A stretch of 64,000 nucleotides of DNA from positions 1 through 64,000 of the forward strand of contig NZ_BOOC01000042.1 in assembly GCF_016863035.1 (NCBI RefSeq), read 5' to 3'. Under the pieces are notes generated by a model. That model made no database searches and had not been told where the DNA came from. It worked only from the letters and a program-made list of their open reading frames with translations. Positions 1 through 64,000 of this stretch are shown here, piece after piece. The stretch's first letter is position 1. Each line of letters starts with the position of its first letter. Source of the DNA: Microbispora corallina (GTDB lineage: Bacteria > Actinomycetota > Actinomycetes > Streptosporangiales > Streptosporangiaceae). Both the position numbers and the translations under genes were made by a program.

Positions 1-5
1 CCTGG

Positions 6-1178
6 TCATGAACCCTCCACAGTTGTAAAGCGGCTGCCGTCAGCCGCGCTCCGCTCGACGGCGGCCAGCACCCGCTGCACCCGCAGACCGTCGTCGAAGG
101 ACGGCTCGGGGGCGGTGCCGGCGGCGATCGCCTCGATGAAGTCCTTCACCTCGTGGGTGAAGCTGTGCTCGTAGCCCAGGCCATGCCCGGGCGGCCACCA
201 GGCGCCGACGTAGGGGTGCGAGGACTCGGTGGCCAGCACCCGCCGGAACCCGGCCTCGGCGCCGTCGAGAGTGTGGTCGTGGAACCACAGTTCGTTCATC
301 GCCTCGAAATCGAAGGCCAGGCTGCCCAGCGAGCCGTTGACCTCGATGCGCAGCGCGTTCTTGCGCCCGGTCGCGAAGCGGGTGGCCTCGAAGGAGGCCA
401 GCCCGCCGCCGCTGAGCCGGCCGATGAACAGCGCGGCGTCGTCGACGGTGACCGTGCCTCTCCCGGCGCCGCCACCGGCCGAAAGCCCCGCCGAGCCGGA
501 GGCCAGGGGACGCTCCTTGACGAAGGTCTCGGTCAGCGCCGACACTCCGGTCAACCGCTCACCGGTGATGTACTCGGCGGTGTCGATGATGTGTGCGCCG
601 ATGTCGCCGAGCGCGCCGGAGCCCGCCTTGTCCTTCTGCAGCCGCCACACCAGCGGGAACTCAGGGTCGACGATCCAGTCCTGCAGATACTGCGCCCGCA
701 CGTGCCGGATCTCGCCGAGCCTGCCCTCGGCGACCCACCGCCGGGCGAGCGCGACGGCGGGTACGCGGCGGTAGTTGAAGGCGACCATCGAGCGCGCCCC
801 ACGGGCGGCGGCGGCGCGGGCGGCGGCGGCCATGGCCTCGGCCTCGGCGACGGTGTTGGCCAGGGGCTTCTCGCAGATGACATGCTTGCCCGCCTCCAGT
901 GCCGCGATGGCGATCTCGGCGTGGCTGTCGCCCGGCGTGCAGATGTCGATGATCTGCACGTCGTCGCGGTCGATCAGGCGCTTCCAGTCGGTTTCCGCGT
1001 GGGCCCAGCCCAGCTTCTCGGCGGCCTGCGCGGTCGCCTCGGCGGATCTGCCCGCCAGCGCGACCATCGCGGGTTCGAGTGGCAGGTCGAAGAACGCGTC
1101 CACGCTGCGCCAGGCCTGCGAGTGGGCACGGCCCATGAACGCGTAACCGATCATGCCGACTCCGGCGACCGGCCTCAT
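6..1178 (-). CDS. Gfo/Idh/MocA family oxidoreductase
   Basis: A 390-residue NAD(P)-dependent sugar or cyclitol dehydrogenase. The N-terminal Rossmann fold has a glycine-rich loop around residues 6-17, the family EKP motif is at residues 103-105, and the C-terminal half is the usual alpha/beta dimerisation domain with a DIGAHIID stretch near residue 193. Length is normal. It is the last gene of a sugar-uptake operon: its ATG overlaps the stop of the upstream binding protein in an ATGA junction (1175-1178), so translation is probably coupled. It presumably oxidises the imported sugar or polyol in the cytoplasm. ThuB of the rhizobial trehalose/keto-sugar pathway belongs to this superfamily, and a ThuA module lies in the divergent transcript at 8167. 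The substrate is not readable from sequence. Confidence 0.9.
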   Translation of the reverse strand: MRPVAGVGMIGYAFMGRAHSQAWRSVDAFFDLPLEPAMVALAGRSAEATAQAAEKLGWAHAETDWKRLIDRDDVQIIDICTPGDSHAEIAIAALEAGKHVICEKPLANTVAEAEAMAAAARAAAARGARSMVAFNYRRVPAVALARRWVAEGRLGEIRHVRAQYLQDWIVDPEFPLVWRLQKDKAGSGALGDIGAHIIDTAEYITGERLTGVSALTETFVKERPLASGSAGLSAGGGAGRGTVTVDDAALFIGRLSGGGLASFEATRFATGRKNALRIEVNGSLGSLAFDFEAMNELWFHDHTLDGAEAGFRRVLATESSHPYVGAWWPPGHGLGYEHSFTHEVKDFIEAIAAGTAPEPSFDDGLRVQRVLAAVERSAADGSRFTTVEGS

Positions 1179-2233
1179 GACTCGAAACCGGTCGGCAGGT
1201 ACTTGGCGGCGTTGTCCTTGGTGACGGTCTCCGACGTCAGCGTGATCGACTGCGGCACCTCGTTCTCCAGCAGGTCGCCCATGCCCTTGCCCTGCGCGAT
1301 CAGGCGGGCAAGCTTGATCGCCGAGCCGGCCATCGTGGGGCTGTAGGTGACGGTGGCCTTCAGCACGCCCGAGTCGGCCTGGATGTCGCGCATCGCGTTG
1401 GCCGAGCCGGCGCCGCCGACCATGAAGAACTCGTTGCGCCCGGCCTCCTTGATCGCGGCCAGCACGCCGATGCCCTGGTCGTCGTCGTGGTTCCAGATCG
1501 CGTCGATCTTCTTGTGCGCCTGGAGCAGGTTGCTCGCCACCTGAGTGCCGGACTCCACGGTGAACTTGGCGTCCTGCTGCGCGGTCACCGTGAACCCGTA
1601 CGTCTGCAGGGCGTCGGCGAACCCCTTGCTGCGGTCCTGCGTCAGCGGCAGCGTCGCGATGCCCTGGATCTCCAGGATCACCGGGTTCGACACGCCCTTG
1701 TCCTTGAGCGTCTTGCCGATGTAGTGGCCGGCGGCCACACCCATGCCGTAGTTGTCGCCGCCGATCCAGGTCCGGTACGACAGCTTGTCGGGGAAGACCC
1801 GGTCCAGGTTGATCACCGGGATGCCGGCGTCCATCGCCTTGCGGGCGACCTGGTTGAGCTGCTGGCCGTCGTTGGGGAGGATGACCAGCGCGTTGACCTT
1901 GGCCTGGATCAGCGACTCGACCGCGGAGATCTGCTGGTTGATGTCGTTGGTCGGCTCGACCGACTTGAGCTCCACGTCGGAGTACCGCTTGGCCGCGTCC
2001 CGCGCGTTCTGCGTGATCGCCGCGATCCAGCCGTGGTCGGCGGCGGGGGCGGAGAACCCGATCAACACCTTGGTGCCGGGCTCGTCGTTGCCGCCGCTCG
2101 CGACCGTCTGCGCGGCGGCCGGAGCGCTCGCCTGCGCCGCGGGCTCGTTGCTGGTGCAGGCGGTGACGAGGGCTCCGGCGCCGATGACGGCACCACCGAG
2201 GAGGAAGCCTCGGCGGCCGGGATTCTGGGTCAT
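1175..2233 (-). CDS. Sugar ABC transporter substrate-binding lipoprotein
   Basis: A 352-residue periplasmic-binding-protein-like (RbsB type) sugar receptor. The N-terminus shows a twin arginine (residues 7-8), a hydrophobic stretch and a lipobox ending at Cys26, so it is probably a Tat-exported lipoprotein held on the outer face of the membrane. The mature part has the two-lobe sugar-binding fold with segments such as NDGQQLNQV and a DDQGIGVL hinge region typical of pentose/hexose binders. The ATG is preceded by AAGGGAG. A roughly 100-base spacer separates it from the permease, and it overlaps the downstream oxidoreductase by 4 bases. It supplies the specificity of the ABC importer encoded with it. 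Confidence 0.92.
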   Translation of the reverse strand: MTQNPGRRGFLLGGAVIGAGALVTACTSNEPAAQASAPAAAQTVASGGNDEPGTKVLIGFSAPAADHGWIAAITQNARDAAKRYSDVELKSVEPTNDINQQISAVESLIQAKVNALVILPNDGQQLNQVARKAMDAGIPVINLDRVFPDKLSYRTWIGGDNYGMGVAAGHYIGKTLKDKGVSNPVILEIQGIATLPLTQDRSKGFADALQTYGFTVTAQQDAKFTVESGTQVASNLLQAHKKIDAIWNHDDDQGIGVLAAIKEAGRNEFFMVGGAGSANAMRDIQADSGVLKATVTYSPTMAGSAIKLARLIAQGKGMGDLLENEVPQSITLTSETVTKDNAAKYLPTGFES

Positions 2234-2333
2234 ATCGTTCGTTCTCCCTTGCAGTGGGGGTGGAGAAGGGCGTGAGGAACCGGGACCGCGGCCGTGCGGC
2301 GGCAGACCTGGGAGATCGAGGGTGTGTCGGGGG

Positions 2334-3358
<1,025 letters not shown>

Positions 3359-3362
<4 letters not shown>

Positions 3363-4885
3363 GCCGGCCTTCCTTCCATGATCATGTCCAGGATGTGGTG
3401 TTCGTCGAGGTCTCGGGCGTCGCTCTGGTGAATCAGGCGCCCCTCCCGGATGACCAGCACCCGGTCCGCCAGGCCGAGCACCTCGGGCACCTCGCTGGAG
3501 ACCAGCAGCACCCCGACACCCTCGTCGGCCAACTTCCTGATTACGGCGTACAGCTCCGCCCGCGCCCCGACGTCCACCCCCCGGGTCGGCTCGTCGAGCA
3601 GCAGCAGCTTGCGGCCGTTGATCAGCCAGCGCGCCAGTACCGCCTTCTGCTGGTTGCCTCCGGAAAGGTTCTTGATCGGCCGGTCCAACTGAGGGGGGCG
3701 GATTCCCAACTCCTCGACCTGCCGCCTGGCGTCGGACGCCTCCCGGCTGCGATTCATCCAGCCGAACCTCGCGTAGCGGTCGAGGCTGCTCAGGGAGATG
3801 TTCCGCATGACGCTCTGGTCGAGCAGCAGCGCCTGGGCTTTGCGCTCCTCAGGGGCCAGGCCCATGCCGGCCCGGACGGCGCGGCTGGGGCTGCCGCCGC
3901 GGACCGGTGAGCCGTTCAGGATGACGCGGCCGTCGGCGCGGCGGGCTCCGTAGATCGCCTCGACGATCTCCGAGCGGCCCGATCCCACCAGCCCGGCCAG
4001 TCCGACGATCTCTCCGGCCCGCACGGTGAACGACACCTCGTCGACCCGGCCGGGGACGGTCAGTCCCTCCACCCGCAGGACCTCGGGACGGCCGTCGTGG
4101 CTGCCGGGACGGGGCCGGGGCGGGAAGACATGCTCGACGTTGCGGCCGGTCATCAGCGAGACCACCTGTGAGGTGGGCGTCTCCTTGGCCGGCAGTCCGA
4201 CCGCGACCGTGCGCCCGTCCTTCAGCACCGTCACCCGATCGCCGATCTCGCGGATCTCCTCCAGCCGGTGCGAGATGTAGATCACCGCCACGCCCTGCGC
4301 GGTCAGCTCCCGGATGATGCGGAACAGGTTGGCCACCTCGTCGTGGGCCAGGGCCGCCGACGGCTCGTCCATCACGATCAGCCGCGTGTCGTACGAGAGG
4401 GCCCGTGCCATGCTCACCACCTGTTTGGCGGCCGGCGACAGCCGGCCCACCTCCGTCGTGGGGCGGATCTCGCCGTGGCCGAGCCCGGTCAGCAGTTCCC
4501 GGGTGGCCCGGTTGACCTCGCTCTGACCGACGAACCCCAGACGGGCCGGCTCGTGACCGAGGAAGACGTTCTCGGCCACGCTCAGTCCGTCGACCAGGTC
4601 CAGTTCCTGATAGATCGTGGAGATGCCGAGCCGGATCGCGGCCGTCGGACCAGTCAGGCGGACCTCCTGGCCGCCGAAGACGATGGTGCCCTCGTCGGGC
4701 TGGTGTGCCCCGGCCAGCACTTTGATCAGGGTCGACTTGCCCGCGCCGTTCTGGCCGAGCAGGCAGTGCACCTCCCCGGCGCGAACGTCGAGGTCGACGC
4801 CGTCCAGAGCGCGCACGCCAGGGAACTGCTTGACGATTCCTCGCATCATGAGGAGAGACGCCGAGTCGGATGATGACGGCGGCAC
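3359..4885 (-). CDS. Sugar ABC transporter ATP-binding protein (two ATPase domains)
   Basis: A fused double ATPase of the RbsA/MglA type, about 508 residues. Two complete nucleotide-binding domains follow each other. The first has a Walker A GQNGAGKST and a Walker B VMDEPSAAL. The second has the degenerate Walker A expected of this family (GLVGSGRSE), the signature NLSGGNQQKA and Walker B LLDEPTRGVD. The reading frame stays open to 4951, but the GTG at 4885 is the better start: GGAGG lies 5 bases before it and the protein then starts as other family members do. It is the first gene of the uptake operon and lies behind a 344-base leader holding four inverted repeat copies. Confidence 0.92.
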
Positions 4886-5229
4886 AGGAGCCTCCAGGGG
4901 ATCTGGGTGCGTCTGGTGTCCCGCCCGCCTGACGGCGCCGCTGGGCACCACCGCGGCGGCACCGAGGTCGGCGTCAACGGTGCCGATGCGGTTACGGCGG
5001 CCGATCAGGCGGGCGGGACGTTCTGGTGGAGGGGAAGGGGCATGGTGGGGGATCCCGCCCGCCTGACCGCATGCCTCATGGCCGCGGCACTCGGGATGGG
5101 CGGGGGTGACGAGGGACGCGGAACAGGACGGTCAGGCGGACGGGACGTCGAGATCGGGCGGGGGGACGTTGCGGGCGGGAGGCAGGGGTTACGGTGAGTG
5201 AGACGTGCGGGTCATGGTGGTTGCCGCGA
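4886..5229. other. Intergenic leader of the sugar-uptake operon
   Basis: A 344-base non-coding stretch between the ROK regulator gene and the ABC ATPase gene, both on the minus strand. It probably holds the promoter of the transport operon. It contains four copies of a 14-base word arranged as two inverted pairs (separate entry). No convincing reading frame on either strand. Confidence 0.6.
4919..5145. repeat. Four alternating inverted copies of TCCCGCCCGCCTGA
   Basis: The 14-base word TCCCGCCCGCCTGA occurs at 4919-4932 and 5053-5066. Its exact reverse complement is at 5005-5018, and a reverse complement with one mismatch is at 5132-5145. The order is forward, reverse, forward, reverse, so the first two and the last two can each fold into a stem with a loop of about 65-72 bases. 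The pairs are spaced about 130 bases apart. They may be operator sites, attenuator-like structures in the mRNA leader, or copies of a small palindromic repeat family. Confidence 0.75.
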
Positions 5230-6519
5230 TCACTTGGGATCTCGGATCGCGATGGCTGTGGGGTCGGACAGAGCACGTTCGACGACGACGCCGGCGGCCC
5301 CACGTGAGGCGGCGCCGAAGCCGAGGTCGGAGGCGGCGAACCGGAAGCGGTCACCGGCGCCGGTCATGTCCAGTCGCGCCATCTCCTCCTGGGCGGCGGG
5401 GATGAGCCGGTCGGCGAGCTTGGCGAAGTAGCCGCCCAGCACGATCACCCGTGGGTTGAAGAGATTGATCAGCGTCGCCGCCCCGAATCCGAGCCAGCGG
5501 CCCACCTCGGTGACGGCCGCGTCGACGCGCGGGTCTCCTTCGGCCTGCCGCTGTTCGATCTCGGCCAGCCGCTCCTCGGGATCGCGGACGACCTGCGGGC
5601 CCATGCCGTACGCGTGGTCGGGGGTGGCCATGCGGACCAGCGCGGCCAGCCCGACCTTGGTCTCCCAGCAGCCGACGCGGCCGCAGCGGCACGGCTCGCC
5701 GGACGGATCGACCATGACGTGGCCGACCTCCCCGGCGAATCCGTCCGCTCCACCGAGCAGCCGGCCGCCGGAGATGATGCCGCCGCCCACGCCCACCTCG
5801 CCGGTGAGGTAGATCAGGTCAGGGGTGCCCGCCGCGGTGCCCGAGGTGTACTCGGCCAGAGCGGCGAGGTTGGCGTCGTTGTCCACCGTGATGGGGATGT
5901 GCCCGGCGATGTCGGCGCGGGACAGCCGCTCCGCCACCGCCACCCCGCGCCAGCCGAGGTTCGGGGCGACGACGACGGTGCCGGTGCCGGCGTCGATGAG
6001 ACCGGGGACGGCCACGGTGATCCCGGCCGGCGTGACCCCGAGCCGGTCGAGGTCGGCGACGGTCTTCTCGACCATGCGGGCCATCTCGTCCAGTGAACGA
6101 TCAGGGCCGGATCCCATGGCGTCGAAGCCGATGCGCCGGTCGATGAGCACTCTGCCGGCAAGATCGGTTGCGATGGCGGCGATGTAGTCGACGTTGACTT
6201 CCATGCCCAGGGCGCCGACCCCCGAGCCGTCCAGGACGAGCGCGACACTTGGGCGGCCGACAGAGCCGGCGTGCTGCGGTCCCGTCTCCTTGACCAGCCC
6301 GCGTGCCTGCAACTCGCTCACCAGACTGGTGACGGTGGTCTTGTTCAAGCCGGTGGCGACGGCGACGGCCGACCGGGAGCATGGGCCGTACGTACTCACG
6401 TGACGCAGCACCAGAGCGAGGTTGGAACGGCGCACACTGGCCTGGTCCGCGGCGACTCCCGCGGACCAGCACCGACTCATCGAGTCGGTCGTCTGGCCGT
6501 CGCTCCTGCCGTGGTCCAC
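5230..6519 (-). CDS. ROK family transcriptional regulator (NagC/XylR type)
   Basis: A 429-residue regulator with an N-terminal winged helix-turn-helix (about residues 30-90) and a C-terminal ROK sugar-kinase-like domain. The zinc motif CRCGRVGCWE and the ATP/sugar-site DND motif are present. The GTG at 6519 has AAGGAG placed 4 bases upstream, which fixes the start. It lies immediately upstream of the ABC transport operon on the same strand and is divergent from a close paralogue at 6762. By family precedent it represses sugar genes until a sugar or sugar phosphate binds. Its operator is probably among the palindromes in 6521-6725. Confidence 0.9.
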   Translation of the reverse strand: MDHGRSDGQTTDSMSRCWSAGVAADQASVRRSNLALVLRHVSTYGPCSRSAVAVATGLNKTTVTSLVSELQARGLVKETGPQHAGSVGRPSVALVLDGSGVGALGMEVNVDYIAAIATDLAGRVLIDRRIGFDAMGSGPDRSLDEMARMVEKTVADLDRLGVTPAGITVAVPGLIDAGTGTVVVAPNLGWRGVAVAERLSRADIAGHIPITVDNDANLAALAEYTSGTAAGTPDLIYLTGEVGVGGGIISGGRLLGGADGFAGEVGHVMVDPSGEPCRCGRVGCWETKVGLAALVRMATPDHAYGMGPQVVRDPEERLAEIEQRQAEGDPRVDAAVTEVGRWLGFGAATLINLFNPRVIVLGGYFAKLADRLIPAAQEEMARLDMTGAGDRFRFAASDLGFGAASRGAAGVVVERALSDPTAIAIRDPK

Positions 6520-6520
6520 G

Positions 6521-6623
6521 CCGCTCCTTAATTAGTCCGCATGGCTGGCCGAATTAAAGGCAGCGATCTCCTGAGGACGCAAGGGTGAAACCGGTTACAT
6601 GTTCTGTAACGTTCCCGTAACCG
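6521..6623. promoter_or_regulatory. Divergent ROK promoter region with palindromes
   Basis: The intergenic region between the two ROK genes is AT-richer than its surroundings. It has TTAATTAG at about 6529-6536 facing AATTAAAG at 6552-6559, a perfect inverted repeat GTTACA-N5-TGTAAC at 6594-6610, and wider arms CGGTTAC/GTAACCG at 6592-6598 and 6617-6623. Further GTTACA and TGTTACA words follow at 6671 and 6709, with another TTAATT at 6722. AT-rich palindromes of this kind are typical ROK operators. The TTAATTAG site overlaps the ribosome-binding region of the minus-strand ROK gene. Confidence 0.6.
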
Positions 6624-6761
6624 CAGGGGGGATAGCGGCTGATCTGCGCGGAAGCCGGCGATGCCAACTCGTTACAGATTCTGGGGGTGCATGGACGGAC
6701 ATCTTCGTGTTACAACCCTGATTAATTGATCTCAGAGACAAACAAAGGGCAGGTGGGGTGG

Positions 6762-8045
6762 GTGACGAACGAGCCGCACCTCGCCCGTGCCACTGGCGGC
6801 GCGGCGCCGCCGGCGGGCCCCGCCGCGCTCCGCAGGGCGAACCTCTCGCTGGTGCTGCGCGAACTGCGCGACCACCCGTCCCTGTCCCGCGCCGACATCG
6901 CGGAGGCGACCGGGTTGCACCGGGCCACCGTCTCCAACCTCATGGCCGAGCTCCTGGAACGGCGACTGGTGCGGGAGGTCGGCGTCGAGCACGCGGGGGC
7001 GATCGGACGTCCCAGACGGGCGGTGGCGCTGCACGGCGCGCACGTCGGCGCCCTGGGCATGGAGATCAACGTCGATTACATCGCGGTCCACGGGACCGAC
7101 CTCAGCGGTCGCGTCCTGGTCGAGCGCCGAGTGGTCTTCGACGCGATGGGCAGCGGCCCGGACAGGGCGGTGCGCCGGCTCGGGCTCGTGGCCAAGGAGG
7201 CGGTGGAGGCGCTGCGGCGGGCTGGAACGGTCCCCGCCGGCATCGCGGTGGCCGTCCCCGGACTGGTCGACGTGGCGCGCGGCGTCGTGACACTCGCGCC
7301 GAACCTGTACTGGCACGATCTGCCGCTGGCCGACCGGTTGACCTCCATGCTCGGCCCGCTGAGCGTGCCGGTGCGGGTGGACAACGACGCCAACCTCGCC
7401 GCGCTGGCCGAGTACGTCTCGGGCGTCGCCGCGGGCACGCCGGACCTGGTCTACCTCACCGGTGAGGTCGGCGTCGGCGGCGGCATCATCTCGGGGGGCA
7501 GACTCCTGCGCGGAGCGGACGGCTTCTCCGGTGAGGTCGGACATCTGCGGGTCGATCCGAAAGGCGACCGGTGCGGCTGCGGCCGCGTCGGCTGCTGGGA
7601 GACCAAGGTCGGCCTGGCCGCGCTGGTACGTGCGACCATGCCGGAACAGGCGTACGGGCTTCCCGGCAAGCCGGTGCCGGACCCCGGCGAGCGAGTGGCC
7701 GACATCGCCCGGGGCCTGGCCTCCGGCGACCGGCGGATGACGATGGCGGTGGCGCAGGCCGGTGAGTGGCTGGGGCTCGGTGGCTCCATCCTGGCCAACC
7801 TGTTCAACCCGCGAGTGATCGTCGTCGGTGGTCACTTCGCCTCGCTGGCCCAATGGCTGCTGCCCCACGCGCAGGATCAGCTGCGGCGGCTCGTGGTGGC
7901 CGCTCCCGCCGTCCAGTGCCGATTCGTCGCCTCCACGCTCGGCTTCGGCGCAGCCTCCCGCGGCGCCGCGAGCATGGTGGTCAACCACATCCTCGACGAC
8001 CCGACGACGATCATGGATCCGCTACCCCGGCCGGCAGCCCACTGA
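6762..8045 (+). CDS. ROK family transcriptional regulator, paralogue of the divergent gene
   Basis: A regulator of about 427 residues with an N-terminal helix-turn-helix and a ROK domain containing the zinc motif CGCGRVGCWE and DND. Long stretches are the same as in the divergent ROK protein at 5230 (for example NVDYIA, FDAMGSGPDR, YLTGEVGVGGGIISGG), while the recognition helices differ (LNKTTVTSL against LHRATVSNL). The frame is open from a TTG at 6726, but the GTG at 6762 has AGGTGG five bases upstream and is preferred. It is followed by the giant secreted sugar dehydrogenase gene on the same strand and probably controls it. Confidence 0.88.
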   Translation: MTNEPHLARATGGAAPPAGPAALRRANLSLVLRELRDHPSLSRADIAEATGLHRATVSNLMAELLERRLVREVGVEHAGAIGRPRRAVALHGAHVGALGMEINVDYIAVHGTDLSGRVLVERRVVFDAMGSGPDRAVRRLGLVAKEAVEALRRAGTVPAGIAVAVPGLVDVARGVVTLAPNLYWHDLPLADRLTSMLGPLSVPVRVDNDANLAALAEYVSGVAAGTPDLVYLTGEVGVGGGIISGGRLLRGADGFSGEVGHLRVDPKGDRCGCGRVGCWETKVGLAALVRATMPEQAYGLPGKPVPDPGERVADIARGLASGDRRMTMAVAQAGEWLGLGGSILANLFNPRVIVVGGHFASLAQWLLPHAQDQLRRLVVAAPAVQCRFVASTLGFGAASRGAASMVVNHILDDPTTIMDPLPRPAAH

Positions 8046-8166
8046 CGGCCCCCTCAGACCTGGAGACGGCACCCTCCAGCACCCGCAATGTCCGCTACCA
8101 CCAAGTGGCAACAAGCGCGGCGGCGCGCGCCTTGCCTGACCTCCCCCCAGTCAGGAAGGGTTTTCC

Positions 8167-11100
8167 ATGTCACCACGTCATCGAACGTGGGCCAGGCTGC
8201 TCAACGCGGCCCTGCCAGAGAAGGGACGACGTCCGAGACGTCGAACCGCTGCGACGCTGGCCCTCGCCCTCGTCGTCCCCGTCATCACGTTCCTCGCGTC
8301 GCCCGCGAGCGCCGAGGCCGCGACAGCCGCGGCGGCACCCGACTTCAAGGTGCTCGTCTTCTCGAAGACCACCGGCTTCCGGCACGACTCGATCCCCGAC
8401 GGCATCGCAGCCGTGCAGAAGCTCGGTCAGGAGAACAACTTCGCGGTCGACGCCACCGAGGACAGCGCTCTGTTCACGGACGAGAACCTGGCGCAGTACC
8501 AGGCCGTGATCTTCATGTCCACGACCGGCGACCCGCTGGGCACGCAGGAGCAGAAGGACGCCTTCCAGCGCTACATCGAGAAGGGCGGCGGCTTCGTGGG
8601 CGTCCACGCCGCCGCCGACAGCGGGTACAACTGGGCCTGGTACGGCAAGCTGGTCGGGGCGTACTTCAAGCAGCACCCGGCGATCCAGCAGGCCACGGTC
8701 AAGGTCGAGGACCCGGCGCACCCATCGACCAAGGACCTGCCGACGACCTGGACCCGTACCGACGAGTGGTACGACTACCAGACCAATCCGCGCGGCACGG
8801 TCCATGTCCTGACGTCGATGGACGAGAAGTCCTACACCGGTGCCACGATGGGCGCCGATCACCCGAACACGTGGTGCCAGGACTTCGACGGCGGCCGTTC
8901 GTGGTACACCGGGCTCGGCCATCTCAAGGAGAACTACAGCGAGCCGAACTTCCTGAAGCTGCTTCTGGGCGGCATCGAGACCGCTGCCGGAGCGGTCAAG
9001 GCCGACTGCTCGGCCTCGCAGAGCGACAGCTTCGAGAAGGTCACGCTCGACGACAACACGTCGAACCCGATGATGCTGGACGTCGCCAAGGACGGCCGGG
9101 TCTTCTACATCGACCGGCTGGGTGACGTCAAGATCATCAAGCCTACCGGCGGCACGGTGACGGCCGCTCACCTCAACGTCTTCACCGCCAACGAGAGCGG
9201 CCTGCTCGGGGTGGCGCTCGACCCCGGCTTCGCCTCGAACCACTGGGTGTACCTCTACTACTCGCCCAATGGGGAGAACGTCGACCGGCTGAGCCGGTTC
9301 ACGGTCACCGGTGACGCCCTGGACCTGTCGAGCGAGAAGAAGCTTCTCGACGTCCCGGTGCAGCGGGCCGAGTGCTGCCACCACGGCGGCGGCTTGGTGA
9401 TGGATCCCAAGACCGGCAACCTGTGGCTGGCCGCGGGCGACAACACCAACCCGTTCGCCTCCGACGGCTACGCGCCGCTCGACGAGCAGCCCGGCCGGTC
9501 CAGCTGGGACTCCCAGCGCACCGCGGCCAACACCAACAGCCTGAGCGGCAAGCTGCTGCGTATCCACCCCGAGGCTGACGGCACCTACACGATCCCGTCC
9601 GGCAACCTGTTCGCGCCGGGCACGGATAAGACCAGGCCGGAGATCTACGGCATGGGCTTCCGCAACCCGTTCCGCATGGGTCTCGACGCCAAGACGGGCA
9701 ACATCATGCTCGGCGAGTACGGCCCCGACGCCAACGCGGCGAGCTCCACCCGGGGTCCGCAGAACACGGTCGAGTGGAACCTCATCTCCAAGCCGGGCAA
9801 CTACGGATGGCCGTACTGCATCGGCAACAACACCCCGTTCGTCGACTACGACTTCGCCACCAAGACGTCGGGATCGCCGTTCAACTGCGCGGCGCCGGTC
9901 AACAACTCCCCCAACAACACCGGCCTGACCAACCTGCCGCCGGTGATCCCCGCGACGATCTGGTACCACTACGCGTCCGACCCGCAGAACTTCCCCGAGA
10001 TGTCCGGCGGCGCCCCGATGGGCGGTCCGGTCTACCGGTACGACGCGAACCTGCAGTCGGATGTGAAGTGGCCGGCGTACTGGGACGGCAAGGCCATATT
10101 CGGTGAGTGGAACAACAACGCCATGTGGTCGTTCCAGCTCAACGAGGACGGCACCAAGCTCGTCGAGATGAACCGGATCCTTCAGTCCCTGAGCTTCAAG
10201 AAGCCCATGGACATGAAGTTCGGCCCTGACGGCGCGCTGTACCTGATCGAGTGGGGCTCCGGCTTCGGCGGCGACAACGCCGACTCCGGCGTCTACCGCA
10301 TCGAGTACACCAAGGGCACTCGCCCGCCGATCGCGCACGTCACGGCGGACAAGACCGACGGGCCCCTGCCGCTGAGCGTCAAGTTCTCCAGCGACGGCAG
10401 CCGGGACCCCGACGACAAGGCGATCACCTACGCCTGGGACCTCGACGGCGACGGCACGACCGACTCCACCGACCCCAACCCCACCTTCACATACGAGAAG
10501 GCGGGCGAGTACAGCGTGGTCCTGACCGTCAAGAACGCCGACGGCAAGACCGCCACGGCCAGCGTGTCGATCAGCGCGGGCAACACCCGTCCCACCGTCA
10601 CCGTGAACGTGCCGCCGAACGGCGCCTTCTTCGAGTTCGGCGACCAGGTGAAGTTCAAGGTCACCGTCACCGACCCCGAGGACGGCACGATCGACTGCGA
10701 CAAGGTCCAGATCCAGGCGATCCTCGGCCACGACAGCCACGGCCACCCGCTCGACCAGCTCAAGGGCTGCGAGGGGACTCTGCAGACCTCGCAGAGCGGC
10801 CACGGCGAGACGGACAACCTCTTCTACGTGATCGAGGCCAGCTACACCGACGGTGGCGCCGGTGGCGCCAAGCCGCTGACCGGGCGGGGTCAGGTCATCC
10901 TGGAGCCCAAGCGCAAGCAGGCTGAGCACTTCGCGCAGACCGGCCGGGTGTCCGACGGCAAGGGCACCGACGCCGCGGGTGTCCAGACGGAGACCTCGAG
11001 CGACCCGCAGGGTGGCAACCTCAACATCGGGTTCGTCGAGGACGGCGACTGGTGGTCGTTCGACCCGGTGAACCTGTCGAACGTCTCCGCGATCCGGTTC

Positions 11101-13965
11101 CGGGCCTCCTCGGCCGGCGCCGGCGGGACCGTGCAGGTACGGGCGGGCGACCCCGAGACCGGCACCCTGGTCGGCTCGGTCGATGTGACGCCCACCGGCG
11201 GCTGGCAGACGTTCACCGACGTCACGCTCAATCTGACCAACCCGCCGACCGTAAGCGGACCGCTGTACTTCGTCGTGCGCAAGCCGGCGAGCGCGGCCAA
11301 CGACGCCTACCTGGCCAACTTCAACTGGGTCGACTTCGTCGGCAAGGGGGCCACGGAGAACCAGCGTCCGACCGTGACCGCCACGGCGAGCCAGGCGACG
11401 GGCGTCGCCCCGCTGAAGGTCGACTTCAAGGCGACGGCCGCCGACCCCGAAGGCGACCCGATCACCTACAAGTGGAACTTCGGGGTGAACGGCGCGCCGC
11501 AGCCCACCACCGCCAACGCGAGCTACACCTACACCGCGCCGGGCACCTACACCGCCGTGGTGACCGTGACCGACGACAAGGGCGCGTCGGGCACCGCCCA
11601 AATCCCGATCAAGGTGGACGCGGCGGCCACGGTGTGCTTCACCGGCCGTTCCGACGACTTCCTGGGTAACCAGCTCGACCGTGACCGCTGGTCGGTCATC
11701 CGGGAGAACCAGGACCTCAAGGTCGCGGACGGCAAGCTCGTGATCCCGACGTCGACCACCGACATCTACAGCACGGGCGGCAACACGCCGAACATCGTCG
11801 TGCAGCCGGCGCCGTCGGGTGCCTGGACCGCCACCGCCAAGCTCACGCTGGACGCGCGTGACGCGTACCAGCAGGCGGGCCTGATCATCTACGGCGACGA
11901 CGACAACTACGCCAAGATGGTGCTGCAGGCGCGGTCGACTTCGGGTTCCAACCACGCCAGCCGCATCTTCCAGTTCATCCGCGAGGACAAGGGCGCCCCG
12001 AACGAGGTGTCGGCGAGCAACTCCGCCAGCCTCGGGGACACCTACCCCGACACGGTGTACGTGCGGTTCGTCAGCGACGGCACCAACATCACCGCCCACT
12101 ACTCGGCGGACGGCACCACGTTCACCGCAATGCCCGAGACGAAGCCGCTCGCCGGGATCACCAACCCGAAGATCGGCCTGATCTCGCTCGCCGGGGCGAA
12201 CCACCCGGTGGTGAACGCGTCCTTCGACTGGTTCTCCATCACGCCGGACGACAAGGCGACCGCAGCGGACCCGAACGACGAGTTCAACGGCACGGCGCTC
12301 GACGCGTGCCGCTGGAACGCGGTCGTGCGCCCCGACGCGACGGCCGCCCGGATGACCGGTGGCAACCTGGAGCTCGACACCACGACAGGTGACATCTACA
12401 CGACCACCAACACCGATCCGAAGAACTTCATCCTGCAGACGGCGCCGAGCGGCGACTGGACGCTGGAGACCAAGGTGGATGCCTCGGCCCTCAACGAGCA
12501 GTACCAGCAGGGCGGTCTGATGGTGTACGCCGGTGACGACGACTACGTGAAGTTCGACTTCCTCACCACCAATGCCGCGGGGTCGGCGGTGGCGCGGACC
12601 ATCGAACTGCGCAGCGAGGTCGGCGGAACCGTGCAGAACCCGCAGCCGCAGGTGAACAACCTCACCACAGGTGTGTGGTGGCTGCGCCTGAAGAAGGTGG
12701 GAGACAGCTTCACCGGCTCCTACTCCTCCAACGGCACGACCTGGACCGATCTCGCCACGAACGGCACGCCGGCCGTGGTGAAAAACAGCGTGGTGGCGAA
12801 CGCGTCGAAGGTCGGTGTGTACAGCATCGGCACCAGCCAGAAGGCGTCGAAGACGGTCAAGTTCGACTACTTCCACCTGATCAAGGGAGCGGCGAACGAG
12901 GACAAGACCGCGCCGGTGACGACGGCGACCGCCGACCCGGCAGCGCCGGCGAGCGGCTGGTTCACCGGTCCCATCTCGGTCACGCTGACGGCCGCCGACG
13001 AGGCGAACGGCAGCGGGGTCGACAAGACCGAGTACCAGTCGGACGGCGGTGCCTGGACCGCCTACAGCGCTCCGGTCGTCGTCTCGGGCGACGGCTCGCA
13101 CACGCTGGCCTACCGCTCGGCCGACAAGGCGGGCAACGTCGAGGACGCCAAGACCCTGACGGTCAAGGTGGACGCGACGGCGCCGGTGACCAGCGCGACG
13201 GTCGCTCCGGCGAACGACGAGGGCTGGCACAACGGTGCGGTTCCGGTGAGCCTCGCCGCGACGGACGCCACGTCCGGTGTGGCGAAGACCGAGTACTCCC
13301 TGGACGGCGGCGACTGGACGCCGTACAGCGAGACGGTCGACCTGTCGGGCGAGGGGCAGCACGAGCTGCGGTACCGCTCGGCCGACAAGGCCGGGAACGT
13401 CGAGGAGATCAAGGCCGCCACGGTCAAGATCGACACGAAGGCCCCGACCGTCGTGGTCTCCGGCGTGGCGGACGGGCAGAAGTACGGCGACAGCCTGAAC
13501 CTGACCATCGGCTGGACGGCCGTCGACAACGGCTCCGGGATCAAGACGGTCACCGGCACGCTGGACGGCAAGCCGTTCACGGCGGACACGGTCCAGGCGC
13601 TGTACGAGCTGGCTCTGGGCGAACACACGCTCACCGTCACCGCCGTCAACAACGCCGGCAACCAGACCGTTCAGACGGTGACGTTCTCCGTCGTGACCTC
13701 GACGGATGACATCGCCGCCCTGATCGACCGCTTCGAGGCCGCGAGCAAGATCAGCGCCAAGAGCGCCGACAGGCTCCAGACCAACCTCGCGACCGTGCGC
13801 GACGCGGAGAACAAGGACAAGAAGACCGACAAGATCATTAAGGAGCTGCAGAAGTTCAAGGACGTCGTCAACGACCAGAAGGTCGTCTCCGACGACCAGG
13901 TCCGCGACACGCTCCTGCGGGACGCCGACGCGCTGATCGCCCAGTACGGCGGCACCGAGCACTGA
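8167..13965 (+). CDS. Giant secreted ThuA/sugar dehydrogenase multidomain protein
   Basis: A 1,932-residue exported protein, with an arginine-rich start and a Sec signal ending near the ASAEA stretch around residue 50. Modules in order (approximate residues): ThuA-like (60-280); glucose/sorbosone dehydrogenase beta-propeller, PQQ type (289-718); PKD (719-805); Ig/PKD-like (806-912); CBM6-like carbohydrate binding (917-1060, with GDWWSFDPV); PKD (1066-1153); two DUF1349/laminin-G-like domains (1155-1361 and 1369-1575); two OmpL47-like repeats containing YRSADKAGNVE (1579-1755); an Ig-like domain (1756-1845); and a C-terminal helical FIMAH-like domain (1846-1928). It probably binds polysaccharide at the cell surface and oxidises a released sugar. 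A good Shine-Dalgarno (AGGAAGGG) precedes the ATG. ThuA and the Gfo/Idh/MocA protein at 6-1178 may act in one keto-sugar route (inference). Confidence 0.88.
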   Translation: MSPRHRTWARLLNAALPEKGRRPRRRTAATLALALVVPVITFLASPASAEAATAAAAPDFKVLVFSKTTGFRHDSIPDGIAAVQKLGQENNFAVDATEDSALFTDENLAQYQAVIFMSTTGDPLGTQEQKDAFQRYIEKGGGFVGVHAAADSGYNWAWYGKLVGAYFKQHPAIQQATVKVEDPAHPSTKDLPTTWTRTDEWYDYQTNPRGTVHVLTSMDEKSYTGATMGADHPNTWCQDFDGGRSWYTGLGHLKENYSEPNFLKLLLGGIETAAGAVKADCSASQSDSFEKVTLDDNTSNPMMLDVAKDGRVFYIDRLGDVKIIKPTGGTVTAAHLNVFTANESGLLGVALDPGFASNHWVYLYYSPNGENVDRLSRFTVTGDALDLSSEKKLLDVPVQRAECCHHGGGLVMDPKTGNLWLAAGDNTNPFASDGYAPLDEQPGRSSWDSQRTAANTNSLSGKLLRIHPEADGTYTIPSGNLFAPGTDKTRPEIYGMGFRNPFRMGLDAKTGNIMLGEYGPDANAASSTRGPQNTVEWNLISKPGNYGWPYCIGNNTPFVDYDFATKTSGSPFNCAAPVNNSPNNTGLTNLPPVIPATIWYHYASDPQNFPEMSGGAPMGGPVYRYDANLQSDVKWPAYWDGKAIFGEWNNNAMWSFQLNEDGTKLVEMNRILQSLSFKKPMDMKFGPDGALYLIEWGSGFGGDNADSGVYRIEYTKGTRPPIAHVTADKTDGPLPLSVKFSSDGSRDPDDKAITYAWDLDGDGTTDSTDPNPTFTYEKAGEYSVVLTVKNADGKTATASVSISAGNTRPTVTVNVPPNGAFFEFGDQVKFKVTVTDPEDGTIDCDKVQIQAILGHDSHGHPLDQLKGCEGTLQTSQSGHGETDNLFYVIEASYTDGGAGGAKPLTGRGQVILEPKRKQAEHFAQTGRVSDGKGTDAAGVQTETSSDPQGGNLNIGFVEDGDWWSFDPVNLSNVSAIRFRASSAGAGGTVQVRAGDPETGTLVGSVDVTPTGGWQTFTDVTLNLTNPPTVSGPLYFVVRKPASAANDAYLANFNWVDFVGKGATENQRPTVTATASQATGVAPLKVDFKATAADPEGDPITYKWNFGVNGAPQPTTANASYTYTAPGTYTAVVTVTDDKGASGTAQIPIKVDAAATVCFTGRSDDFLGNQLDRDRWSVIRENQDLKVADGKLVIPTSTTDIYSTGGNTPNIVVQPAPSGAWTATAKLTLDARDAYQQAGLIIYGDDDNYAKMVLQARSTSGSNHASRIFQFIREDKGAPNEVSASNSASLGDTYPDTVYVRFVSDGTNITAHYSADGTTFTAMPETKPLAGITNPKIGLISLAGANHPVVNASFDWFSITPDDKATAADPNDEFNGTALDACRWNAVVRPDATAARMTGGNLELDTTTGDIYTTTNTDPKNFILQTAPSGDWTLETKVDASALNEQYQQGGLMVYAGDDDYVKFDFLTTNAAGSAVARTIELRSEVGGTVQNPQPQVNNLTTGVWWLRLKKVGDSFTGSYSSNGTTWTDLATNGTPAVVKNSVVANASKVGVYSIGTSQKASKTVKFDYFHLIKGAANEDKTAPVTTATADPAAPASGWFTGPISVTLTAADEANGSGVDKTEYQSDGGAWTAYSAPVVVSGDGSHTLAYRSADKAGNVEDAKTLTVKVDATAPVTSATVAPANDEGWHNGAVPVSLAATDATSGVAKTEYSLDGGDWTPYSETVDLSGEGQHELRYRSADKAGNVEEIKAATVKIDTKAPTVVVSGVADGQKYGDSLNLTIGWTAVDNGSGIKTVTGTLDGKPFTADTVQALYELALGEHTLTVTAVNNAGNQTVQTVTFSVVTSTDDIAALIDRFEAASKISAKSADRLQTNLATVRDAENKDKKTDKIIKELQKFKDVVNDQKVVSDDQVRDTLLRDADALIAQYGGTEH

Positions 13966-13971
13966 CAGAAA

Positions 13972-14065
13972 CGGGGCCGCGGCCCCGAAGGGGTGCCGGG
14001 CGACCGCAGGGAGACCCGGCACCCCCGTCCGACCACCCGGGGTCCCCGCGACACGCGTCGCGGGG
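13972..14065 (+). terminator. Three consecutive GC-rich hairpins
   Basis: Directly after the stop of the giant gene lie a perfect 16-base palindrome (13972-13987), an 11-base-pair stem GGGGTGCCGGG/CCCGGCACCCC (13990-14000 with 14015-14025), and a 9-base-pair stem CCCCGCGAC/GTCGCGGGG with a 4-base loop (14044-14065). There is no U-tract, as is usual in high-GC actinomycetes. This is probably a strong transcript end separating the sugar locus from the next genes. Confidence 0.75.
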
Positions 14066-14107
14066 CACCCTCGTTCCCCACAGATCCCCGCGTGCGCCCA
14101 TCAGGAG

Positions 14108-14788
14108 GTGGCGGTCATCAGCCGACGCACGGAACCGACGCCGATCCGGCGTCCGGCCCGGAGCCGGGCGCTCGGCCTCGCGGCCGTCTTCATGCTCGGC
14201 GCGCTCGTCGCCGGCGGCCTGGTCTTCGCGGCGACCCGGCCGAGCTCCACCGAACAGATCGCGGACCGGCTCAGGGCCGAGGACGCTCTCCGGGACAAGG
14301 CGCAGATCAAGGCGCTCACCGAGCTGGCCCGCACCACCCGCGATCGGCTCGTCCCCGTGCTCGAAGGCCTGGGCCGCGTCATGCCCGTCGACGGCACCGC
14401 CGGACCGGCCGTCGTGACCCCCGCGGACGTCGCCCGCTGGCGGCAGGCGGCCGCCACGGCCGTCGACGGCTTCGCCGATCCGCCTTCCGGCGAAACCGCG
14501 ACCAACATCGCGAGGTCGAGTCTCGCCTCCGCCGTACGGCAGATCGCCACCACCGTGGACACGTACGCGGCCTCGCGGGGACTCACCGGACAGATCCGGA
14601 CGACCGTGATGGACCTCGCCGTGCGGCAACGCGCCGCCGCGCTCTTCACCTGGTCGGTCGGAGCCACCGCCCTCGACGCGGTCAACGTCGACGCGGGCTA
14701 CGGACACCAGCACGTGTTCCTGCCGGCCTCGCCCGGCGACGGGGCCCTCACCCCCGACCCCGAACCTGAAGGGACCCACGAGTCGTGA
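14108..14788 (+). CDS. Membrane-anchored protein of unknown function
   Basis: A 226-residue protein with a basic N-terminus, one transmembrane or signal-anchor segment (about residues 26-47) and an alpha-helical, alanine-rich outer part. No family is recognised. The start is uncertain. The only ATG/GTG/TTG near the beginning is the GTG at 14108, which lies inside its own AGGAGG (14103-14108). A non-standard ATC at 14117, 8 bases after that AGGAGG, fits the ribosome-binding site better. Its stop overlaps the GTG of the next gene by 4 bases, so the two proteins are likely made together. Confidence 0.7.
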   Translation: MAVISRRTEPTPIRRPARSRALGLAAVFMLGALVAGGLVFAATRPSSTEQIADRLRAEDALRDKAQIKALTELARTTRDRLVPVLEGLGRVMPVDGTAGPAVVTPADVARWRQAAATAVDGFADPPSGETATNIARSSLASAVRQIATTVDTYAASRGLTGQIRTTVMDLAVRQRAAALFTWSVGATALDAVNVDAGYGHQHVFLPASPGDGALTPDPEPEGTHES

Positions 14789-15342
14789 ACAAGACTCTGC
14801 GATACGTCATGACCCTCTTGCTGGCAGGACTCGTGCTGATGCTCGGGGCGCCCGCGGCCTCGGCCCACGAAGGACCGATCAAGCTGGAGGTGGCCGGGGA
14901 CGGCGGCCAGAACGTCAACGTGCTGGCCACCTGGAAAGAGGACGGCCATCCCGTCACGGAGATCGTCGAGGCGACGTTGGTCGCGACCTCCACCGACGGC
15001 CGTTCCTTCGGACCGGTTCCCCTCAGGTCGTCACCCGAGGGCCAGAACCTCTACCACCTCGCCGAGCCGCTGCCTGCCGGCGAGTGGAAGGTCACGGTGA
15101 CCGCGACCGAGCCCTCCAAGGCCAGCCTGACGACGAAGGTGAACGCGCGGGACATCGCCGCCGGATCCGCCGCGGCGGCGGCCCCGCTCGGACCGGAAAG
15201 GCCGGCGACCGCCTCCGCGCAGGACGCCGGGGTGTCGTTCGGGACGCCGCTCCAGATCGGCGTCATCGCCCTCGCGGCGTTGGCGGCCGTCGCGGTCGGG
15301 ATCGCCCTCATCCGCCGCGGGCGGCCAGGCATCCGGCGCTGA
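14785..15342 (+). CDS. Secreted CopC/YtkA-like protein with C-terminal membrane anchor
   Basis: A 185-residue protein with a Sec signal peptide (cleavage probably after PAASA, near residue 27), a beta-sandwich-like middle in which HEGPI follows the cleavage site, an alanine-rich linker and a C-terminal transmembrane helix (about 158-178) followed by arginines. The layout resembles small CopC/YtkA-type domains tethered to the outer face of the membrane. The mature N-terminus starts with His, as in copper-binding CopC proteins, but that alone does not show metal binding. It is translationally coupled to the upstream unknown protein (GTGA overlap). Confidence 0.65.
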   Translation: MNKTLRYVMTLLLAGLVLMLGAPAASAHEGPIKLEVAGDGGQNVNVLATWKEDGHPVTEIVEATLVATSTDGRSFGPVPLRSSPEGQNLYHLAEPLPAGEWKVTVTATEPSKASLTTKVNARDIAAGSAAAAAPLGPERPATASAQDAGVSFGTPLQIGVIALAALAAVAVGIALIRRGRPGIRR

Positions 15343-15366
15343 CGATCCTGACCGCTGACGGAAGCG

Positions 15367-15417
15367 GGCGGGCACGCCCGGTGCGACCTCTCCCTCTGCG
15401 CGCCCGGCGTGCCCGCC
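15367..15417. terminator. Bidirectional terminator hairpin
   Basis: A perfect 12-base stem GGCGGGCACGCC (15367-15378) pairs with GGCGTGCCCGCC (15406-15417) across a 27-base loop. It lies between convergent genes ending at 15342 (plus) and 15487 (minus), so it can serve both. Confidence 0.7.
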
Positions 15418-15486
15418 TCAACCCCACTGCAGGTGTGCCCCATGACCTGCAATGGCCACAGGTGCCCCGCATTTCGCGGCCTACAC

Positions 15487-16374
15487 CTAAACGGGCGGAA
15501 GAAATCCCCCGGGAGTCGGATCCGCCGGTTCCGCCGGCCGCGCGGGCCCCTGGGTGACCGGCCCCGGTACGCCGCCGTACGGGCGGGGAACCCCGGCGTG
15601 CACGGGCCGTTCGTACGAGGGGAGCGGGCGGCGCGCCCGGGCGAGGCGCGCCTCGTCGCGGCGCCGGCGCTCGGCGAGGACGGCGGCGAGATAGGCGTGC
15701 GGCGGCACCCCGGGCGGGGGCGGGGGCGCGACCTGGGCGGCGACGCGGGCCGCGATCCGCGTCCCCATCTCGTCCCGGGTCCGCGGCGCGAGCTGGTGCC
15801 AGCGGGACAGGTATCCCCGGGCAGTGTCGGCCACCTCGCCGGTCAGCTGCGACAGCTCCAGCATCGCGGCCCACGAGGCGAGCTGCGGCGGCATGGCGGG
15901 GGGAGGGTCCTGCCGGGGGACCCTCTCGCTGATGACGATCGTGCCGGCGAAGACGTCGCCGAGCCGCTTGCCGCTCCGGTTGAGCAGCGACGTGATCAGC
16001 GCGGGCGCGCCCATGAACGTCCAGAACTCGACGAACCCGGCCAGCCCCCGGAACAGCGCCTGCCGGAAGCGCTCGGGGCCCCCGTCGTCGCTCACCACGC
16101 GCAGGCCGAGCGCGAGCTTGCCCAGCGTGCGGCCCCGGCTCACGGTCTCGGAGATCACCGGGTAGCCCACGAGCACGAGCACGGTCAGCAGGATGAGCAG
16201 GCCGGTGCTCAGCGCCTCGTCCGCGATGACGGACGCGTGGGACACCAGGACGTACGCCACGATCAGGACGGCCCACTGGAGGACCCAGTCGACGACGACG
16301 GCGAGGGCGCGGCTCGGCAGCTGGGCCACCCGGACCTCGACGACGACGGCTTCGCCGGTCACGACTTCGGACAC
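15487..16374 (-). CDS. RDD family membrane protein
   Basis: A roughly 295-residue protein with an N-terminal RDD domain (three to four transmembrane segments, with the Arg of PSRALAVVVD and a GRTLGKLALGLRVV loop) and a long cytoplasmic Pro/Arg-rich tail. The frame is open to an ATG at 16413, but the GTG at 16374 is preferred. A minus-strand -10 box TAGGGT (16387-16382) ends exactly 7 nt before it, implying a leaderless mRNA, and the longer form would run through the promoter. It is divergent from the SpoIIM-like gene. The RDD/SpoIIM/DUF58/MoxR neighbourhood is conserved in actinobacteria, including mycobacteria. Function is unknown. Confidence 0.85.
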   Translation of the reverse strand: MSEVVTGEAVVVEVRVAQLPSRALAVVVDWVLQWAVLIVAYVLVSHASVIADEALSTGLLILLTVLVLVGYPVISETVSRGRTLGKLALGLRVVSDDGGPERFRQALFRGLAGFVEFWTFMGAPALITSLLNRSGKRLGDVFAGTIVISERVPRQDPPPAMPPQLASWAAMLELSQLTGEVADTARGYLSRWHQLAPRTRDEMGTRIAARVAAQVAPPPPPGVPPHAYLAAVLAERRRRDEARLARARRPLPSYERPVHAGVPRPYGGVPGPVTQGPARPAEPADPTPGGFLPPV

Positions 16375-16381
16375 ACTGCGC

Positions 16382-16408
16382 ACCCTACTGCGACCCTGTC
16401 GGTAGGGT
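16382..16408. promoter_or_regulatory. Head-to-head promoter with two mirrored -10 boxes
   Basis: The inverted repeat ACCCTAC (16382-16388) / GTAGGGT (16402-16408) places a TAGGGT -10 box on each strand. On the plus strand 7 bases separate TAGGGT from the GTG at 16416. On the minus strand 7 bases separate TAGGGT from the GTG at 16374. Both genes would then start at their first transcribed base. The -35 region of each promoter falls over the other promoter's -10. Confidence 0.65.
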
Positions 16409-16415
16409 CCCATGC

Positions 16416-17408
16416 GTGGACATGGACGCGTTCGTCGCCGCGAGCAAGCCGACCTGGGACCGGCTCGAGGACCTGGTCCGGCGGCACCGCCGGCTGACGG
16501 GCGCGGAGGTCGACGAGCTGGTCGAGCTCTACCAGCGGGCCACCACCCACCTGTCCGTCGTCCGCTCGGGCTCGACCGACGCCCTGCTGGCCGGCCGCCT
16601 GTCCTCGCTGGTGGCCCGGGCGCGCTCGGCCGTGACGGGGGCCCACACCCCGGCCTGGCGGGAGGTCGTCCGGTTCTTCACGGTGTCGTTCCCCGTGACG
16701 GCCTACCGCGCCCGCCGCTGGTGGCTCGGGGCCGCCGCGGCCTCGCTGGTCGTCGCCTACGTCGTCGGCGTGTGGGTGGCCAGGAACCCCGACGTCCAGG
16801 CGGCCGTCGGCACGCCGGAGGACATCAGGCAACTCGTCGAGCACGACTTCGCCGACTACTACTCCGAGCACCCGGCCGCGTCGTTCGCCGGCGAGGTGTG
16901 GATCAACAACGCCTGGGTGTCGATGCAGGTCATCGTCTCGGCCGTCCTGCTGGGCATCCCGATCCCGTGGATCCTGTGGCAGAACGCGGCGAACGTCGGC
17001 CTGCTCGGCGGGCTCATGCACGCGCACGACAGGGCCGGCGTGTTCTGGGGGCTGATCCTGCCGCACGGCCTGCTGGAGCTGACCGCGGTCTTCCTAGCCG
17101 CCGGGGTGGGGATGCGGCTCGGCTGGACGGTGATCGACCCCGGCCCGCGACGGCGCGGCGAGGCCCTGGCGGAGCAGGGCCGGGCCGTGATGAGCGTCGC
17201 CCTCGGCCTGGTGGCCGTGCTGTTCGTCTCCGGCCTGATCGAGGCCGGCGTCACGCCGTCCGGCCTGCCCACCTGGGCGCGCGTCTCGATCGGCGTCCTG
17301 GCCGAGGCGCTCTTCCTGACGTACGTGATCGTGTTCGGCCGGCGGGCCCTGCGGGACGGCGAGACGGGCGACATCGAGCAGGCCCCCGACCTGGCGCCCA
17401 CGGCCTGA
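16416..17408 (+). CDS. Stage II sporulation protein M (SpoIIM/DUF95) family membrane protein
   Basis: A 330-residue integral membrane protein. It starts with a soluble helical segment with WDRLEDLVRRHRRLTGAEV, a common start of actinobacterial SpoIIM-like proteins, followed by about five to six transmembrane helices and the conserved NNAWVSMQ and NAANVGLLGGLM motifs. In Bacillus SpoIIM belongs to the engulfment complex, but the actinobacterial members have no proven role. The GTG at 16416 follows a -10 box by 7 bases, so the transcript appears leaderless; ATG 16422 is an alternative. Its stop faces the DUF58 gene. Confidence 0.88.
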   Translation: MDMDAFVAASKPTWDRLEDLVRRHRRLTGAEVDELVELYQRATTHLSVVRSGSTDALLAGRLSSLVARARSAVTGAHTPAWREVVRFFTVSFPVTAYRARRWWLGAAAASLVVAYVVGVWVARNPDVQAAVGTPEDIRQLVEHDFADYYSEHPAASFAGEVWINNAWVSMQVIVSAVLLGIPIPWILWQNAANVGLLGGLMHAHDRAGVFWGLILPHGLLELTAVFLAAGVGMRLGWTVIDPGPRRRGEALAEQGRAVMSVALGLVAVLFVSGLIEAGVTPSGLPTWARVSIGVLAEALFLTYVIVFGRRALRDGETGDIEQAPDLAPTA

Positions 17409-17430
17409 CCGCGAGTCGCGCGTACGGAGG

Positions 17431-18762
17431 TCAGAGGCGGCCGGCGGCCTTGAGGGCGAGGTAGGCGTCGGCGAGGGCGGGAGCGAGGTCCTCGGGGAGG
17501 GCGTCGACGACCTCCACCCCCTGACGGCGCAGCAGCGAGACGATGCGCCGCCGCTCGCCCCTGAGCTGCTCGGCCGCGGCGGCGTCGTAGACGCGCTCGG
17601 CCGTGCCCCGGCCCGCGGCCATGGCCGCGACCTTCGGGTCGGCGACGGAGGCGACCAGCACGAGGTGGCGGCCCGACAGCTGGGGCAGCACGGGCAGCAG
17701 GCCCTCCTCCATGGCGGCCGGGTTCAGGTCGGTCAGCAGCACCACCAGGCAGCGCCGCCTCGCCCTGGCCAGCACGGCTGCCACCATCCCCGGGCCGTCC
17801 GACTCGACCAGCTCCGCCTCGATCGGGGCCATCGACGTCACCAGGGACGACAGCAGCTCGGTGCGGGAGGCGCCGGACAGCCAGGCGCGCACGCCCCTGT
17901 CGTAGGCCAGGAAGTCGACCCGGTCGCCCGCGCGGGCGGCCAGGGCGGCCAGCAGCAGCGCGGCGTCCATCGACCAGTCGAGCCGGGGCCATCCGGCCGT
18001 CCTGCCGCCCGCGCCGGGGATGGGCGAGACGCCGACGCGGCCGGCCGACGTGCGTCCCGTGTCGAGGACGATCAGGACCCGCCGGTCGCGCTCGGGCCGC
18101 CAGGTGCGGACGACGACGTCGCTGCGCCGCGCGCTGGCCCGCCAGTCGATGGACCGCACGTCGTCGCCGACCACGTACTCCCGCAGCGAGTCGAACTCGG
18201 TGCCCTGGCCGCGGACGAGCGCCGGGTGCCGGCCGTCCAGCTCGCGCAGCCGGGCCAGCCGCGCCGGCAGGTGCCTGCGGCTGAGGAACGGCGGCAGCAC
18301 CCGGACCGACCACGGCACCCGGTGCGTGCCCTGCCGCGCGGCCAGTCCGAGCGGACCGACCGAGCGGACGGTCACGGTCACGGCCTCCCGGTCGCCCCTC
18401 CTGGTCGGGGTCAGCGTCGTCTCCAGCCGCCTGCGCTCGCCACGGGGGACGTCGACGCGGAGGTGGCGGGGGGTCGCGCCGGCCGAGGGCGGCCACGCGT
18501 CGCGCAGCACTCCCCGCACCCTCCGGGGCCCGGAGTTCTCCACGACCAGGCCGACCCGGACGGACTGGCCGAGCCGCACCAGGCGCTCGCCGTCCCGCTG
18601 GAAGCGCAGCCCGCGCACGCCGCCCGCGAGCAGCAGGTCAACGACGACCAGCGCGGCCAGCAGGAGCAGGATGCCGGCCACGGCGAGGCCCGGCCGCGGG
18701 GCGAACAGCACGAGGACGGCGCCCAGGGCCGCGAGCAGCCCGGCGCGACCGGTCAGCGCCAT
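17431..18762 (-). CDS. DUF58 domain-containing protein
   Basis: A 443-residue protein with two N-terminal hydrophobic segments (about 5-50), a beta-rich domain, and the DUF58 core around residues 190-280 (RSIDWRASAR near 210) ahead of a vWA-like region. DUF58 proteins usually pair with MoxR ATPases in chaperone-like systems that mature or insert other proteins. This gene directly follows the MoxR gene on the same strand with about 80 bases between. It is the last gene of the minus-strand operon starting near 23017. Confidence 0.9.
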   Translation of the reverse strand: MALTGRAGLLAALGAVLVLFAPRPGLAVAGILLLLAALVVVDLLLAGGVRGLRFQRDGERLVRLGQSVRVGLVVENSGPRRVRGVLRDAWPPSAGATPRHLRVDVPRGERRRLETTLTPTRRGDREAVTVTVRSVGPLGLAARQGTHRVPWSVRVLPPFLSRRHLPARLARLRELDGRHPALVRGQGTEFDSLREYVVGDDVRSIDWRASARRSDVVVRTWRPERDRRVLIVLDTGRTSAGRVGVSPIPGAGGRTAGWPRLDWSMDAALLLAALAARAGDRVDFLAYDRGVRAWLSGASRTELLSSLVTSMAPIEAELVESDGPGMVAAVLARARRRCLVVLLTDLNPAAMEEGLLPVLPQLSGRHLVLVASVADPKVAAMAAGRGTAERVYDAAAAEQLRGERRRIVSLLRRQGVEVVDALPEDLAPALADAYLALKAAGRL

Positions 18763-18841
18763 GGCGGCCGCCCGGTCGGCCCGGCCGGAGGCTGGGGCTG
18801 CGTCATCGTGAGAGGCTCCCTTCGGTACGGCCCGCCGGGTG

Positions 18842-19825
18842 TCATCGAGGGACGGGCACGGAGGCGAGGATGCCCTCGAGGATCCCGTCCGGGGTGGCCC
18901 CCTCCAGCTCGGCCTCCGGGCGCAGCTGCACCCGATGCCGCAGCGCGGGCCGGGCCAGGGCCTTCACGTCGTCAGGGGTGACGTACGCGCGGCCGGACAG
19001 CCAGCCCCACGCCCGGGCGGCGGCCAGCAGCGCCGTCGCGCCCCGAGGGGACACGCCCACCTGCAGGGACGGCGACTGGCGGGTGGCGCGGGCCAGGTCG
19101 ACGACGTAGCCGAGCACCTCGGGCCCGACGTGCACCTGCCGGACGGCCCGGCGGCCCGCCTCCAGGTCGCCCGCCGTGGCGACCGCCTTGATCTCCGACA
19201 GGTCGCGCGGGTCGAAGCCCAGGGCGTGCCGCTCCAGGACGGCGATCTCCTGCTCGCGCGGCGGCAGGGGCACCGTGAGCTTCAGCAGGAACCGGTCGAG
19301 CTGGGCCTCGGGAAGCTGGTAGGTCCCCTCGTACTCGATGGGATTCTGCGTGGCGGCCACGATGAACGGGTCGGGCAGCGGGCGCGCCGTCCCCTCGACG
19401 CTGACCTGACGCTCCTCCATCGCCTCCAGCAGCGCGGCCTGGGTTTTCGGCGGCGTCCGGTTGATCTCGTCGGCGAGCAGCAGGTTCGTGAAGACGGGCC
19501 CCTCGCGGTACTCGAACTCCGCCGTCCGCGCGTCGTACACCAGCGAGCCCGTGACGTCGCCCGGCATGAGGTCGGGGGTGAACTGGACGCGCTTGAAGTC
19601 CAGCGACAGCGTCGCCGCGAGCGTGCGGACCAGCAGCGTCTTGGCCACTCCCGGCACGCCCTCCAGCAGCACGTGCCCCCGGCACAGCAGCGCGATGACG
19701 AGGCCGGTGACGACGGCGTCCTGCCCGACCACGGCCTTGGCGACCTCGGCGCGCAGCGCGCCCAGCGCCTCCCGCGCGGCGTCGGACCCCGGCGGCGCGG
19801 GGGATGGGGATCCCGGTGTGGTCAC
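18842..19825 (-). CDS. MoxR family AAA+ ATPase
   Basis: A 327-residue AAA+ ATPase with Walker A GVPGVAKT (about 56-63), Walker B LLADEINR and a sensor region. The frame is open far upstream, but the GTG at 19825 is the real start: it overlaps the stop of the DUF4350 gene as GTGA, and the resulting length matches MoxR proteins. Its partner is the DUF58 protein immediately downstream. The pair probably acts as a chaperone/assembly machine at the membrane together with the DUF4350, DUF4129 and multi-pass proteins of the operon. Confidence 0.93.
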   Translation of the reverse strand: MTTPGSPSPAPPGSDAAREALGALRAEVAKAVVGQDAVVTGLVIALLCRGHVLLEGVPGVAKTLLVRTLAATLSLDFKRVQFTPDLMPGDVTGSLVYDARTAEFEYREGPVFTNLLLADEINRTPPKTQAALLEAMEERQVSVEGTARPLPDPFIVAATQNPIEYEGTYQLPEAQLDRFLLKLTVPLPPREQEIAVLERHALGFDPRDLSEIKAVATAGDLEAGRRAVRQVHVGPEVLGYVVDLARATRQSPSLQVGVSPRGATALLAAARAWGWLSGRAYVTPDDVKALARPALRHRVQLRPEAELEGATPDGILEGILASVPVPR

Positions 19826-21018
19826 GACTCTCGTACCTGCCTTTCGAGTGTGTCGAGGTGGCCGGCCAGGGCCACCAGCGCGGCGTCGTCCGCGGGCGGC
19901 GGGCCGTACAGCGCCGACCGCACCCGCTCCGGGTCCTCCCCGGTCCGTACGGCGACGGCGGCGGCGATCTCGTCGAACGTCGCGGTCCGCGGAAGTCCCA
20001 GGGGCGCGGTGAGACGGTCGGCCGCGGCGGCCCGCAGCGCGAGCGCGGCCCGGTCCCTGGCTCTGCGCGCCCGGTAGAGCCGGCCGCGTCCCTCCACCGT
20101 CTCGGCGGCCCGCACGACCACCGGCAGCCGCTCCGCGACGACCGGCCCGAGGCGGCGGCCCCGCCACAGCGCCACCACGCCGACCGCGGCGACCAACTGG
20201 ACCACCGCCCAGCCGACGCCGTCCGGGATGAGGTCGCCCAGCCCGCGTCCGCCGCCCGAGCCGCCGTCACCCGAGTCGTCGTCGCCCATGCCGTCCGCGT
20301 CGTCGGCGTCCGGGGGGACCAGCCAGATCAGCCGGGGCCGGGCGCCGGCGAGGTTCACGGCGAGCGCCGCGTTGCCGTCCTCGGCCAGCCTGCGGTTGGT
20401 GAGGAACGCGCCGTCCCCCACCACCGTGACCGTGCGGCCGCCGGTCGCGTAGCGGACCAGCGTGGGCCGTCCGTCGTCCGGGTAGCAGCCGGTCGACCCG
20501 GGCGGCCCGGTGAACGCCGTGCCGCCCATGTGGGCGCTGCCCGCGCGGACGGCCTCCCTCAGCGCGCACCCGGGCTCGCGTGAGCGGGGGCGGGCCGGCT
20601 CCCTCCTCGCGGTGACGCCGCTCGCGAGGACGTCGAGGTAGGGCACCTGCCCGACGACCAGCCGGTCGCCCGGCGCCGCTCCGATGCGGGACGCCTCGTC
20701 CCTGGTCAGCGCGCTCGCCTCGGTGACGAGGAGAAGGGTGTCCGGCCCCGCCTGCGCCAGCGCGCCGGCCACGCCGTCGGCCCGGCTCACCGACACGCCG
20801 TGGGCCGTCAGCAGCGCCGACAGCGCGCCGCTCCCCGACAAGGAGGTGTCGCCGGGGTCGAGGTACCTGCCGCTTTCCTCGGAGGGCGCCAGCAGCGCGG
20901 GGACCAGGGCGGCGACGAGGACGAGCACCGCGACCAGCAGCACGGCCCGCCCGCGGCGCCACAGGGCGCCCGCGGTCGGCGAGACCGGCGCCGGGCTCCC
21001 GGCCACGGTCACGGTCAT
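19822..21018 (-). CDS. DUF4350 domain-containing membrane protein
   Basis: A 398-residue protein with one N-terminal transmembrane helix (about 26-46), an extracytoplasmic DUF4350 domain resembling a glutamine-amidotransferase/ThuA-like fold, a Gly/Asp-rich linker (around 255-272), a second transmembrane helix (about 280-300) and a basic cytoplasmic tail. It overlaps its neighbours on both sides by 4 bases (ATGA at 21015 and GTGA at 19822). No catalytic residues are apparent. It is a standard member of MoxR-DUF58-DUF4129 gene sets. Confidence 0.88.
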   Translation of the reverse strand: MTVTVAGSPAPVSPTAGALWRRGRAVLLVAVLVLVAALVPALLAPSEESGRYLDPGDTSLSGSGALSALLTAHGVSVSRADGVAGALAQAGPDTLLLVTEASALTRDEASRIGAAPGDRLVVGQVPYLDVLASGVTARREPARPRSREPGCALREAVRAGSAHMGGTAFTGPPGSTGCYPDDGRPTLVRYATGGRTVTVVGDGAFLTNRRLAEDGNAALAVNLAGARPRLIWLVPPDADDADGMGDDDSGDGGSGGGRGLGDLIPDGVGWAVVQLVAAVGVVALWRGRRLGPVVAERLPVVVRAAETVEGRGRLYRARRARDRAALALRAAAADRLTAPLGLPRTATFDEIAAAVAVRTGEDPERVRSALYGPPPADDAALVALAGHLDTLERQVRES

Positions 21019-21656
21019 GTGCCGGCGTCCAGCGAGACCCGCGCCGCCCGCAGGCGCTCGTCGAGGCCGGCCATCGTCTCGTACGCCTCCCGGGTGCCGG
21101 GGACCTCGCCGTACGTGACGTCGTCGAACACCCGCGCGGCGGCGCGCAGGTCGGCCGCGTGGGCCGGCAGGGCCCGTCCCGCGACGTCGGCGAGCTCCAT
21201 GGCCGTGCGGCCGGGCAGCGGGGTCACGATGGCGCGCTCCTCCAGGTCGCGGGCGACGGCCCGCAGCCGCTCCCGGATCGCGCTGCTCCAGTCTCCCTCG
21301 GCCGCGAGCCGCCCGGCGGCGGCGCGGTGCTCGGCGGCGGTCAGCTCGCCCCGCTCGAACACGCCGCCCGCGCCCGCCCCGCGGTCACGCGACATGCGGC
21401 GCAGCGCCCACAGCAGCAGGGCGGCGAGGGCCACGAGGACCACGACGATGAGGACGAGCGACAGCACGCCGCCGGCCGTGCCGCCGCCGGCGTCCAGCAG
21501 GTCGCCCAGGAACTGCGTGAACGTCCGCCACATCCGGTCGAGGACCGACTCGTGCTGGTAGACCGGCTTCAGCAGCTCGCGGGCCGCCTCGCGCCGGGCC
21601 TCCTCCCGCCCGGCGTCGGGCCCGGCGAGCAGGAGCGCGGCCGCCGCCAGGGTCAT
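21015..21656 (-). CDS. DUF4129 domain-containing membrane protein
   Basis: A 213-residue protein with a signal-like N-terminus, one transmembrane helix (about 65-90) and a C-terminal DUF4129 domain (about 115-195). The minus-strand frame is open for 801 codons through the upstream gene, but the real start is the ATG at 21656, which overlaps the stop of the upstream membrane protein as ATGA. DUF4129 domains are found in transglutaminase-like and MoxR-linked membrane proteins. The function is not known. Confidence 0.87.
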   Translation of the reverse strand: MTLAAAALLLAGPDAGREEARREAARELLKPVYQHESVLDRMWRTFTQFLGDLLDAGGGTAGGVLSLVLIVVVLVALAALLLWALRRMSRDRGAGAGGVFERGELTAAEHRAAAGRLAAEGDWSSAIRERLRAVARDLEERAIVTPLPGRTAMELADVAGRALPAHAADLRAAARVFDDVTYGEVPGTREAYETMAGLDERLRAARVSLDAGT

Positions 21657-23017
21657 GGCCGGGGCCCGTAGTAGGGGCCGGGGGCGGCGGGGTCCGTGCC
21701 CGCGGCGTACGAGGGGTGCCAGAGGTCGTCGACGCTCGCGTGCACCCAGCCCTGGGTGGCGTTGCGGGCGGCCGCCGTCTGCAGCACGAGGTCGAACGCC
21801 TCGGCCCGCATCCGCCGGTCGGCGTACAGCAGGCCGTTCACCCCGGCCTGGAACGGATAGGTGATCATGGCGCTCACCACGTTGCCGAGCGTCAGCGCGA
21901 GCGCCGCGAGCAGGGAGGCGGCGGGCGAGTGCCCCAGCAGCCCGAGCAACGAGCCGCCGATCGAGAACGGCACCGACAGCACGCCGCTGATGAGCGCCGC
22001 GAGCAGCTGCGTCAGCAGCAGGATGCCCAGCACGCGCCACGTGTCGCCCTTCACCAGCCGCCACGAGCGGCGCATCGCGTCGGTCACGCCGCGGCGCTCC
22101 AGCACCACGGCGGGCGCCGACAGGGCGAACCTCGACTGGAAGAACAGCACGTACGGGATGTAGAGCAGCAGGAACACAAGGGCGAGCACGACCGCGAGAC
22201 CGACCCCGCCCGAGGCGTCGAACGCCCCCGCCACCGTGAGCGTCACGAACAGCAGGACGGCCACGATCAGCGGCGCCAGCATGAGGAGCCCCTGGACGAG
22301 CACGAGCCCGAGCAGGGCCGGGACCCGCGAGCGCACGAGCGCCCAGGCCTCGCCGACCGTGATGCGGCCGCCGAAGACGGCGCGCCCGAGCACCCGCGTG
22401 AGGATGCCGGTGAGGACGGTGGTCGCGACGAACGTCATGACGAGCGTGGCCAGCGTGCCGACGAGCTGCGGCCCGATCCCGTCGAGCGGCGTCGCGTCGC
22501 CGGACGACAGGGCCGCCGGGTCGTTCATCACCTCGCCGAGCGACCCCAGCCTGACCGCCTGCCCGATGGCCAGCGGGACCGAGGTGATCGCGGCCACGAT
22601 GGCGGACAGGCCGAGCGTGGCCCGCGGGTTCGAGCGGATCAGCTTGATGGTGCCGTCGAGGATGTCGCCCAGCGCCAGCGGCCGCAGCGGGATGATGCCG
22701 GGGCGCGGCGCCTGCGGCACCTGGCCGTACGGCCCGTATCCCTGGTATCCCTGGTATCCCGGTTGGGCCCCGGGCCCGCCCGGGTACCCCTGCCGGCCCT
22801 GCTGGCCATCGGGGGCGCCGGGCTGCTGACCGCTGTACGGGTGGCCCTGCCAGGAGCCGGGCGGGGGCGGCGGCGGGGGAGGAGCGGCCTGGCCGTCGTC
22901 CGGCCGGCCCTGGTCGCCGGGGGAGGCCCAGGACCCGGGAGCCGCGCCGTACGGCGGCGGCTGCGCGGCGGCCCAGCCCGGGGGCACGTCGGGGGTGGAT
23001 CCGGGACCGTCTGTCAT
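21653..23017 (-). CDS. Multi-pass membrane protein with proline-rich N-terminus (GPDPase membrane-domain-like)
   Basis: A 454-residue protein. Residues 1-110 are Pro/Gly/Gln/Tyr-rich and disordered (a run of eight prolines near residue 48). Residues 120-410 hold about six to eight membrane helices with the LGDILDGTIKLIRSNPRATL entry segment typical of actinobacterial proteins annotated as glycerophosphoryl diester phosphodiesterase membrane domain. The catalytic phosphodiesterase domain is absent. It is the first gene of a tightly coupled operon (ATGA overlap with DUF4129), with a 426-base intergenic region upstream. Confidence 0.82.
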   Translation of the reverse strand: MTDGPGSTPDVPPGWAAAQPPPYGAAPGSWASPGDQGRPDDGQAAPPPPPPPPGSWQGHPYSGQQPGAPDGQQGRQGYPGGPGAQPGYQGYQGYGPYGQVPQAPRPGIIPLRPLALGDILDGTIKLIRSNPRATLGLSAIVAAITSVPLAIGQAVRLGSLGEVMNDPAALSSGDATPLDGIGPQLVGTLATLVMTFVATTVLTGILTRVLGRAVFGGRITVGEAWALVRSRVPALLGLVLVQGLLMLAPLIVAVLLFVTLTVAGAFDASGGVGLAVVLALVFLLLYIPYVLFFQSRFALSAPAVVLERRGVTDAMRRSWRLVKGDTWRVLGILLLTQLLAALISGVLSVPFSIGGSLLGLLGHSPAASLLAALALTLGNVVSAMITYPFQAGVNGLLYADRRMRAEAFDLVLQTAAARNATQGWVHASVDDLWHPSYAAGTDPAAPGPYYGPRP

Positions 23018-23443
23018 GTCCCAATCCTGGCATGATGTACGGCGCGCTGGAGCGGTGTGCGGGCGAGGGCGGGCCGTAATCCGGCGGACACGCGTGGGCG
23101 GGCGCGCGGCACGGCCGGGGACAGCGCCGGGGACAGGGTCGCGGGCAGCTCCCGGGACGGCGCCGGGGACACGGTCGCGGGCAGCTCCCGGGACGGCGCC
23201 GGGGACACGGCCGGGGGATGGCCGAAACGGTGGCCGCGAGCGCAGACTGGGAGCGTGGCCGCACCAAGGGATTCCCCCCGATGTGACCGCATCTGGTCAG
23301 ATAATCGCGCGCTCCAGCGTGTGCGCCTAAACTCCATGCACTGTCCCGGTCGTGTAACGCCCAAGGGGCGGCCGCCGGTAGCCTTCGGGGGAACCTGTGA
23401 CAAACGCCCAAAACTCCCAAACGCGTAGAACGAATGAGGGGCC
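23018..23443. other. Intergenic region between divergent operons, upstream of mtrA
   Basis: A 426-base stretch carrying the promoters of the membrane-protein operon (leftward) and of mtrA (rightward). It contains a tandem repeat (separate entry). The last 120 bases before mtrA are AT-richer and are the likely regulatory part. No credible gene: the reading frames through it are low-complexity translations of the repeat. Confidence 0.55.
23124..23212. repeat. 36-bp tandem repeat, about 2.5 copies
   Basis: A 36-base unit starting GCGCCGGGGACA and ending CTCCCGGGACG is present at 23124-23159 and 23160-23195, with a partial third copy from 23196. The two full copies differ at one base. Shorter related pieces (GGCCGGGGACAG) lie just before. 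Each unit contains an internal palindrome around CCCGGG. The array lies about 230 bases upstream of mtrA. Confidence 0.8.
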
Positions 23444-24121
23444 ATGAAAGGACGCGTGCTGGTCGTCGACGACGACGCCGCTCTCGCCGAGATGCTCGGC
23501 ATCGTCTTGCGCGGGGAGGGGTTCGAGCCGTCGTTCGTCTCGGACGGCGACAAGGCGCTCGACGCCTTCCGGGACACGCGTCCTGACCTCGTTCTGCTCG
23601 ACCTGATGCTGCCCGGCGCCGACGGGATCGACGTGTGCCGCCGCATCCGGGCCGAGTCCGGCGTCCCCATCGTCATGCTGACGGCCAAGAGCGACACGAT
23701 CGACGTGGTGCTCGGGCTGGAGTCCGGCGCCGACGACTACATCGTCAAGCCGTTCAAGCCGAAGGAGCTCGTGGCCCGGGTGCGCGCCCGGCTGCGCCGC
23801 ACCGACGAGCCGACCCCCGAGATCCTGCAGATCGGCGACATCACGATCGACGTCGCCGGCCACTCGGTCAAGCGTGCCGAGGAGACCATCAACCTGACGC
23901 CGCTGGAGTTCGACCTGCTGGTCGCGCTCGCCCGCAAGCCCCGCCAGGTCTTCACCCGCGAGGTGCTGCTGGAGCAGGTCTGGGGCTACCGGCACGCCGC
24001 CGACACCCGTCTGGTCAACGTGCACGTCCAGCGCCTGCGGGCCAAGATCGAGAAGGACCCCGAGCACCCCGAGATCGTCGTGACCGTGCGGGGCGTCGGC
24101 TACAAGGCCGGACCCGCGTAA
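23444..24121 (+). CDS. mtrA: Response regulator MtrA
   Basis: A 225-residue OmpR-type response regulator. The receiver domain (1-115) has the acidic pocket at D9-D10, phospho-acceptor D53 in LLDLMLPG, and a conserved Lys in VKPFKP. The C-terminal winged helix (about 130-222) ends with the usual VRGVGYK motif. It is followed 10 bases later by the MtrB kinase and then LpqB, the conserved actinobacterial block. MtrA controls cell-wall, cell-division and development genes in mycobacteria and streptomycetes. GAGGGG precedes the ATG. Confidence 0.97.
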   Translation: MKGRVLVVDDDAALAEMLGIVLRGEGFEPSFVSDGDKALDAFRDTRPDLVLLDLMLPGADGIDVCRRIRAESGVPIVMLTAKSDTIDVVLGLESGADDYIVKPFKPKELVARVRARLRRTDEPTPEILQIGDITIDVAGHSVKRAEETINLTPLEFDLLVALARKPRQVFTREVLLEQVWGYRHAADTRLVNVHVQRLRAKIEKDPEHPEIVVTVRGVGYKAGPA

Positions 24122-24131
24122 GCCGCGCGCC

Positions 24132-25883
24132 ATGCCGGCCCCCGCAAGGAAGCCCCGCCGCCGGACCCCGGGCCAGATCGCCCGAGGGGTCCGCAGGCGC
24201 GCGCGCCGCCTCGCGGGGAGGGCGCGCCGGGTCTGGCGGCGCTCGCTCCAGCTCAGGGTCGTCACCAGCACGCTCGTGCTGTCGGTGGCCGTCGTGGTCG
24301 TCCTCGGCGTCTTCCTGATGCAGTCGATCATCACGTCGGTGCTGCACGCCAGCGAGCTGTCCGCGGTCGAGGAGTCGCGGGCCAACATCGCCACCGCGAG
24401 CGGGCTGCTCACCCCGCCGCCGACCGACGTGACCGACGCGCCGCAGGACGCCGCGTCCGCGCTGCAGAACGGCAACCTCGTCGACGCGGCCGCCAAGGCG
24501 CTGGCCGACCGGTCCGGCGGCCGGTACGACGTGGTCGTCTTCAACGACAGCACGATCGGCGAGGGGCGCGCCTCCGGCAACGTCGACCCCGCCAGCATCC
24601 CCGCGAACCTCCGGGCCAAGGTCCAGGGCACCGTCGAGGAGGGGACGCTCTGGCAGCAGTTCGTGACGCTCAGATATCTCGGGAACAGGCCGCCGGAGAA
24701 GGGCATCGTCGTCGGCGCCCGGATCAACGGGACGTACGAGATCTACCACCTCTTCCCGCTCGGCGAGGAGGAGAACACCCTCGACGCCGTCCAGCGGATG
24801 CTGATCGGCGCGGGCGCGGCGCTCGTGCTGCTGCTCGCCGGCATCGCCTCCCTGGTCACCCGCCAGGTCGTCACGCCCGTACGGCTGGCCAGGCAGGCGG
24901 CCGAGCGTCTCGCCGCGGGACGCCTGGAGGAACGGCTCAAGGTGCGCGGCGAGGACGACCTCGCCCGGCTCGCCACCTCGTTCAACGAGATGGCCTCGAC
25001 GCTGGCCGTCAAGATCCACCAGTTGGAGGAGCTGTCCCAGGTGCAGCGGCAGTTCGTGTCCGACGTCTCCCACGAGTTGCGCACGCCGCTCACGACCGTC
25101 CGGATGGCCGCCGACCTGCTGTACGAGGGCCGCGAGGGCTTCGACCCGATGGCCGCCCGGTCCGCCGAGCTCATGCAGGCCCAGCTCGAACGGTTCGAGT
25201 CGATGCTCGCCGACCTGCTGGAGATCAGCCGGTACGACGCGGGCGCCGCCACCCTCGACATCGAGTCGGTCGACATGCGCGACGTCGTCCTGCGGGCCGT
25301 GGGCGACTCCGAGGCGCTGGCCGAGCGGCAGGCGACCCGTTTCGAGCTGCGCCTGCCCAGTGAGCCGTGCGTGGCCGAGGTGGACAGCCGTAGGGTCGAG
25401 CGCATCCTGCGCAACCTGCTGTTCAACGCCATCGAGCACGGCGAGGGCAGGGACGTCGTCGTCACGCTCGGAGCCGACCGCGACGCCGTCGCCGTGGCCG
25501 TGCGGGACCACGGGGTGGGGCTGAAGCCGGGCGAGGAGACGATGGTCTTCGACCGCTTCTGGCGGGCCGACCCGTCCCGCGCCCGGACGATCGGCGGCAC
25601 CGGTCTCGGCCTCGCCATCTCCCGCGAGGACGCGATGCTCCACGGCGGATGGCTGCAGGCCTGGGGCTCGCCGGGGGAGGGCAGCCAGTTCCGGCTGTCG
25701 CTGCCCCGCCTCGCGGGCGCGCCGCTGAAGGGCTCGCCGCTGCCGCTCGTGCCGCCGGAGGTCGAGATGCGGCGCACCTGGCGCAGCCACGTCACCCCGG
25801 TCCTGTCCCCGGCCGTCGCCGTCGCCGAGGCCGGGATGCGGGTCAGGGAGAACGCCGACGCGGGCGGTTTCGATGGCGACTGA
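24132..25883 (+). CDS. mtrB: Sensor histidine kinase MtrB
   Basis: A 583-residue membrane kinase. It has a long arginine-rich cytoplasmic N-terminus, transmembrane helix 1 (about 43-63), an extracytoplasmic sensor domain of about 155 residues, transmembrane helix 2 (about 223-243), a HAMP domain, a HisKA domain with the phosphorylated histidine H314 in SDVSHELRTPL, and a HATPase domain with the N box NLLFNAIEHG and G boxes DHGVGL and GGTGLGLA. It phosphorylates MtrA. The 3-prime end overlaps the lpqB start by 11 bases, so the two are translationally linked. Confidence 0.97.
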   Translation: MPAPARKPRRRTPGQIARGVRRRARRLAGRARRVWRRSLQLRVVTSTLVLSVAVVVVLGVFLMQSIITSVLHASELSAVEESRANIATASGLLTPPPTDVTDAPQDAASALQNGNLVDAAAKALADRSGGRYDVVVFNDSTIGEGRASGNVDPASIPANLRAKVQGTVEEGTLWQQFVTLRYLGNRPPEKGIVVGARINGTYEIYHLFPLGEEENTLDAVQRMLIGAGAALVLLLAGIASLVTRQVVTPVRLARQAAERLAAGRLEERLKVRGEDDLARLATSFNEMASTLAVKIHQLEELSQVQRQFVSDVSHELRTPLTTVRMAADLLYEGREGFDPMAARSAELMQAQLERFESMLADLLEISRYDAGAATLDIESVDMRDVVLRAVGDSEALAERQATRFELRLPSEPCVAEVDSRRVERILRNLLFNAIEHGEGRDVVVTLGADRDAVAVAVRDHGVGLKPGEETMVFDRFWRADPSRARTIGGTGLGLAISREDAMLHGGWLQAWGSPGEGSQFRLSLPRLAGAPLKGSPLPLVPPEVEMRRTWRSHVTPVLSPAVAVAEAGMRVRENADAGGFDGD

Positions 25884-27705
25884 GCCGCGCTCTCCGAGGC
25901 GGACCGGCACGGTGCACGGCCGTCGCGCCGCGTATCGCCTGCCGCGGCCCCGGCTCGCCGTCGCCGGCGTGGCCGTCGTGCTGCTGTCCGGCGGCGCCGG
26001 GTGCGCCGTCGTCCCCACGAGCAGCAGTCCGCGCGCCGCCGAGGAGAACAGCGGCAGGGACACGCTCATCCAGCCGTACGTCCGCATGATCGCCACACCG
26101 CCCCGGGCGAACGCGCTCCCCGAGGAGATCGTCAAGGGCTTCCAGGCGGCGATGGCGAGCTTCGACGACTCCCGCCTCCGGATCGCGCGGACGTACCTGA
26201 CGCCGTCGACCGCGAGCAGGTGGAACCCGCTCAAGGAGACCGAGGTCTACGAGGGCAAGCTGGAGCCCGACCGGTCCGCCTACCCGAAGAACGCGACGAG
26301 CGTGACGATCCCGCTGAAGGGCCGGCTGGTCGCCACGATCGACCCCCAGGGGCGGTACCACGCGGTGTCGGGCCCCCTCGACCAGGCGTTCACGCTGGTC
26401 AAGGTCCAGGGGCAGTGGCGCATCGACGCGCCGCCAGACGTCCGCTTCCTGTCCAGCGACGACGTGAAGCGGGCCTACCGTCCCGTGGACCTGTGCTACC
26501 CGTCCGCGACCCCGTCGCCGGGGCTCGTCGTCGACCGGGTGTGGGTGCCGATCGAGCCGAGCCGCGGCGTGCCCGAGACCCGCGTCCGCCGCCTCCTGGA
26601 CGGTCCCACGGACGCGGTCAGGGACGCGGTGACGACCGCCTTCCCGTCCGGCACCGACCTCAACCAGATCACCGTCGAGGGCGACACGGTCGTGGTCGAC
26701 TTCACCGCGGCCATCGAGTCGGTCCAAAGCGACCGGATCGAGACGATGAAGGCCCAGCTCGCCTGGACCCTCGGTGAGCTGGCCGCCGGCCGGAACATCG
26801 AGATCCGGGTGAACGGCGAGCCGTTCCGGGACACGGGGCTCAGGTTCCGGCCGGGCGACTACGCCAGGTTCGACCCGAACGTCCTGACCAGCTCCGCCCA
26901 GATCTACTACATGCGGGACGGCAAGCTCCAGCAGGCGCAGGAGAAGGAGAAGAGCGGCGGCCTGCCCGTCGCCGGCGCGGCCGGCGAGCAGGACGTGAAG
27001 TTCACCGACCCCGCGGTGTCGAGCGACTACACGCCCAGGGTCGCCGCCATCGTGAACGGCGACGGCGTGTACGTCACCGCCATGTCCAAGGGCAGCCCCT
27101 GGCGGCGCGTCATCACCGGCAAGAAGCTGACCGCCCCCTCCTGGGACCGGTACGGCCAGGTGTGGACGGCCGAGCCGTACGGGCTGCAGCAGACGCGGGT
27201 CTGGCAGTCCGACGGCGGGCCGGCGCGCAAGGTGCTGATCCCGGAGGAGCTCGCGACCTCGCACGTCTCAGCGTTGCGCGTCTCCCGTGACGGCGCCCGG
27301 GTCGCCGTCATCACGGACGAGGGGCTCGGGACCACGGTCAAGGTCGGCACGATCGTCCGCATCGGCGGCCAGGCCAAGATCGACGACATGCAGACGCTCG
27401 TCGACGCCCGCGACGAGCAGAAGATCGTCAACATCGCCTGGCAGGACGCGGCCGACCTGCTCGTGCTGTCGGAGGGCAAGAGCGGCCAGGAGCTCACGAC
27501 CTGGTCGGTCATGGAGGGCAAGATCGACCCCGACGCGCCCAGCAAGCCCGACACGAACGCGAAGATCGACTCGCTCTCCGCCGCCCCCGGCCACGTGCTG
27601 GCCGGGGAGGAGGACGGCACGGTGCTGAACTACAGCATCGACAAGAAGGACTGGACCCCGGTCGCCAAGGACGGCGCCCGCACTCCGGTCTACCCCCTCG
27701 GCTGA
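25873..27705 (+). CDS. lpqB: Lipoprotein LpqB with GerMN domain
   Basis: A 610-residue lipoprotein. The signal ends at a lipobox with Cys44 (LLSGGAGC). An N-terminal domain is followed by a GerMN/sporulation-type domain (roughly 215-330) and a C-terminal beta-propeller-like domain. In mycobacteria LpqB binds the sensor part of MtrB and modulates the phosphorelay; the gene order mtrA-mtrB-lpqB is preserved here. The ATG lies inside the end of mtrB. Confidence 0.95.
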   Translation: MATEPRSPRRTGTVHGRRAAYRLPRPRLAVAGVAVVLLSGGAGCAVVPTSSSPRAAEENSGRDTLIQPYVRMIATPPRANALPEEIVKGFQAAMASFDDSRLRIARTYLTPSTASRWNPLKETEVYEGKLEPDRSAYPKNATSVTIPLKGRLVATIDPQGRYHAVSGPLDQAFTLVKVQGQWRIDAPPDVRFLSSDDVKRAYRPVDLCYPSATPSPGLVVDRVWVPIEPSRGVPETRVRRLLDGPTDAVRDAVTTAFPSGTDLNQITVEGDTVVVDFTAAIESVQSDRIETMKAQLAWTLGELAAGRNIEIRVNGEPFRDTGLRFRPGDYARFDPNVLTSSAQIYYMRDGKLQQAQEKEKSGGLPVAGAAGEQDVKFTDPAVSSDYTPRVAAIVNGDGVYVTAMSKGSPWRRVITGKKLTAPSWDRYGQVWTAEPYGLQQTRVWQSDGGPARKVLIPEELATSHVSALRVSRDGARVAVITDEGLGTTVKVGTIVRIGGQAKIDDMQTLVDARDEQKIVNIAWQDAADLLVLSEGKSGQELTTWSVMEGKIDPDAPSKPDTNAKIDSLSAAPGHVLAGEEDGTVLNYSIDKKDWTPVAKDGARTPVYPLG

Positions 27706-27822
27706 CCGCCGCCCCGCGAAGTTCTCCGCGCTGCGAGGGCGCCCGCGAGCGCCGCCCCGAAGCCGGCGGCCGCCGGTCCGCGGAGGCGCGGAAATGTCGG
27801 CGGCGGCTGGCAGGGTGGGGTC

Positions 27823-28746
27823 GTGCTGGCGGCGATGCTCGACCTCGTGCTCCCGCCCCGGTGCGCCGGATGCGGCGAGCCGGGGTCCGTGACCTGCCGC
27901 GTGTGCGCGACGGGACTGTCTCGCGACCCTGAGCCCCGGCCGCCCCACCCACCGCCGGACGGGCTGCCCGAGTGCTGGTCCGGGACCACGTACGAGGGGG
28001 CGGCCCGCCGCGTGATCCTCGCGTACAAGGAGCGCGGCCGCACGTCGCTCGCGCCGTTCCTGGGCGCCTGCCTGGCCGCGACCGCCCTCGCGGCGCTGCG
28101 CTCGCCCGGCGGCCCGTCCGGTCCAGGCGTTCCGGTTGCGGCCGGCATCGCCGGGGCGATCGGAGGAGCACGGCGTCCCGGCCCGATCGCCGGGCCGGCG
28201 CTGCGGCCGCTTGAGCCGTCCGGTCCGGTGGCGCGGGCGGGGTCGTTCGGGCCAGTCGTCCCGTTCCGGGCGGCGGGGCCGGTCGTGCTGGTGCCGGTCC
28301 CGAGCGCGCGGGCGGCCACGCGCAGGCGCGGGCACGACCCCGTGCGCGCGCTCGCGACCGTCGCCGCGCGCGAGTTGAGCGGCCGCGGCGTCCCCGCCGT
28401 CGCCGTGCCCCTGCTCCGGCAGGCGAGGCGGGTGGCCGACCAGGCGGGCCTGAGCGCCGCGCAGCGGGCCGCCAACCTGTCCGGGGCCTTCCAGGCAGCC
28501 CCCGGCGTCGCGGCCCTCCACGCGCCTCCTCACGCCCGCGCGGAGGCGGCGGTGGGCGGCCGGGGTGGCGAGCCGGTGGTGGTGCTGGTGGACGACGTGG
28601 TGACGACCGGCACCACGCTGGCGGAGGCGGCCCGGGCGATCACCGCCGCGGGCGTCCCGGTGCCGCTCGCGATCACGGTGGCGGCCACGCCGCGAAGGGC
28701 CGCGACACGCCGGGGCGTCGGGCGGGCCAATCATTACGCAGCGTAA
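27823..28746 (+). CDS. ComF family (ComFC-like) phosphoribosyltransferase
   Basis: A 307-residue protein with an N-terminal zinc finger of the ComFC type (CAGC...CRVC, about residues 14-29) and a phosphoribosyltransferase domain with the PRPP-binding motif VLVDDVVTTGTT near residue 255. ComF proteins aid DNA uptake in competent bacteria and are widespread in actinobacteria, where the role is less clear. An insertion rich in Gly/Pro (about 95-155) makes it longer than usual. The start may be the GTG at 27823 (a CAGGGT lies 6 bases before it) or ATG 27835. It follows lpqB, as in many actinomycetes. Confidence 0.85.
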   Translation: MLAAMLDLVLPPRCAGCGEPGSVTCRVCATGLSRDPEPRPPHPPPDGLPECWSGTTYEGAARRVILAYKERGRTSLAPFLGACLAATALAALRSPGGPSGPGVPVAAGIAGAIGGARRPGPIAGPALRPLEPSGPVARAGSFGPVVPFRAAGPVVLVPVPSARAATRRRGHDPVRALATVAARELSGRGVPAVAVPLLRQARRVADQAGLSAAQRAANLSGAFQAAPGVAALHAPPHARAEAAVGGRGGEPVVVLVDDVVTTGTTLAEAARAITAAGVPVPLAITVAATPRRAATRRGVGRANHYAA

Positions 28747-29269
28747 AGATCGGGGCAAATGGCCGTGTGGCCGTCAGGACGTACATTCGTCACCCGGCCC
28801 GGCGATTCGCCTGGTGAGGCCGTCCATCTCGCTGTGGCGCCGCGCCTTCCGCAATCCAGCCACGAATTTTCCCCCGATTCGTCCAAGCTCCGGATCACGC
28901 AAAGTGATCGTTTAGCCGATCTCCTGGCTGACATTCGTGCCGCCAACGACTAGCGTTCAGACATGGCACCCGTTCGGGTCCGTGGTTGCGCCGGGCCGAC
29001 TCCGCTCCGGAGTCCGGCCTGGCTAGCCGATGCCAGCCGCAGGCGAAACGGCCCACGTAAGGCGACTCTTGGTCGACCGATCACGGTGCGGCTTAGAGGT
29101 AAGTCCTGCCCTCCCGGGGGTCCAGATGTCCCCCGCCAGAGGAGAAGGGCAGTAGTGGCGAGTGAGCTGCGAACCCCTCAGCAGGCGGATGTGGGGACGA
29201 AGACCAGGTCGGCCGGACGGGTGCTACGAGCGCCGAACACGACAGTCGATGTCTGAAGGGGGGCTTTGC
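28747..29269 (+). other. Long leader upstream of hpf
   Basis: A 523-base stretch with no convincing gene; the short frames in it do not resemble known proteins. Visible elements are an inverted repeat GATCAC-N5-GTGATC (28893-28909), a GC-rich hairpin near 28995-29020 (GACTCCGCTCCGGAGTC), and a C/G-rich segment before the ribosome-binding site. Ribosome hibernation genes are strongly stress-regulated, so this region probably carries the control. Confidence 0.5.
28893..28909. promoter_or_regulatory. Inverted repeat GATCAC-N5-GTGATC upstream of hpf
   Basis: Six-base arms with a 5-base spacer, in an AT-richer part of the hpf leader about 360 bases before the start. The size suits a dimeric regulator. 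The regulator is not identified. Confidence 0.45.
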
Positions 29270-29941
29270 GTGGAAATCATTGTCAAGGGACGGCACACCA
29301 CCGTGAGTGACCGGTTCCGCGACCATGTCTCGACGAAGCTGGCCAAGATCCAACGACTGGATAACAAGCTGATCCGCGTGGACGTGGAGGTCTCGAAGGA
29401 TCCCAACCACCGCATGAGCGGCCAGCGCGAACGAGTGGAGCTGACGATCCACTCCCGCGGCCCCGCCATCAGAGCGGAGGCCTGCGCGGACGACCGGTTC
29501 TCCGCGCTCGACATCGCACTCGGGAAGCTGGAGGAGCGCCTGCGGCGGCTGCGTGACCGACGCAAGATCCATCACGGCAAGAGCTGCCCCCCCTCGGTGG
29601 CGGAGATCACCGCGGTGGTCGAGAGCGAGCAGGAGGTCGCCTGGCCGGCGGCTGCGCCGGTCGAGGCGCTGTCCGCGGCGGAGATCAGCGCCGAGATCCA
29701 CGAGGAGCCGGGCGAGCACGCCGAACCCATCGTCCCCATCGAGATGGACGGGGACGGACCGCTGGTCGTCCGCGAGAAGTTCCACAAGGCCGACCCGATC
29801 ACGATCGACCAGGCGCTCCTGGAGATGGAGCTCGTGGGCCACGACTTCTTCCTCTTCCGCGACAAGGAGGGTGGCCTGCCGAGCGTCGTCTACCGGCGCC
29901 GCGGCTACAACTACGGCGTGCTGAGGCTCGTCGAGGGTTAG
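29270..29941 (+). CDS. hpf: Ribosome hibernation promoting factor, long form
   Basis: A 223-residue protein. The N-terminal S30AE domain (about 1-100, with VKGRHTTVSDRFRDHVSTK near the start) binds in the 30S decoding channel. The C-terminal domain (about 165-220, with DFFLFRDKEGGLPSVVYRRRGYNYGVLRLVEG) mediates dimerisation to 100S ribosomes. The frame is open to 29162, but the GTG at 29270 has GAAGGGGGG about 6 bases before it and matches the family start. It is followed by the orphan NarL-type regulator and secA, a conserved actinobacterial order. Confidence 0.93.
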   Translation: MEIIVKGRHTTVSDRFRDHVSTKLAKIQRLDNKLIRVDVEVSKDPNHRMSGQRERVELTIHSRGPAIRAEACADDRFSALDIALGKLEERLRRLRDRRKIHHGKSCPPSVAEITAVVESEQEVAWPAAAPVEALSAAEISAEIHEEPGEHAEPIVPIEMDGDGPLVVREKFHKADPITIDQALLEMELVGHDFFLFRDKEGGLPSVVYRRRGYNYGVLRLVEG

Positions 29942-30109
29942 GGTCCGGCCGGCCGGACCACGTCCGCGGGACTCTCTCGAGAGCCGTTTGAGGCCCCGGC
30001 CCGTGGGGAGTCCACGGGCCGGCGCGCCACGCGCGACGAAGATCCTCATTCGGCTGGAAGCCGTGTAATGATGGCGATCCAGCGTCCTTGGCCCCCGCAA
30101 GGAGGTTCC

Positions 30110-30814
30110 GTGACCCGACCCGACGAGGCGGCCCGACCGGCCACCCGCGGCGAGCCGATCCGTGTGCTGATCGTCGACGACCACGCGCTGATCCGCCGCA
30201 GCCTGGAGCTGGCGTTGGCCGCGGAGCCGGACATCGAGGTGGTGGGCGAGGCCGGCGACGGCCAGGAGGCGGTCGAACTCGCCGACAAGCTCATGCCGGA
30301 CGTCGCGCTGATGGACGTCCGCATGCCGAAGAAGGACGGGATCGAGGCGACCCGCAAGATCAAGGAGTCGGTGCCGAGCACCAGGATCATCATGCTGACG
30401 GTCAGCGACGAGGAGGAGGACCTCTTCGAGGCCATCAAGGCCGGCGCGACCGGATACCTGCTCAAGGACGTCCAGATCGACGAGGTGCCCGACGCCGTGC
30501 GCGGCGTCCACGAGGGGCAGTCCCTCATCAATCCCGCCATGGCGGCCAAGCTCATCAGCGAGTTCGCGAACATGAGCCGGAAGGAGGCCGAGCGGCCGCC
30601 GCAGCTGCCGGTCCCGCGGCTGACCGACCGGGAGATGGAGGTCCTCCGCCTGGTCGCGAAGGGCATGAACAACCGCGAGATCGCCAAGGACCTGTTCATC
30701 TCGGAGAACACGGTCAAGAACCACGTCCGGAACATCCTGGAGAAGCTCCAGCTGCACTCCCGGATGGAGGCCGTGGTCTACGCCGTCCGCGAGCGCCTCC
30801 TCGAGATCACCTGA
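30110..30814 (+). CDS. NarL/LuxR-type response regulator (orphan)
   Basis: A 234-residue protein with a receiver domain (about 17-135, phospho-acceptor D69 in LMDVRMP, acidic pair near D23-D24) and a C-terminal LuxR helix-turn-helix (about 165-230, LTDREMEVLRLVAKGMNNREIA). The GTG at 30110 has AAGGAGG 6 bases upstream and is preferred over the ATG at 30068. No histidine kinase gene lies beside it, so its partner must be elsewhere or the regulator is controlled otherwise. The position between hpf and secA is seen in other actinomycetes. Confidence 0.92.
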   Translation: MTRPDEAARPATRGEPIRVLIVDDHALIRRSLELALAAEPDIEVVGEAGDGQEAVELADKLMPDVALMDVRMPKKDGIEATRKIKESVPSTRIIMLTVSDEEEDLFEAIKAGATGYLLKDVQIDEVPDAVRGVHEGQSLINPAMAAKLISEFANMSRKEAERPPQLPVPRLTDREMEVLRLVAKGMNNREIAKDLFISENTVKNHVRNILEKLQLHSRMEAVVYAVRERLLEIT

Positions 30815-30969
30815 CCGTCTCGGAGGCTTTCCCGGGATCGGCCGCCTGCCGTAGCGGGCCGTCCCGCAGAGGGCGCGGCCACTCCGGCCCGCCCCGGAAT
30901 GACGCACCACTCCGGCCCGCCCGCGATGACGGGCGGTCGTTCCGGCCCGCGCAGGGACGTTCGGACGGC

Positions 30970-32178
30970 TCAGCCGGCGAGGGCGGCGCGTAAGGGGGCC
31001 TCGAGCTCGGGCGCGGCCACCCTCTCGACGCGGACGTCCGTGCAGCCCACCCAGCTCGCGGCCTCCCACAGGGCGTCGCGCATCCCCTCCACGGCCCGGG
31101 CCCGGCTCCCGCCCGGCTCGAACCCGACCTGGCGGGCGACGAGCGTCGTGCCCTCGCGGGCCGGATCGACCCGGCCGATGATCCGGCCGCCCGCCAGCAC
31201 CGGCATCGCGAAGTAGCCGTGGACGCGTTTGTCCTTCGGCACGTACGCCTCGAGCCGGTGGTTGAGGCCGAAGATGCGCTCGGCGCGGGCCCGCTCCCAG
31301 ATGAGCGAGTCGAACGGCGAGAGCAACGTGGTGCGGTGGCGGCCCCGCGGCTCGCTCTCCAGCGCGACGGGGTCGGCCCAGGCGTTGGGCCCGGGGGCGG
31401 CGGCCGACCGGCCGGCGCGGGGGACGGGCCATCCGGCGACCCGGACGGGCACGAGCCCGGCGGCGCCGCTCAGCAGGGCCTCGTCGAGCATCGCCGCGTG
31501 TCTGCCCTTCACCCGCGTGAAGTCGACGAGGTCGGCGCGCGTCGCCACGCCCAGGGAGCGCCCGGCGATGGTCGTCAGCCCGGTCACGCCCTCGGCGTCC
31601 GGCAGGTCCCGGGCGAGCAGGTCGGCGGGCACCACCCGCTCAGCCAGGTCGTACACGCGCCGCCAGCCGACCCTCTGGGTGCAGACGACCTCGCCGATGT
31701 CGAGCAGGAACTCGATCGCGATCTTGGAGTCGGACCAGTCCCACCAGGGGCCGCCGTTCTTGGCGCCGCCGATGTCGGAGGTGGTGAGGGGGCCGTCGGA
31801 GCGCACCCGCTCCAGGACCTTGTCGACCGTGGGCGGCACCTCGTGCCAGCGGAACCGGCGCTCGCGGTAGGCCCGGCGGCGGAAGCCGTACAGCGGCCAC
31901 TGCTCGATGGGCAGGACGCAGGCGGCGTGGCACCAGTATTCGAAGGCGCGGGCGGGCTCGTGCCAGTAGGCCCGCTCCACGGCGGCCCGCCCGACGGCGC
32001 CGAGGCGCGCGTACGCGACGAGCTCGTGGGAGCGAGCGAGCACGGAGATGGTGTCGAGCTGGACGGCCCCCACGCGGCGCAGCACGGCGGGGACGCCGCC
32101 GGTGCGCGCGCCCGCGCCGAGGAAGCCCTGGGCCCGCAGGACGATCCGGCGGGCCTCGTCGGCGGTCAGGTCGGTCAC
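30970..32178 (-). CDS. YcaQ-like winged-helix (HTH_42) DNA glycosylase family protein
   Basis: A 402-residue protein of the winged-helix HTH_42/YcaQ family. Recognisable segments are the N-terminal helices with QLDTISVLARSHELV, the CHAACVLPIEQWPL region, and SPFDSLIWERARAERIFGL in the C-terminal half; the last two contain the conserved residues of the family. Some members (YcaQ/AlkX, AlkZ) unhook interstrand DNA crosslinks. The GTG at 32178 follows a TAGCAT -10 box by 7 bases, which suggests a leaderless mRNA; the open frame extends to a TTG at 32208. Confidence 0.87.
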   Translation of the reverse strand: MTDLTADEARRIVLRAQGFLGAGARTGGVPAVLRRVGAVQLDTISVLARSHELVAYARLGAVGRAAVERAYWHEPARAFEYWCHAACVLPIEQWPLYGFRRRAYRERRFRWHEVPPTVDKVLERVRSDGPLTTSDIGGAKNGGPWWDWSDSKIAIEFLLDIGEVVCTQRVGWRRVYDLAERVVPADLLARDLPDAEGVTGLTTIAGRSLGVATRADLVDFTRVKGRHAAMLDEALLSGAAGLVPVRVAGWPVPRAGRSAAAPGPNAWADPVALESEPRGRHRTTLLSPFDSLIWERARAERIFGLNHRLEAYVPKDKRVHGYFAMPVLAGGRIIGRVDPAREGTTLVARQVGFEPGGSRARAVEGMRDALWEAASWVGCTDVRVERVAAPELEAPLRAALAG

Positions 32179-32185
32179 GGAAGGG

Positions 32186-32191
32186 ATGCTA
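32186..32191 (-). promoter_or_regulatory. -10 box TAGCAT of the YcaQ-like gene
   Basis: On the minus strand TAGCAT is followed by seven bases and then the GTG start, with no Shine-Dalgarno sequence between. This matches the leaderless-promoter geometry seen at other genes in the window. Confidence 0.5.
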
Positions 32192-32247
32192 GACCGAGTG
32201 ACCGACAAAACGCCTACGGCGGTTCGTCACACCTCCAGAAGCCGCGC

Positions 32248-32511
32248 TCAGTGGTGGCGCTCCAGCGGCGAGTGGTGCTCCTGGACGGCGACCTGCCGGG
32301 GGGCGTCCACGATCACGTCGGAGAAGATGTCGAAGGCGAGGGCGAGCAGCGCGCCCACGGCGCAGATGCCCACCCCGATCCAGACGACCACCCAGTTCGG
32401 GCCGAGGGTCAGCGCGACGCCGCCGACGGCGAAGCCGATGAGGATGGTGGTGACGGCGAGCCAGGATTTGGCGCTTCCCGCGTGGCTGCCTTGGTGTCCG
32501 CTCTGTGCCAT
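32248..32511 (-). CDS. Small two-helix membrane protein (HGxxPAAW-like)
   Basis: An 87-residue protein with a Gly/His/Ser-rich start (HQGSHAGSAKSWLAV) and two transmembrane helices (about 18-38 and 42-64), ending in a His-rich cytoplasmic or external tail. The start resembles the actinobacterial HGxxPAAW family of small membrane proteins, but the motif is degenerate here. Function is unknown. It lies between the YcaQ-like gene and secA, oriented away from secA. Confidence 0.72.
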   Translation of the reverse strand: MAQSGHQGSHAGSAKSWLAVTTILIGFAVGGVALTLGPNWVVVWIGVGICAVGALLALAFDIFSDVIVDAPRQVAVQEHHSPLERHH

Positions 32512-32730
32512 ACCCGTTTTCTACCTGATGGCCAGGCCGGGGGGCACATCGGGGGAACCTTCTGACCCTTTCAGGGCTTATGTGTTATCCGATTGTGCCG
32601 CGGCGCTCCGTCGATTGCGGGTGGCTGTGTCTGGTGATGGAACCGCCTACGATGGCTAGCGGGGAAGTATGTCTCGTCCTCCCACCCCGGCGGAGCGGCC
32701 GGGGTAGACCTGCGAGGAGCTTTACTAAAA

Positions 32731-35532
<2,802 letters not shown>

Positions 35533-35543
35533 GCGACACCTAG

Positions 35544-35578
35544 GGAACCCCCGCCGGACCCCGTCCGGCGGGGGTTCC
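35544..35578. terminator. secA terminator, 16-bp perfect hairpin
   Basis: GGAACCCCCGCCGGAC (35544-35559) pairs completely with GTCCGGCGGGGGTTCC (35563-35578) around a 3-base loop, 11 bases after the secA stop and facing the convergent Rv3235-like gene. It is probably active in both directions. Confidence 0.88.
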
Positions 35579-35655
35579 GCACGTCACGGCCGGTGCGGCC
35601 CACCCCAGGCGGCACGGCGGGATCGGTCGTCCGCCGGACCCCGCCCTCGCCGCGG

Positions 35656-36183
35656 TCAGGCGGTCTCGAACTCGGTGACCAGCCACTGCACGCCCTGCCG
35701 CTCCAGCCGTACGGCGAGCACCCGGCTGCGCGGCCCGCAGTGGACGAGCAGGCACATCTCCAGCACGCCCTCACGAGGACGCTGCACGTGGGGGAGGCCC
35801 ACGAGCGGCGGCCGGGCCGTGTCGATCATCTTCCCGGCCCGGACCATCTCGCGGTAGGCCCGCTCGGTGAGCCTGCCCTGGACCGTCTCCGGCGGCCGCC
35901 GGCCTGCCAGGACCTCCGCCAGCGCCTGCCCGAGCCCGCGCAGGGCACGCTCGTCCGGCACCGCCCCCGGCCGCACACCGGGGAACCCCCGCATGGGCGG
36001 CCGCGCGACGGGAAGCCCCCGCAGACTCCCGGCGCCCGCCGGGGGGACGGCACGCGGCGCGGGCTCGGGAGCCAGCGCGAGCGAGCCGTACGTCAGGGGC
36101 GGCCGGCCGGCGCGCTCGTCGTCGTAAGGCGGATCGGCCGGGGGCGCGGAAACGAGCCTGGGCAGGGAGATCGGCTTGGGCAT
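35656..36183 (-). CDS. Rv3235 family protein
   Basis: A 175-residue protein with a variable Pro/Arg-rich N-terminal half and a conserved C-terminal half (ALAEVLAGRRPPETVQGRLTERAYREM and the RVLAVRLERQGVQWLVTEFE ending), as in the actinobacterial Rv3235 family encoded next to secA. The fold is probably alpha/beta and the function is unknown. The ATG at 36183 is preceded by GGAG; the frame stays open a little further upstream. Confidence 0.85.
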   Translation of the reverse strand: MPKPISLPRLVSAPPADPPYDDERAGRPPLTYGSLALAPEPAPRAVPPAGAGSLRGLPVARPPMRGFPGVRPGAVPDERALRGLGQALAEVLAGRRPPETVQGRLTERAYREMVRAGKMIDTARPPLVGLPHVQRPREGVLEMCLLVHCGPRSRVLAVRLERQGVQWLVTEFETA

Positions 36184-36382
36184 CGGGCACTCCGTCGTGA
36201 GATCGAAAACCTGACACGTAATAGAGATTCCGGTCAGCGGAGTTGATACCGCGACCGCCAACTTTGCCGTTCCGGTGGTCGATTCGACGCGATTTCCGGC
36301 TGAAGATCTCCGGCGGTTGGCGTGTTCCCCGGTCGTGTTTCCGTTCGTTTCCGTCGCGGCGCCGGGCGATTACCGGCGGCCG

Positions 36383-36420
36383 AAAAAGCGAGGGGGCGCC
36401 CGGGATCACCGGGCGCCCCC
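36383..36420 (-). terminator. Rho-independent terminator of the PTS EIIC transcript
   Basis: A perfect 12-base-pair stem, GGGGGCGCCCGG (36392-36403) with CCGGGCGCCCCC (36409-36420), and a GATCA loop. On the minus strand it is followed by a run of T (AAAAA on the plus strand, about 36383-36387), giving a classical intrinsic terminator, which is rare in so GC-rich a genome. It lies just downstream of the EIIC stop. Confidence 0.85.
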
Positions 36421-36439
36421 ACTTGCTCGGTAGAGCGCG

Positions 36440-37774
36440 TCAGGCGCGGGTCCGCGCCGCCTCGGCCGACTCCCCGGCGTCGACGTCCGGCTCCGGCTCG
36501 CGGCCCGGCGTCATGATGTTCAGCTTCTTGATCAGGAAGGTGAAGATGAAGTAGTAGACGAAGAAGTAGATGACGCCGATCAACATGATCAGCCAGAAGT
36601 TGTGCGTGTTGTCCTTCGTCGCGTTCAGACCGGCGTCGATCGCGCCGGCGGAGAACCCGAAGCCGAGCCGCCCGTCGAGGGCCGCCACCAGAGCCATGGA
36701 GACGCCGGTGAGCAGCGCGTGGACGACGAACAGCACCGGAGCCACGAAGATGAACGCGAACTCGATCGGCTCGGTGATGCCGGTGACGAACGAGATCAGC
36801 GCCGCGGAGATCATGATGCCGCCGACGGCGGGGCGACGGTGGGCCGGGGCGGCCCGCCACATGGCGATCGCGGCGGCCGGCAGGCCGAACATCATGACCG
36901 GGAAGAAGCCCGCCATGAACGCGCCCGCGCCGTCCTGGCCGGCGAAGTAGCAGTTCAGGTCGCCCGCGGCGTGGGTGGCGCCGACGGTGCACTCCGGCAC
37001 GGTGAACCACACGATCGAGTTGACGAAGTGGTGGAGGCCGAAGGGGATGAGCGCGCGGTTGACCACGCCGTAGATGCCGGCGCCGACCGTGGAGTTGCTG
37101 GCGAGCCAGTCGCCGAAGTTGGTCAGGCCCTCACCGATGGGCTGCCAGACCAGGCCGAACACGACGCCGAGGACGAGCGCGGCGAGCGCGGTGATGATCG
37201 GCACGAAGCGGCGGCCGCCGAAGAACGCGAGCCAGGCGGGCAGCTTCACCCGGTAGTACCGCTGCCACAGGATGGCCGCGATGAGGCCGATCAGGATGCC
37301 GCCGAGCACCCCTGTGGGGTTCGCCGAGGCGAGGTTGAGCGCCTCCGCCGGCTTGCCGTCCGCCCCCGCGATGCTCTGGACCACCTTCTTGTGCACGGCG
37401 GAGTCGGCCGAGGCGTCGAAGAACATCAGGTGCGTGACCCGGTCCCAGACGAGGTAGCCGACGACGGCGGCCAGGGCGGTCGAGCCGTCCGCGCGACGGG
37501 CGAAGCCGACCGCCACGCCGACCGCGAACAGCAGCGGCAGCGCGTCGAACAGCGCGCCGCCCGCGCCGCCGATGATCTGGGCGACCTTGTCGAGCCACAC
37601 GATGTCCGTACGGCCGAGGAGGTCGTCCTGACCGAGGCGGAGCAGGATGGCCGCGGCGGGCAGGGCCGCGATCGGGAGCATAAGAGAACGGCCGATACGG
37701 GACAGCACGGCCATGAACGCGTTCTGGTTCGCGGGTGCGGCGGGCAGGCCCGCGTCGGCGGACGTGGAACTCAT
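36440..37774 (-). CDS. PTS transporter subunit EIIC, glucose/N-acetylglucosamine family
   Basis: A 444-residue membrane permease of the glucose superfamily with about ten transmembrane segments. The family signature GITEPIEFAF and the NALIPFG-like segment RALIPFGLHHFVNS are present. It lacks a fused EIIB domain; EIIB is encoded separately at 39754. It is most like the NagE2-type GlcNAc permeases of streptomycetes. The ATG at 37774 has GGAGG 8 bases before it. It lies 41 bases downstream of the DasR-like gene and is probably co-transcribed with it, under the dre palindrome at 38605. Confidence 0.9.
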   Translation of the reverse strand: MSSTSADAGLPAAPANQNAFMAVLSRIGRSLMLPIAALPAAAILLRLGQDDLLGRTDIVWLDKVAQIIGGAGGALFDALPLLFAVGVAVGFARRADGSTALAAVVGYLVWDRVTHLMFFDASADSAVHKKVVQSIAGADGKPAEALNLASANPTGVLGGILIGLIAAILWQRYYRVKLPAWLAFFGGRRFVPIITALAALVLGVVFGLVWQPIGEGLTNFGDWLASNSTVGAGIYGVVNRALIPFGLHHFVNSIVWFTVPECTVGATHAAGDLNCYFAGQDGAGAFMAGFFPVMMFGLPAAAIAMWRAAPAHRRPAVGGIMISAALISFVTGITEPIEFAFIFVAPVLFVVHALLTGVSMALVAALDGRLGFGFSAGAIDAGLNATKDNTHNFWLIMLIGVIYFFVYYFIFTFLIKKLNIMTPGREPEPDVDAGESAEAARTRA

Positions 37775-37815
37775 TGGTGTTCCTCCATGGGTGGGGGAGA
37801 GCGGGGAGGAGGTCG

Positions 37816-38556
37816 CTACACGCGTCTTGTCGGGATCTCGAGGAGAGTCCGTAACTGGTAGCGGTCGGCGCGATAGGTGGAGACCCCGAATTCCGCGCAC
37901 ACCCCGGCGGCGAAGGACCGGCGCTGCAGCAGCAGCACGGCCCCACCCCGGGGCAGCTTGAGCAGGTCGGCGTCGCCGGGATCCGCGACACCGCCGTCGA
38001 TGGTGAGCTCCCCGGCGTCCAGCACCAGTCCGTAACGGGACTCGAGCAGGGCGTACAGGGATCGGCCGGTCAGATCGTAGGCATCGAGATCGGGCGCGAG
38101 CACGACCGGGATGTGGGCGCGCTCGATGCTCAGCGGTTCCCCGTCCGCTGTGCGGAGCCGCTCGATGAAGTGCACGGCGTCGCCCGGAGGGATCCCCAGC
38201 TGCCGTGCGAGGTGGGCACTGGCCCGGACCACTCGCCGGTCCAGGTCGCGGGAGCCCGGCTCCATGCCGCGCGCCCGCATGTCGTCGGTGAAGGAGGTGA
38301 GCTGCAGCGCCAGCTCGATCTTCGGCCGCGCCACGAACGTGCCCTTGCCGGGGACCCGGTGCAGCCGGCCCTCCGACACCAGGTGGTCCACGGCCTGCCG
38401 TACCGTCATACGGGACAGGTCGAACCGCTGGCTGAGCTCGCGTTCCGAGGGGATCGCCGCGCCGATCGGCAGCTCGTTGTTCTCGATGAGGTCGAGCAGG
38501 ATCTCCCGGAGCTGGAAATACTTCGGCACCGGGCTGTCCGGATCGATCTGGGCCAC
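37816..38556 (-). CDS. dasR: DasR-like GntR/HutC family regulator
   Basis: A 246-residue regulator with an N-terminal GntR winged helix (about 10-75, SERELSQRFDLSRMTVRQAVDHL) and a C-terminal UTRA effector domain (about 95-240). Together with the dre-like palindromes in this cluster (38605-38626 and 41140-41153), it is the likely DasR equivalent, the repressor that in Streptomyces is released by glucosamine-6-phosphate. The GTG at 38556 follows a GAGAGGGGGG stretch. The symbol is by similarity and context; a paralogue elsewhere could be the true orthologue. Confidence 0.82.
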   Translation of the reverse strand: MAQIDPDSPVPKYFQLREILLDLIENNELPIGAAIPSERELSQRFDLSRMTVRQAVDHLVSEGRLHRVPGKGTFVARPKIELALQLTSFTDDMRARGMEPGSRDLDRRVVRASAHLARQLGIPPGDAVHFIERLRTADGEPLSIERAHIPVVLAPDLDAYDLTGRSLYALLESRYGLVLDAGELTIDGGVADPGDADLLKLPRGGAVLLLQRRSFAAGVCAEFGVSTYRADRYQLRTLLEIPTRRV

Positions 38557-38604
38557 TGATCCCCCCTCTCGCTTCTGATCAACGGAATAAGTTATGGTTC
38601 GTAC

Positions 38605-38626
38605 TGGTCTAGTCCGGACTAGACCA
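38605..38626. promoter_or_regulatory. dre-like 22-bp perfect palindrome in the divergent PTS promoter
   Basis: TGGTCTAGTCC followed immediately by its exact reverse complement GGACTAGACCA. Each half fits one arm of the DasR response element (consensus near ACTGGTCTAGACCAGT), and the whole can be read as two overlapping dre sites. It lies between the divergent DasR-like and SIS-domain genes and would let one repressor control both transcripts and its own gene. Confidence 0.82.
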
Positions 38627-38706
38627 CAGCCGGGAAATGTGTGTCAATGTATGGGCCGGCGACGGATCGATAACGGACAAATCTCGCCAAGCAAGGATGA
38701 CCACGA

Positions 38707-39741
38707 ATGACGACACGAATGCGCGGTGAGATCGCCGAGCAGCCCGCCGCCATCCGGGCCACGCTTGACGCCCTGCTGCCGCGGACCGGCGAGGTCGAGG
38801 CGCTGGCCCGCGACACCCGTCAGCTGCTGTTCATCGCCCGTGGCACCTCCGACAACGCCGCTGTCTACGGCCGCTACCTGATCGAGGCGCGGGCGGGCCG
38901 GATGGCCTCGATGGCCGCCCCCTCGATCGCCACGACCTACCGCCGCCGGCTCGACCTCGACGGCGTGCTCGCGGTCGGGCTGTCCCAGTCCGGCCGTACG
39001 GAGGAGATCGTCGAGACCCTCCAGTGGGCGCGTGACTGCGGCGCGAGGACCGTCGCGATCACCAACGGCGGCGAGGAGTCGCCGCTGGCCCGGGCCGCCG
39101 ACCTCGCCCTGTGCACGCTGGCCGGCGAGGAGAAGGCCGTCCCGGCCACCAAGACCTACACCACCCAGCTCGCCGCGCTCGCGGTCCTCGCGCTCGGCCT
39201 GGGCGCCGACGTCGACCGCGACGACCTGCGGCGGGTGCCCGACGCGGTGGACAAGCTGATCTCCGACCCCGGCGACCTGGAGGCGGTCGTCGAGGGCCTC
39301 GCCGACAAGCCCGGCGTCGTGGTGTCCGGCCGCGGGCTGGCCTTCTCGACCGCGCTGGAGCTCGCGCTCAAGCTCAAGGAGGCGTGCTACCTGCACGCCA
39401 TGGGCCTGTCGTACGCCGACCTGCTGCACGGCCCGATCGCGGTCGTGGACGCCGACACCCCGGCCGTCCTGGTCGCGGCGGGCGCGGGCCCGACCCTGGC
39501 GGGCACGGTCGCGCTGGCCGAGCGGGTGACCGGCGCGGGCGCCTCCGCCTACGGCGTGGGCGGCGGGCCGCAACTGGCCGCCGCGTCCACCGCCGCCCTG
39601 AACGGCCCCGACCTGCCCGAGTGGGTGGCTCCGCTGGGACTCATCGTCCCGGGGCAGTTGCTCACGGAGGCGCTGGCGCGCAGGCTCGGAATCGACCCGG
39701 ATGCCCCCCGTGGTCTGAACAAGGTCACTCAGACCGACTGA
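38707..39741 (+). CDS. SIS-domain aminosugar phosphate isomerase/deaminase
   Basis: A 344-residue protein with two SIS domains, as in the isomerase half of GlmS and in NagB-II/AgaS-type deaminases. The first domain carries IARGTSDNAA and GLSQSGRTEE; the conserved SGRGLAFSTALELALKLKE and HGPIAV segments are in the second. No glutaminase domain is present, so it probably runs as glucosamine-6-phosphate deaminase or a related isomerase that uses the product of the PTS. It is the first gene of the rightward PTS operon and its stop is 12 bases before the EIIB start. Confidence 0.87.
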   Translation: MTTRMRGEIAEQPAAIRATLDALLPRTGEVEALARDTRQLLFIARGTSDNAAVYGRYLIEARAGRMASMAAPSIATTYRRRLDLDGVLAVGLSQSGRTEEIVETLQWARDCGARTVAITNGGEESPLARAADLALCTLAGEEKAVPATKTYTTQLAALAVLALGLGADVDRDDLRRVPDAVDKLISDPGDLEAVVEGLADKPGVVVSGRGLAFSTALELALKLKEACYLHAMGLSYADLLHGPIAVVDADTPAVLVAAGAGPTLAGTVALAERVTGAGASAYGVGGGPQLAAASTAALNGPDLPEWVAPLGLIVPGQLLTEALARRLGIDPDAPRGLNKVTQTD

Positions 39742-39753
39742 ATGGAGGACCCC

Positions 39754-39990
39754 ATGGCTGCAGACGCCGAGGCGATCATCGCCGGGCTCGGTGGCGCTGA
39801 CAACATCATCGAGGTCGAGCCGTGCATCACGCGGCTGCGCACCGAGGTGCACGACGCGTCGAAGGTGAACCAGGCCGCCCTGAAGGCCGCCGGCGCCCAC
39901 GGCGTGATGGCGGCGGGCAACGTCGTCCAGGTCGTGGTGGGCCCGGAGGCCGACACCATCGCCAGCGACATCGAGGACATCATCGGCTGA
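39754..39990 (+). CDS. PTS EIIB component (glucose/GlcNAc type)
   Basis: A 78-residue EIIB with the phosphorylated cysteine C24 in EVEPCITRLR. The preferred start is the ATG at 39754, because GGAGG stands 5 bases before it; the in-frame ATG at 39742 has no such signal. It passes phosphate from EIIA to the sugar bound by the EIIC encoded at 36440. Confidence 0.92.
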   Translation: MAADAEAIIAGLGGADNIIEVEPCITRLRTEVHDASKVNQAALKAAGAHGVMAAGNVVQVVVGPEADTIASDIEDIIG

Positions 39991-40066
39991 CCGGGCCGAA
40001 CCAGGTCAGCCGGCCGCGGCCGGACCTCTGGTGGAGCTCGCCAGGGATCTCAGGAAGGGCGCTTCA

Positions 40067-40513
40067 TTGACGACAGTTCTCGCCCCGGTCGCGGGGGCGG
40101 CCATCGGGCTGGCCGCGGTGCCGGATCCGGTGTTCTCCCAGGCGATGGTGGGCCCGGGGACCGCGATCGACCCCCGACGCGAACCGGGCACCGCCATCGC
40201 CCCCATCAGCGGCACGATCGTCAAGCTGCACCCGCACGCGTTCGTGGTCGTGGGAGACGACGGCAGGGGCGTGCTGGTGCACCTCGGCATCGACACGGTG
40301 CAGCTCAAGGGCGAGGGCTTCACGCTGCTCGCGGCGGAGGGCGACCACGTCACCGCGGGCCAGCCCGTGGTGGCCTGGAACCCCGCGGCCGTCGAGGCGG
40401 GCGGCCGCTCGCCGGTCTGCCCGGTCGTGGCCCTCGACGCGCCGGCCGAGTCGGTGGGCGACGTCGTGCAGGGCGACGTGGACGCCGGTGACCTGCTCTT
40501 CCAGTGGTCGTGA
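40067..40513 (+). CDS. crr: PTS EIIA component (glucose type, Crr-like)
   Basis: A roughly 148-residue EIIA-Glc domain. The acceptor histidine is H72 in VLVHLGIDTV (numbering from the TTG start), with the partner histidine H57 in KLHPHAF. The TTG at 40067 follows AGGAAGGG by about 7 bases; a GTG at 40031 is in frame but has no ribosome-binding sequence. In actinomycetes this domain feeds EIIB and can also serve regulation. It overlaps the next gene by one base. Confidence 0.9.
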   Translation: MTTVLAPVAGAAIGLAAVPDPVFSQAMVGPGTAIDPRREPGTAIAPISGTIVKLHPHAFVVVGDDGRGVLVHLGIDTVQLKGEGFTLLAAEGDHVTAGQPVVAWNPAAVEAGGRSPVCPVVALDAPAESVGDVVQGDVDAGDLLFQWS

Positions 40514-41148
40514 TGGAGGCGGCGCTCTTCGACCTCGACGGAACCCTGATCAACACCGAGCGGCGCAGCCTGGCCATGTGGCGGATGCTGCTGGAGAACC
40601 ACGGCATCGAGCCCCACGAGGCGCTCGTGCGGCGGTTCATGGGCCGCCGCGGCCGGGACATCCTGCCCGAGATCATGCCCGGCGCGGACGTCCTGGCCCT
40701 GGTGGAGGAGGTCATGTCGTACGCCGACCACCCCGGGCTGCCGGACATCGTGCCGGTGCCCGGAGCGGCCGACCTGGTGCGCCGGGTGGCCGAGAAGGGC
40801 TCGCCGCTCGCGCTGGTCACCTCGGCGCACCGCGCCTGGGCGGTGGAGCGGCTGGCCGAGATCGGGGTCGGCGACCTGGTCCGGACCATCGTGTCCGGCG
40901 AGGACGTGGCCGTCGGCAAGCCGGACCCGTCCGGTTACCTCATGGCCGCGTCCCTGATCGGGGTCGAGCCCGCGAGGTGCGTGGCCTTTGAGGACTCGCT
41001 CGCGGGCATCGAGGCCGCCCAGGCCGCGGGTATGACGTGCGTGGCGGTGGCCACCACACACGCGCCGGAGGAACTGGCGCACGCGGACCTGGTTGTACCC
41101 GACATGTCGGGTATTGAGTGGCCATTGACAGAACTGGACCTGGTCTAG
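40513..41148 (+). CDS. HAD-superfamily hydrolase (subfamily IA, beta-phosphoglucomutase-like)
   Basis: A 211-residue HAD phosphatase or mutase with D7 and D9 in LFDLDGTL, the LVTSAH motif, the Lys of VGKPDP and the acidic pair of FEDSLAGI. The ATG overlaps the EIIA stop by one base (TGATG). The last codons and the TAG stop lie inside the dre-like palindrome that controls the next genes, so the site is both coding and operator. It may dephosphorylate sugar phosphates that accumulate during PTS transport (inference). Confidence 0.88.
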   Translation: MEAALFDLDGTLINTERRSLAMWRMLLENHGIEPHEALVRRFMGRRGRDILPEIMPGADVLALVEEVMSYADHPGLPDIVPVPGAADLVRRVAEKGSPLALVTSAHRAWAVERLAEIGVGDLVRTIVSGEDVAVGKPDPSGYLMAASLIGVEPARCVAFEDSLAGIEAAQAAGMTCVAVATTHAPEELAHADLVVPDMSGIEWPLTELDLV

Positions 41149-41153
41149 ACCAG
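41140..41153. promoter_or_regulatory. dre-like palindrome CTGGTCTAGACCAG
   Basis: A perfect 14-base palindrome matching the core of the DasR response element, 31 bases before the HPr start and overlapping the stop codon of the HAD gene. A TTGACA (41125-41130) stands just upstream and is a possible -35, although no good -10 is seen at the right distance. It probably gives ptsH-ptsI their own repressible promoter. Confidence 0.85.
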
Positions 41154-41183
41154 CAACTGAGACCAGTAATTGAGGAGGACACC

Positions 41184-41441
41184 GTGGCCGAGCGCAAGGT
41201 CAGCGTCACGTCCGAGGTCGGGCTGCACGCCCGCCCGGCGGCGACGTTCGTGCAGACGGCGGCGAAGGCGCCGTTCGACGTGACGGTCGCCAAGGCGGGC
41301 GGCCAGCCCGTGAACGCCAAGAGCATCCTGTCGGTCCTCGCGCTCGACGTCCGCCAGGGGGAGTCGATCGTCATCAGCGCGGACGGCGACGGCGCCGAGG
41401 AGCTGCTCGACCAGCTCGCCCAGATCGCCTCGGCCTCCTGA
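41184..41441 (+). CDS. ptsH: PTS phosphocarrier protein HPr
   Basis: An 85-residue HPr with active-site H15 in GLHARPAA and Ser47 in NAKSILSVL. The GTG at 41184 has GAGGAGG immediately upstream, which settles the start over the longer open frame. It receives phosphate from EI encoded 6 bases later. Neither an HPr kinase nor a second HPr is seen in the window. Confidence 0.95.
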   Translation: MAERKVSVTSEVGLHARPAATFVQTAAKAPFDVTVAKAGGQPVNAKSILSVLALDVRQGESIVISADGDGAEELLDQLAQIASAS

Positions 41442-41446
41442 CGGCG

Positions 41447-43282
41447 GTGGAGGCACAGGAGGCGGCGGGGCGGGGGCCCGGCGCGAACGAGACCGAGCAG
41501 GCGGCGGCCGTGACCCCGGACGCGGGCGCGGCTTCCACGGGGACGGGCGCGAGCGCCACCCGGCAGGGCGCGGCCGTCAGCGGGCCGGGCGCGAGCGAGC
41601 AGGCGGCCCTCACCGGGACGGGCGTGAGCCCGGGCGCGGGGTACGGGCCGGCGCACGTGCTGGTGGGGGACATCCCGGAGCCCGACAAGGAGGCGCGCCA
41701 CGACGGCGACGCCGCCGCGGAGCGGGCCCGGGCCGAGCGAGCACTGGACGAGGTCGCGGCCGACCTGGAGGCGCGCGGCGCCCGCGCGGGTGGGGAGGCC
41801 GAGGAGGTCCTCGGCGCGCAGGCGATGATGGCCCGCGACCCCGGCCTGTCCGGCGAGGTGGGCGCGCTCGTCGACCAGGGCGTGGCCGCCGCCCGCGCCG
41901 TCTTCGAGGCCTTCGGCAAGTACCGCGACCTGCTCGCGGCGGCCGGGGGATACCTGGGCGAGCGCGTGGCCGACCTCGACGACATCCGCGACCGCACGAT
42001 CGCGCTGCTCACCGGGCTTCCGATGCCGGGCGTGCCGGCGACGGCCGACCGGCCGTTCGTGCTGATCGCCAAGGACCTCGCGCCGGCCGACACCGCGCTG
42101 CTGTCGAAGGAGGTCGTGGCCGCCTTCGTGACCGAGCAGGGCGGGCCGACCAGCCACACGGCTATTCTCGCCCGCGCGATGGGCGTGCCCGCCGTCGTGG
42201 GCTGCGCCGGCGCCACCTCCGTCGCCTCCGGCACGCCGGTGCTGGTCGACGGCGCCGCCGGCACCGTACGGCTGTCGCCGTCGGACGACGAGGTCGCCCA
42301 GGCCCGCCAGGCCGACGAGGCCCGCCGCGCCGTGCTCTCGGCCGCCACCGGTCCTGGCCGGACCGCGGACGGCCACGCCGTGCCGCTGCTCGCGAACATC
42401 GGCGGCCCGCGCGACCTGGAGTCGGCACTGGCGAACGGCGCCGAGGGCGTGGGCCTGTACCGCACCGAGTTCCTCTTCCTGGACCGCGAGACCGCCCCGA
42501 CCGGCGAGGAGCAGGAGGCGGCCTACCGGCCGGTGTTCGAGGCGTTCCCCGAGGGCCGCGTGGTCGTCAGGACGCTCGACGCCGGGGCCGACAAGCCGCT
42601 CGCGTTCCTGCCGCCTCCGGAGGAGGAGCCCAACCCGGCGCTCGGCGAGCGCGGGGTGCGGATGTTCCGCCGCTACCCCGAGATCATGGCCGTCCAGCTG
42701 GGCGCGCTGGCCCGGGCCGCCGCGGGGACGTCCGCGAAGGTGCAGGTCATGGCCCCGATGGTGGCGACCGTCGAGGAGGCCGAGTGGTTCGCGACGGCCT
42801 GCCGTACGGCGGGGCTCGACAGCCCGGGCATCATGATCGAGGTGCCCTCGGCGGCGCTGCGGGCGGCCGACCTCATCCGGGCCGTCGACTTCTTCTCGAT
42901 CGGCACCAACGACCTCACCCAGTACGCGCTGGCGGCCGACCGGCAGGTCAGCGCGGTCGCGGGGCTGCAGGACCCGTGGCACCCGGCCGTCCTCGACCTC
43001 ATCGCGCTGGCGGCGACGGCCGCCACGGCGGAGAGCAAGGGCTGCGGGGTGTGCGGCGAGGCCGCCGCCGACCCGGTGCTCGCGTGCGTGCTGGTGGGCA
43101 TGGGCGTGACCTCGCTGTCGATGGGCGCCCCCGCCCTGCCGTGGGTGCGGGCCGCCCTGGGCCGGCACACGCTCGACCAGTGCCGGGCGGCCGCCGCGGC
43201 GGCCCGTACGGCGACCTCGGCGGCCGCCGCCAAGGCCGCCGCGCGGGCGGAGCTGCCCGGTCTGGCCGCTCTCGCCCTCTGA
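41447..43282 (+). CDS. ptsI: Phosphoenolpyruvate-protein phosphotransferase (PTS enzyme I)
   Basis: A 611-residue enzyme I. The catalytic histidine is H237 in GGPTSHTAILARAMG. The PEP-binding TIM barrel with GVGLYRTEFLFL, DFFSIGTNDLTQYALA and the active-site Cys in GCGVCGEAA is complete. About the first 54 residues are an Ala/Gly/Thr-rich extension (GPGANETEQ, GPGASEQ and similar) not found in standard enzyme I, whose conserved start corresponds to TGTGVSPGAGYG. The start codon is therefore uncertain: no other convincing start lies nearer the domain. Confidence 0.92.
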   Translation: MEAQEAAGRGPGANETEQAAAVTPDAGAASTGTGASATRQGAAVSGPGASEQAALTGTGVSPGAGYGPAHVLVGDIPEPDKEARHDGDAAAERARAERALDEVAADLEARGARAGGEAEEVLGAQAMMARDPGLSGEVGALVDQGVAAARAVFEAFGKYRDLLAAAGGYLGERVADLDDIRDRTIALLTGLPMPGVPATADRPFVLIAKDLAPADTALLSKEVVAAFVTEQGGPTSHTAILARAMGVPAVVGCAGATSVASGTPVLVDGAAGTVRLSPSDDEVAQARQADEARRAVLSAATGPGRTADGHAVPLLANIGGPRDLESALANGAEGVGLYRTEFLFLDRETAPTGEEQEAAYRPVFEAFPEGRVVVRTLDAGADKPLAFLPPPEEEPNPALGERGVRMFRRYPEIMAVQLGALARAAAGTSAKVQVMAPMVATVEEAEWFATACRTAGLDSPGIMIEVPSAALRAADLIRAVDFFSIGTNDLTQYALAADRQVSAVAGLQDPWHPAVLDLIALAATAATAESKGCGVCGEAAADPVLACVLVGMGVTSLSMGAPALPWVRAALGRHTLDQCRAAAAAARTATSAAAAKAAARAELPGLAALAL

Positions 43283-43388
43283 CGCCCCGGCCGCCCGCCC
43301 CGGCCGCCCGCACCGATGAGGGGGCGCGGCCGCGGGCGGTGCGGAACCGGGTCGGAGGGTTCGGGGGTTTCCACCCGCCCGGCCCGGT

Positions 43389-43394
43389 TACGGT
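43389..43394 (+). promoter_or_regulatory. -10 box TACGGT of the hexosaminidase gene
   Basis: TACGGT is followed by seven bases and then the GTG at 43402, which is the sensible signal-peptide start. There is no separate Shine-Dalgarno, so the mRNA is probably leaderless. Confidence 0.5.
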
Positions 43395-43401
43395 GAAAGG
43401 C

Positions 43402-44748
43402 GTGTCAGGACTGCGACGAGGTGCTCTCGGGCTGGCCGTGCTTCTCGTGACGGGATGCTCGGCCGGCACCGGGGCCGCCGCCCGCCCCGCTATCACGCCT
43501 CCGGCCGTGCGCGCCTCGACGGCGAGCCCCGCGCCCGCGGCGTCCCCGTCCCCGAGCCCGAGCCGTACGGCCGCCCCCGGGTGGAACGCGCGCGACGCGC
43601 TCGCGCGGATGAGCCTGGAGGACAAGGTCGGCCAGCTGTTCGTCACCGTCGTGTACGGCTCGCACGCCGACTCCGGCAGCAAGGAGAACCGGGCCAGGTA
43701 CGGCGTGGCGACCCCGGCCGAGGTGATCGAGAAGTACCGGCCCGGCGGCGTCATCCTGTTCCCCTGGGCGGGCAACGTGTCCAGCGCGAAGCAGGTGGCC
43801 GCCCTCACCACCGGCCTGCGCGAGGCGTCGTCCCGCACGCCCCTGCTGATCGGCGTCGACCAGGAGAACGGCATCGTCTCGCGCCTGTCGCCGCTGGTCA
43901 CCAAGCTGCCGGGCGCGATGGCCATCGGCGCGACCGGCGACCCGGACAACGCCCGCGACGCCGCCCGGGTGACCGGCGAGGAGCTGAAGGACCTCGGCAT
44001 CGCGCTCGACTTCGCGCCCGTCGCGGACGTGAACGTCAACCCGCGCAACCCCGTCATCGGCCCTCGGGCGTACGGGGCGGACCCGAAGCGGGTCTCGACG
44101 ATGGTGGGCGCGGCGGTGGAGGGGTTCCACGAGGCGGGCGTCGCGTCGGTGGCCAAGCACTTCCCCGGCCACGGCGACACCTCCGTCGACAGCCACACGG
44201 GGCTGCCGGTGATCAGGCACTCGATGGCGCAGTGGCGCAAGCTGGACGCGCCGCCGTTCAAGGCCGCCATCGCGCACGGCGTGGACGCGATCATGTCGGC
44301 GCACGTCGTCATGCCCGAGCTCGACCCGTCGGGCGACCCGGCCACGCTGTCCCGCCGCATCCTCACCGGGCTGCTGCGCGACGAGCTCGGCTTCGACGGC
44401 GTCATCAGCACCGACGCGCTCGACATGGCGGGCGTGCGGAAGAAGTACGGCGACGCGGAGGTGCCCGTGCGGGCCGTCCTCGCGGGGGCCGACCTGCTGC
44501 TCATGCCGCCCGACCTGCCCACGGCGTACGACTCGGTGCTCAAGGCGGTGAGATCCGGCCGCATCTCCGAGAAGCGGCTCGACCAGTCGGTGCTGCGGAT
44601 CCTCACGCTGAAGCAGGAGCGCGGCATGGCCGATCCGCCGGAGACCGACCCGGGCGCGCTGCGGTCGCCCGAGCACCTCAAGGTGGCCAAGCGGGTGGCG
44701 GCGGCCGGCGCCGTCCGGGCGCGGTCGCTGCCGCTCGCCCGGAGCTGA
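43402..44748 (+). CDS. GH3 beta-N-acetylhexosaminidase lipoprotein (NagZ-like)
   Basis: A 448-residue exported glycosidase with a lipobox at LLVTGC (Cys near 22), an Ala/Pro/Ser-rich linker and a GH3 domain. The NagZ motif KHFPGHGDTSVDSH (about 252-265) supplies the His/Asp general acid dyad typical of GlcNAc-specific GH3 enzymes. The probable nucleophile is D338 in ISTDALDM. It removes terminal GlcNAc from chitin or peptidoglycan fragments outside the cell, giving substrate to the PTS encoded directly upstream. The frame is open much further upstream inside ptsI, but this start matches a lipoprotein signal and a -10 box. Confidence 0.9.
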   Translation: MSGLRRGALGLAVLLVTGCSAGTGAAARPAITPPAVRASTASPAPAASPSPSPSRTAAPGWNARDALARMSLEDKVGQLFVTVVYGSHADSGSKENRARYGVATPAEVIEKYRPGGVILFPWAGNVSSAKQVAALTTGLREASSRTPLLIGVDQENGIVSRLSPLVTKLPGAMAIGATGDPDNARDAARVTGEELKDLGIALDFAPVADVNVNPRNPVIGPRAYGADPKRVSTMVGAAVEGFHEAGVASVAKHFPGHGDTSVDSHTGLPVIRHSMAQWRKLDAPPFKAAIAHGVDAIMSAHVVMPELDPSGDPATLSRRILTGLLRDELGFDGVISTDALDMAGVRKKYGDAEVPVRAVLAGADLLLMPPDLPTAYDSVLKAVRSGRISEKRLDQSVLRILTLKQERGMADPPETDPGALRSPEHLKVAKRVAAAGAVRARSLPLARS

Positions 44749-44809
44749 CCTGCCCCCTGCCGGCCGCCGGGATCGGCCTATATTTGAGGGACGTCCGGCG
44801 GGAGGTGCG

Positions 44810-45514
44810 GTGTACAAGGGAGTCCTGATCGACTGGGGCGGGGTCCTGACGACAGGTCTGCGGGAGGCCGTCCAGGAGTGGATCGAGGCCGATCGGATCG
44901 ACCCCGGGCACTACCGGGAGGTCATGGGCGAGCTGGTCGTCCACGCGTACGAGGGCGGCCTCGCGCCGGGGGAGAACCCGATCCACGCGCTGGAGCGGGG
45001 CGAGCTGCCGGTGGCCGAGTTCGAACGCCGGTTGGCGACCCGGCTGCGCACCCTCGACGGGGAGCCCCCGGAGGCCGACGGCCTGCTGGAGCGGATGTTC
45101 ACCGGCTTCCGGCCGGTCGAGGAGATGAACGAGATGCTCCGCCTGGCCCGCGCGGCCGGGCTGTCCACGTGCCTGCTGTCGAACTCCTGGGGCAACAGCT
45201 ACCCGCGCGACGGCTGGGACGTCCTGTTCGACGCGGTGGTCATCTCGGGCGAGGTCGGCATGCGCAAGCCCGAGGAGCGCATCTTCCGCCACGCGCTCGG
45301 CCTGATCGCCCTCGACCCCGCTCAGTGCGTGTTCATCGACGACATCGAGGCCAACATCCTGGCGGCCCGGACGCTCGGCCTCGTCGGCATCCACCACCTC
45401 GACCCCGGGGCCACGATCGCCGAGATGGAGCGGCTGTTCGGCCTGCCCTTCCGGGCGGCTCCCGTGACACGCCCGGCGGACGGCCCCTCCGGCGCCCTGC
45501 GTCCCCCGCCGTAA
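44810..45514 (+). CDS. HAD-IA family hydrolase
   Basis: A 234-residue HAD protein of the epoxide-hydrolase-N-terminal/acid-phosphatase-like group: the nucleophile Asp is in LIDWGGVLT (the second Asp replaced by Gly, normal for this group), then LLSNSWG, the Lys of MRKPEERIF, and FIDDIEANI. The GTG at 44810 has GGGAGG upstream. A TATATT at 44779-44784 is a likely -10 box. The substrate is unknown. Residues after about 215 are a variable tail. Confidence 0.88.
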   Translation: MYKGVLIDWGGVLTTGLREAVQEWIEADRIDPGHYREVMGELVVHAYEGGLAPGENPIHALERGELPVAEFERRLATRLRTLDGEPPEADGLLERMFTGFRPVEEMNEMLRLARAAGLSTCLLSNSWGNSYPRDGWDVLFDAVVISGEVGMRKPEERIFRHALGLIALDPAQCVFIDDIEANILAARTLGLVGIHHLDPGATIAEMERLFGLPFRAAPVTRPADGPSGALRPPP

Positions 45515-45634
45515 GCTGGTCCGCGGACGACGGCGGCCGCGGCGCGGACCGCGCGCACCCGGACGCGGTGGGCAGAGCCGCCGGCGCCGACCGCCGCACC
45601 CGGAACCGACCGGAACGAACGATTCGAGGAACGC

Positions 45635-46141
45635 ATGCGCGTGTACCTGCCGTGCACGCTCCCCGGGCTGGCCCGCGTGGTCGCCTCGGGCGAGCTGGGA
45701 CCGGCCCCGCTGACCGGATACGCGGTGACGCCCGCGTTGATCGAATGGTACGTCTCGGGCGACACCGAGGAGCTGGAGTACGTCGCGCTGACCGAGGCCG
45801 CCCGCGCCTCCCTGCGCATGCTGGCCGCCGACCGCGCGGACGGGGTGAAGGCGGCCGCCCGCCGCGTCGTGATCGCCGCCGAGGTGCCGGACGGGACGGT
45901 CAAGGTGGGCACCGACCTGGAGGAGCGCGCGCGGGTGCGGGTGCAGGAGGCGGTCCCCCTGGCGCTGCTGGCCTCCGTCCACGTGGACGACGAGGACGCC
46001 GTGGACGACGTCGAGGCGGCGATCGAGGCGCTGCCCGCCGCCGACGAGGGCGACGACGACGCCCAGTTCACGGTCGACGGCGCGGAGGACCACGAGCTCA
46101 TGTGGTACGCGACACAGGAGATTTCCGATCTCCTCACCTGA
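45635..46141 (+). CDS. DUF6912 family protein
   Basis: A 168-residue soluble acidic protein starting MRVYLPCTLPGLARVV and containing AVTPALIEWYVSGDTEELEY and YATQEISDLL, as in the actinobacterial DUF6912 family. The last third is very acidic. No catalytic motif is seen and the function is unknown. It lies between two HAD genes, a common neighbour arrangement in actinomycetes. Confidence 0.8.
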   Translation: MRVYLPCTLPGLARVVASGELGPAPLTGYAVTPALIEWYVSGDTEELEYVALTEAARASLRMLAADRADGVKAAARRVVIAAEVPDGTVKVGTDLEERARVRVQEAVPLALLASVHVDDEDAVDDVEAAIEALPAADEGDDDAQFTVDGAEDHELMWYATQEISDLLT

Positions 46142-46192
46142 CCCGCCGTGTTCACGGTTTTGTCACAGGGCACGTTTATGCTCAGGGGCGAT

Positions 46193-46825
46193 ATGACACA
46201 CATCATCTGGGACTGGAACGGGACGCTCTTCCACGACATCGACGCGGTCATCGGCGCGACCAACGAGCTCTTCCAGCCGTACGGCCTCGGTCCGTACGAC
46301 GTCGACGGATTCCGCGAGGTCTACACGCGGCCCATCTGGGTGGCCTACGAGCGAATGCTCGGCCGCTCGCTGCGGGAGGGCGAGTGGGAGGTCCTCGACC
46401 GGGGCTTCCACGAGCACTACCACCGGCTGATGGAGGCCTGCCAGCTCGCCGAGGGGGCCGTCTCCAGCCTGCGCGCCTGGGAGGAGTCCGGCCGCTCGCA
46501 GTCGCTGCTGTCCATGTGGGGTCACGACCGGCTCGTCGGCAAGGTCGGCGACTTCGGCATCTCGGGGCACTTCCTGCGCGTCGACGGGCTCCGCTCCGCC
46601 TCCGGCGGCACCAAGGCCGAGCACATGGTCGCCCACCTGCGGGCCCTCGACCTCGACCCGGCGAAGGTGGTGGTCATCGGCGACAGCGTCGACGACGCCG
46701 ACGCCGCACGCCACGTCGGCGCCCGGGCCATCCTCTACGCCGGCGGCATGACCAGGCGGTCGGACCTCGACCTCGTCGGCGTCCCCGTCGTCGACTCGCT
46801 CGCCGCCGCCCTCGACCTGGTCTGA
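46193..46825 (+). CDS. HAD family hydrolase
   Basis: A 210-residue HAD protein with the nucleophile motif IWDWNGTLFHD (Asp present, second acidic position Asn, as in many DWNGT-type HADs), a helical cap and VVIGDSVDDADAA near the end. The ATG at 46193 is preceded by CAGGGGCG; TATGCT at 46177-46182 is a likely -10 box giving a very short leader. It is probably a small-molecule phosphatase with unknown substrate. Confidence 0.87.
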   Translation: MTHIIWDWNGTLFHDIDAVIGATNELFQPYGLGPYDVDGFREVYTRPIWVAYERMLGRSLREGEWEVLDRGFHEHYHRLMEACQLAEGAVSSLRAWEESGRSQSLLSMWGHDRLVGKVGDFGISGHFLRVDGLRSASGGTKAEHMVAHLRALDLDPAKVVVIGDSVDDADAARHVGARAILYAGGMTRRSDLDLVGVPVVDSLAAALDLV

Positions 46826-46965
46826 CCCCGCCCCCGGCCCCCGCCCGTGACGGCGGGGTTGCCTGAAGGGGAGATGCGCCTACACGCTCGGCATCGGACG
46901 GCGTGGGGGCCGGGCGGTGGCCGTACCCTTGGCACGAGCCCTGCCGCATCCCCTCGGAGGCCCCG

Positions 46966-47685
46966 ATTAGCCGCCTCGTTCTCTGGAACGTCGACCTCAC
47001 GCTCGTCGACGTCACCATCGTCACCCGCGACGCCTACGCCGACGCGTTCCGGATGGTGACCGGGCGGCCGCTGGTCAAGCTCGCCCCCGCCATGGGGCGC
47101 CCCGACTCTGAGATCATCTTCGAGACCCTGGCCATCAACGGCATCGCGGTGGAGGACCACCACCTGCCGAAGTTCCTCGACGCGCTGGCCGTGTCGTTCG
47201 GCGACAAGCACCGGCGCCTGGCCAAGGAGGGACGGGCGATGCCGGGCGCCAAGGACGCGCTCAAGGCCGTGTCCAGGCTCGACGGCGTCGTGCAGTCGGT
47301 GCTCACGGGCACGATCAAGAGCAACGCCGTGCACAAGCTCACCGCGTTCGGGCTCGACCGGTGGGTCGACTTCGAGGTCGGCGGGTACGGCGAGGAGGTC
47401 TACCCCAAGGCGACCTTGCTGCAGGTCGCCCAGGGGCGGGCCAAGGCGAAGTACGGCTCGGTCTTCACGGCGGGCACCACCGTGCTGGTCGGCGACTCCA
47501 CCCGCGACGTGCAGGCCGCGAGGATCGGCGGCGCGGCCATGGTGGCCGTGGCCTCCGGCCGGTCCACGGCCGCCGAGCTCCATGAGGCCGGGGCCGACAT
47601 CGTGCTGCCCGACCTGTCCAACCCGTCCGAGGTCGTCGCCGCGGTCGCCCGCCTCACCGCCCCCGCCGACCGCGCCGCGGGCTAG
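46966..47685 (+). CDS. HAD-like protein with Asn in the nucleophile position
   Basis: A roughly 239-residue HAD-fold protein. Motif I reads LVLWNVDLTLVD: the first Asp, which forms the phospho-enzyme in HAD phosphatases, is Asn, while the second Asp is kept. Motif II (VLTG), the Lys region (YPKATLLQVA) and VLVGDSTRDVQAA are normal. It may be inactive as a phosphatase. The start is unusual: GGAGG (46956-46960) stands 5 bases before an ATT at 46966, exactly where the protein should begin, and a TACCCT -10-like box at 46924-46929 would exclude the in-frame GTG at 46903. Coordinates given are for the ATT start. Confidence 0.78.
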   Translation: MSRLVLWNVDLTLVDVTIVTRDAYADAFRMVTGRPLVKLAPAMGRPDSEIIFETLAINGIAVEDHHLPKFLDALAVSFGDKHRRLAKEGRAMPGAKDALKAVSRLDGVVQSVLTGTIKSNAVHKLTAFGLDRWVDFEVGGYGEEVYPKATLLQVAQGRAKAKYGSVFTAGTTVLVGDSTRDVQAARIGGAAMVAVASGRSTAAELHEAGADIVLPDLSNPSEVVAAVARLTAPADRAAG

Positions 47686-47694
47686 GGACCCGGT

Positions 47695-48177
47695 TCACAC
47701 GTCCTCCGCGGTGTGGACCGGCGCCAGGGAGAACACGGGGAACAGCGACGGGTCGCCGAACACCACGTTCCTGGCGATGCCGGAGCCGGTGACGGTGAAC
47801 ACGTGCAGGGAATGCGCCCGTGGCACGCCGTCGCCGGAATCGACGTAGGCCGCCAGGGCCGGTTGGCCGTTGGCCCGTGTGTGCCGCATCCGCCAGGGTC
47901 CTCGGGCGGAGCAGACCCACTCGATGGGGTCCACCAACGCGTCGGGAACGGGCTGCAGCCATGTGACCTCCGGGCGCCGGTGCCGCGGTCCCTCCTCGGG
48001 TTCCTTGCCGGGCCCGCTCAGACCGGACGGCAGCGCCCGGCGTCCCCGTTGCTCCAGCGCGGTGAGGCAGGCGTTCGTGGCGATGCGGTAGAGCCACGTG
48101 CGGGGGGACGCCCGCCCCTCGTCGAACCCTTCCGAGGAGCGCCAGGCACGCAGGAAGTACCGGGCGGAGTCCCGAAC
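47695..48177 (-). pseudogene. Remnant of a SigG-type ECF sigma factor gene
   Basis: The minus-strand frame encodes [11 protein letters not shown], then [28 protein letters not shown] and [12 protein letters not shown], which are region-2 and linker segments of the SigG/TIGR02960 sigma family. After VDPIEW it jumps to [17 protein letters not shown] and the [20 protein letters not shown] end of the SnoaL-like C-terminal domain. The start codon and first roughly 60 residues are missing (an in-frame stop lies at 48178-48180), and an internal deletion of roughly 150 residues removed region 4. It cannot make a working sigma factor. An intact relative is at 60256. Confidence 0.82.
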
Positions 48178-48198
48178 TCATCGGTCACCGATGAGTTC
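48174..48198. promoter_or_regulatory. 25-bp palindromic operator upstream of the MFS exporter
   Basis: Perfect 12-base arms GAACTCATCGGT (48174-48185) and ACCGATGAGTTC (48187-48198) around a single central base, 52 bases before the exporter start. Size and symmetry are those of a TetR- or MarR-type operator for a drug exporter. No such regulator gene is in the window. It lies exactly where the truncated sigma remnant ends. Confidence 0.75.
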
Positions 48199-48250
48199 TC
48201 GGCGGGCCGCCGGTAGATACCGGCGTCTCCCGCGAAAGGAAGCGCATCCG

Positions 48251-49696
48251 ATGACACTCGATCACGCCGTCCGGCCCGAGGGCCGCGTGGCGCCCGGCAA
48301 ACCCTGGCCGATGCTGCTGGCCCTCCTGTTCGGCCAGTTCATGGGCCTGCTCGATCTCTACATCGTCAACGTGGCGATGCCGGCGATCGGGGCCGACCTG
48401 CACGCGTCAGGGGCCGCCCTGCAACTGGTCCTCGGCGGCTACATCATCGCGTACGCGATGCTGCTCATCACCGGCGCACGGCTGGGGGAGATGTACGGCA
48501 GGCGCCGCATGTACGCCCTGGGCGTGCTGGGCTTCACGGCCGCCTCGCTGTTGTGCGGTCTCGCCACCGGCGCCCCGATGCTGATCGCCTTCAGGGTCGT
48601 CCAGGGAGCCGCGGCGGCGGTCATGGTCCCGCAGATCATCAGCGTCATCCAGACGCGGTTCACCGGCAAGGCCAGGGCCACCGCGCTGAGCGCGTACGCG
48701 GCGGTGCTGTCGGCCGGGTCCGTCGCCGGGCTCGCCCTCGGGGGTGTCTTGGTGAGCGCCGACCTGTTCGGCGCCGGTTGGCGGCCGGTGTTCCTGGTCA
48801 ACGTGCCCATCGGGATCGCGCTGTCGGCTCTGGTGCCCCGCCTGGTACTGGCGGACGGCGAGGGCGGCGCCGGCCGGCTCGACCTCGCGGGGCTGGCGCT
48901 CGCGCTGCCCGCCACGGTGCTGATCGTGCTCCCGCTCGTGCTCGGCCGGGAGGAGGGCTGGCCCGCCTGGACGTTCGCGTCGATCGCCGTCGGCGCCGTG
49001 CTCGCCGTCGCCTTCGTCCTTATGGAACGGCGCGTGGCCGCGCGGGGCGGGGATCCGCTTCTGAACCTGGACGTGCTGCACGCCGTCGGCATGCCCTCCG
49101 GGCTCACCACGCTGTTCACCCTGATGGTCGCCTACGGCGGGTTCCTCTTCACGTTCGCGCTGCACCTGCAGGGCGCCCTGGGGGAGAGCGCTCTGCGGGC
49201 GAGCCTCACCTTCCTGCCGATGGCCGCCACGTTCGGCTTGGCGAGCTTCTTCTGGCGCAAGCTGCCCGCCCGGACACATCCGCTGCTCCCGCTGACGGGA
49301 GTGACCCTGAACGTGGCCGGCACGCTGGCCCTCGCGTCGTCGGCCGAGGGCGGCCCCCTGATGCCGGCCGCTCTCCTGGCCTACGGCACCGGGCTCGGAC
49401 TGGCGGTCAGCCTGCTCACCCACGCCCTGGTCCACGTGCCGAGGTCGCGGGCCGCGGACGCCAGCGGACTGCTCACCACCACGATGCAGCTGGGGCAGCT
49501 CACCGGGGTGGCCGTCTTCGGCACCATGTTCCTGGCCTTGGCCGACCCGCCTCGGCCGCACGCCATGGCCACGACGGCCCTCTGGCTGGCGCTCGTCGCG
49601 GCGACGGGGTCGGTGGCGGCGTTCCTCCTCGCGCGGGCCGTCTCGCCGCGGGCCGCCGTTCAGGCGACCGGCGTCCGAGCGCCCGCCGGTCGGTGA
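48251..49696 (+). CDS. MFS transporter, DHA2 (EmrB/QacA) drug exporter family
   Basis: A 481-residue protein with about fourteen transmembrane segments. Motifs of drug:H+ antiporters are visible: LDLYIVNVAMPAIGADL (motif D1), GARLGEMYGRRRMYALG (motif A) and the antiporter motif C near GSVAGLALGGVL. The ATG at 48251 has AAAGGAAG upstream; the frame is open further but that part is the operator region. It probably exports a drug or natural product and is controlled through the 25-bp palindrome. Confidence 0.9.
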   Translation: MTLDHAVRPEGRVAPGKPWPMLLALLFGQFMGLLDLYIVNVAMPAIGADLHASGAALQLVLGGYIIAYAMLLITGARLGEMYGRRRMYALGVLGFTAASLLCGLATGAPMLIAFRVVQGAAAAVMVPQIISVIQTRFTGKARATALSAYAAVLSAGSVAGLALGGVLVSADLFGAGWRPVFLVNVPIGIALSALVPRLVLADGEGGAGRLDLAGLALALPATVLIVLPLVLGREEGWPAWTFASIAVGAVLAVAFVLMERRVAARGGDPLLNLDVLHAVGMPSGLTTLFTLMVAYGGFLFTFALHLQGALGESALRASLTFLPMAATFGLASFFWRKLPARTHPLLPLTGVTLNVAGTLALASSAEGGPLMPAALLAYGTGLGLAVSLLTHALVHVPRSRAADASGLLTTTMQLGQLTGVAVFGTMFLALADPPRPHAMATTALWLALVAATGSVAAFLLARAVSPRAAVQATGVRAPAGR

Positions 49697-49710
49697 GGCC
49701 GGCGGCGGGC

Positions 49711-51276
49711 TCACAACGCGGCGAGGAAGCGGGCGGCCGCGGGGGCCGCGACGGCGGCTCCCGTGCCGCCGCCCTCGACGATGACGGCGAACGCCAGGTC
49801 GCCCCGGTAGCCGATGAACCACGAGTGCGTGGGCGGCTCGTCGCCCGAGCCGTACTCGGCCGTGCCCGTCTTGCCCGCCGTACCGGCGGGGAAGGAGACG
49901 CCGCTCGCGGTGCCCTCGCTCACCACGGCGGGCATGAGCCGTCGCAGGGCGGACACCACCGCGGGCTCCAGCGGACGCGGGGCCGAGCCGCCGCCAGGGA
50001 CGAGCGACGCCGGCACCAGCCGCGGCTGACGCCAGGTGCCCGCGGCGATGGCCGCCGCGACCGCCGCCATGTTCAGCGGGCTGGCCAGCACCCGCCCCTG
50101 CCCGATCGCGGCCGACGCGAGGTCGGTGTCGTCGCGCGGCACGGGGAAGGCGGCGTCCACGGCGGGCACGCCGATCCGGATCCGCGCGCCGAACCCGAAG
50201 CCGGCGGCCACCGCGGCCAGCCGCTCCGCGCCGAGCCGGTCCACGGCCATCGCCCCGAACGTCGTGTTGCACGAGTGCGCGAACGCGTCGACGAACCGGA
50301 GCGTGCCGTAGTCGTGCAGCTCGGCGTTGTGGAACGGGAAGCCGCCGATCGTCTTCCGCGCGGGGCAGGACACGGTCTGGCCGGGCGTCACGCCGCCCGC
50401 GACGAGCGCGGACGCGGTGACGATCTTGAAGGTGGACCCGGGCGGGTAGGCGCCGAGGAGGGCGCGGTCGTACCCGCCCGGCTTGTTCACCACGGCCAGC
50501 ACCTCGCCGGTGGAGGGGCGCAGCGCGACCAGCGAGGCGGGCTTGTCGACGCCCTCCAGCGCCTGGGCGCCGGCCCGGTGGACCCGCAGGTCGATCGTGG
50601 TCCGCAGCGGCGTCCCGGGGGAGGCGTGGCCCGTGGCGACCGTCGTGACCGCGGTGCCGTCGGCGTTCACCAGGTCCACCCGGGCGGACGAGGTGCCGGT
50701 GAGCCGGTCGCGGTACTGCTTCTGCAGCTCCCCGACGACCTGCTGCACCGAGCCGGGGGCGTCCGGGGTGTCGATCCGGGTGCCGTCGGCCGCGGTGACG
50801 GGAGCCCGCTCCGTCCGCTGCAGGGTGAGCCGCAGCCGCCTTCCCGCGGCGAGCTGCGGGTGGATGGCGGCCGGTGTCCAGGCCACCCGCCAGGCCCGGT
50901 CGCGCTCGACGAGGCGCAGCCTGCCGTCGTAGGAGAAGCTCACCGGGCCGCTCAGCGTGGCGTGGAACCGCACGGTGTCCTCACCGGCACCCGTCGTCCC
51001 CGTCACCCGGAGGCGCAGCGACGACAGGTCGAGGTCGTCGCGGAACTGCCGGTACCTGCTCTCGAAGTCGCGCGGCGGGTCCGCCGTGAGCCCGCGCATC
51101 GCCGCGTAGTCCGAGCGCGACCACGCGGCGAGGAAGCTCCGCGCCGTCTCCTCGGGCGAGCCCTGTGTGCGCAGCGCCCAGATCGTCACCGCCGCGGCCG
51201 TCACCGGCACGAGCACGCCCGACGTCACGTACGGCCACCGGCGCTGCCGGGCCCTGTACCTCGTCTGCTCTCGCAT
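49711..51276 (-). CDS. MecA-like penicillin-binding protein (transpeptidase)
   Basis: A 521-residue protein: one N-terminal transmembrane anchor (about 18-36), an NTF2-like MecA_N domain (about 38-150), a dimerisation region, and a transpeptidase domain with the catalytic serine in STFK (281-284), SCN (335-337) and KTGTAE (469-474). All active-site motifs are intact. This is the class B layout of low-affinity PBPs such as PBP2a. It is divergent from a LysR regulator and a beta-lactamase-like hydrolase, which suggests joint control. Confidence 0.92.
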   Translation of the reverse strand: MREQTRYRARQRRWPYVTSGVLVPVTAAAVTIWALRTQGSPEETARSFLAAWSRSDYAAMRGLTADPPRDFESRYRQFRDDLDLSSLRLRVTGTTGAGEDTVRFHATLSGPVSFSYDGRLRLVERDRAWRVAWTPAAIHPQLAAGRRLRLTLQRTERAPVTAADGTRIDTPDAPGSVQQVVGELQKQYRDRLTGTSSARVDLVNADGTAVTTVATGHASPGTPLRTTIDLRVHRAGAQALEGVDKPASLVALRPSTGEVLAVVNKPGGYDRALLGAYPPGSTFKIVTASALVAGGVTPGQTVSCPARKTIGGFPFHNAELHDYGTLRFVDAFAHSCNTTFGAMAVDRLGAERLAAVAAGFGFGARIRIGVPAVDAAFPVPRDDTDLASAAIGQGRVLASPLNMAAVAAAIAAGTWRQPRLVPASLVPGGGSAPRPLEPAVVSALRRLMPAVVSEGTASGVSFPAGTAGKTGTAEYGSGDEPPTHSWFIGYRGDLAFAVIVEGGGTGAAVAAPAAARFLAAL

Positions 51277-51289
51277 ATGTCCCCCTTGT

Positions 51290-51311
51290 CCCCTGATGCG
51301 CGTATCAGGGG
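51290..51311. promoter_or_regulatory. Inverted repeat in the PBP/LysR divergent region
   Basis: CCCCTGAT (51290-51297) and ATCAGGGG (51304-51311) around a 6-base spacer, 14 bases upstream of the PBP start codon. It may be a regulator-binding site or a hairpin in the PBP mRNA leader. Confidence 0.55.
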
Positions 51312-51340
51312 ACCAGAGGCCGGGCGGGTATGTCCAATAC

Positions 51341-51378
51341 GGATATCGTGCTCGCCATGTTTCGCCTTCGGATATCGT
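51341..51378. promoter_or_regulatory. Direct repeats GGATATCGT before the LysR gene
   Basis: GGATATCGT occurs at 51341-51349 and 51370-51378, 29 bases apart, each followed 7-8 bases after TATCGT by an in-frame ATG (51357 and 51387). They look like duplicated -10/start units or LysR-type binding sites overlapping the promoter. Confidence 0.5.
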
Positions 51379-51386
51379 TCCTGCTC

Positions 51387-52334
51387 ATGGACCTTGTCCG
51401 GCACCTCGCGTACTTCGTCGCGGTCGCGGAGGAACTGCACTTCGGCAACGCCGCGGCCCGACTGGGAATGGCGCAGCCGCCGCTCAGCCAGCGCGTCAAG
51501 CGGCTGGAGGAGGAACTCGGCGTCCGCCTCTTCGACCGGTCGAGCCGCCAGGTGGCGCTCACCGAGGCGGGACGGCTGCTGCTGCCGGAGGCCCGGGAGA
51601 TCGTCCTGCGCGTGGAGCGGCTGCGCGACCTGGTCGGGGGAGCGGCGGACGGCGCCGGGACCACCGTGCGCGCCGCCGTCCCGTCCGACCTCGGCGGCGC
51701 GGTCCTCGCCGCCCTCATCGCCGGCTTCCGCGCCCGGTGCCCCGGCGTACGGCTCTCGCTGGCCGAGATGGGCACCGCCGCCCAGGCGGCCGCGCTGCTG
51801 GACGGCGGTCTCGACGTCGGCGTGCTCCGCCACCCCGTGACGGCCTCCGGGCTGGGCTTCGGGCCGGTCCTGGTGCAGCACCCCGGCGTCCTGCTGCCCG
51901 AGGGCGACGAGCTGGCGTCCTGGTCGGCCGTCCACCTGGCCGACCTGGCCGGCCGCGCGCTGGTGCTGTTCCCCCGCGAGTCGGAGCCGGGCCTGCACGA
52001 CGAGACACTCGCCACCTGCCGCCGCCACGGGTTCGCGCCCGTCGAGGTCAGCCCGGCCGCGAACGCCGGGTTCGCGCTCGGGCTCGTGCTGTCCGGGACG
52101 GCGGTGGCCCTCGGGCCGCCCGCCGGCGTCCCCGGCACGGTCTGGCGTCCCCTGGCCGGGGCGCCGATCGCCTGGCGGTGCTCGACGGCCTGGCGCGGCG
52201 AGCCGGGGCCCCACGTCGGCGACTTCACCGCCGTGGCGGTGCGGGTGCTGCGGGAGGACGCCGGGATGGCGGACGACGCGGCGGCACCGGCCCGGCGGGT
52301 GGCACCCCGGCCTGCGACGGGGTTCCTGGCATGA
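51387..52334 (+). CDS. LysR family transcriptional regulator
   Basis: A 315-residue regulator with a winged helix at the N-terminus (residues 1-60, MDLVRHLAYFVAVAEELHFG, QPPLSQRVKRLEEELGVRLFDR) and a two-lobe effector domain. The ATG at 51387 matches the family start; ATG 51357 and 51330 are in frame. The stop overlaps the beta-lactamase-like gene by 4 bases (ATGA), so the two are co-expressed. The arrangement recalls ampR-ampC. It probably controls its own operon and the divergent PBP gene. Confidence 0.88.
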   Translation: MDLVRHLAYFVAVAEELHFGNAAARLGMAQPPLSQRVKRLEEELGVRLFDRSSRQVALTEAGRLLLPEAREIVLRVERLRDLVGGAADGAGTTVRAAVPSDLGGAVLAALIAGFRARCPGVRLSLAEMGTAAQAAALLDGGLDVGVLRHPVTASGLGFGPVLVQHPGVLLPEGDELASWSAVHLADLAGRALVLFPRESEPGLHDETLATCRRHGFAPVEVSPAANAGFALGLVLSGTAVALGPPAGVPGTVWRPLAGAPIAWRCSTAWRGEPGPHVGDFTAVAVRVLREDAGMADDAAAPARRVAPRPATGFLA

Positions 52335-53218
52335 ACGCGATCGAGCAGGTGTTCCGCTCGGCCGGCGTCTCGGGCCGGCTGCACGTGGCCGACATCGACG
52401 GCGGCGCGGAGGTGGCCGTCGGTGCGGACGAGCCCGTGGTGCTCGCGTCCGTCTTCAAGGTGCCGCTGGTGGTGGAACTCCACCGCCAGGCCGACCTCGG
52501 GCTCCTCGACCTCGCCGAGCGGGTCCGTGTGCCCGCCGAGGACCGGACGCCGGGTCCCACCGGGCTGTCGGCCATGCTCGACGGCGCCGTCCTGTCCCTG
52601 CGCGACCTCGCGTACCTCATGATGGCCGTCAGCGACAACACCGCGGCCGACGCGGTGCTCGCGCGGGTCGGCCTCGGCGCGGTCAACGCGATGCTGGCCG
52701 GGCTCGGCCTCCCCGGCACCCGGGTGGAGCACGACTGCCGCGGCCTGTTCGCCCGTATGCTCGCCGACGCGGGGGTGTCCGACATGGCGGCGCTCGCCGA
52801 GGCGTCCACCGACCCCGCCGTCGTCGCGCGGCTGCGGGTGCTGTCGCCCGCCCACACCAACCGCGGCACGCCCCGGGAGATGACCCGGCTCCTCGGCATG
52901 ATCTGGCGCGACGAGGCCGCCTCGCCCGGCTCGTGCGCCGCGATCCGCCGGCTGATGGGTCTGCAGGTGTGGCCGCACCGGCTGTCGTCCGGCTTCCCGT
53001 TCGACGACGTGGCGGTAAGCGGCAAGACCGGCACGCTCGCCACGCTGCGCAACGAGGTCGGCGTCGTCGAGTACCCCGACGGCGGCCGGTACGCCGTCGC
53101 CGTCTTCACCCGGTCGCACGGCACCGCCCAGAACCAGCCGCGGGCCGACGCCGCCGTCGGCTCGGCGGCCCGGATCGCGATCGACCACCTCAGGGCGCGG
53201 ACGACGGCCCACATATGA
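52331..53218 (+). CDS. Class A beta-lactamase-like serine hydrolase, no signal peptide
   Basis: A 295-residue protein with the serine active-site motifs SVFK (40-43), SDN (101-103) and KTG (232-234) of class A beta-lactamases. The omega-loop glutamate motif (ExxLN) is not clearly present; an EHDCR segment is at about 133. There is no signal peptide and no lipobox, so the product is probably cytoplasmic, unlike typical beta-lactamases. It could be a lactamase, an esterase or a beta-lactam/muropeptide sensor. It is coupled to the LysR gene. Confidence 0.82.
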   Translation: MNAIEQVFRSAGVSGRLHVADIDGGAEVAVGADEPVVLASVFKVPLVVELHRQADLGLLDLAERVRVPAEDRTPGPTGLSAMLDGAVLSLRDLAYLMMAVSDNTAADAVLARVGLGAVNAMLAGLGLPGTRVEHDCRGLFARMLADAGVSDMAALAEASTDPAVVARLRVLSPAHTNRGTPREMTRLLGMIWRDEAASPGSCAAIRRLMGLQVWPHRLSSGFPFDDVAVSGKTGTLATLRNEVGVVEYPDGGRYAVAVFTRSHGTAQNQPRADAAVGSAARIAIDHLRARTTAHI

Positions 53219-53280
53219 CAGGTCCTTTCTGTGTGGGCCGCGAGGGTGACATAGAGGCCGTCGCCCGAAAAGATGGGCAC

Positions 53281-55194
53281 ATGGTCGACGAAGGCGCTCT
53301 TCTCTGGGAGCCCGCCGCCGAGGTCGTCCGGGACGCCCGGGTGACCCGCTACACGCAGTGGCTCGGGCGCACAGGGGACTACCAGGACGTGTGGACGTGG
53401 TCGGTCGAGTCTCCGGCCGACTTCTGGACCTCCATATGGGACTACTTCGACGTCGTCGGTGAGCGTGGTGACGGGCCCGTCATCAGTGGGACGATGCCCG
53501 GCGTCGAATGGTTCGCCGGGTCGACGCTCAACTACGCGGAGAACGCCCTGCGGGGCCACCCCGGCCGTACCGCGGTGATCTTCCGCAACGAGTCGGGCGG
53601 GCGCTGGCAGTACTCACTTGGCGAGCTCCGCGAGGAGGTCGCGCGGGTGCGGGCCGGCCTGGTCCGGCTGGGCGTCGGACGCGGCGACCGGGTGGCGGCC
53701 TACGTCCCGAACGTCCCCGAGGCCCTCATCGCCTTCCTGGCCACGGCCTCGCTGGGGGCCGTGTGGTCGTCCTGCTCGCCGGACTTCGGCGCGCCGAGCG
53801 TGACCGACCGGTTCGCGCAGATCGAGCCCACGGTGCTCGTCGCCGTGGACGGCTACCGGTACGGCGGCAAGCGGTTCGACCGGTCGGACGTGGTGCGTGA
53901 GATCGCCGCAAAGCTGCCCACGCTCAAGGCGACGGTCTGGATCCCCACCATCGGCCTCGACGTCCCCGAGACCGCGCTGAGCTGGGACGACCTGCGTGCC
54001 GAGACCGCGCCCCTGGAGTTCGAGCGGGTGCCGTTCGGCCATCCGCTGTGGGTGCTGTACTCGTCCGGGACCACCGGCCTGCCGAAGCCGATCGTCCACG
54101 GGCACGGCGGCATCGTCCTGGAGCACCTCAAGTCGCTGTCCTTCCACCAGGACCTCGGCCAGGGGGATGTGTTCTTCTGGTACACCACCACGGGCTGGAT
54201 GATGTGGAACTACCTCATCGGCGGCCTTCTGGTGGGCGCGACCGTGCTGCTGTACGACGGCAGCGCCGCCCATCCCGCGACCGACGCCCTGTGGCGCCTG
54301 GCGGCCGAGGAGGGCGTCACCTACTTCGGCACCGGCGCGCCGTACATCATGGCGTCGCTCAAGGCCGGGGTGAAGCCGGAGGGCCTCGACCGGCTGCGCG
54401 GCATCGGCTCGACCGGCTCCCCGCTGCCGCCCGAGGGTTTCGCCTGGGTGTACTCCGACGTGCGGCCCGACGTGCAACTCGGGTCGTTCTCCGGCGGCAC
54501 CGACGTCTGCACCGGCTTCGTCGGCGCCGTCCCGCTGCTGCCCATCCGCGCCGGCGTGATCCCGTGCCGGTGCCTGGGCGCCAAGGTCGAGTCGTACGAC
54601 CCCTCGGGCCGTCCCGTCATCGATGAGGTGGGCGAACTGGTGGTGACCCAGCCCATGCCGTCCATGCCGGTCATGTTCTGGAACGACCCCTCCGGCGACC
54701 GCTACCGCGAGTCGTACTTCGCCGACTATCCGGGGGTGTGGCGCCACGGCGACTGGATCAAAATCCTCCCGGACGGCGGCTGCGTCATCTACGGCCGGTC
54801 GGACTCCACGCTCAACCGCGGCGGCGTCCGCATGGGCACGAGCGAGTTCTACCGTGTGGTCGAGCGCTACGACGAGATCGCCGACAGCCTCGTCATCGAC
54901 ACGGGCCGCCTGGGGCAGGAGGGCAGACTGCTGCTCTACGTCACCATGGCCGAGGGAGCCACCCTCACCGACGACCTCATCGCCCGTCTCCGGACCGCCC
55001 TCCGCACCGAGCTGTCGCCGCGTCACGTCCCCGACGAGATCCACGAGGTGCCCGGCATCCCCCGGACGCTGTCCGGCAAGAAGCTCGAGGTCCCCGTACG
55101 GAAGATCCTGCTCGGCACGCCCGTAGAGGAGGCCGCCAACCCCGACGCCATGGCCAACCCCCAAGTCCTCCGGCACTTCAGTCCCATGGACTGA
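53281..55194 (+). CDS. Acetoacetyl-CoA synthetase
   Basis: A 637-residue ANL-superfamily enzyme. The adenylation motif LYSSGTTGLPKPIVH, the WYTTTGWMMWNYL segment, the GSFSGGTDVCTGFVG region and the C-terminal catalytic Lys in TLSGKKLEVP identify acetoacetyl-CoA synthetase rather than acetyl-CoA synthetase. It activates acetoacetate with ATP and CoA. The ATG at 53281 gives the family length; the open frame upstream overlaps the hydrolase gene and is not used. An AT-rich hairpin follows the stop. Confidence 0.92.
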   Translation: MVDEGALLWEPAAEVVRDARVTRYTQWLGRTGDYQDVWTWSVESPADFWTSIWDYFDVVGERGDGPVISGTMPGVEWFAGSTLNYAENALRGHPGRTAVIFRNESGGRWQYSLGELREEVARVRAGLVRLGVGRGDRVAAYVPNVPEALIAFLATASLGAVWSSCSPDFGAPSVTDRFAQIEPTVLVAVDGYRYGGKRFDRSDVVREIAAKLPTLKATVWIPTIGLDVPETALSWDDLRAETAPLEFERVPFGHPLWVLYSSGTTGLPKPIVHGHGGIVLEHLKSLSFHQDLGQGDVFFWYTTTGWMMWNYLIGGLLVGATVLLYDGSAAHPATDALWRLAAEEGVTYFGTGAPYIMASLKAGVKPEGLDRLRGIGSTGSPLPPEGFAWVYSDVRPDVQLGSFSGGTDVCTGFVGAVPLLPIRAGVIPCRCLGAKVESYDPSGRPVIDEVGELVVTQPMPSMPVMFWNDPSGDRYRESYFADYPGVWRHGDWIKILPDGGCVIYGRSDSTLNRGGVRMGTSEFYRVVERYDEIADSLVIDTGRLGQEGRLLLYVTMAEGATLTDDLIARLRTALRTELSPRHVPDEIHEVPGIPRTLSGKKLEVPVRKILLGTPVEEAANPDAMANPQVLRHFSPMD

Positions 55195-55210
55195 CTCGCC
55201 CCTTGGTCGT

Positions 55211-55256
55211 TATAAGCGCACTTCTAAGAACCGCAGTTCTTGGAAGTGCACTTATA
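55211..55256. terminator. Long AT-rich hairpin after the acetoacetyl-CoA synthetase gene
   Basis: A 21-base arm (55211-55231, starting TATAAGCGCACTTC) faces its near reverse complement (55236-55256, ending GAAGTGCACTTATA) around a CGCA loop, with one mismatch and one G-T pair. It lies 17 bases after the stop codon. Its low GC contrasts with the other terminators here, and it marks the entry to the low-GC island. It could equally be the end of a mobile segment. Confidence 0.6.
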
Positions 55257-55692
55257 TCGAGCGCAAGTTGAGCCGGACCGCGTGCGGCATCGGCAGAGGG
55301 CGGAGCGTCCGCATCTCAGACCCGGCTGCGCCACGGCGGAAGGCGCGGCGAACGGCAAACCGCTACGCCACCGGCTGTCAACGGCGCGGATCGTCCCTTC
55401 AGTCCAGGGGATGCGCGGTCAGGAATTCAACCGCGGCCGCATTGCTAGAGAGCCACTCGTCGCAGGCACCCCACTCCTTGCGTTCCGTTCTTGCGTCCGA
55501 CAGAGCGACGTAGGCGGTGGCCGGACGGCTGCACGAGTCTTTGCCGTGCGCGCTGCATCTGCCTCGCGCGCCGTCTGTGGACGGGTTCCGAAAGAGACGG
55601 GCGTCCCATCGCTGGATGTCAAGAATCTTCGAGATCATGCGTGACATGCCGATCAGTCTGAACAGGGCTGGGAGAACGCTGGGAGCCGCAGG
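55257..55692. other. Low-GC stretch without a convincing gene
   Basis: About 436 bases with lower GC than the rest of the window. An 82-codon minus-strand frame (55399-55647) resembles nothing recognised and may be a relic. Probably decayed or foreign DNA. Confidence 0.5.
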
Positions 55693-55953
55693 CTAAGGGG
55701 CCTCCTCCGGCACGCTCCCTTGGAGGTTGGGGAAGGCGGCGGTAAGTATCTGGAGGAGCTGAGCGGCGTGCTCACGGTCCAGTTGAAGGGTCTGACTAGT
55801 CTTCTTCTGAGTCTGTCGATGGTCCGACCCGTAGGTGCTGAGCTGGAGAAATACGCCCTCACTCGTATGAACCACCTGATATCCGCAGTCCACCACTGTG
55901 GGATGCGAGACCGAAGCCTTCTTGTCTTCGAAGAACTCTCTGACCTTCGCCAT
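55693..55953 (-). CDS. Small conserved hypothetical protein
   Basis: An 86-residue soluble protein starting MAKVREFFEDKK, with VDCGYQVV, FLQLSTYGSDHRQ and QTLQLDREHAAQLLQIL, ending in an acidic tail. The pattern of alternating beta strands and one C-terminal helix looks like a real folded domain, and similar small proteins occur in accessory regions of actinomycetes, sometimes near defence genes. No function can be assigned. Its codon use is less GC-biased than that of its neighbours, which suggests transfer. Confidence 0.65.
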   Translation of the reverse strand: MAKVREFFEDKKASVSHPTVVDCGYQVVHTSEGVFLQLSTYGSDHRQTQKKTSQTLQLDREHAAQLLQILTAAFPNLQGSVPEEAP

Positions 55954-56237
55954 GGCGGCATTCTGGCCAACGCCTCACCGCTAGGGAAGAGAAGATGCGC
56001 ACTCTTGATCACATTAAGTCGCTCAGTGGCAGACGGGATTCTCTGGACCGGAGCGTCCAGGTGCACTGTCCATTGGACAGCTGGGGGTCCAGCCCGCGCG
56101 TGTGAAGCAGGTCCCTTACCTGCTCCAGTCGCTAGATGGCCCCGGTTGGGAACCTTTGATCACTTCGCCTCGCGACGGACACAGTCCGAAGCCCGGGGTT
56201 ATACCCATGCTGCACGGCTGACGCGCCGGGAACGGTT
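55954..56237. other. Low-GC intergenic stretch, possible gene relic
   Basis: About 284 bases. On the plus strand an ATG at 55995 opens a 36-codon frame followed in another frame by about 38 codons (from 56100), which could be a frameshifted small gene; neither part is recognised. No RNA gene seen. Confidence 0.4.
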
Positions 56238-56612
56238 TCAGGCCGTAATTACGGGGACGTCGTACTTGGGAATGTGACCGTCCCTGGTGACCAGGGAGAG
56301 CCCCTCGCAACGGGCCTGCGCGACGAGTAGGCGATCGAAGGGGTCGCGGTGGAGGAGAGGGAGCCTTCCCGCTTCGATGGCATGGTCGAATCGGACGGGC
56401 AACTCCCGAAATTCGCTGTCGCGTATGCGTTCTACCAGGTCATCGGGTGCCGCGAGCTTGCCGATGCTCTGCTTGATAGCCACCTCCCACAAGGTGGCGG
56501 GGCTGACGAAGACATCCGGCTCCTCGTCGATCATGCTCTTGATCTCGTTGGCGAGCGTGGGATCGTCGCTCAACCACCACAGGACGACGTGTGTGTCGAG
56601 GAGAATTCTCAC
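56238..56612 (-). CDS. PIN-domain toxin (VapC-like)
   Basis: A 124-residue PIN endoribonuclease: D6 in LLDTHVVLWW, an acidic residue in ATLWEVAIKQ (near E43), the FDRLLVAQA segment with its Asp (near 92) and a C-terminal TRDGHIPKYDV. The three to four acidic residues needed for metal-dependent RNA cleavage are present. The GTG start overlaps the antitoxin stop (GTGA, 56609-56612). This subtype (WW.LSDDP) often pairs with a Phd-type antitoxin, as here. Confidence 0.9.
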   Translation of the reverse strand: MRILLDTHVVLWWLSDDPTLANEIKSMIDEEPDVFVSPATLWEVAIKQSIGKLAAPDDLVERIRDSEFRELPVRFDHAIEAGRLPLLHRDPFDRLLVAQARCEGLSLVTRDGHIPKYDVPVITA

Positions 56613-56866
56613 GGCATCAAGCCGAACTCGTCAGCGATCGCATCGTTGACCTCAGGCGAGTCCCAGTCGTCAGCGAGACGGAGCACTCCTTTCAAGGAGC
56701 CTCTGCCGTGCCGGTTCACCTTCGTGGGGAACGGAATGACCTTGGCAACGGGGCGTCCGGCGCGGCTGATCACGATCTCTTCGCCGTGCTCGACCCGCTC
56801 GATGATGCGCGACAGGTTCGTCTTCGCCTCGTGGATGTTGTACTGCTCGGAAGCGCCCTCAGACAT
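56609..56866 (-). CDS. Phd/YefM family antitoxin
   Basis: An 85-residue antitoxin with the conserved N-terminal DNA-binding part (YNIHEAKTNLSRIIERVEHGEEIVISRAGRPVAKVIP) and a flexible C-terminus that would wrap the PIN toxin encoded immediately after it. Its promoter contains repeats at 56876-56894, the probable autoregulatory operator. Confidence 0.9.
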   Translation of the reverse strand: MSEGASEQYNIHEAKTNLSRIIERVEHGEEIVISRAGRPVAKVIPFPTKVNRHGRGSLKGVLRLADDWDSPEVNDAIADEFGLMP

Positions 56867-56875
56867 GCCGACCCC

Positions 56876-56894
56876 CTTAGCTAAGTTAGCTTAG
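56876..56894. promoter_or_regulatory. Operator repeats of the Phd/PIN module
   Basis: Two adjacent 9-base words, TTAGCTAAG (56877-56885) and TTAGCTTAG (56886-56894). The first is the core of the 10-base palindrome CTTAGCTAAG. They lie 10 bases before the antitoxin start, where the toxin-antitoxin complex would bind and shut its own promoter. Confidence 0.65.
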
Positions 56895-57082
56895 TCCAGC
56901 TTTCCGGCCGTGTCAGTGGTATCTCACGCCCTCCGCTGCCTGCGACCATCGCGGTCCTGATCTCCCAGCCCGATAGATGGCACAGGGACGCCCAGCGCAT
57001 GTCCTCGCGGGCCCTTGACAGCTGGGCGCGGGAAGGAGGCCGGCTCGGCGTGGGCTTGAAGTCCGGACATCCGAAGGAAGAT

Positions 57083-59275
57083 TCAGCGCAGTGGGGGGAC
57101 GGCGTTGCGGGCGCGGTCGAGGGCGAGCACCGACCACCAGGTGCCGCCGATCGGGTCGACCTGGTGGTAGACGGGGTCCTCGAGGCCGTGGCCGCCCCGG
57201 GTGCACTGGCCGTTGGACTGCTCGGGGGAGCGGAGCCACAGGAACGCGTCGGCCAGGTCACTGCCGGTGTCGGTAGTGGGGCGGGGGCCGATGCCGCGGC
57301 CCGGGGGGTTGCACCAGATCTGCGGGTCGGCGTACTTCCCCTGGGGCGGGGTCCAGCCGCCCTTGCCGTTGCGGCTGGTGTCGACGACGAAGTGGGTCAG
57401 GGGCGCACCGGCCGGTACGGCGTCCAGTTCGGCGCCGGTGCAGGCGCTCCCGGCATTGTCCATCTTCAGATAGAGGCAACGGGAGAGGCTCTCGCCGTAC
57501 CGGAGAAGCCCGTCGGTCTCCTGGTAGTCCGCGGCGTTCAGGTAGAAGCCGTCGGCTCGCTTCACCCCGGCCTTCACAAGCCTGCCGGCGATCTCGACGA
57601 GGCTGGGCCAGCCCTCGATGCCGCCGTCGAGGTACACGGCCGTGCGCGGAAGCCTCTTCAGACGGTCCACCGCGTAGCCGAGCTCGCGGTAGCGCTCGGC
57701 CGCGCCCGCCTCGCCCCCCGACGAACAACTGTCCGAGCCGGGAAGTCTGGTCAGGCTGTTCGGTTCCAGCACGACCACCGCCCGCGCCTGCCCGATGCCT
57801 TTCGCCACCCGGTCGATCCAGGCACGGTAGGACCGCTCGTCCGGCTCCCCCCATTGGGAGCAGTCCTTCATCGGGACGTGATCGGTCACGAACACGGGAA
57901 CGGCGTGATGGGCGGTGGCCAGCCGTACGGTGGACGCGACCGTGCGCCCGGCCTCGGCGGCCGGCAGGTTCAGGTTCACGGGATGCGGCACCGCGGCCAG
58001 GGCGCGCATTAATGCGGCGTCGGCCTTCCTGCCCCGCGCGTCCCAGACGTCCGCCTGCCGCCGCGCGTCCGGATCCGGCGCGTACGCGAGCCGGACGCCG
58101 GGCTCGCGCAGCGGGTTGCCGCCCCCGCCCGCCGGAGCCGGCGACGCGGCCGGTGACGCGGCCGGTGCCGGCCCCCCGGAGGCCTCAGGGGCGGTGGGCG
58201 TGGGCCTCCCGGAGACCACGGCGGCCGAGGAGGTCGCGGACGCCGAGGTGTGCGTGTCGCCGCCGGAGAGCCCCACCGTGGCCACCGTCGCGATCACCGC
58301 CAGCCCGGCCGCCCCGGCCGCGGCCCCGGCCAGCAGCCTGCGGCGGTCTCTCCCGCCGACCGGCGGTTCCGGAACCGGGGACGAGCCGGTGATGGCGTCC
58401 AGGATCTCCTGCACGGCCGGCCGTTCGGCCGGGTCCTTGGCGAGGGCGCGTTCCACCAGGCGGCGCAGCGGCCCGTCGAGGCCCGACAGGTCCGGCGCCG
58501 CGTTGAGGATCCGGTGGAGCACGACGGGGAGGGACTCACCGCCGAACGGCGCGCGGCCGGTGCCCGCGTACGCGATCGTGCCAGCCCAGGCGAAGACGTC
58601 CGATGCGGGCGTGAGCGCGCCGCCCGAGAGTTGCTCGGGCGACATGAACGACGGCGTGCCGACGATAGCGCTGCTCGTCTGGCCGTCCACGTCCGCCAGG
58701 TGGGCGACGCCGAAGTCGATCACCTTGGGCCCGACGGGGGAGAGCAGGACGTTGCCGGGCTTCAGGTCGCGGTGGATGATCCCGGCCGCGTGGATGGCTT
58801 GAAGGGCGACGGCGACGCTGACCGCGAGCCCGTCCAGGCTGGAGCCGCGCAGCGGGCCCTCCCGCTGGACGGCCTCCCGGAGGGTCGGCCCGGGCACGTA
58901 CTCGGTGACGAGGTAGGCGGTCTCGCCGTCCGTCTCCGCGTCGAGCACGGCGGCCGTGCAGAAGCGGGCGACCCGCTTGGCCGCCTCCACCTCCCGGCGG
59001 AACCGGCGGCGGAAGCCGGGGTCGGCCGCGACCGCGGGGTGGAGGAGCTTGACCGCCACGCGCGTCCCGTCGGGCGCCTCGGCCAGATAGACGACGCCCA
59101 TCCCACCCTGGCCCAGCCTGCGCAGCAGCCGGTACGGCCCCACCTGGGCAGGGTCGTCGGCGGTCAGGCCATCCGGGCCGAAAGGCGGCGGACCGGGCCG
59201 ATCCCCGTGGGATAAACCCGGGCCGCCGTCGTCGTTGCCGGTGCCCCCGTCGCCGCTCACGCTGGTACGCGACAT
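57083..59275 (-). CDS. Membrane Ser/Thr protein kinase fused to an extracellular GH6 domain
   Basis: A 730-residue protein. Residues about 47-298 are a Hanks-type kinase with glycine loop LGQGGMG, K76 in VAVKLL, HRDLKPGN (168-175) and IDFG (186-189), so the kinase looks active. A transmembrane helix lies at about 314-337, then a Ser/Ala/Pro/Thr linker to about 388. Residues about 390-725 form a glycoside hydrolase family 6 domain: PMKDC (468-472), LEPNSL (503-508), VYLDGGIEGW, FVVDTSRNGKGGW and WCNPPGRGIG. The position equal to the GH6 general acid (Asp in EPDSL) is Asn506, and the later ESDG motif reads QSNG, so cellulose hydrolysis is unlikely. The outer domain may sense cellulose-type sugars. 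Confidence 0.9.
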   Translation of the reverse strand: MSRTSVSGDGGTGNDDGGPGLSHGDRPGPPPFGPDGLTADDPAQVGPYRLLRRLGQGGMGVVYLAEAPDGTRVAVKLLHPAVAADPGFRRRFRREVEAAKRVARFCTAAVLDAETDGETAYLVTEYVPGPTLREAVQREGPLRGSSLDGLAVSVAVALQAIHAAGIIHRDLKPGNVLLSPVGPKVIDFGVAHLADVDGQTSSAIVGTPSFMSPEQLSGGALTPASDVFAWAGTIAYAGTGRAPFGGESLPVVLHRILNAAPDLSGLDGPLRRLVERALAKDPAERPAVQEILDAITGSSPVPEPPVGGRDRRRLLAGAAAGAAGLAVIATVATVGLSGGDTHTSASATSSAAVVSGRPTPTAPEASGGPAPAASPAASPAPAGGGGNPLREPGVRLAYAPDPDARRQADVWDARGRKADAALMRALAAVPHPVNLNLPAAEAGRTVASTVRLATAHHAVPVFVTDHVPMKDCSQWGEPDERSYRAWIDRVAKGIGQARAVVVLEPNSLTRLPGSDSCSSGGEAGAAERYRELGYAVDRLKRLPRTAVYLDGGIEGWPSLVEIAGRLVKAGVKRADGFYLNAADYQETDGLLRYGESLSRCLYLKMDNAGSACTGAELDAVPAGAPLTHFVVDTSRNGKGGWTPPQGKYADPQIWCNPPGRGIGPRPTTDTGSDLADAFLWLRSPEQSNGQCTRGGHGLEDPVYHQVDPIGGTWWSVLALDRARNAVPPLR

Positions 59276-59376
59276 CGCTCGCCCCCGCTGGGATGTCCTG
59301 GAATGGTCAGGTCATCACGATCTTATTGATCACGGGCGAGCGCGCCAGCGGATAAGGCCTAGCGGCGGTTGCCGGG

Positions 59377-60108
59377 TCAGCGCGACGCCGCGAGCAGGGC
59401 GGCGTTCTCACGCTCCAGCGCCTTGACCCCGCCCGCGGCCCAGCCCGGCGCGAGGGACGCCGACATGGGATCGGGAAAGATCTCCTCCTCCCCGGCGTCC
59501 ACGCCGTCGAAGATCGCCTGGGCGACCGAGGCCGGAGCGGCCTTCGGTATCGGGAGGTCGCGGGTCATGTCGGTGTCCAGCGGACCGGCCAGCACGGCGT
59601 GCACCCGGACACCCCGCGGCGCGAGCAGCGCGCGCAGGGACTGGGTGAGCGAGAACGCCGCGGCCTTGGAGATCGAGTACGCCGGCATGACGGGTACGGA
59701 CGCGAGGGACGCCAGCGACAGCACGTTGACGACGGCGCCGCGCGCCTGGGTCACCTGCGGCAGGAACGCCTGGGTGACGGCGTACGGGCCGAAGAGGTTG
59801 ACCGCCAGGTGCCTCTCGAGCACCGCGGGATCGCCGAGGTCGTCGTAGACGGACTGGCCGGCGTTGTTGACCAGGACGTCGAGCGCGTCGACGCTCTTCG
59901 CGGCGGCCCGGATCCCCGCCTCGTCGGTCACGTCCAGGTTCAGGGTCGTGACACGTTCGTCGGGGTGCGCCAGCGGCTGCCGCGTCCCGGCGTACACGCG
60001 GGCGGCGCCTCTGCGCAGGGCCTCGTCGACCAGCGCGCGTCCGAGGCCCCGGTTGGCACCGGTCACCAGGACGGTCCTGTTGGCGACGCTGTTCTCCGAC
60101 ATCGGCAT
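59377..60108 (-). CDS. Short-chain dehydrogenase/reductase
   Basis: A 243-residue classical SDR: TGANRGLG nucleotide motif (about 17-24), NNAG near residue 86, and the catalytic Ser and YSISK. The ATG at 60108 has GGAG about 10 bases before it; ATG 60102 is also possible. The substrate is not known. It is divergent from the SigG-type sigma factor, which may drive its expression, since sigma factors of this group are often beside oxidoreductase genes. Confidence 0.9.
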   Translation of the reverse strand: MPMSENSVANRTVLVTGANRGLGRALVDEALRRGAARVYAGTRQPLAHPDERVTTLNLDVTDEAGIRAAAKSVDALDVLVNNAGQSVYDDLGDPAVLERHLAVNLFGPYAVTQAFLPQVTQARGAVVNVLSLASLASVPVMPAYSISKAAAFSLTQSLRALLAPRGVRVHAVLAGPLDTDMTRDLPIPKAAPASVAQAIFDGVDAGEEEIFPDPMSASLAPGWAAGGVKALERENAALLAASR

Positions 60109-60164
60109 GGTGTCGTTCTCCGTTCGGTTCCGACTGTTCGGGCTTGCACTCGGACAGACAGGGC

Positions 60165-60186
60165 GACCGCCCGAAACCGGGCGGTC
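60165..60186. promoter_or_regulatory. Hairpin between the SDR and sigma factor genes
   Basis: A perfect 9-base-pair stem GACCGCCCG/CGGGCGGTC with an AAAC loop, in the 147-base divergent intergenic region. It could be an operator or a structured mRNA leader of the sigma gene. Confidence 0.5.
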
Positions 60187-60255
60187 CCAGGGCGACCTGT
60201 TCCGGCGGCCGGCGGTGTCGGTATCGGGGAGACGATGAAAACGGAGGTGACGCCC

Positions 60256-61251
60256 ATGTCGGCCGAACTGCTCAACCGGGCGCGGGCCGGCGACCGCGAC
60301 GCGTTCGCGGCGCTGGTCGAACCGCACCGCGCCGAACTGCAGGTGCACTGCTACCGCATGCTCGGATCGCTGCAGGACGCCGAGGACGCGCTGCAGGATG
60401 TGCTGCTGTCGGCCTGGGCCGGTCTGAGCGGGTTCGAGGGGCGGTCGTCCGTCCGCACGTGGCTCTACCGCATCGCCACCAACCGGTGCCTCAACATGCT
60501 GCGGACGTCGGCGCGCCGGCCGATGGCCGCGACCCCGCTCCCGGCCCCGCCGCCGGAGCCGTCCCGCCTGGGTGACACGCCGTGGCTTCAGCCCTATCCC
60601 GATCTCCTGCTCGACGGCCTGCCCGACCAGGCGCCGGGGCCCGAGGCCCGGTACGAGTCCCGCGAGGCGATCTCGCTGGCGTTCGTGACCGCCGTGCAAC
60701 TGCTGCCGCCGAACCAGCGCGCGGTCCTGCTGCTGCGCGACGTGCTCGGGTACCGGGTCAGGGAGGCCGCCGATCTGCTCGGGCTGACCGAGGACGCCGT
60801 GGCGAGCGCCCTCAAGCGCGCCCGGGCCACGATGGACGCCGCCCGCTCGGCCGACCGCCCGCCGCCGCCCGCGGGCGGGCCGGAGGAGCGCGCGCTCGCC
60901 GAACGCTTCGCCGCGGCCTTCACCGGGCACGACGTGCAGGCGCTCGTCGCGTTGATGACCGACGACGTGTGGGTGCGGATGCCCCCCCTGCCGTTCGAGT
61001 ACCGCGGGACGGAGGCCGCCCACCGGTTCTTCACCGCGATCGGCGCGCACCGGCAAGGGATCGTCCGGATGGAGCCGGTCCGGGCGAACGGCCAGCCGGC
61101 GTGGGGCCAGTACGTCCGCGATCCGGTGACCGGTGTGCTGCGCTTCACGGGGCTCCTCGTGGCCGGCCTCGCCGGCGACCGGGTGTGCGCGATCACGCAC
61201 TTCGAGACGACCGTCGGGCCGTACTTCGGCCTCCCCCGCACCCTCGCCTAG
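60256..61251 (+). CDS. RNA polymerase sigma factor, SigG/TIGR02960-like with SnoaL domain
   Basis: A 331-residue ECF-type sigma factor. Region 2 (about 5-75) contains LGSLQDAEDALQDVLLSAW and [17 protein letters not shown]. The WLQPYPD linker is typical of this family. Region 4 (about 140-190) contains LPPNQRAVLLLRDVLGYRV. A C-terminal SnoaL-like domain (about 210-325), with MEPVRANGQPAWG, regulates such factors in place of an anti-sigma protein. The ATG at 60256 has GGAGG 8 bases before it and is preferred to ATG 60235. Confidence 0.92.
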   Translation: MSAELLNRARAGDRDAFAALVEPHRAELQVHCYRMLGSLQDAEDALQDVLLSAWAGLSGFEGRSSVRTWLYRIATNRCLNMLRTSARRPMAATPLPAPPPEPSRLGDTPWLQPYPDLLLDGLPDQAPGPEARYESREAISLAFVTAVQLLPPNQRAVLLLRDVLGYRVREAADLLGLTEDAVASALKRARATMDAARSADRPPPPAGGPEERALAERFAAAFTGHDVQALVALMTDDVWVRMPPLPFEYRGTEAAHRFFTAIGAHRQGIVRMEPVRANGQPAWGQYVRDPVTGVLRFTGLLVAGLAGDRVCAITHFETTVGPYFGLPRTLA

Positions 61252-61262
61252 CGTTCCAGGAT

Positions 61263-61288
61263 ATGTACGTGTGTTAGCGTTGGTACAT
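61263..61288 (+). promoter_or_regulatory. Promoter/operator of the second toxin-antitoxin pair
   Basis: ATGTAC (61263-61268) and GTACAT (61283-61288) form an inverted repeat around a 14-base spacer that holds a -10 box TAGCGT (61275-61280). The -10 ends 6 bases before the ATG at 61287, so the mRNA is probably leaderless, and the right arm of the operator includes the start codon. Confidence 0.6.
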
Positions 61289-61526
61289 GTCGATGAAGAG
61301 AACGAACGTCTATGCCGATCCTGAGGACCTCGCTCTCATCAAGGAGGCCGCGAAGCGCCGGGGCATCGCCGAGGCGGAGATCATTCGCGAGGGGATCCAT
61401 CTGGCGGCGATGGCGAACCGGGTATGGGACGAGCCACTGGACTGGCCCACCTTCGAGGGGAGCGGCGAGCCGGTAGCCGGCGACGAGGTCACCTCGGTGA
61501 TTGCCGAGAGAGCCGCCGACAGGTGA
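61287..61526 (+). CDS. Ribbon-helix-helix antitoxin (VapB/CopG-like)
   Basis: A 79-residue protein with an N-terminal ribbon-helix-helix DNA-binding domain (KRTNVYADPEDLALIKEAAKR and AEAEIIREGIHLA) and a C-terminal acidic tail for toxin binding. Its stop overlaps the start of the PIN toxin by 4 bases (GTGA). No Shine-Dalgarno lies before the ATG, in line with a leaderless transcript. Confidence 0.85.
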   Translation: MSMKRTNVYADPEDLALIKEAAKRRGIAEAEIIREGIHLAAMANRVWDEPLDWPTFEGSGEPVAGDEVTSVIAERAADR

Positions 61527-61957
61527 TCGTCGTCGCCGACACCTCCGGCGTCATGGCGGCCTCCGACCGGAACGCGGCTGAGAGCGCGGACTGCCAGAGG
61601 GTGCTCCGCGAGGCCGGAACCGTTGTCATCTCTCCCCTCGTGCTGGCCGAAGTCGACCACATGGCCAAGGTCCGTTTCGGTTCCGAGGCCCGGCTCCAGA
61701 TCATCGCGTTCATCCTCTCGAACGCGCGCCGCCTGCGGTTTCAGATCCCGGATGTCTCCACCGAGATCCTGGAGACCGCATCCGCCGTACGGCGGCGCCA
61801 TGCCGATCTGGACCTTGACCTCGCCGACGCGGTGAACGTCGTGCTGGCCGCGGAGTACCGCACCGACGCCCTCCTGACCCTCGACCGTCGTGACTTTCGC
61901 GCCGTGCGCCCCATGACTCCGCACAAGGCGTTCCGGCTGTTGCCCGACGACTTGTAG
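61523..61957 (+). CDS. PIN-domain toxin (VapC-like)
   Basis: A 144-residue PIN protein with acidic residues at D6 (VIVVADTSG), E43 in SPLVLAEVDHMAK, and D98/D102-type positions in LDLADAVNVVLAAEYR, then LLTLDRRDFR. The GTG at 61523 overlaps the antitoxin stop. It is not closely similar to the PIN toxin at 56238, so the two modules are independent. It is probably an RNA-cleaving growth inhibitor. Confidence 0.88.
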   Translation: MIVVADTSGVMAASDRNAAESADCQRVLREAGTVVISPLVLAEVDHMAKVRFGSEARLQIIAFILSNARRLRFQIPDVSTEILETASAVRRRHADLDLDLADAVNVVLAAEYRTDALLTLDRRDFRAVRPMTPHKAFRLLPDDL

Positions 61958-61960
61958 CCG

Positions 61961-63421
61961 CTACACGCCCTGGGGGAGGCGGAAGAGCCGCCCCGGGTCG
62001 TAGGCGGCCTTGACGCGGGCGAGGCGGGCGGCGTTGGCGCCGTAGTACTGCTGCCGCCAGTCCTTCAGCTCGGGGTCGACGTAGTTGACGTACGCGTGGT
62101 CGCCGAAGAACGGGCGCATGGCCGCGTGGGCGGCGCGGGTCCAGGCGGCGGCGCCCGACTGGTGGGCGTAGTACTGCACGCTGTAGAGGGCCTTGCGGTG
62201 GGGGAAGGCGGTGGCGTCGGGGCGGACCCGGGCGACGGCGCCGCCGAGCGCGTCGAGCAGCACCGAGTGCCGGCCGCCGGCCGCGACCTGGGCGAGCAGG
62301 GCCTTCACTCCCGCCGACGACAGCGGCGCGTACGCGAAGTGCGACTTGGCCGAGAAGGAGTCGCGCACGAGGCGGCCGTTCGCGGTCTCGCCGGGCAGGG
62401 TGCCGGGTCGGTGGCACTGGCCGACCGACAGCCCCGAGCAGCCCGCCATGATCATCATGGCGTGGTCGTAGGCGGACGCGGTGACGAACCGGGACGTGGG
62501 CCCGCTGCCGACCTTGTCGACGAGCCGCTGCAGCAGCCGCTCGCAGCCGGATTTGCTCCCGAGGTACAGGCCGCCCACCATGACGTCCGGCGAGGGGTCG
62601 TGGTTGAGGTGGCAGTTGGACCACAGGGCGTCCGGCGCCGCCGGCCCCCACGCCTGCCACGCCCTGAGCACGGCCGCGGCCTTGGCCCAGGGCCAGTGCA
62701 GGAAGAAGACCGTGACGTCCTGGGTGGCGTGGGTCCGGAACGTGAACGACGTGGCCACGCCGAAGTTGCCGCCGCCGCCCCCGCGGGAGGCCCAGTAGAG
62801 GTCGGGGTGGGAGGTGGGGGAGCAGGTCAGCGTCCGCCCGTCCGCCGTCACGATCTGCACCGACTCCAGCACGTCGCACGTCAGCCCGTACGCACGGGAC
62901 ACGACGCCGATGCCGCCGCCCAGCGTCAGGCCGGCCACGCCCACGGTCGGGCAGCTGCCCGCCGGGATGCTCACGCCGTGCGCGGCCAGCTTCGCGTACA
63001 CGTCGACCAACCGGGCCCCGGCGCCCACCGTGGCGTGGCCGCCGGAGTAGGACACCTTGGCCATCGGCGACACGTCGACGACCAGCCCCTTGCCCGTCGA
63101 CCAGCCGGCGTAGCTGTGACCCCCCGACCGGGAGGTCACCGAAACGCCGTACCTCCGGGCGAACGCCAGGCACTCCGCCACGTCCGCCGGGGTCGCGCAG
63201 TAGGCGATCCCGGCCGGGCGCACGGCGTCGAAACCGGCGTTGAAGAGGCGGCGGGCGCCGTCGTACGACGCGTCACCGGGGCGGATCAGCCGCCCGTCCA
63301 GCCCATGGCCGAGCGCCGCCCAGTCGGGCGTGCGCGGGCCGGCGGCGGCCGCCGCGGTTCCGGACACGGCAACGGTCCCGGCCATGGCCGAGACGCGGAG
63401 GAAGGCTCGTCTGTCAATCAT
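61961..63421 (-). CDS. Tat-exported FAD-linked oxidoreductase (berberine-bridge type)
   Basis: A 486-residue flavoprotein of the vanillyl-alcohol-oxidase superfamily. The Tat signal DRRAFLRVSAMAG starts at residue 3. The FAD domain has H102 in SRSGGHSYAGW and C157 in AGSCPTVGVAG, the two residues that bind FAD covalently in berberine-bridge enzymes. The BBE C-terminal motif YVNYVDPELKDW ... YYGANAARLARVKAAYDPGRLFR is present. It probably oxidises a sugar, alcohol or natural product outside the cell with oxygen. The ATG at 63421 has GGAG 6 bases upstream. Confidence 0.92.
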   Translation of the reverse strand: MIDRRAFLRVSAMAGTVAVSGTAAAAAGPRTPDWAALGHGLDGRLIRPGDASYDGARRLFNAGFDAVRPAGIAYCATPADVAECLAFARRYGVSVTSRSGGHSYAGWSTGKGLVVDVSPMAKVSYSGGHATVGAGARLVDVYAKLAAHGVSIPAGSCPTVGVAGLTLGGGIGVVSRAYGLTCDVLESVQIVTADGRTLTCSPTSHPDLYWASRGGGGGNFGVATSFTFRTHATQDVTVFFLHWPWAKAAAVLRAWQAWGPAAPDALWSNCHLNHDPSPDVMVGGLYLGSKSGCERLLQRLVDKVGSGPTSRFVTASAYDHAMMIMAGCSGLSVGQCHRPGTLPGETANGRLVRDSFSAKSHFAYAPLSSAGVKALLAQVAAGGRHSVLLDALGGAVARVRPDATAFPHRKALYSVQYYAHQSGAAAWTRAAHAAMRPFFGDHAYVNYVDPELKDWRQQYYGANAARLARVKAAYDPGRLFRLPQGV

Positions 63422-63490
63422 GGTCATCTCCAAGGCGATCAACTACCTCGTGAGACGTGCCGTGATCCGTTTCGGTTGGTTACAGTGACA

Positions 63491-64000
63491 TCACTTCGTC
63501 CCGATGCGCAGCGCGAGCGCCGGGCACATCTCGACCGCCTTCTGGGCCTCGCCCCGCAGCCAGGACGGCACGCCGCCGTCCATGAACACCGGGTAACCGT
63601 GGTGGTCGAGCTTGACGAGCTCCGGCACCAGGTGCGCGCACAGGCCGTGGCCGGCGCAGCGGGTCCAGTCCACGACGAGCCGGACGTCGGCCTCGTCGAC
63701 GATCGGCAGCGGGAGGACCTCCGTGACGGGCCGCCCGCACGTGCCGTGCAGCCGGTGCTCCTCCACGTCCTCGGCGAACGCCTCCAGAGCCGACAGGACG
63801 AACCGGGCCGAGCCGTCGGGATGGAAGCACGCCCCTCGCCCCTTCACGGCCGCCGCGGCGCGCCGCACCATGTCGGGGCCGTCGGGCGACCCGTCCTCGA
63901 CGTCCGCCATCGCGCGGGCGAGGTCGGGCAGGCCGAGCCGGCACGGCCCGCACTGCCCGGCCGACTGGGCGGCCAGGTAGCTCGCCACCCGGGTCGTCTC
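63491..64000 (-). CDS. NuoF-like/ferredoxin fusion protein, cut by the window edge
   Basis: Only the C-terminal part (about 170 residues) is inside the window; the 5-prime end lies beyond 64000. The first part has SAGQCGPCRLGLPDLARAM, the iron-sulfur-binding motif at the end of NADH dehydrogenase subunit F-type proteins, and a second conserved Cys at HGTCGRP. The last roughly 65 residues form a small ferredoxin domain (DWTRCAGHGLCAHLVPELV, ending EMCPALALRI) with three cysteines, suggesting a 3Fe-4S or 4Fe-4S cluster. It would pass electrons from NADH to an oxygenase such as a P450, a partner not seen here. Confidence 0.83.
   Translation of the reverse strand, partial: ETTRVASYLAAQSAGQCGPCRLGLPDLARAMADVEDGSPDGPDMVRRAAAAVKGRGACFHPDGSARFVLSALEAFAEDVEEHRLHGTCGRPVTEVLPLPIVDEADVRLVVDWTRCAGHGLCAHLVPELVKLDHHGYPVFMDGGVPSWLRGEAQKAVEMCPALALRIGTK

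Follow-up and report, generated by a model that had tools for sequence, protein, structure and literature searches.

The window, by which we mean the whole 64-kb stretch of DNA analysed from the 8.36 Mb genome of Microbispora corallina, carries a gene for a transmembrane Ser/Thr kinase with a pseudo-GH6 ectodomain (Table 1). The kinase domain has the glycine loop, the VAVK lysine K76, the αC Glu, HRD at 168-170, N175, DFG at 187-189 and the Glu of the APE motif. The Glyco_hydro_6 match scores 162.9 bits in Pfam against a cut-off of 27 and extends over profile positions 11-301 of 305, and this half of the protein contains six conserved Cys residues (472, 517, 600, 612, 655 and 691); the six on the GH6 side are conserved across the family, and the kinase side has one Cys. 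The two domains are separated by a hydrophobic helix that directly follows the residues GRDRRR, and as this RRR stands before the helix, the positive-inside rule predicts an N-in topology with the GH6 half outside the cell. The preliminary description of this DNA had proposed an active-looking Hanks kinase joined through one transmembrane helix to a full-length GH6 domain, and each of these elements was located. The best solved relative of the protein is PDB 1up0 ('putative cellulase Cel6 / CelA1', E 5e-38), which we take to be a protein of M. tuberculosis.

The neighbouring genes in the window encode an AMP-binding enzyme, a PIN/Phd pair, a short-chain dehydrogenase and a sigma factor. The genes of the PIN-domain toxin and the Phd/YefM antitoxin (56241-56866, reverse strand) lie directly downstream of the kinase gene. 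The sigma factor has a SnoaL-like C-terminal domain and is encoded near the oppositely directed short-chain dehydrogenase gene (59377-61251), presumably an ECF41-type layout.

Table 1. Features of the kinase gene and of its product in the window (Cel6A, T. reesei enzyme used as reference).
Feature	Position	Strand	Basis
Transmembrane Ser/Thr kinase with pseudo-GH6 ectodomain, 730 aa	57083..59275	-	single open frame
Hanks-type kinase domain, residues 48-293	58397..59134	-	Pfam Pkinase 130.2 bits; motif positions
Transmembrane helix, residues 314-336	58268..58336	-	mean hydropathy 2.03 over 19 aa
GH6 domain, residues 416-695, outside by inferred topology	57191..58030	-	Pfam Glyco_hydro_6; six Cys
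Asp471, putative base (Cel6A D175), kept	57863..57865	-	alignment; motif position
Asn506 codon, general-acid position (Cel6A D221), within EPNSL 504-508	57758..57760	-	alignment; motif position
PEQSNG 684-689: Q686 = Cel6A E399, N688 = D401; R682 before it = K395	57209..57226	-	

The active site was mapped by aligning the family sequences to Cel6A of T. reesei; the core sequence used for this enzyme was identical to PDB 3cbh across 365 residues. In Cel6A, D221 is the catalytic acid and D175 the putative base, D401, E399 and K395 bond with the sugars in sites -1 and -2, S181 helps position the attacking water, and a D175A mutant retains 2-3% activity (PMC6091422). At the positions of D175, D221, E399 and D401, by which active enzymes were recognised, the window protein has D471, N506, Q686 and N688 and does not classify as active. 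The preliminary description had read EPNSL as a loss of the general acid and QSNG as an altered ESDG motif; the alignment places both changes at the expected catalytic and sugar-binding positions, with no other Asp at the acid position. N506 is common to all eight Microbispora sequences compared and is thus not a sequencing error. Besides, H266 and N305 of Cel6A correspond to I553 and D583, Y169 is also replaced, no residue aligns with S181 in the window protein or in 76/84 of the kinase-GH6 fusions described below, and the loop after Asp471, where S181 lies in Cel6A, has 3 residues fewer than that of the relative L139. The equivalents of W367, R353, D263 and W269 are retained, and RNGKGGW and WCNPPGRG are present at 635-641 and 654-661. 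The view that the sugar-contacting motifs had been kept holds in part: W367, R353 and W269 remain, but K395, E399, D401, H266, N305 and Y169 are replaced. As the equivalents of D221, E399, D401, K395, H266 and N305 are replaced and S181 is gapped, the domain has very probably lost its hydrolase activity and had its sugar site rebuilt, and the loss of the polar -1/-2 contacts together with H266, N305 and Y169 makes an unchanged cellulose or cello-oligosaccharide site unlikely. An AlphaFold2 model of the ectodomain, built on an alignment of eight sequences (the window protein and seven others from Microbispora), was set aside at a mean pLDDT of 42.4.

With the ectodomain as query, 13 of 15 genomes of the same genus gave a match at E<=1e-38. 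Among the matches listed from searches of 297 genomes within the family and 345 within the order, a close subfamily (E<1e-80) was separate from ordinary GH6 domains (1e-20 to 1e-40), two partial matches excepted, and in a class-wide search of 394 genomes the matches outside the family of the window reached 2e-76 and were stand-alone. The 113 stretches fetched contain at least 84 frames in which a kinase is fused to the GH6 domain, distributed over 79 loci, 68 genomes and 12 genera, all Streptosporangiaceae; the architecture, for which the preliminary description had recommended a wider search, is therefore not a one-off. Stand-alone members of the subfamily belong to the genera g38 and g67 of the same family and to g87 of another family (f20). 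Two contig-edge or partial matches (G313:C490 and G271:C443) and a fragment in L093 were left out of the family set, L148 was dropped from the stand-alone counts as a contig-edge fragment that has Ser in place of the acid and may be a truncated fusion, and L201 is included in the stand-alone alignment counts (33) and absent from the CebR count (32). Because similarity to the domain in the window decided which sequences entered the family set, we also examined 40 GH6 genes outside the subfamily, hand-picked among the matches listed and mostly long frames (471-1289 aa), and a kinase was present in the same frame in none of them.

The kinase motifs are intact in 83/84 fusions, the exception being L100, in which the fusion gene is split across two frames. 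The inter-domain helix lies above the hydropathy threshold of 1.6 in 81 fusions and scores 1.39-1.55 in the other three. Two adjacent kinase-pseudoGH6 copies were found in each of L091, L092 and L093, the second copies having outer domains with 71-73% identity to that of the window protein, and L093 has an additional third, partial copy. At L239 a separate kinase gene (3649-5565, forward strand) lies directly 3' of a GH6 gene in which the EPD and ESDG motifs are present. In the M. corallina genome itself, the C-terminal or outer part of a kinase at L250 (2279-4312, reverse strand) is an SBP_bac_3 solute-binding domain; this is one of nine kinases scanned in that genome and suggests that binding domains have been recruited there in other kinases too.

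The combination of D175, D221 and D401 was found in 0/84 fusions as against 33/33 stand-alone relatives. Taken singly, Asp is retained at 175 in 57/84, at 221 in 2/84 and at 401 in 11/84 fusions, Glu at 399 in 5/84, His at 266 in 2/84 and Lys at 395 in 0/84. The acid position is occupied by N, S, G, A, Q, K or E in 82/84 fusions, with no consistent substitute, and the patterns at 175/221/399/401 include DSFN (12), DNQN (7), EGTS (5) and ANMD (4). The dead state is marked by no single substitution, different residues having been lost in different sub-clades, and as Asp persists at 221 and 401 in a few members, no one ancestral substitution accounts for it and the catalytic decay may have been stepwise or repeated. 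L116 (g62) has Asp at both 221 and 401, together with Ala at 175 and Met at 399, and it is one of nine fusions with Asp at 401 and 175 lost (Ala in eight, Gln in one), the opposite of the pattern in the window protein. Other parts of the domain are kept: the six Cys and the positions of R353, W367, D263 and N302 are invariant in 84/84 fusions, and 95 positions are conserved at >=95% in the 61 non-redundant fusions. Among 119 positions conserved at >=90% in close active relatives, those of the active site were lost in 8 of 14 cases as against 10 of 105 elsewhere (Fisher p=1e-4). This comparison covered 61 fusions and 11 stand-alone proteins without near copies, counted the gapped S181 column as lost and used a list of active-site residues based in part on PMC6091422.

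A tree of 67 rows was built with six active-site columns removed and was read as unrooted. In it a single branch with support 100/99 sets all 48 fusions apart, which corresponds to one change, and the same result was obtained without three long or oddly composed rows. In 12 Microbispora pairs dN/dS was 0.11-0.40 for the GH6 part, 0.09-0.33 for the kinase and 0.43-0.89 for the linker; the GH6 value exceeded that of the kinase in 12/12 pairs, up to about threefold, and was below that of the linker in 12/12. Both the GH6 and the kinase parts are under purifying selection. The loss focused on the active site, the retention of the Cys residues and of R353, W367 and D263, and the low dN/dS together signify a maintained pseudoenzyme ectodomain on an active-looking kinase. 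The absence of the catalytic triplet from every fusion and the purifying selection agree with the earlier suggestion that a hydrolase was recruited as a non-catalytic outer domain.

The connection to cellulose is indirect and comes from ancestry, through CebR boxes at the nearest active relatives, and from gene neighbours in two genera. The operator of the repressor CebR has the consensus TGGGAGCGCTCCCA according to PMC5332605. Such boxes lie upstream of the active relatives in 14/14 cases in g38, 3/3 in g67 and 3/9 in g87, and in 21/32 overall, compared with an average of 0.02 of the 32 stand-alone relatives for permuted control palindromes. At <=2 mismatches TGGGAGCGCTCCCA had no match in the 64-kb window, and no box was found upstream of any of the 84 fusions, which gives no clear sign that CebR controls the fusion gene. 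In the genera g45 and g59 the fusion belongs to a cluster consisting of a LacI-family gene, a second kinase, the kinase-pseudoGH6 gene, a GH48 and a GH9 gene, seen by BLAST at 5/5 loci (L104, L119, L120, L131 and L137); Pfam gave GH48 with CBM2 in L104 and L131 and GH9 with CBM3 in L104. A CebR box marks the start of the GH48 gene at 5/5 loci and that of the LacI gene at 4/5, the LacI gene of L119 running off the stretch. GH48 and GH9 relatives were absent from the fetched stretches around the other 74 fusion loci. In the M. corallina genome a GH48 gene and two further GH6 genes were found, and one of these two, L202, has a CebR box.

Within g4, GH48 was present in 31/34 genomes with the fusion and in 13/17 without it, which is uninformative (Fisher p=0.20); this tally was made by hand from a search that covered 80 of the 97 genomes first listed, with G254 left out because a contig end truncates the match there. 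Clustering of gene neighbours was discarded because it was swamped by overlapping reading frames in the high-GC DNA, and neighbours were instead determined by a GC3-based gene call at 19 of the 79 fusion loci and by Pfam on chosen genes. Away from the GH48/GH9 clusters they vary and include leuA (L143, by Pfam), a GNAT gene (L143 and L102) and era (by eye, in g4, g62 and g39), as well as genes related to other wall or sugar polymers such as NlpC/P60 (L112), a polysaccharide deacetylase (L124) and an arabinofuranosidase C-terminal domain (L107).

At the level of sequence, the architecture, the missing catalytic residues, the single fused clade and the purifying selection are established. On this basis we consider it likely that the protein is a single-pass receptor-like kinase in which the outer domain, once a GH6 cellulase, is kept as a non-catalytic binding module for sensing a ligand outside the cell. 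A GH6 lineage fused to a kinase would have lost hydrolysis and would then have been retained for binding. An extracellular ligand, most likely a β-glucan or another partner related to cellulose metabolism, may bind the remodelled groove and alter dimerisation or kinase activity inside the cell, upon which the kinase would phosphorylate intracellular targets; signalling from groove to kinase is proposed by analogy with the PASTA kinases and wall fragments, as treated in PMC6213207. Reading the kinase-pseudoGH6 protein as a cellulose sensor is a plausible hypothesis, and the chance that the natural ligand is derived from cellulose is somewhat below even. The fullest form of this idea, in which a one-time fusion of a CebR-regulated cellulase gave a kinase that senses cellulose or cello-oligosaccharides directly outside the cell and sets cellulase expression via phosphorylation, beside the inside sensor CebR and with sub-clades tuned to different glucans, is speculative and on balance rather unlikely.

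The dead domain could also be a receptor for something other than plant cellulose, for example a glucan that the bacterium itself makes at its tips or in its wall, a different polysaccharide or a protein, for which the old -1 site would have been rebuilt. Streptomycetes make a tip glucan near a GH6 gene. The polar -1/-2 contacts are lost and the W367, R353 and D263 positions invariant, the residues at the dead positions vary by fusion group (DSFN, DNQN, EGTS, ANMD) as if specificities differed, and the neighbours at L112, L124 and L107 concern other polymers, all of which favour such a ligand. However, GH48 and GH9 cellulase genes adjoin the fusion in two genera and both family and CebR box mark the nearest enzymes as cellulases, and we regard a ligand of this kind as a tenable, if tentative, alternative. 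If instead the outer domain were a structural module that binds no sugar and serves for spacing or as a dimerisation platform, the signal being something else, the drift of the catalytic positions among N, S, G, A, Q and K and the retention of the fold residues and cysteines would fit; a 300-residue domain with groove aromatics is hardly needed for mere spacing, though, and the groove positions W367, R353, D263 and N302 are invariant in 84/84, which makes this role improbable.

Residual catalysis through another residue or an Asn relay, or a changed reaction, has a very small probability. It could appeal to the Asp at the D175 position, which persists in the window protein and in 57/84 fusions, to the Asp at 221 in 2/84 and at 401 in 11/84, and to the 2-3% activity of the T. 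reesei D175A mutant (PMC6091422), but the acid position is non-Asp in 82/84 with no consistent substitute, and the S181 column is gapped in 76/84. The partial extra copy in L093 and the frame-split copy in L100 are what a decaying or chance fusion without function would leave behind; this explanation is contradicted by dN/dS values well below 1 in both domains of the 12 Microbispora pairs and by the 84 members in 12 genera, and its probability is close to nil.

To our knowledge, few bacterial Ser/Thr kinases have a known outer ligand. For the kinase-pseudoGH6 proteins the origin of the outer domain points to a small number of candidate ligands and the active relatives are ready controls, so that ligand and signal are directly testable. 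On the speculative reading as direct cellulose sensors, they would represent a hydrolase-derived glycan receptor kinase in bacteria, within the Streptosporangiaceae. They would also be a clean case of an enzyme turned receptor, with the catalytic loss tied to one fused lineage, and would give protein phosphorylation a part in controlling cellulose breakdown by soil actinobacteria. Among the matches listed from the open-access literature on such fusions and on dead-hydrolase sensors, titles and the starts of abstracts contained no kinase-GH6 fusion. Proteins of this type may well be annotated somewhere already; the kinase-pseudoGH6 family is a real, coherent and apparently undescribed variant of the receptor-like bacterial kinases.

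Among known systems, the GH6 cellulases, such as Cel6A of T. reesei and T. fusca and Cel6 of M. tuberculosis, share the family (162.9 bits; PDB E 5e-38) and the R353, W367 and D263 groove residues with the window protein. It differs from them in that the positions of the acid, E399, D401, K395, H266 and N305 are replaced and the domain is tethered to a kinase. On the kinase side, the closest named model by score is that of the AfsK-type kinases of Streptomyces (NF053615, 218.8 bits), a match far under the 1300-bit cut-off that spans residues 36-429, that is, the kinase, the transmembrane segment and the linker. A GH6 domain fused to a different protein is also present in the tunicate cellulose synthase CesA, at the C terminus and with the D221 position lost as in the window protein, according to PMC7464555, although that fusion is of an animal cellulose synthase and contains no kinase.

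The PASTA kinases PknB and PrkC have a cytoplasmic Hanks kinase, one transmembrane helix and an outer domain that binds cell-wall fragments (PMC6213207), a layout that the window protein would share by its predicted topology. The outer part of the window protein is a dead glycoside hydrolase, whereas theirs consists of PASTA repeats, for which no Pfam match was obtained in the window protein; the PknB_PASTA model covers its residues 48-287 only, with 187.4 bits against a cut-off of 450. A further parallel is provided by the RsgI anti-sigma factors of Clostridium thermocellum, whose outer CBM or GH domains detect plant polysaccharides and control cellulosome genes, as described in PMC12203970 and PMC3413522. 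The RsgI N-terminal anti-sigma domain is not among the five Pfam families in the window protein, the N-terminal part of which is the kinase. The window protein would resemble RsgI as a membrane sensor with a GH outer domain, but RsgI acts through release of a sigma factor by proteolysis, the GH named for it is GH10 rather than GH6, and it belongs to another phylum, whereas the window protein is a kinase.
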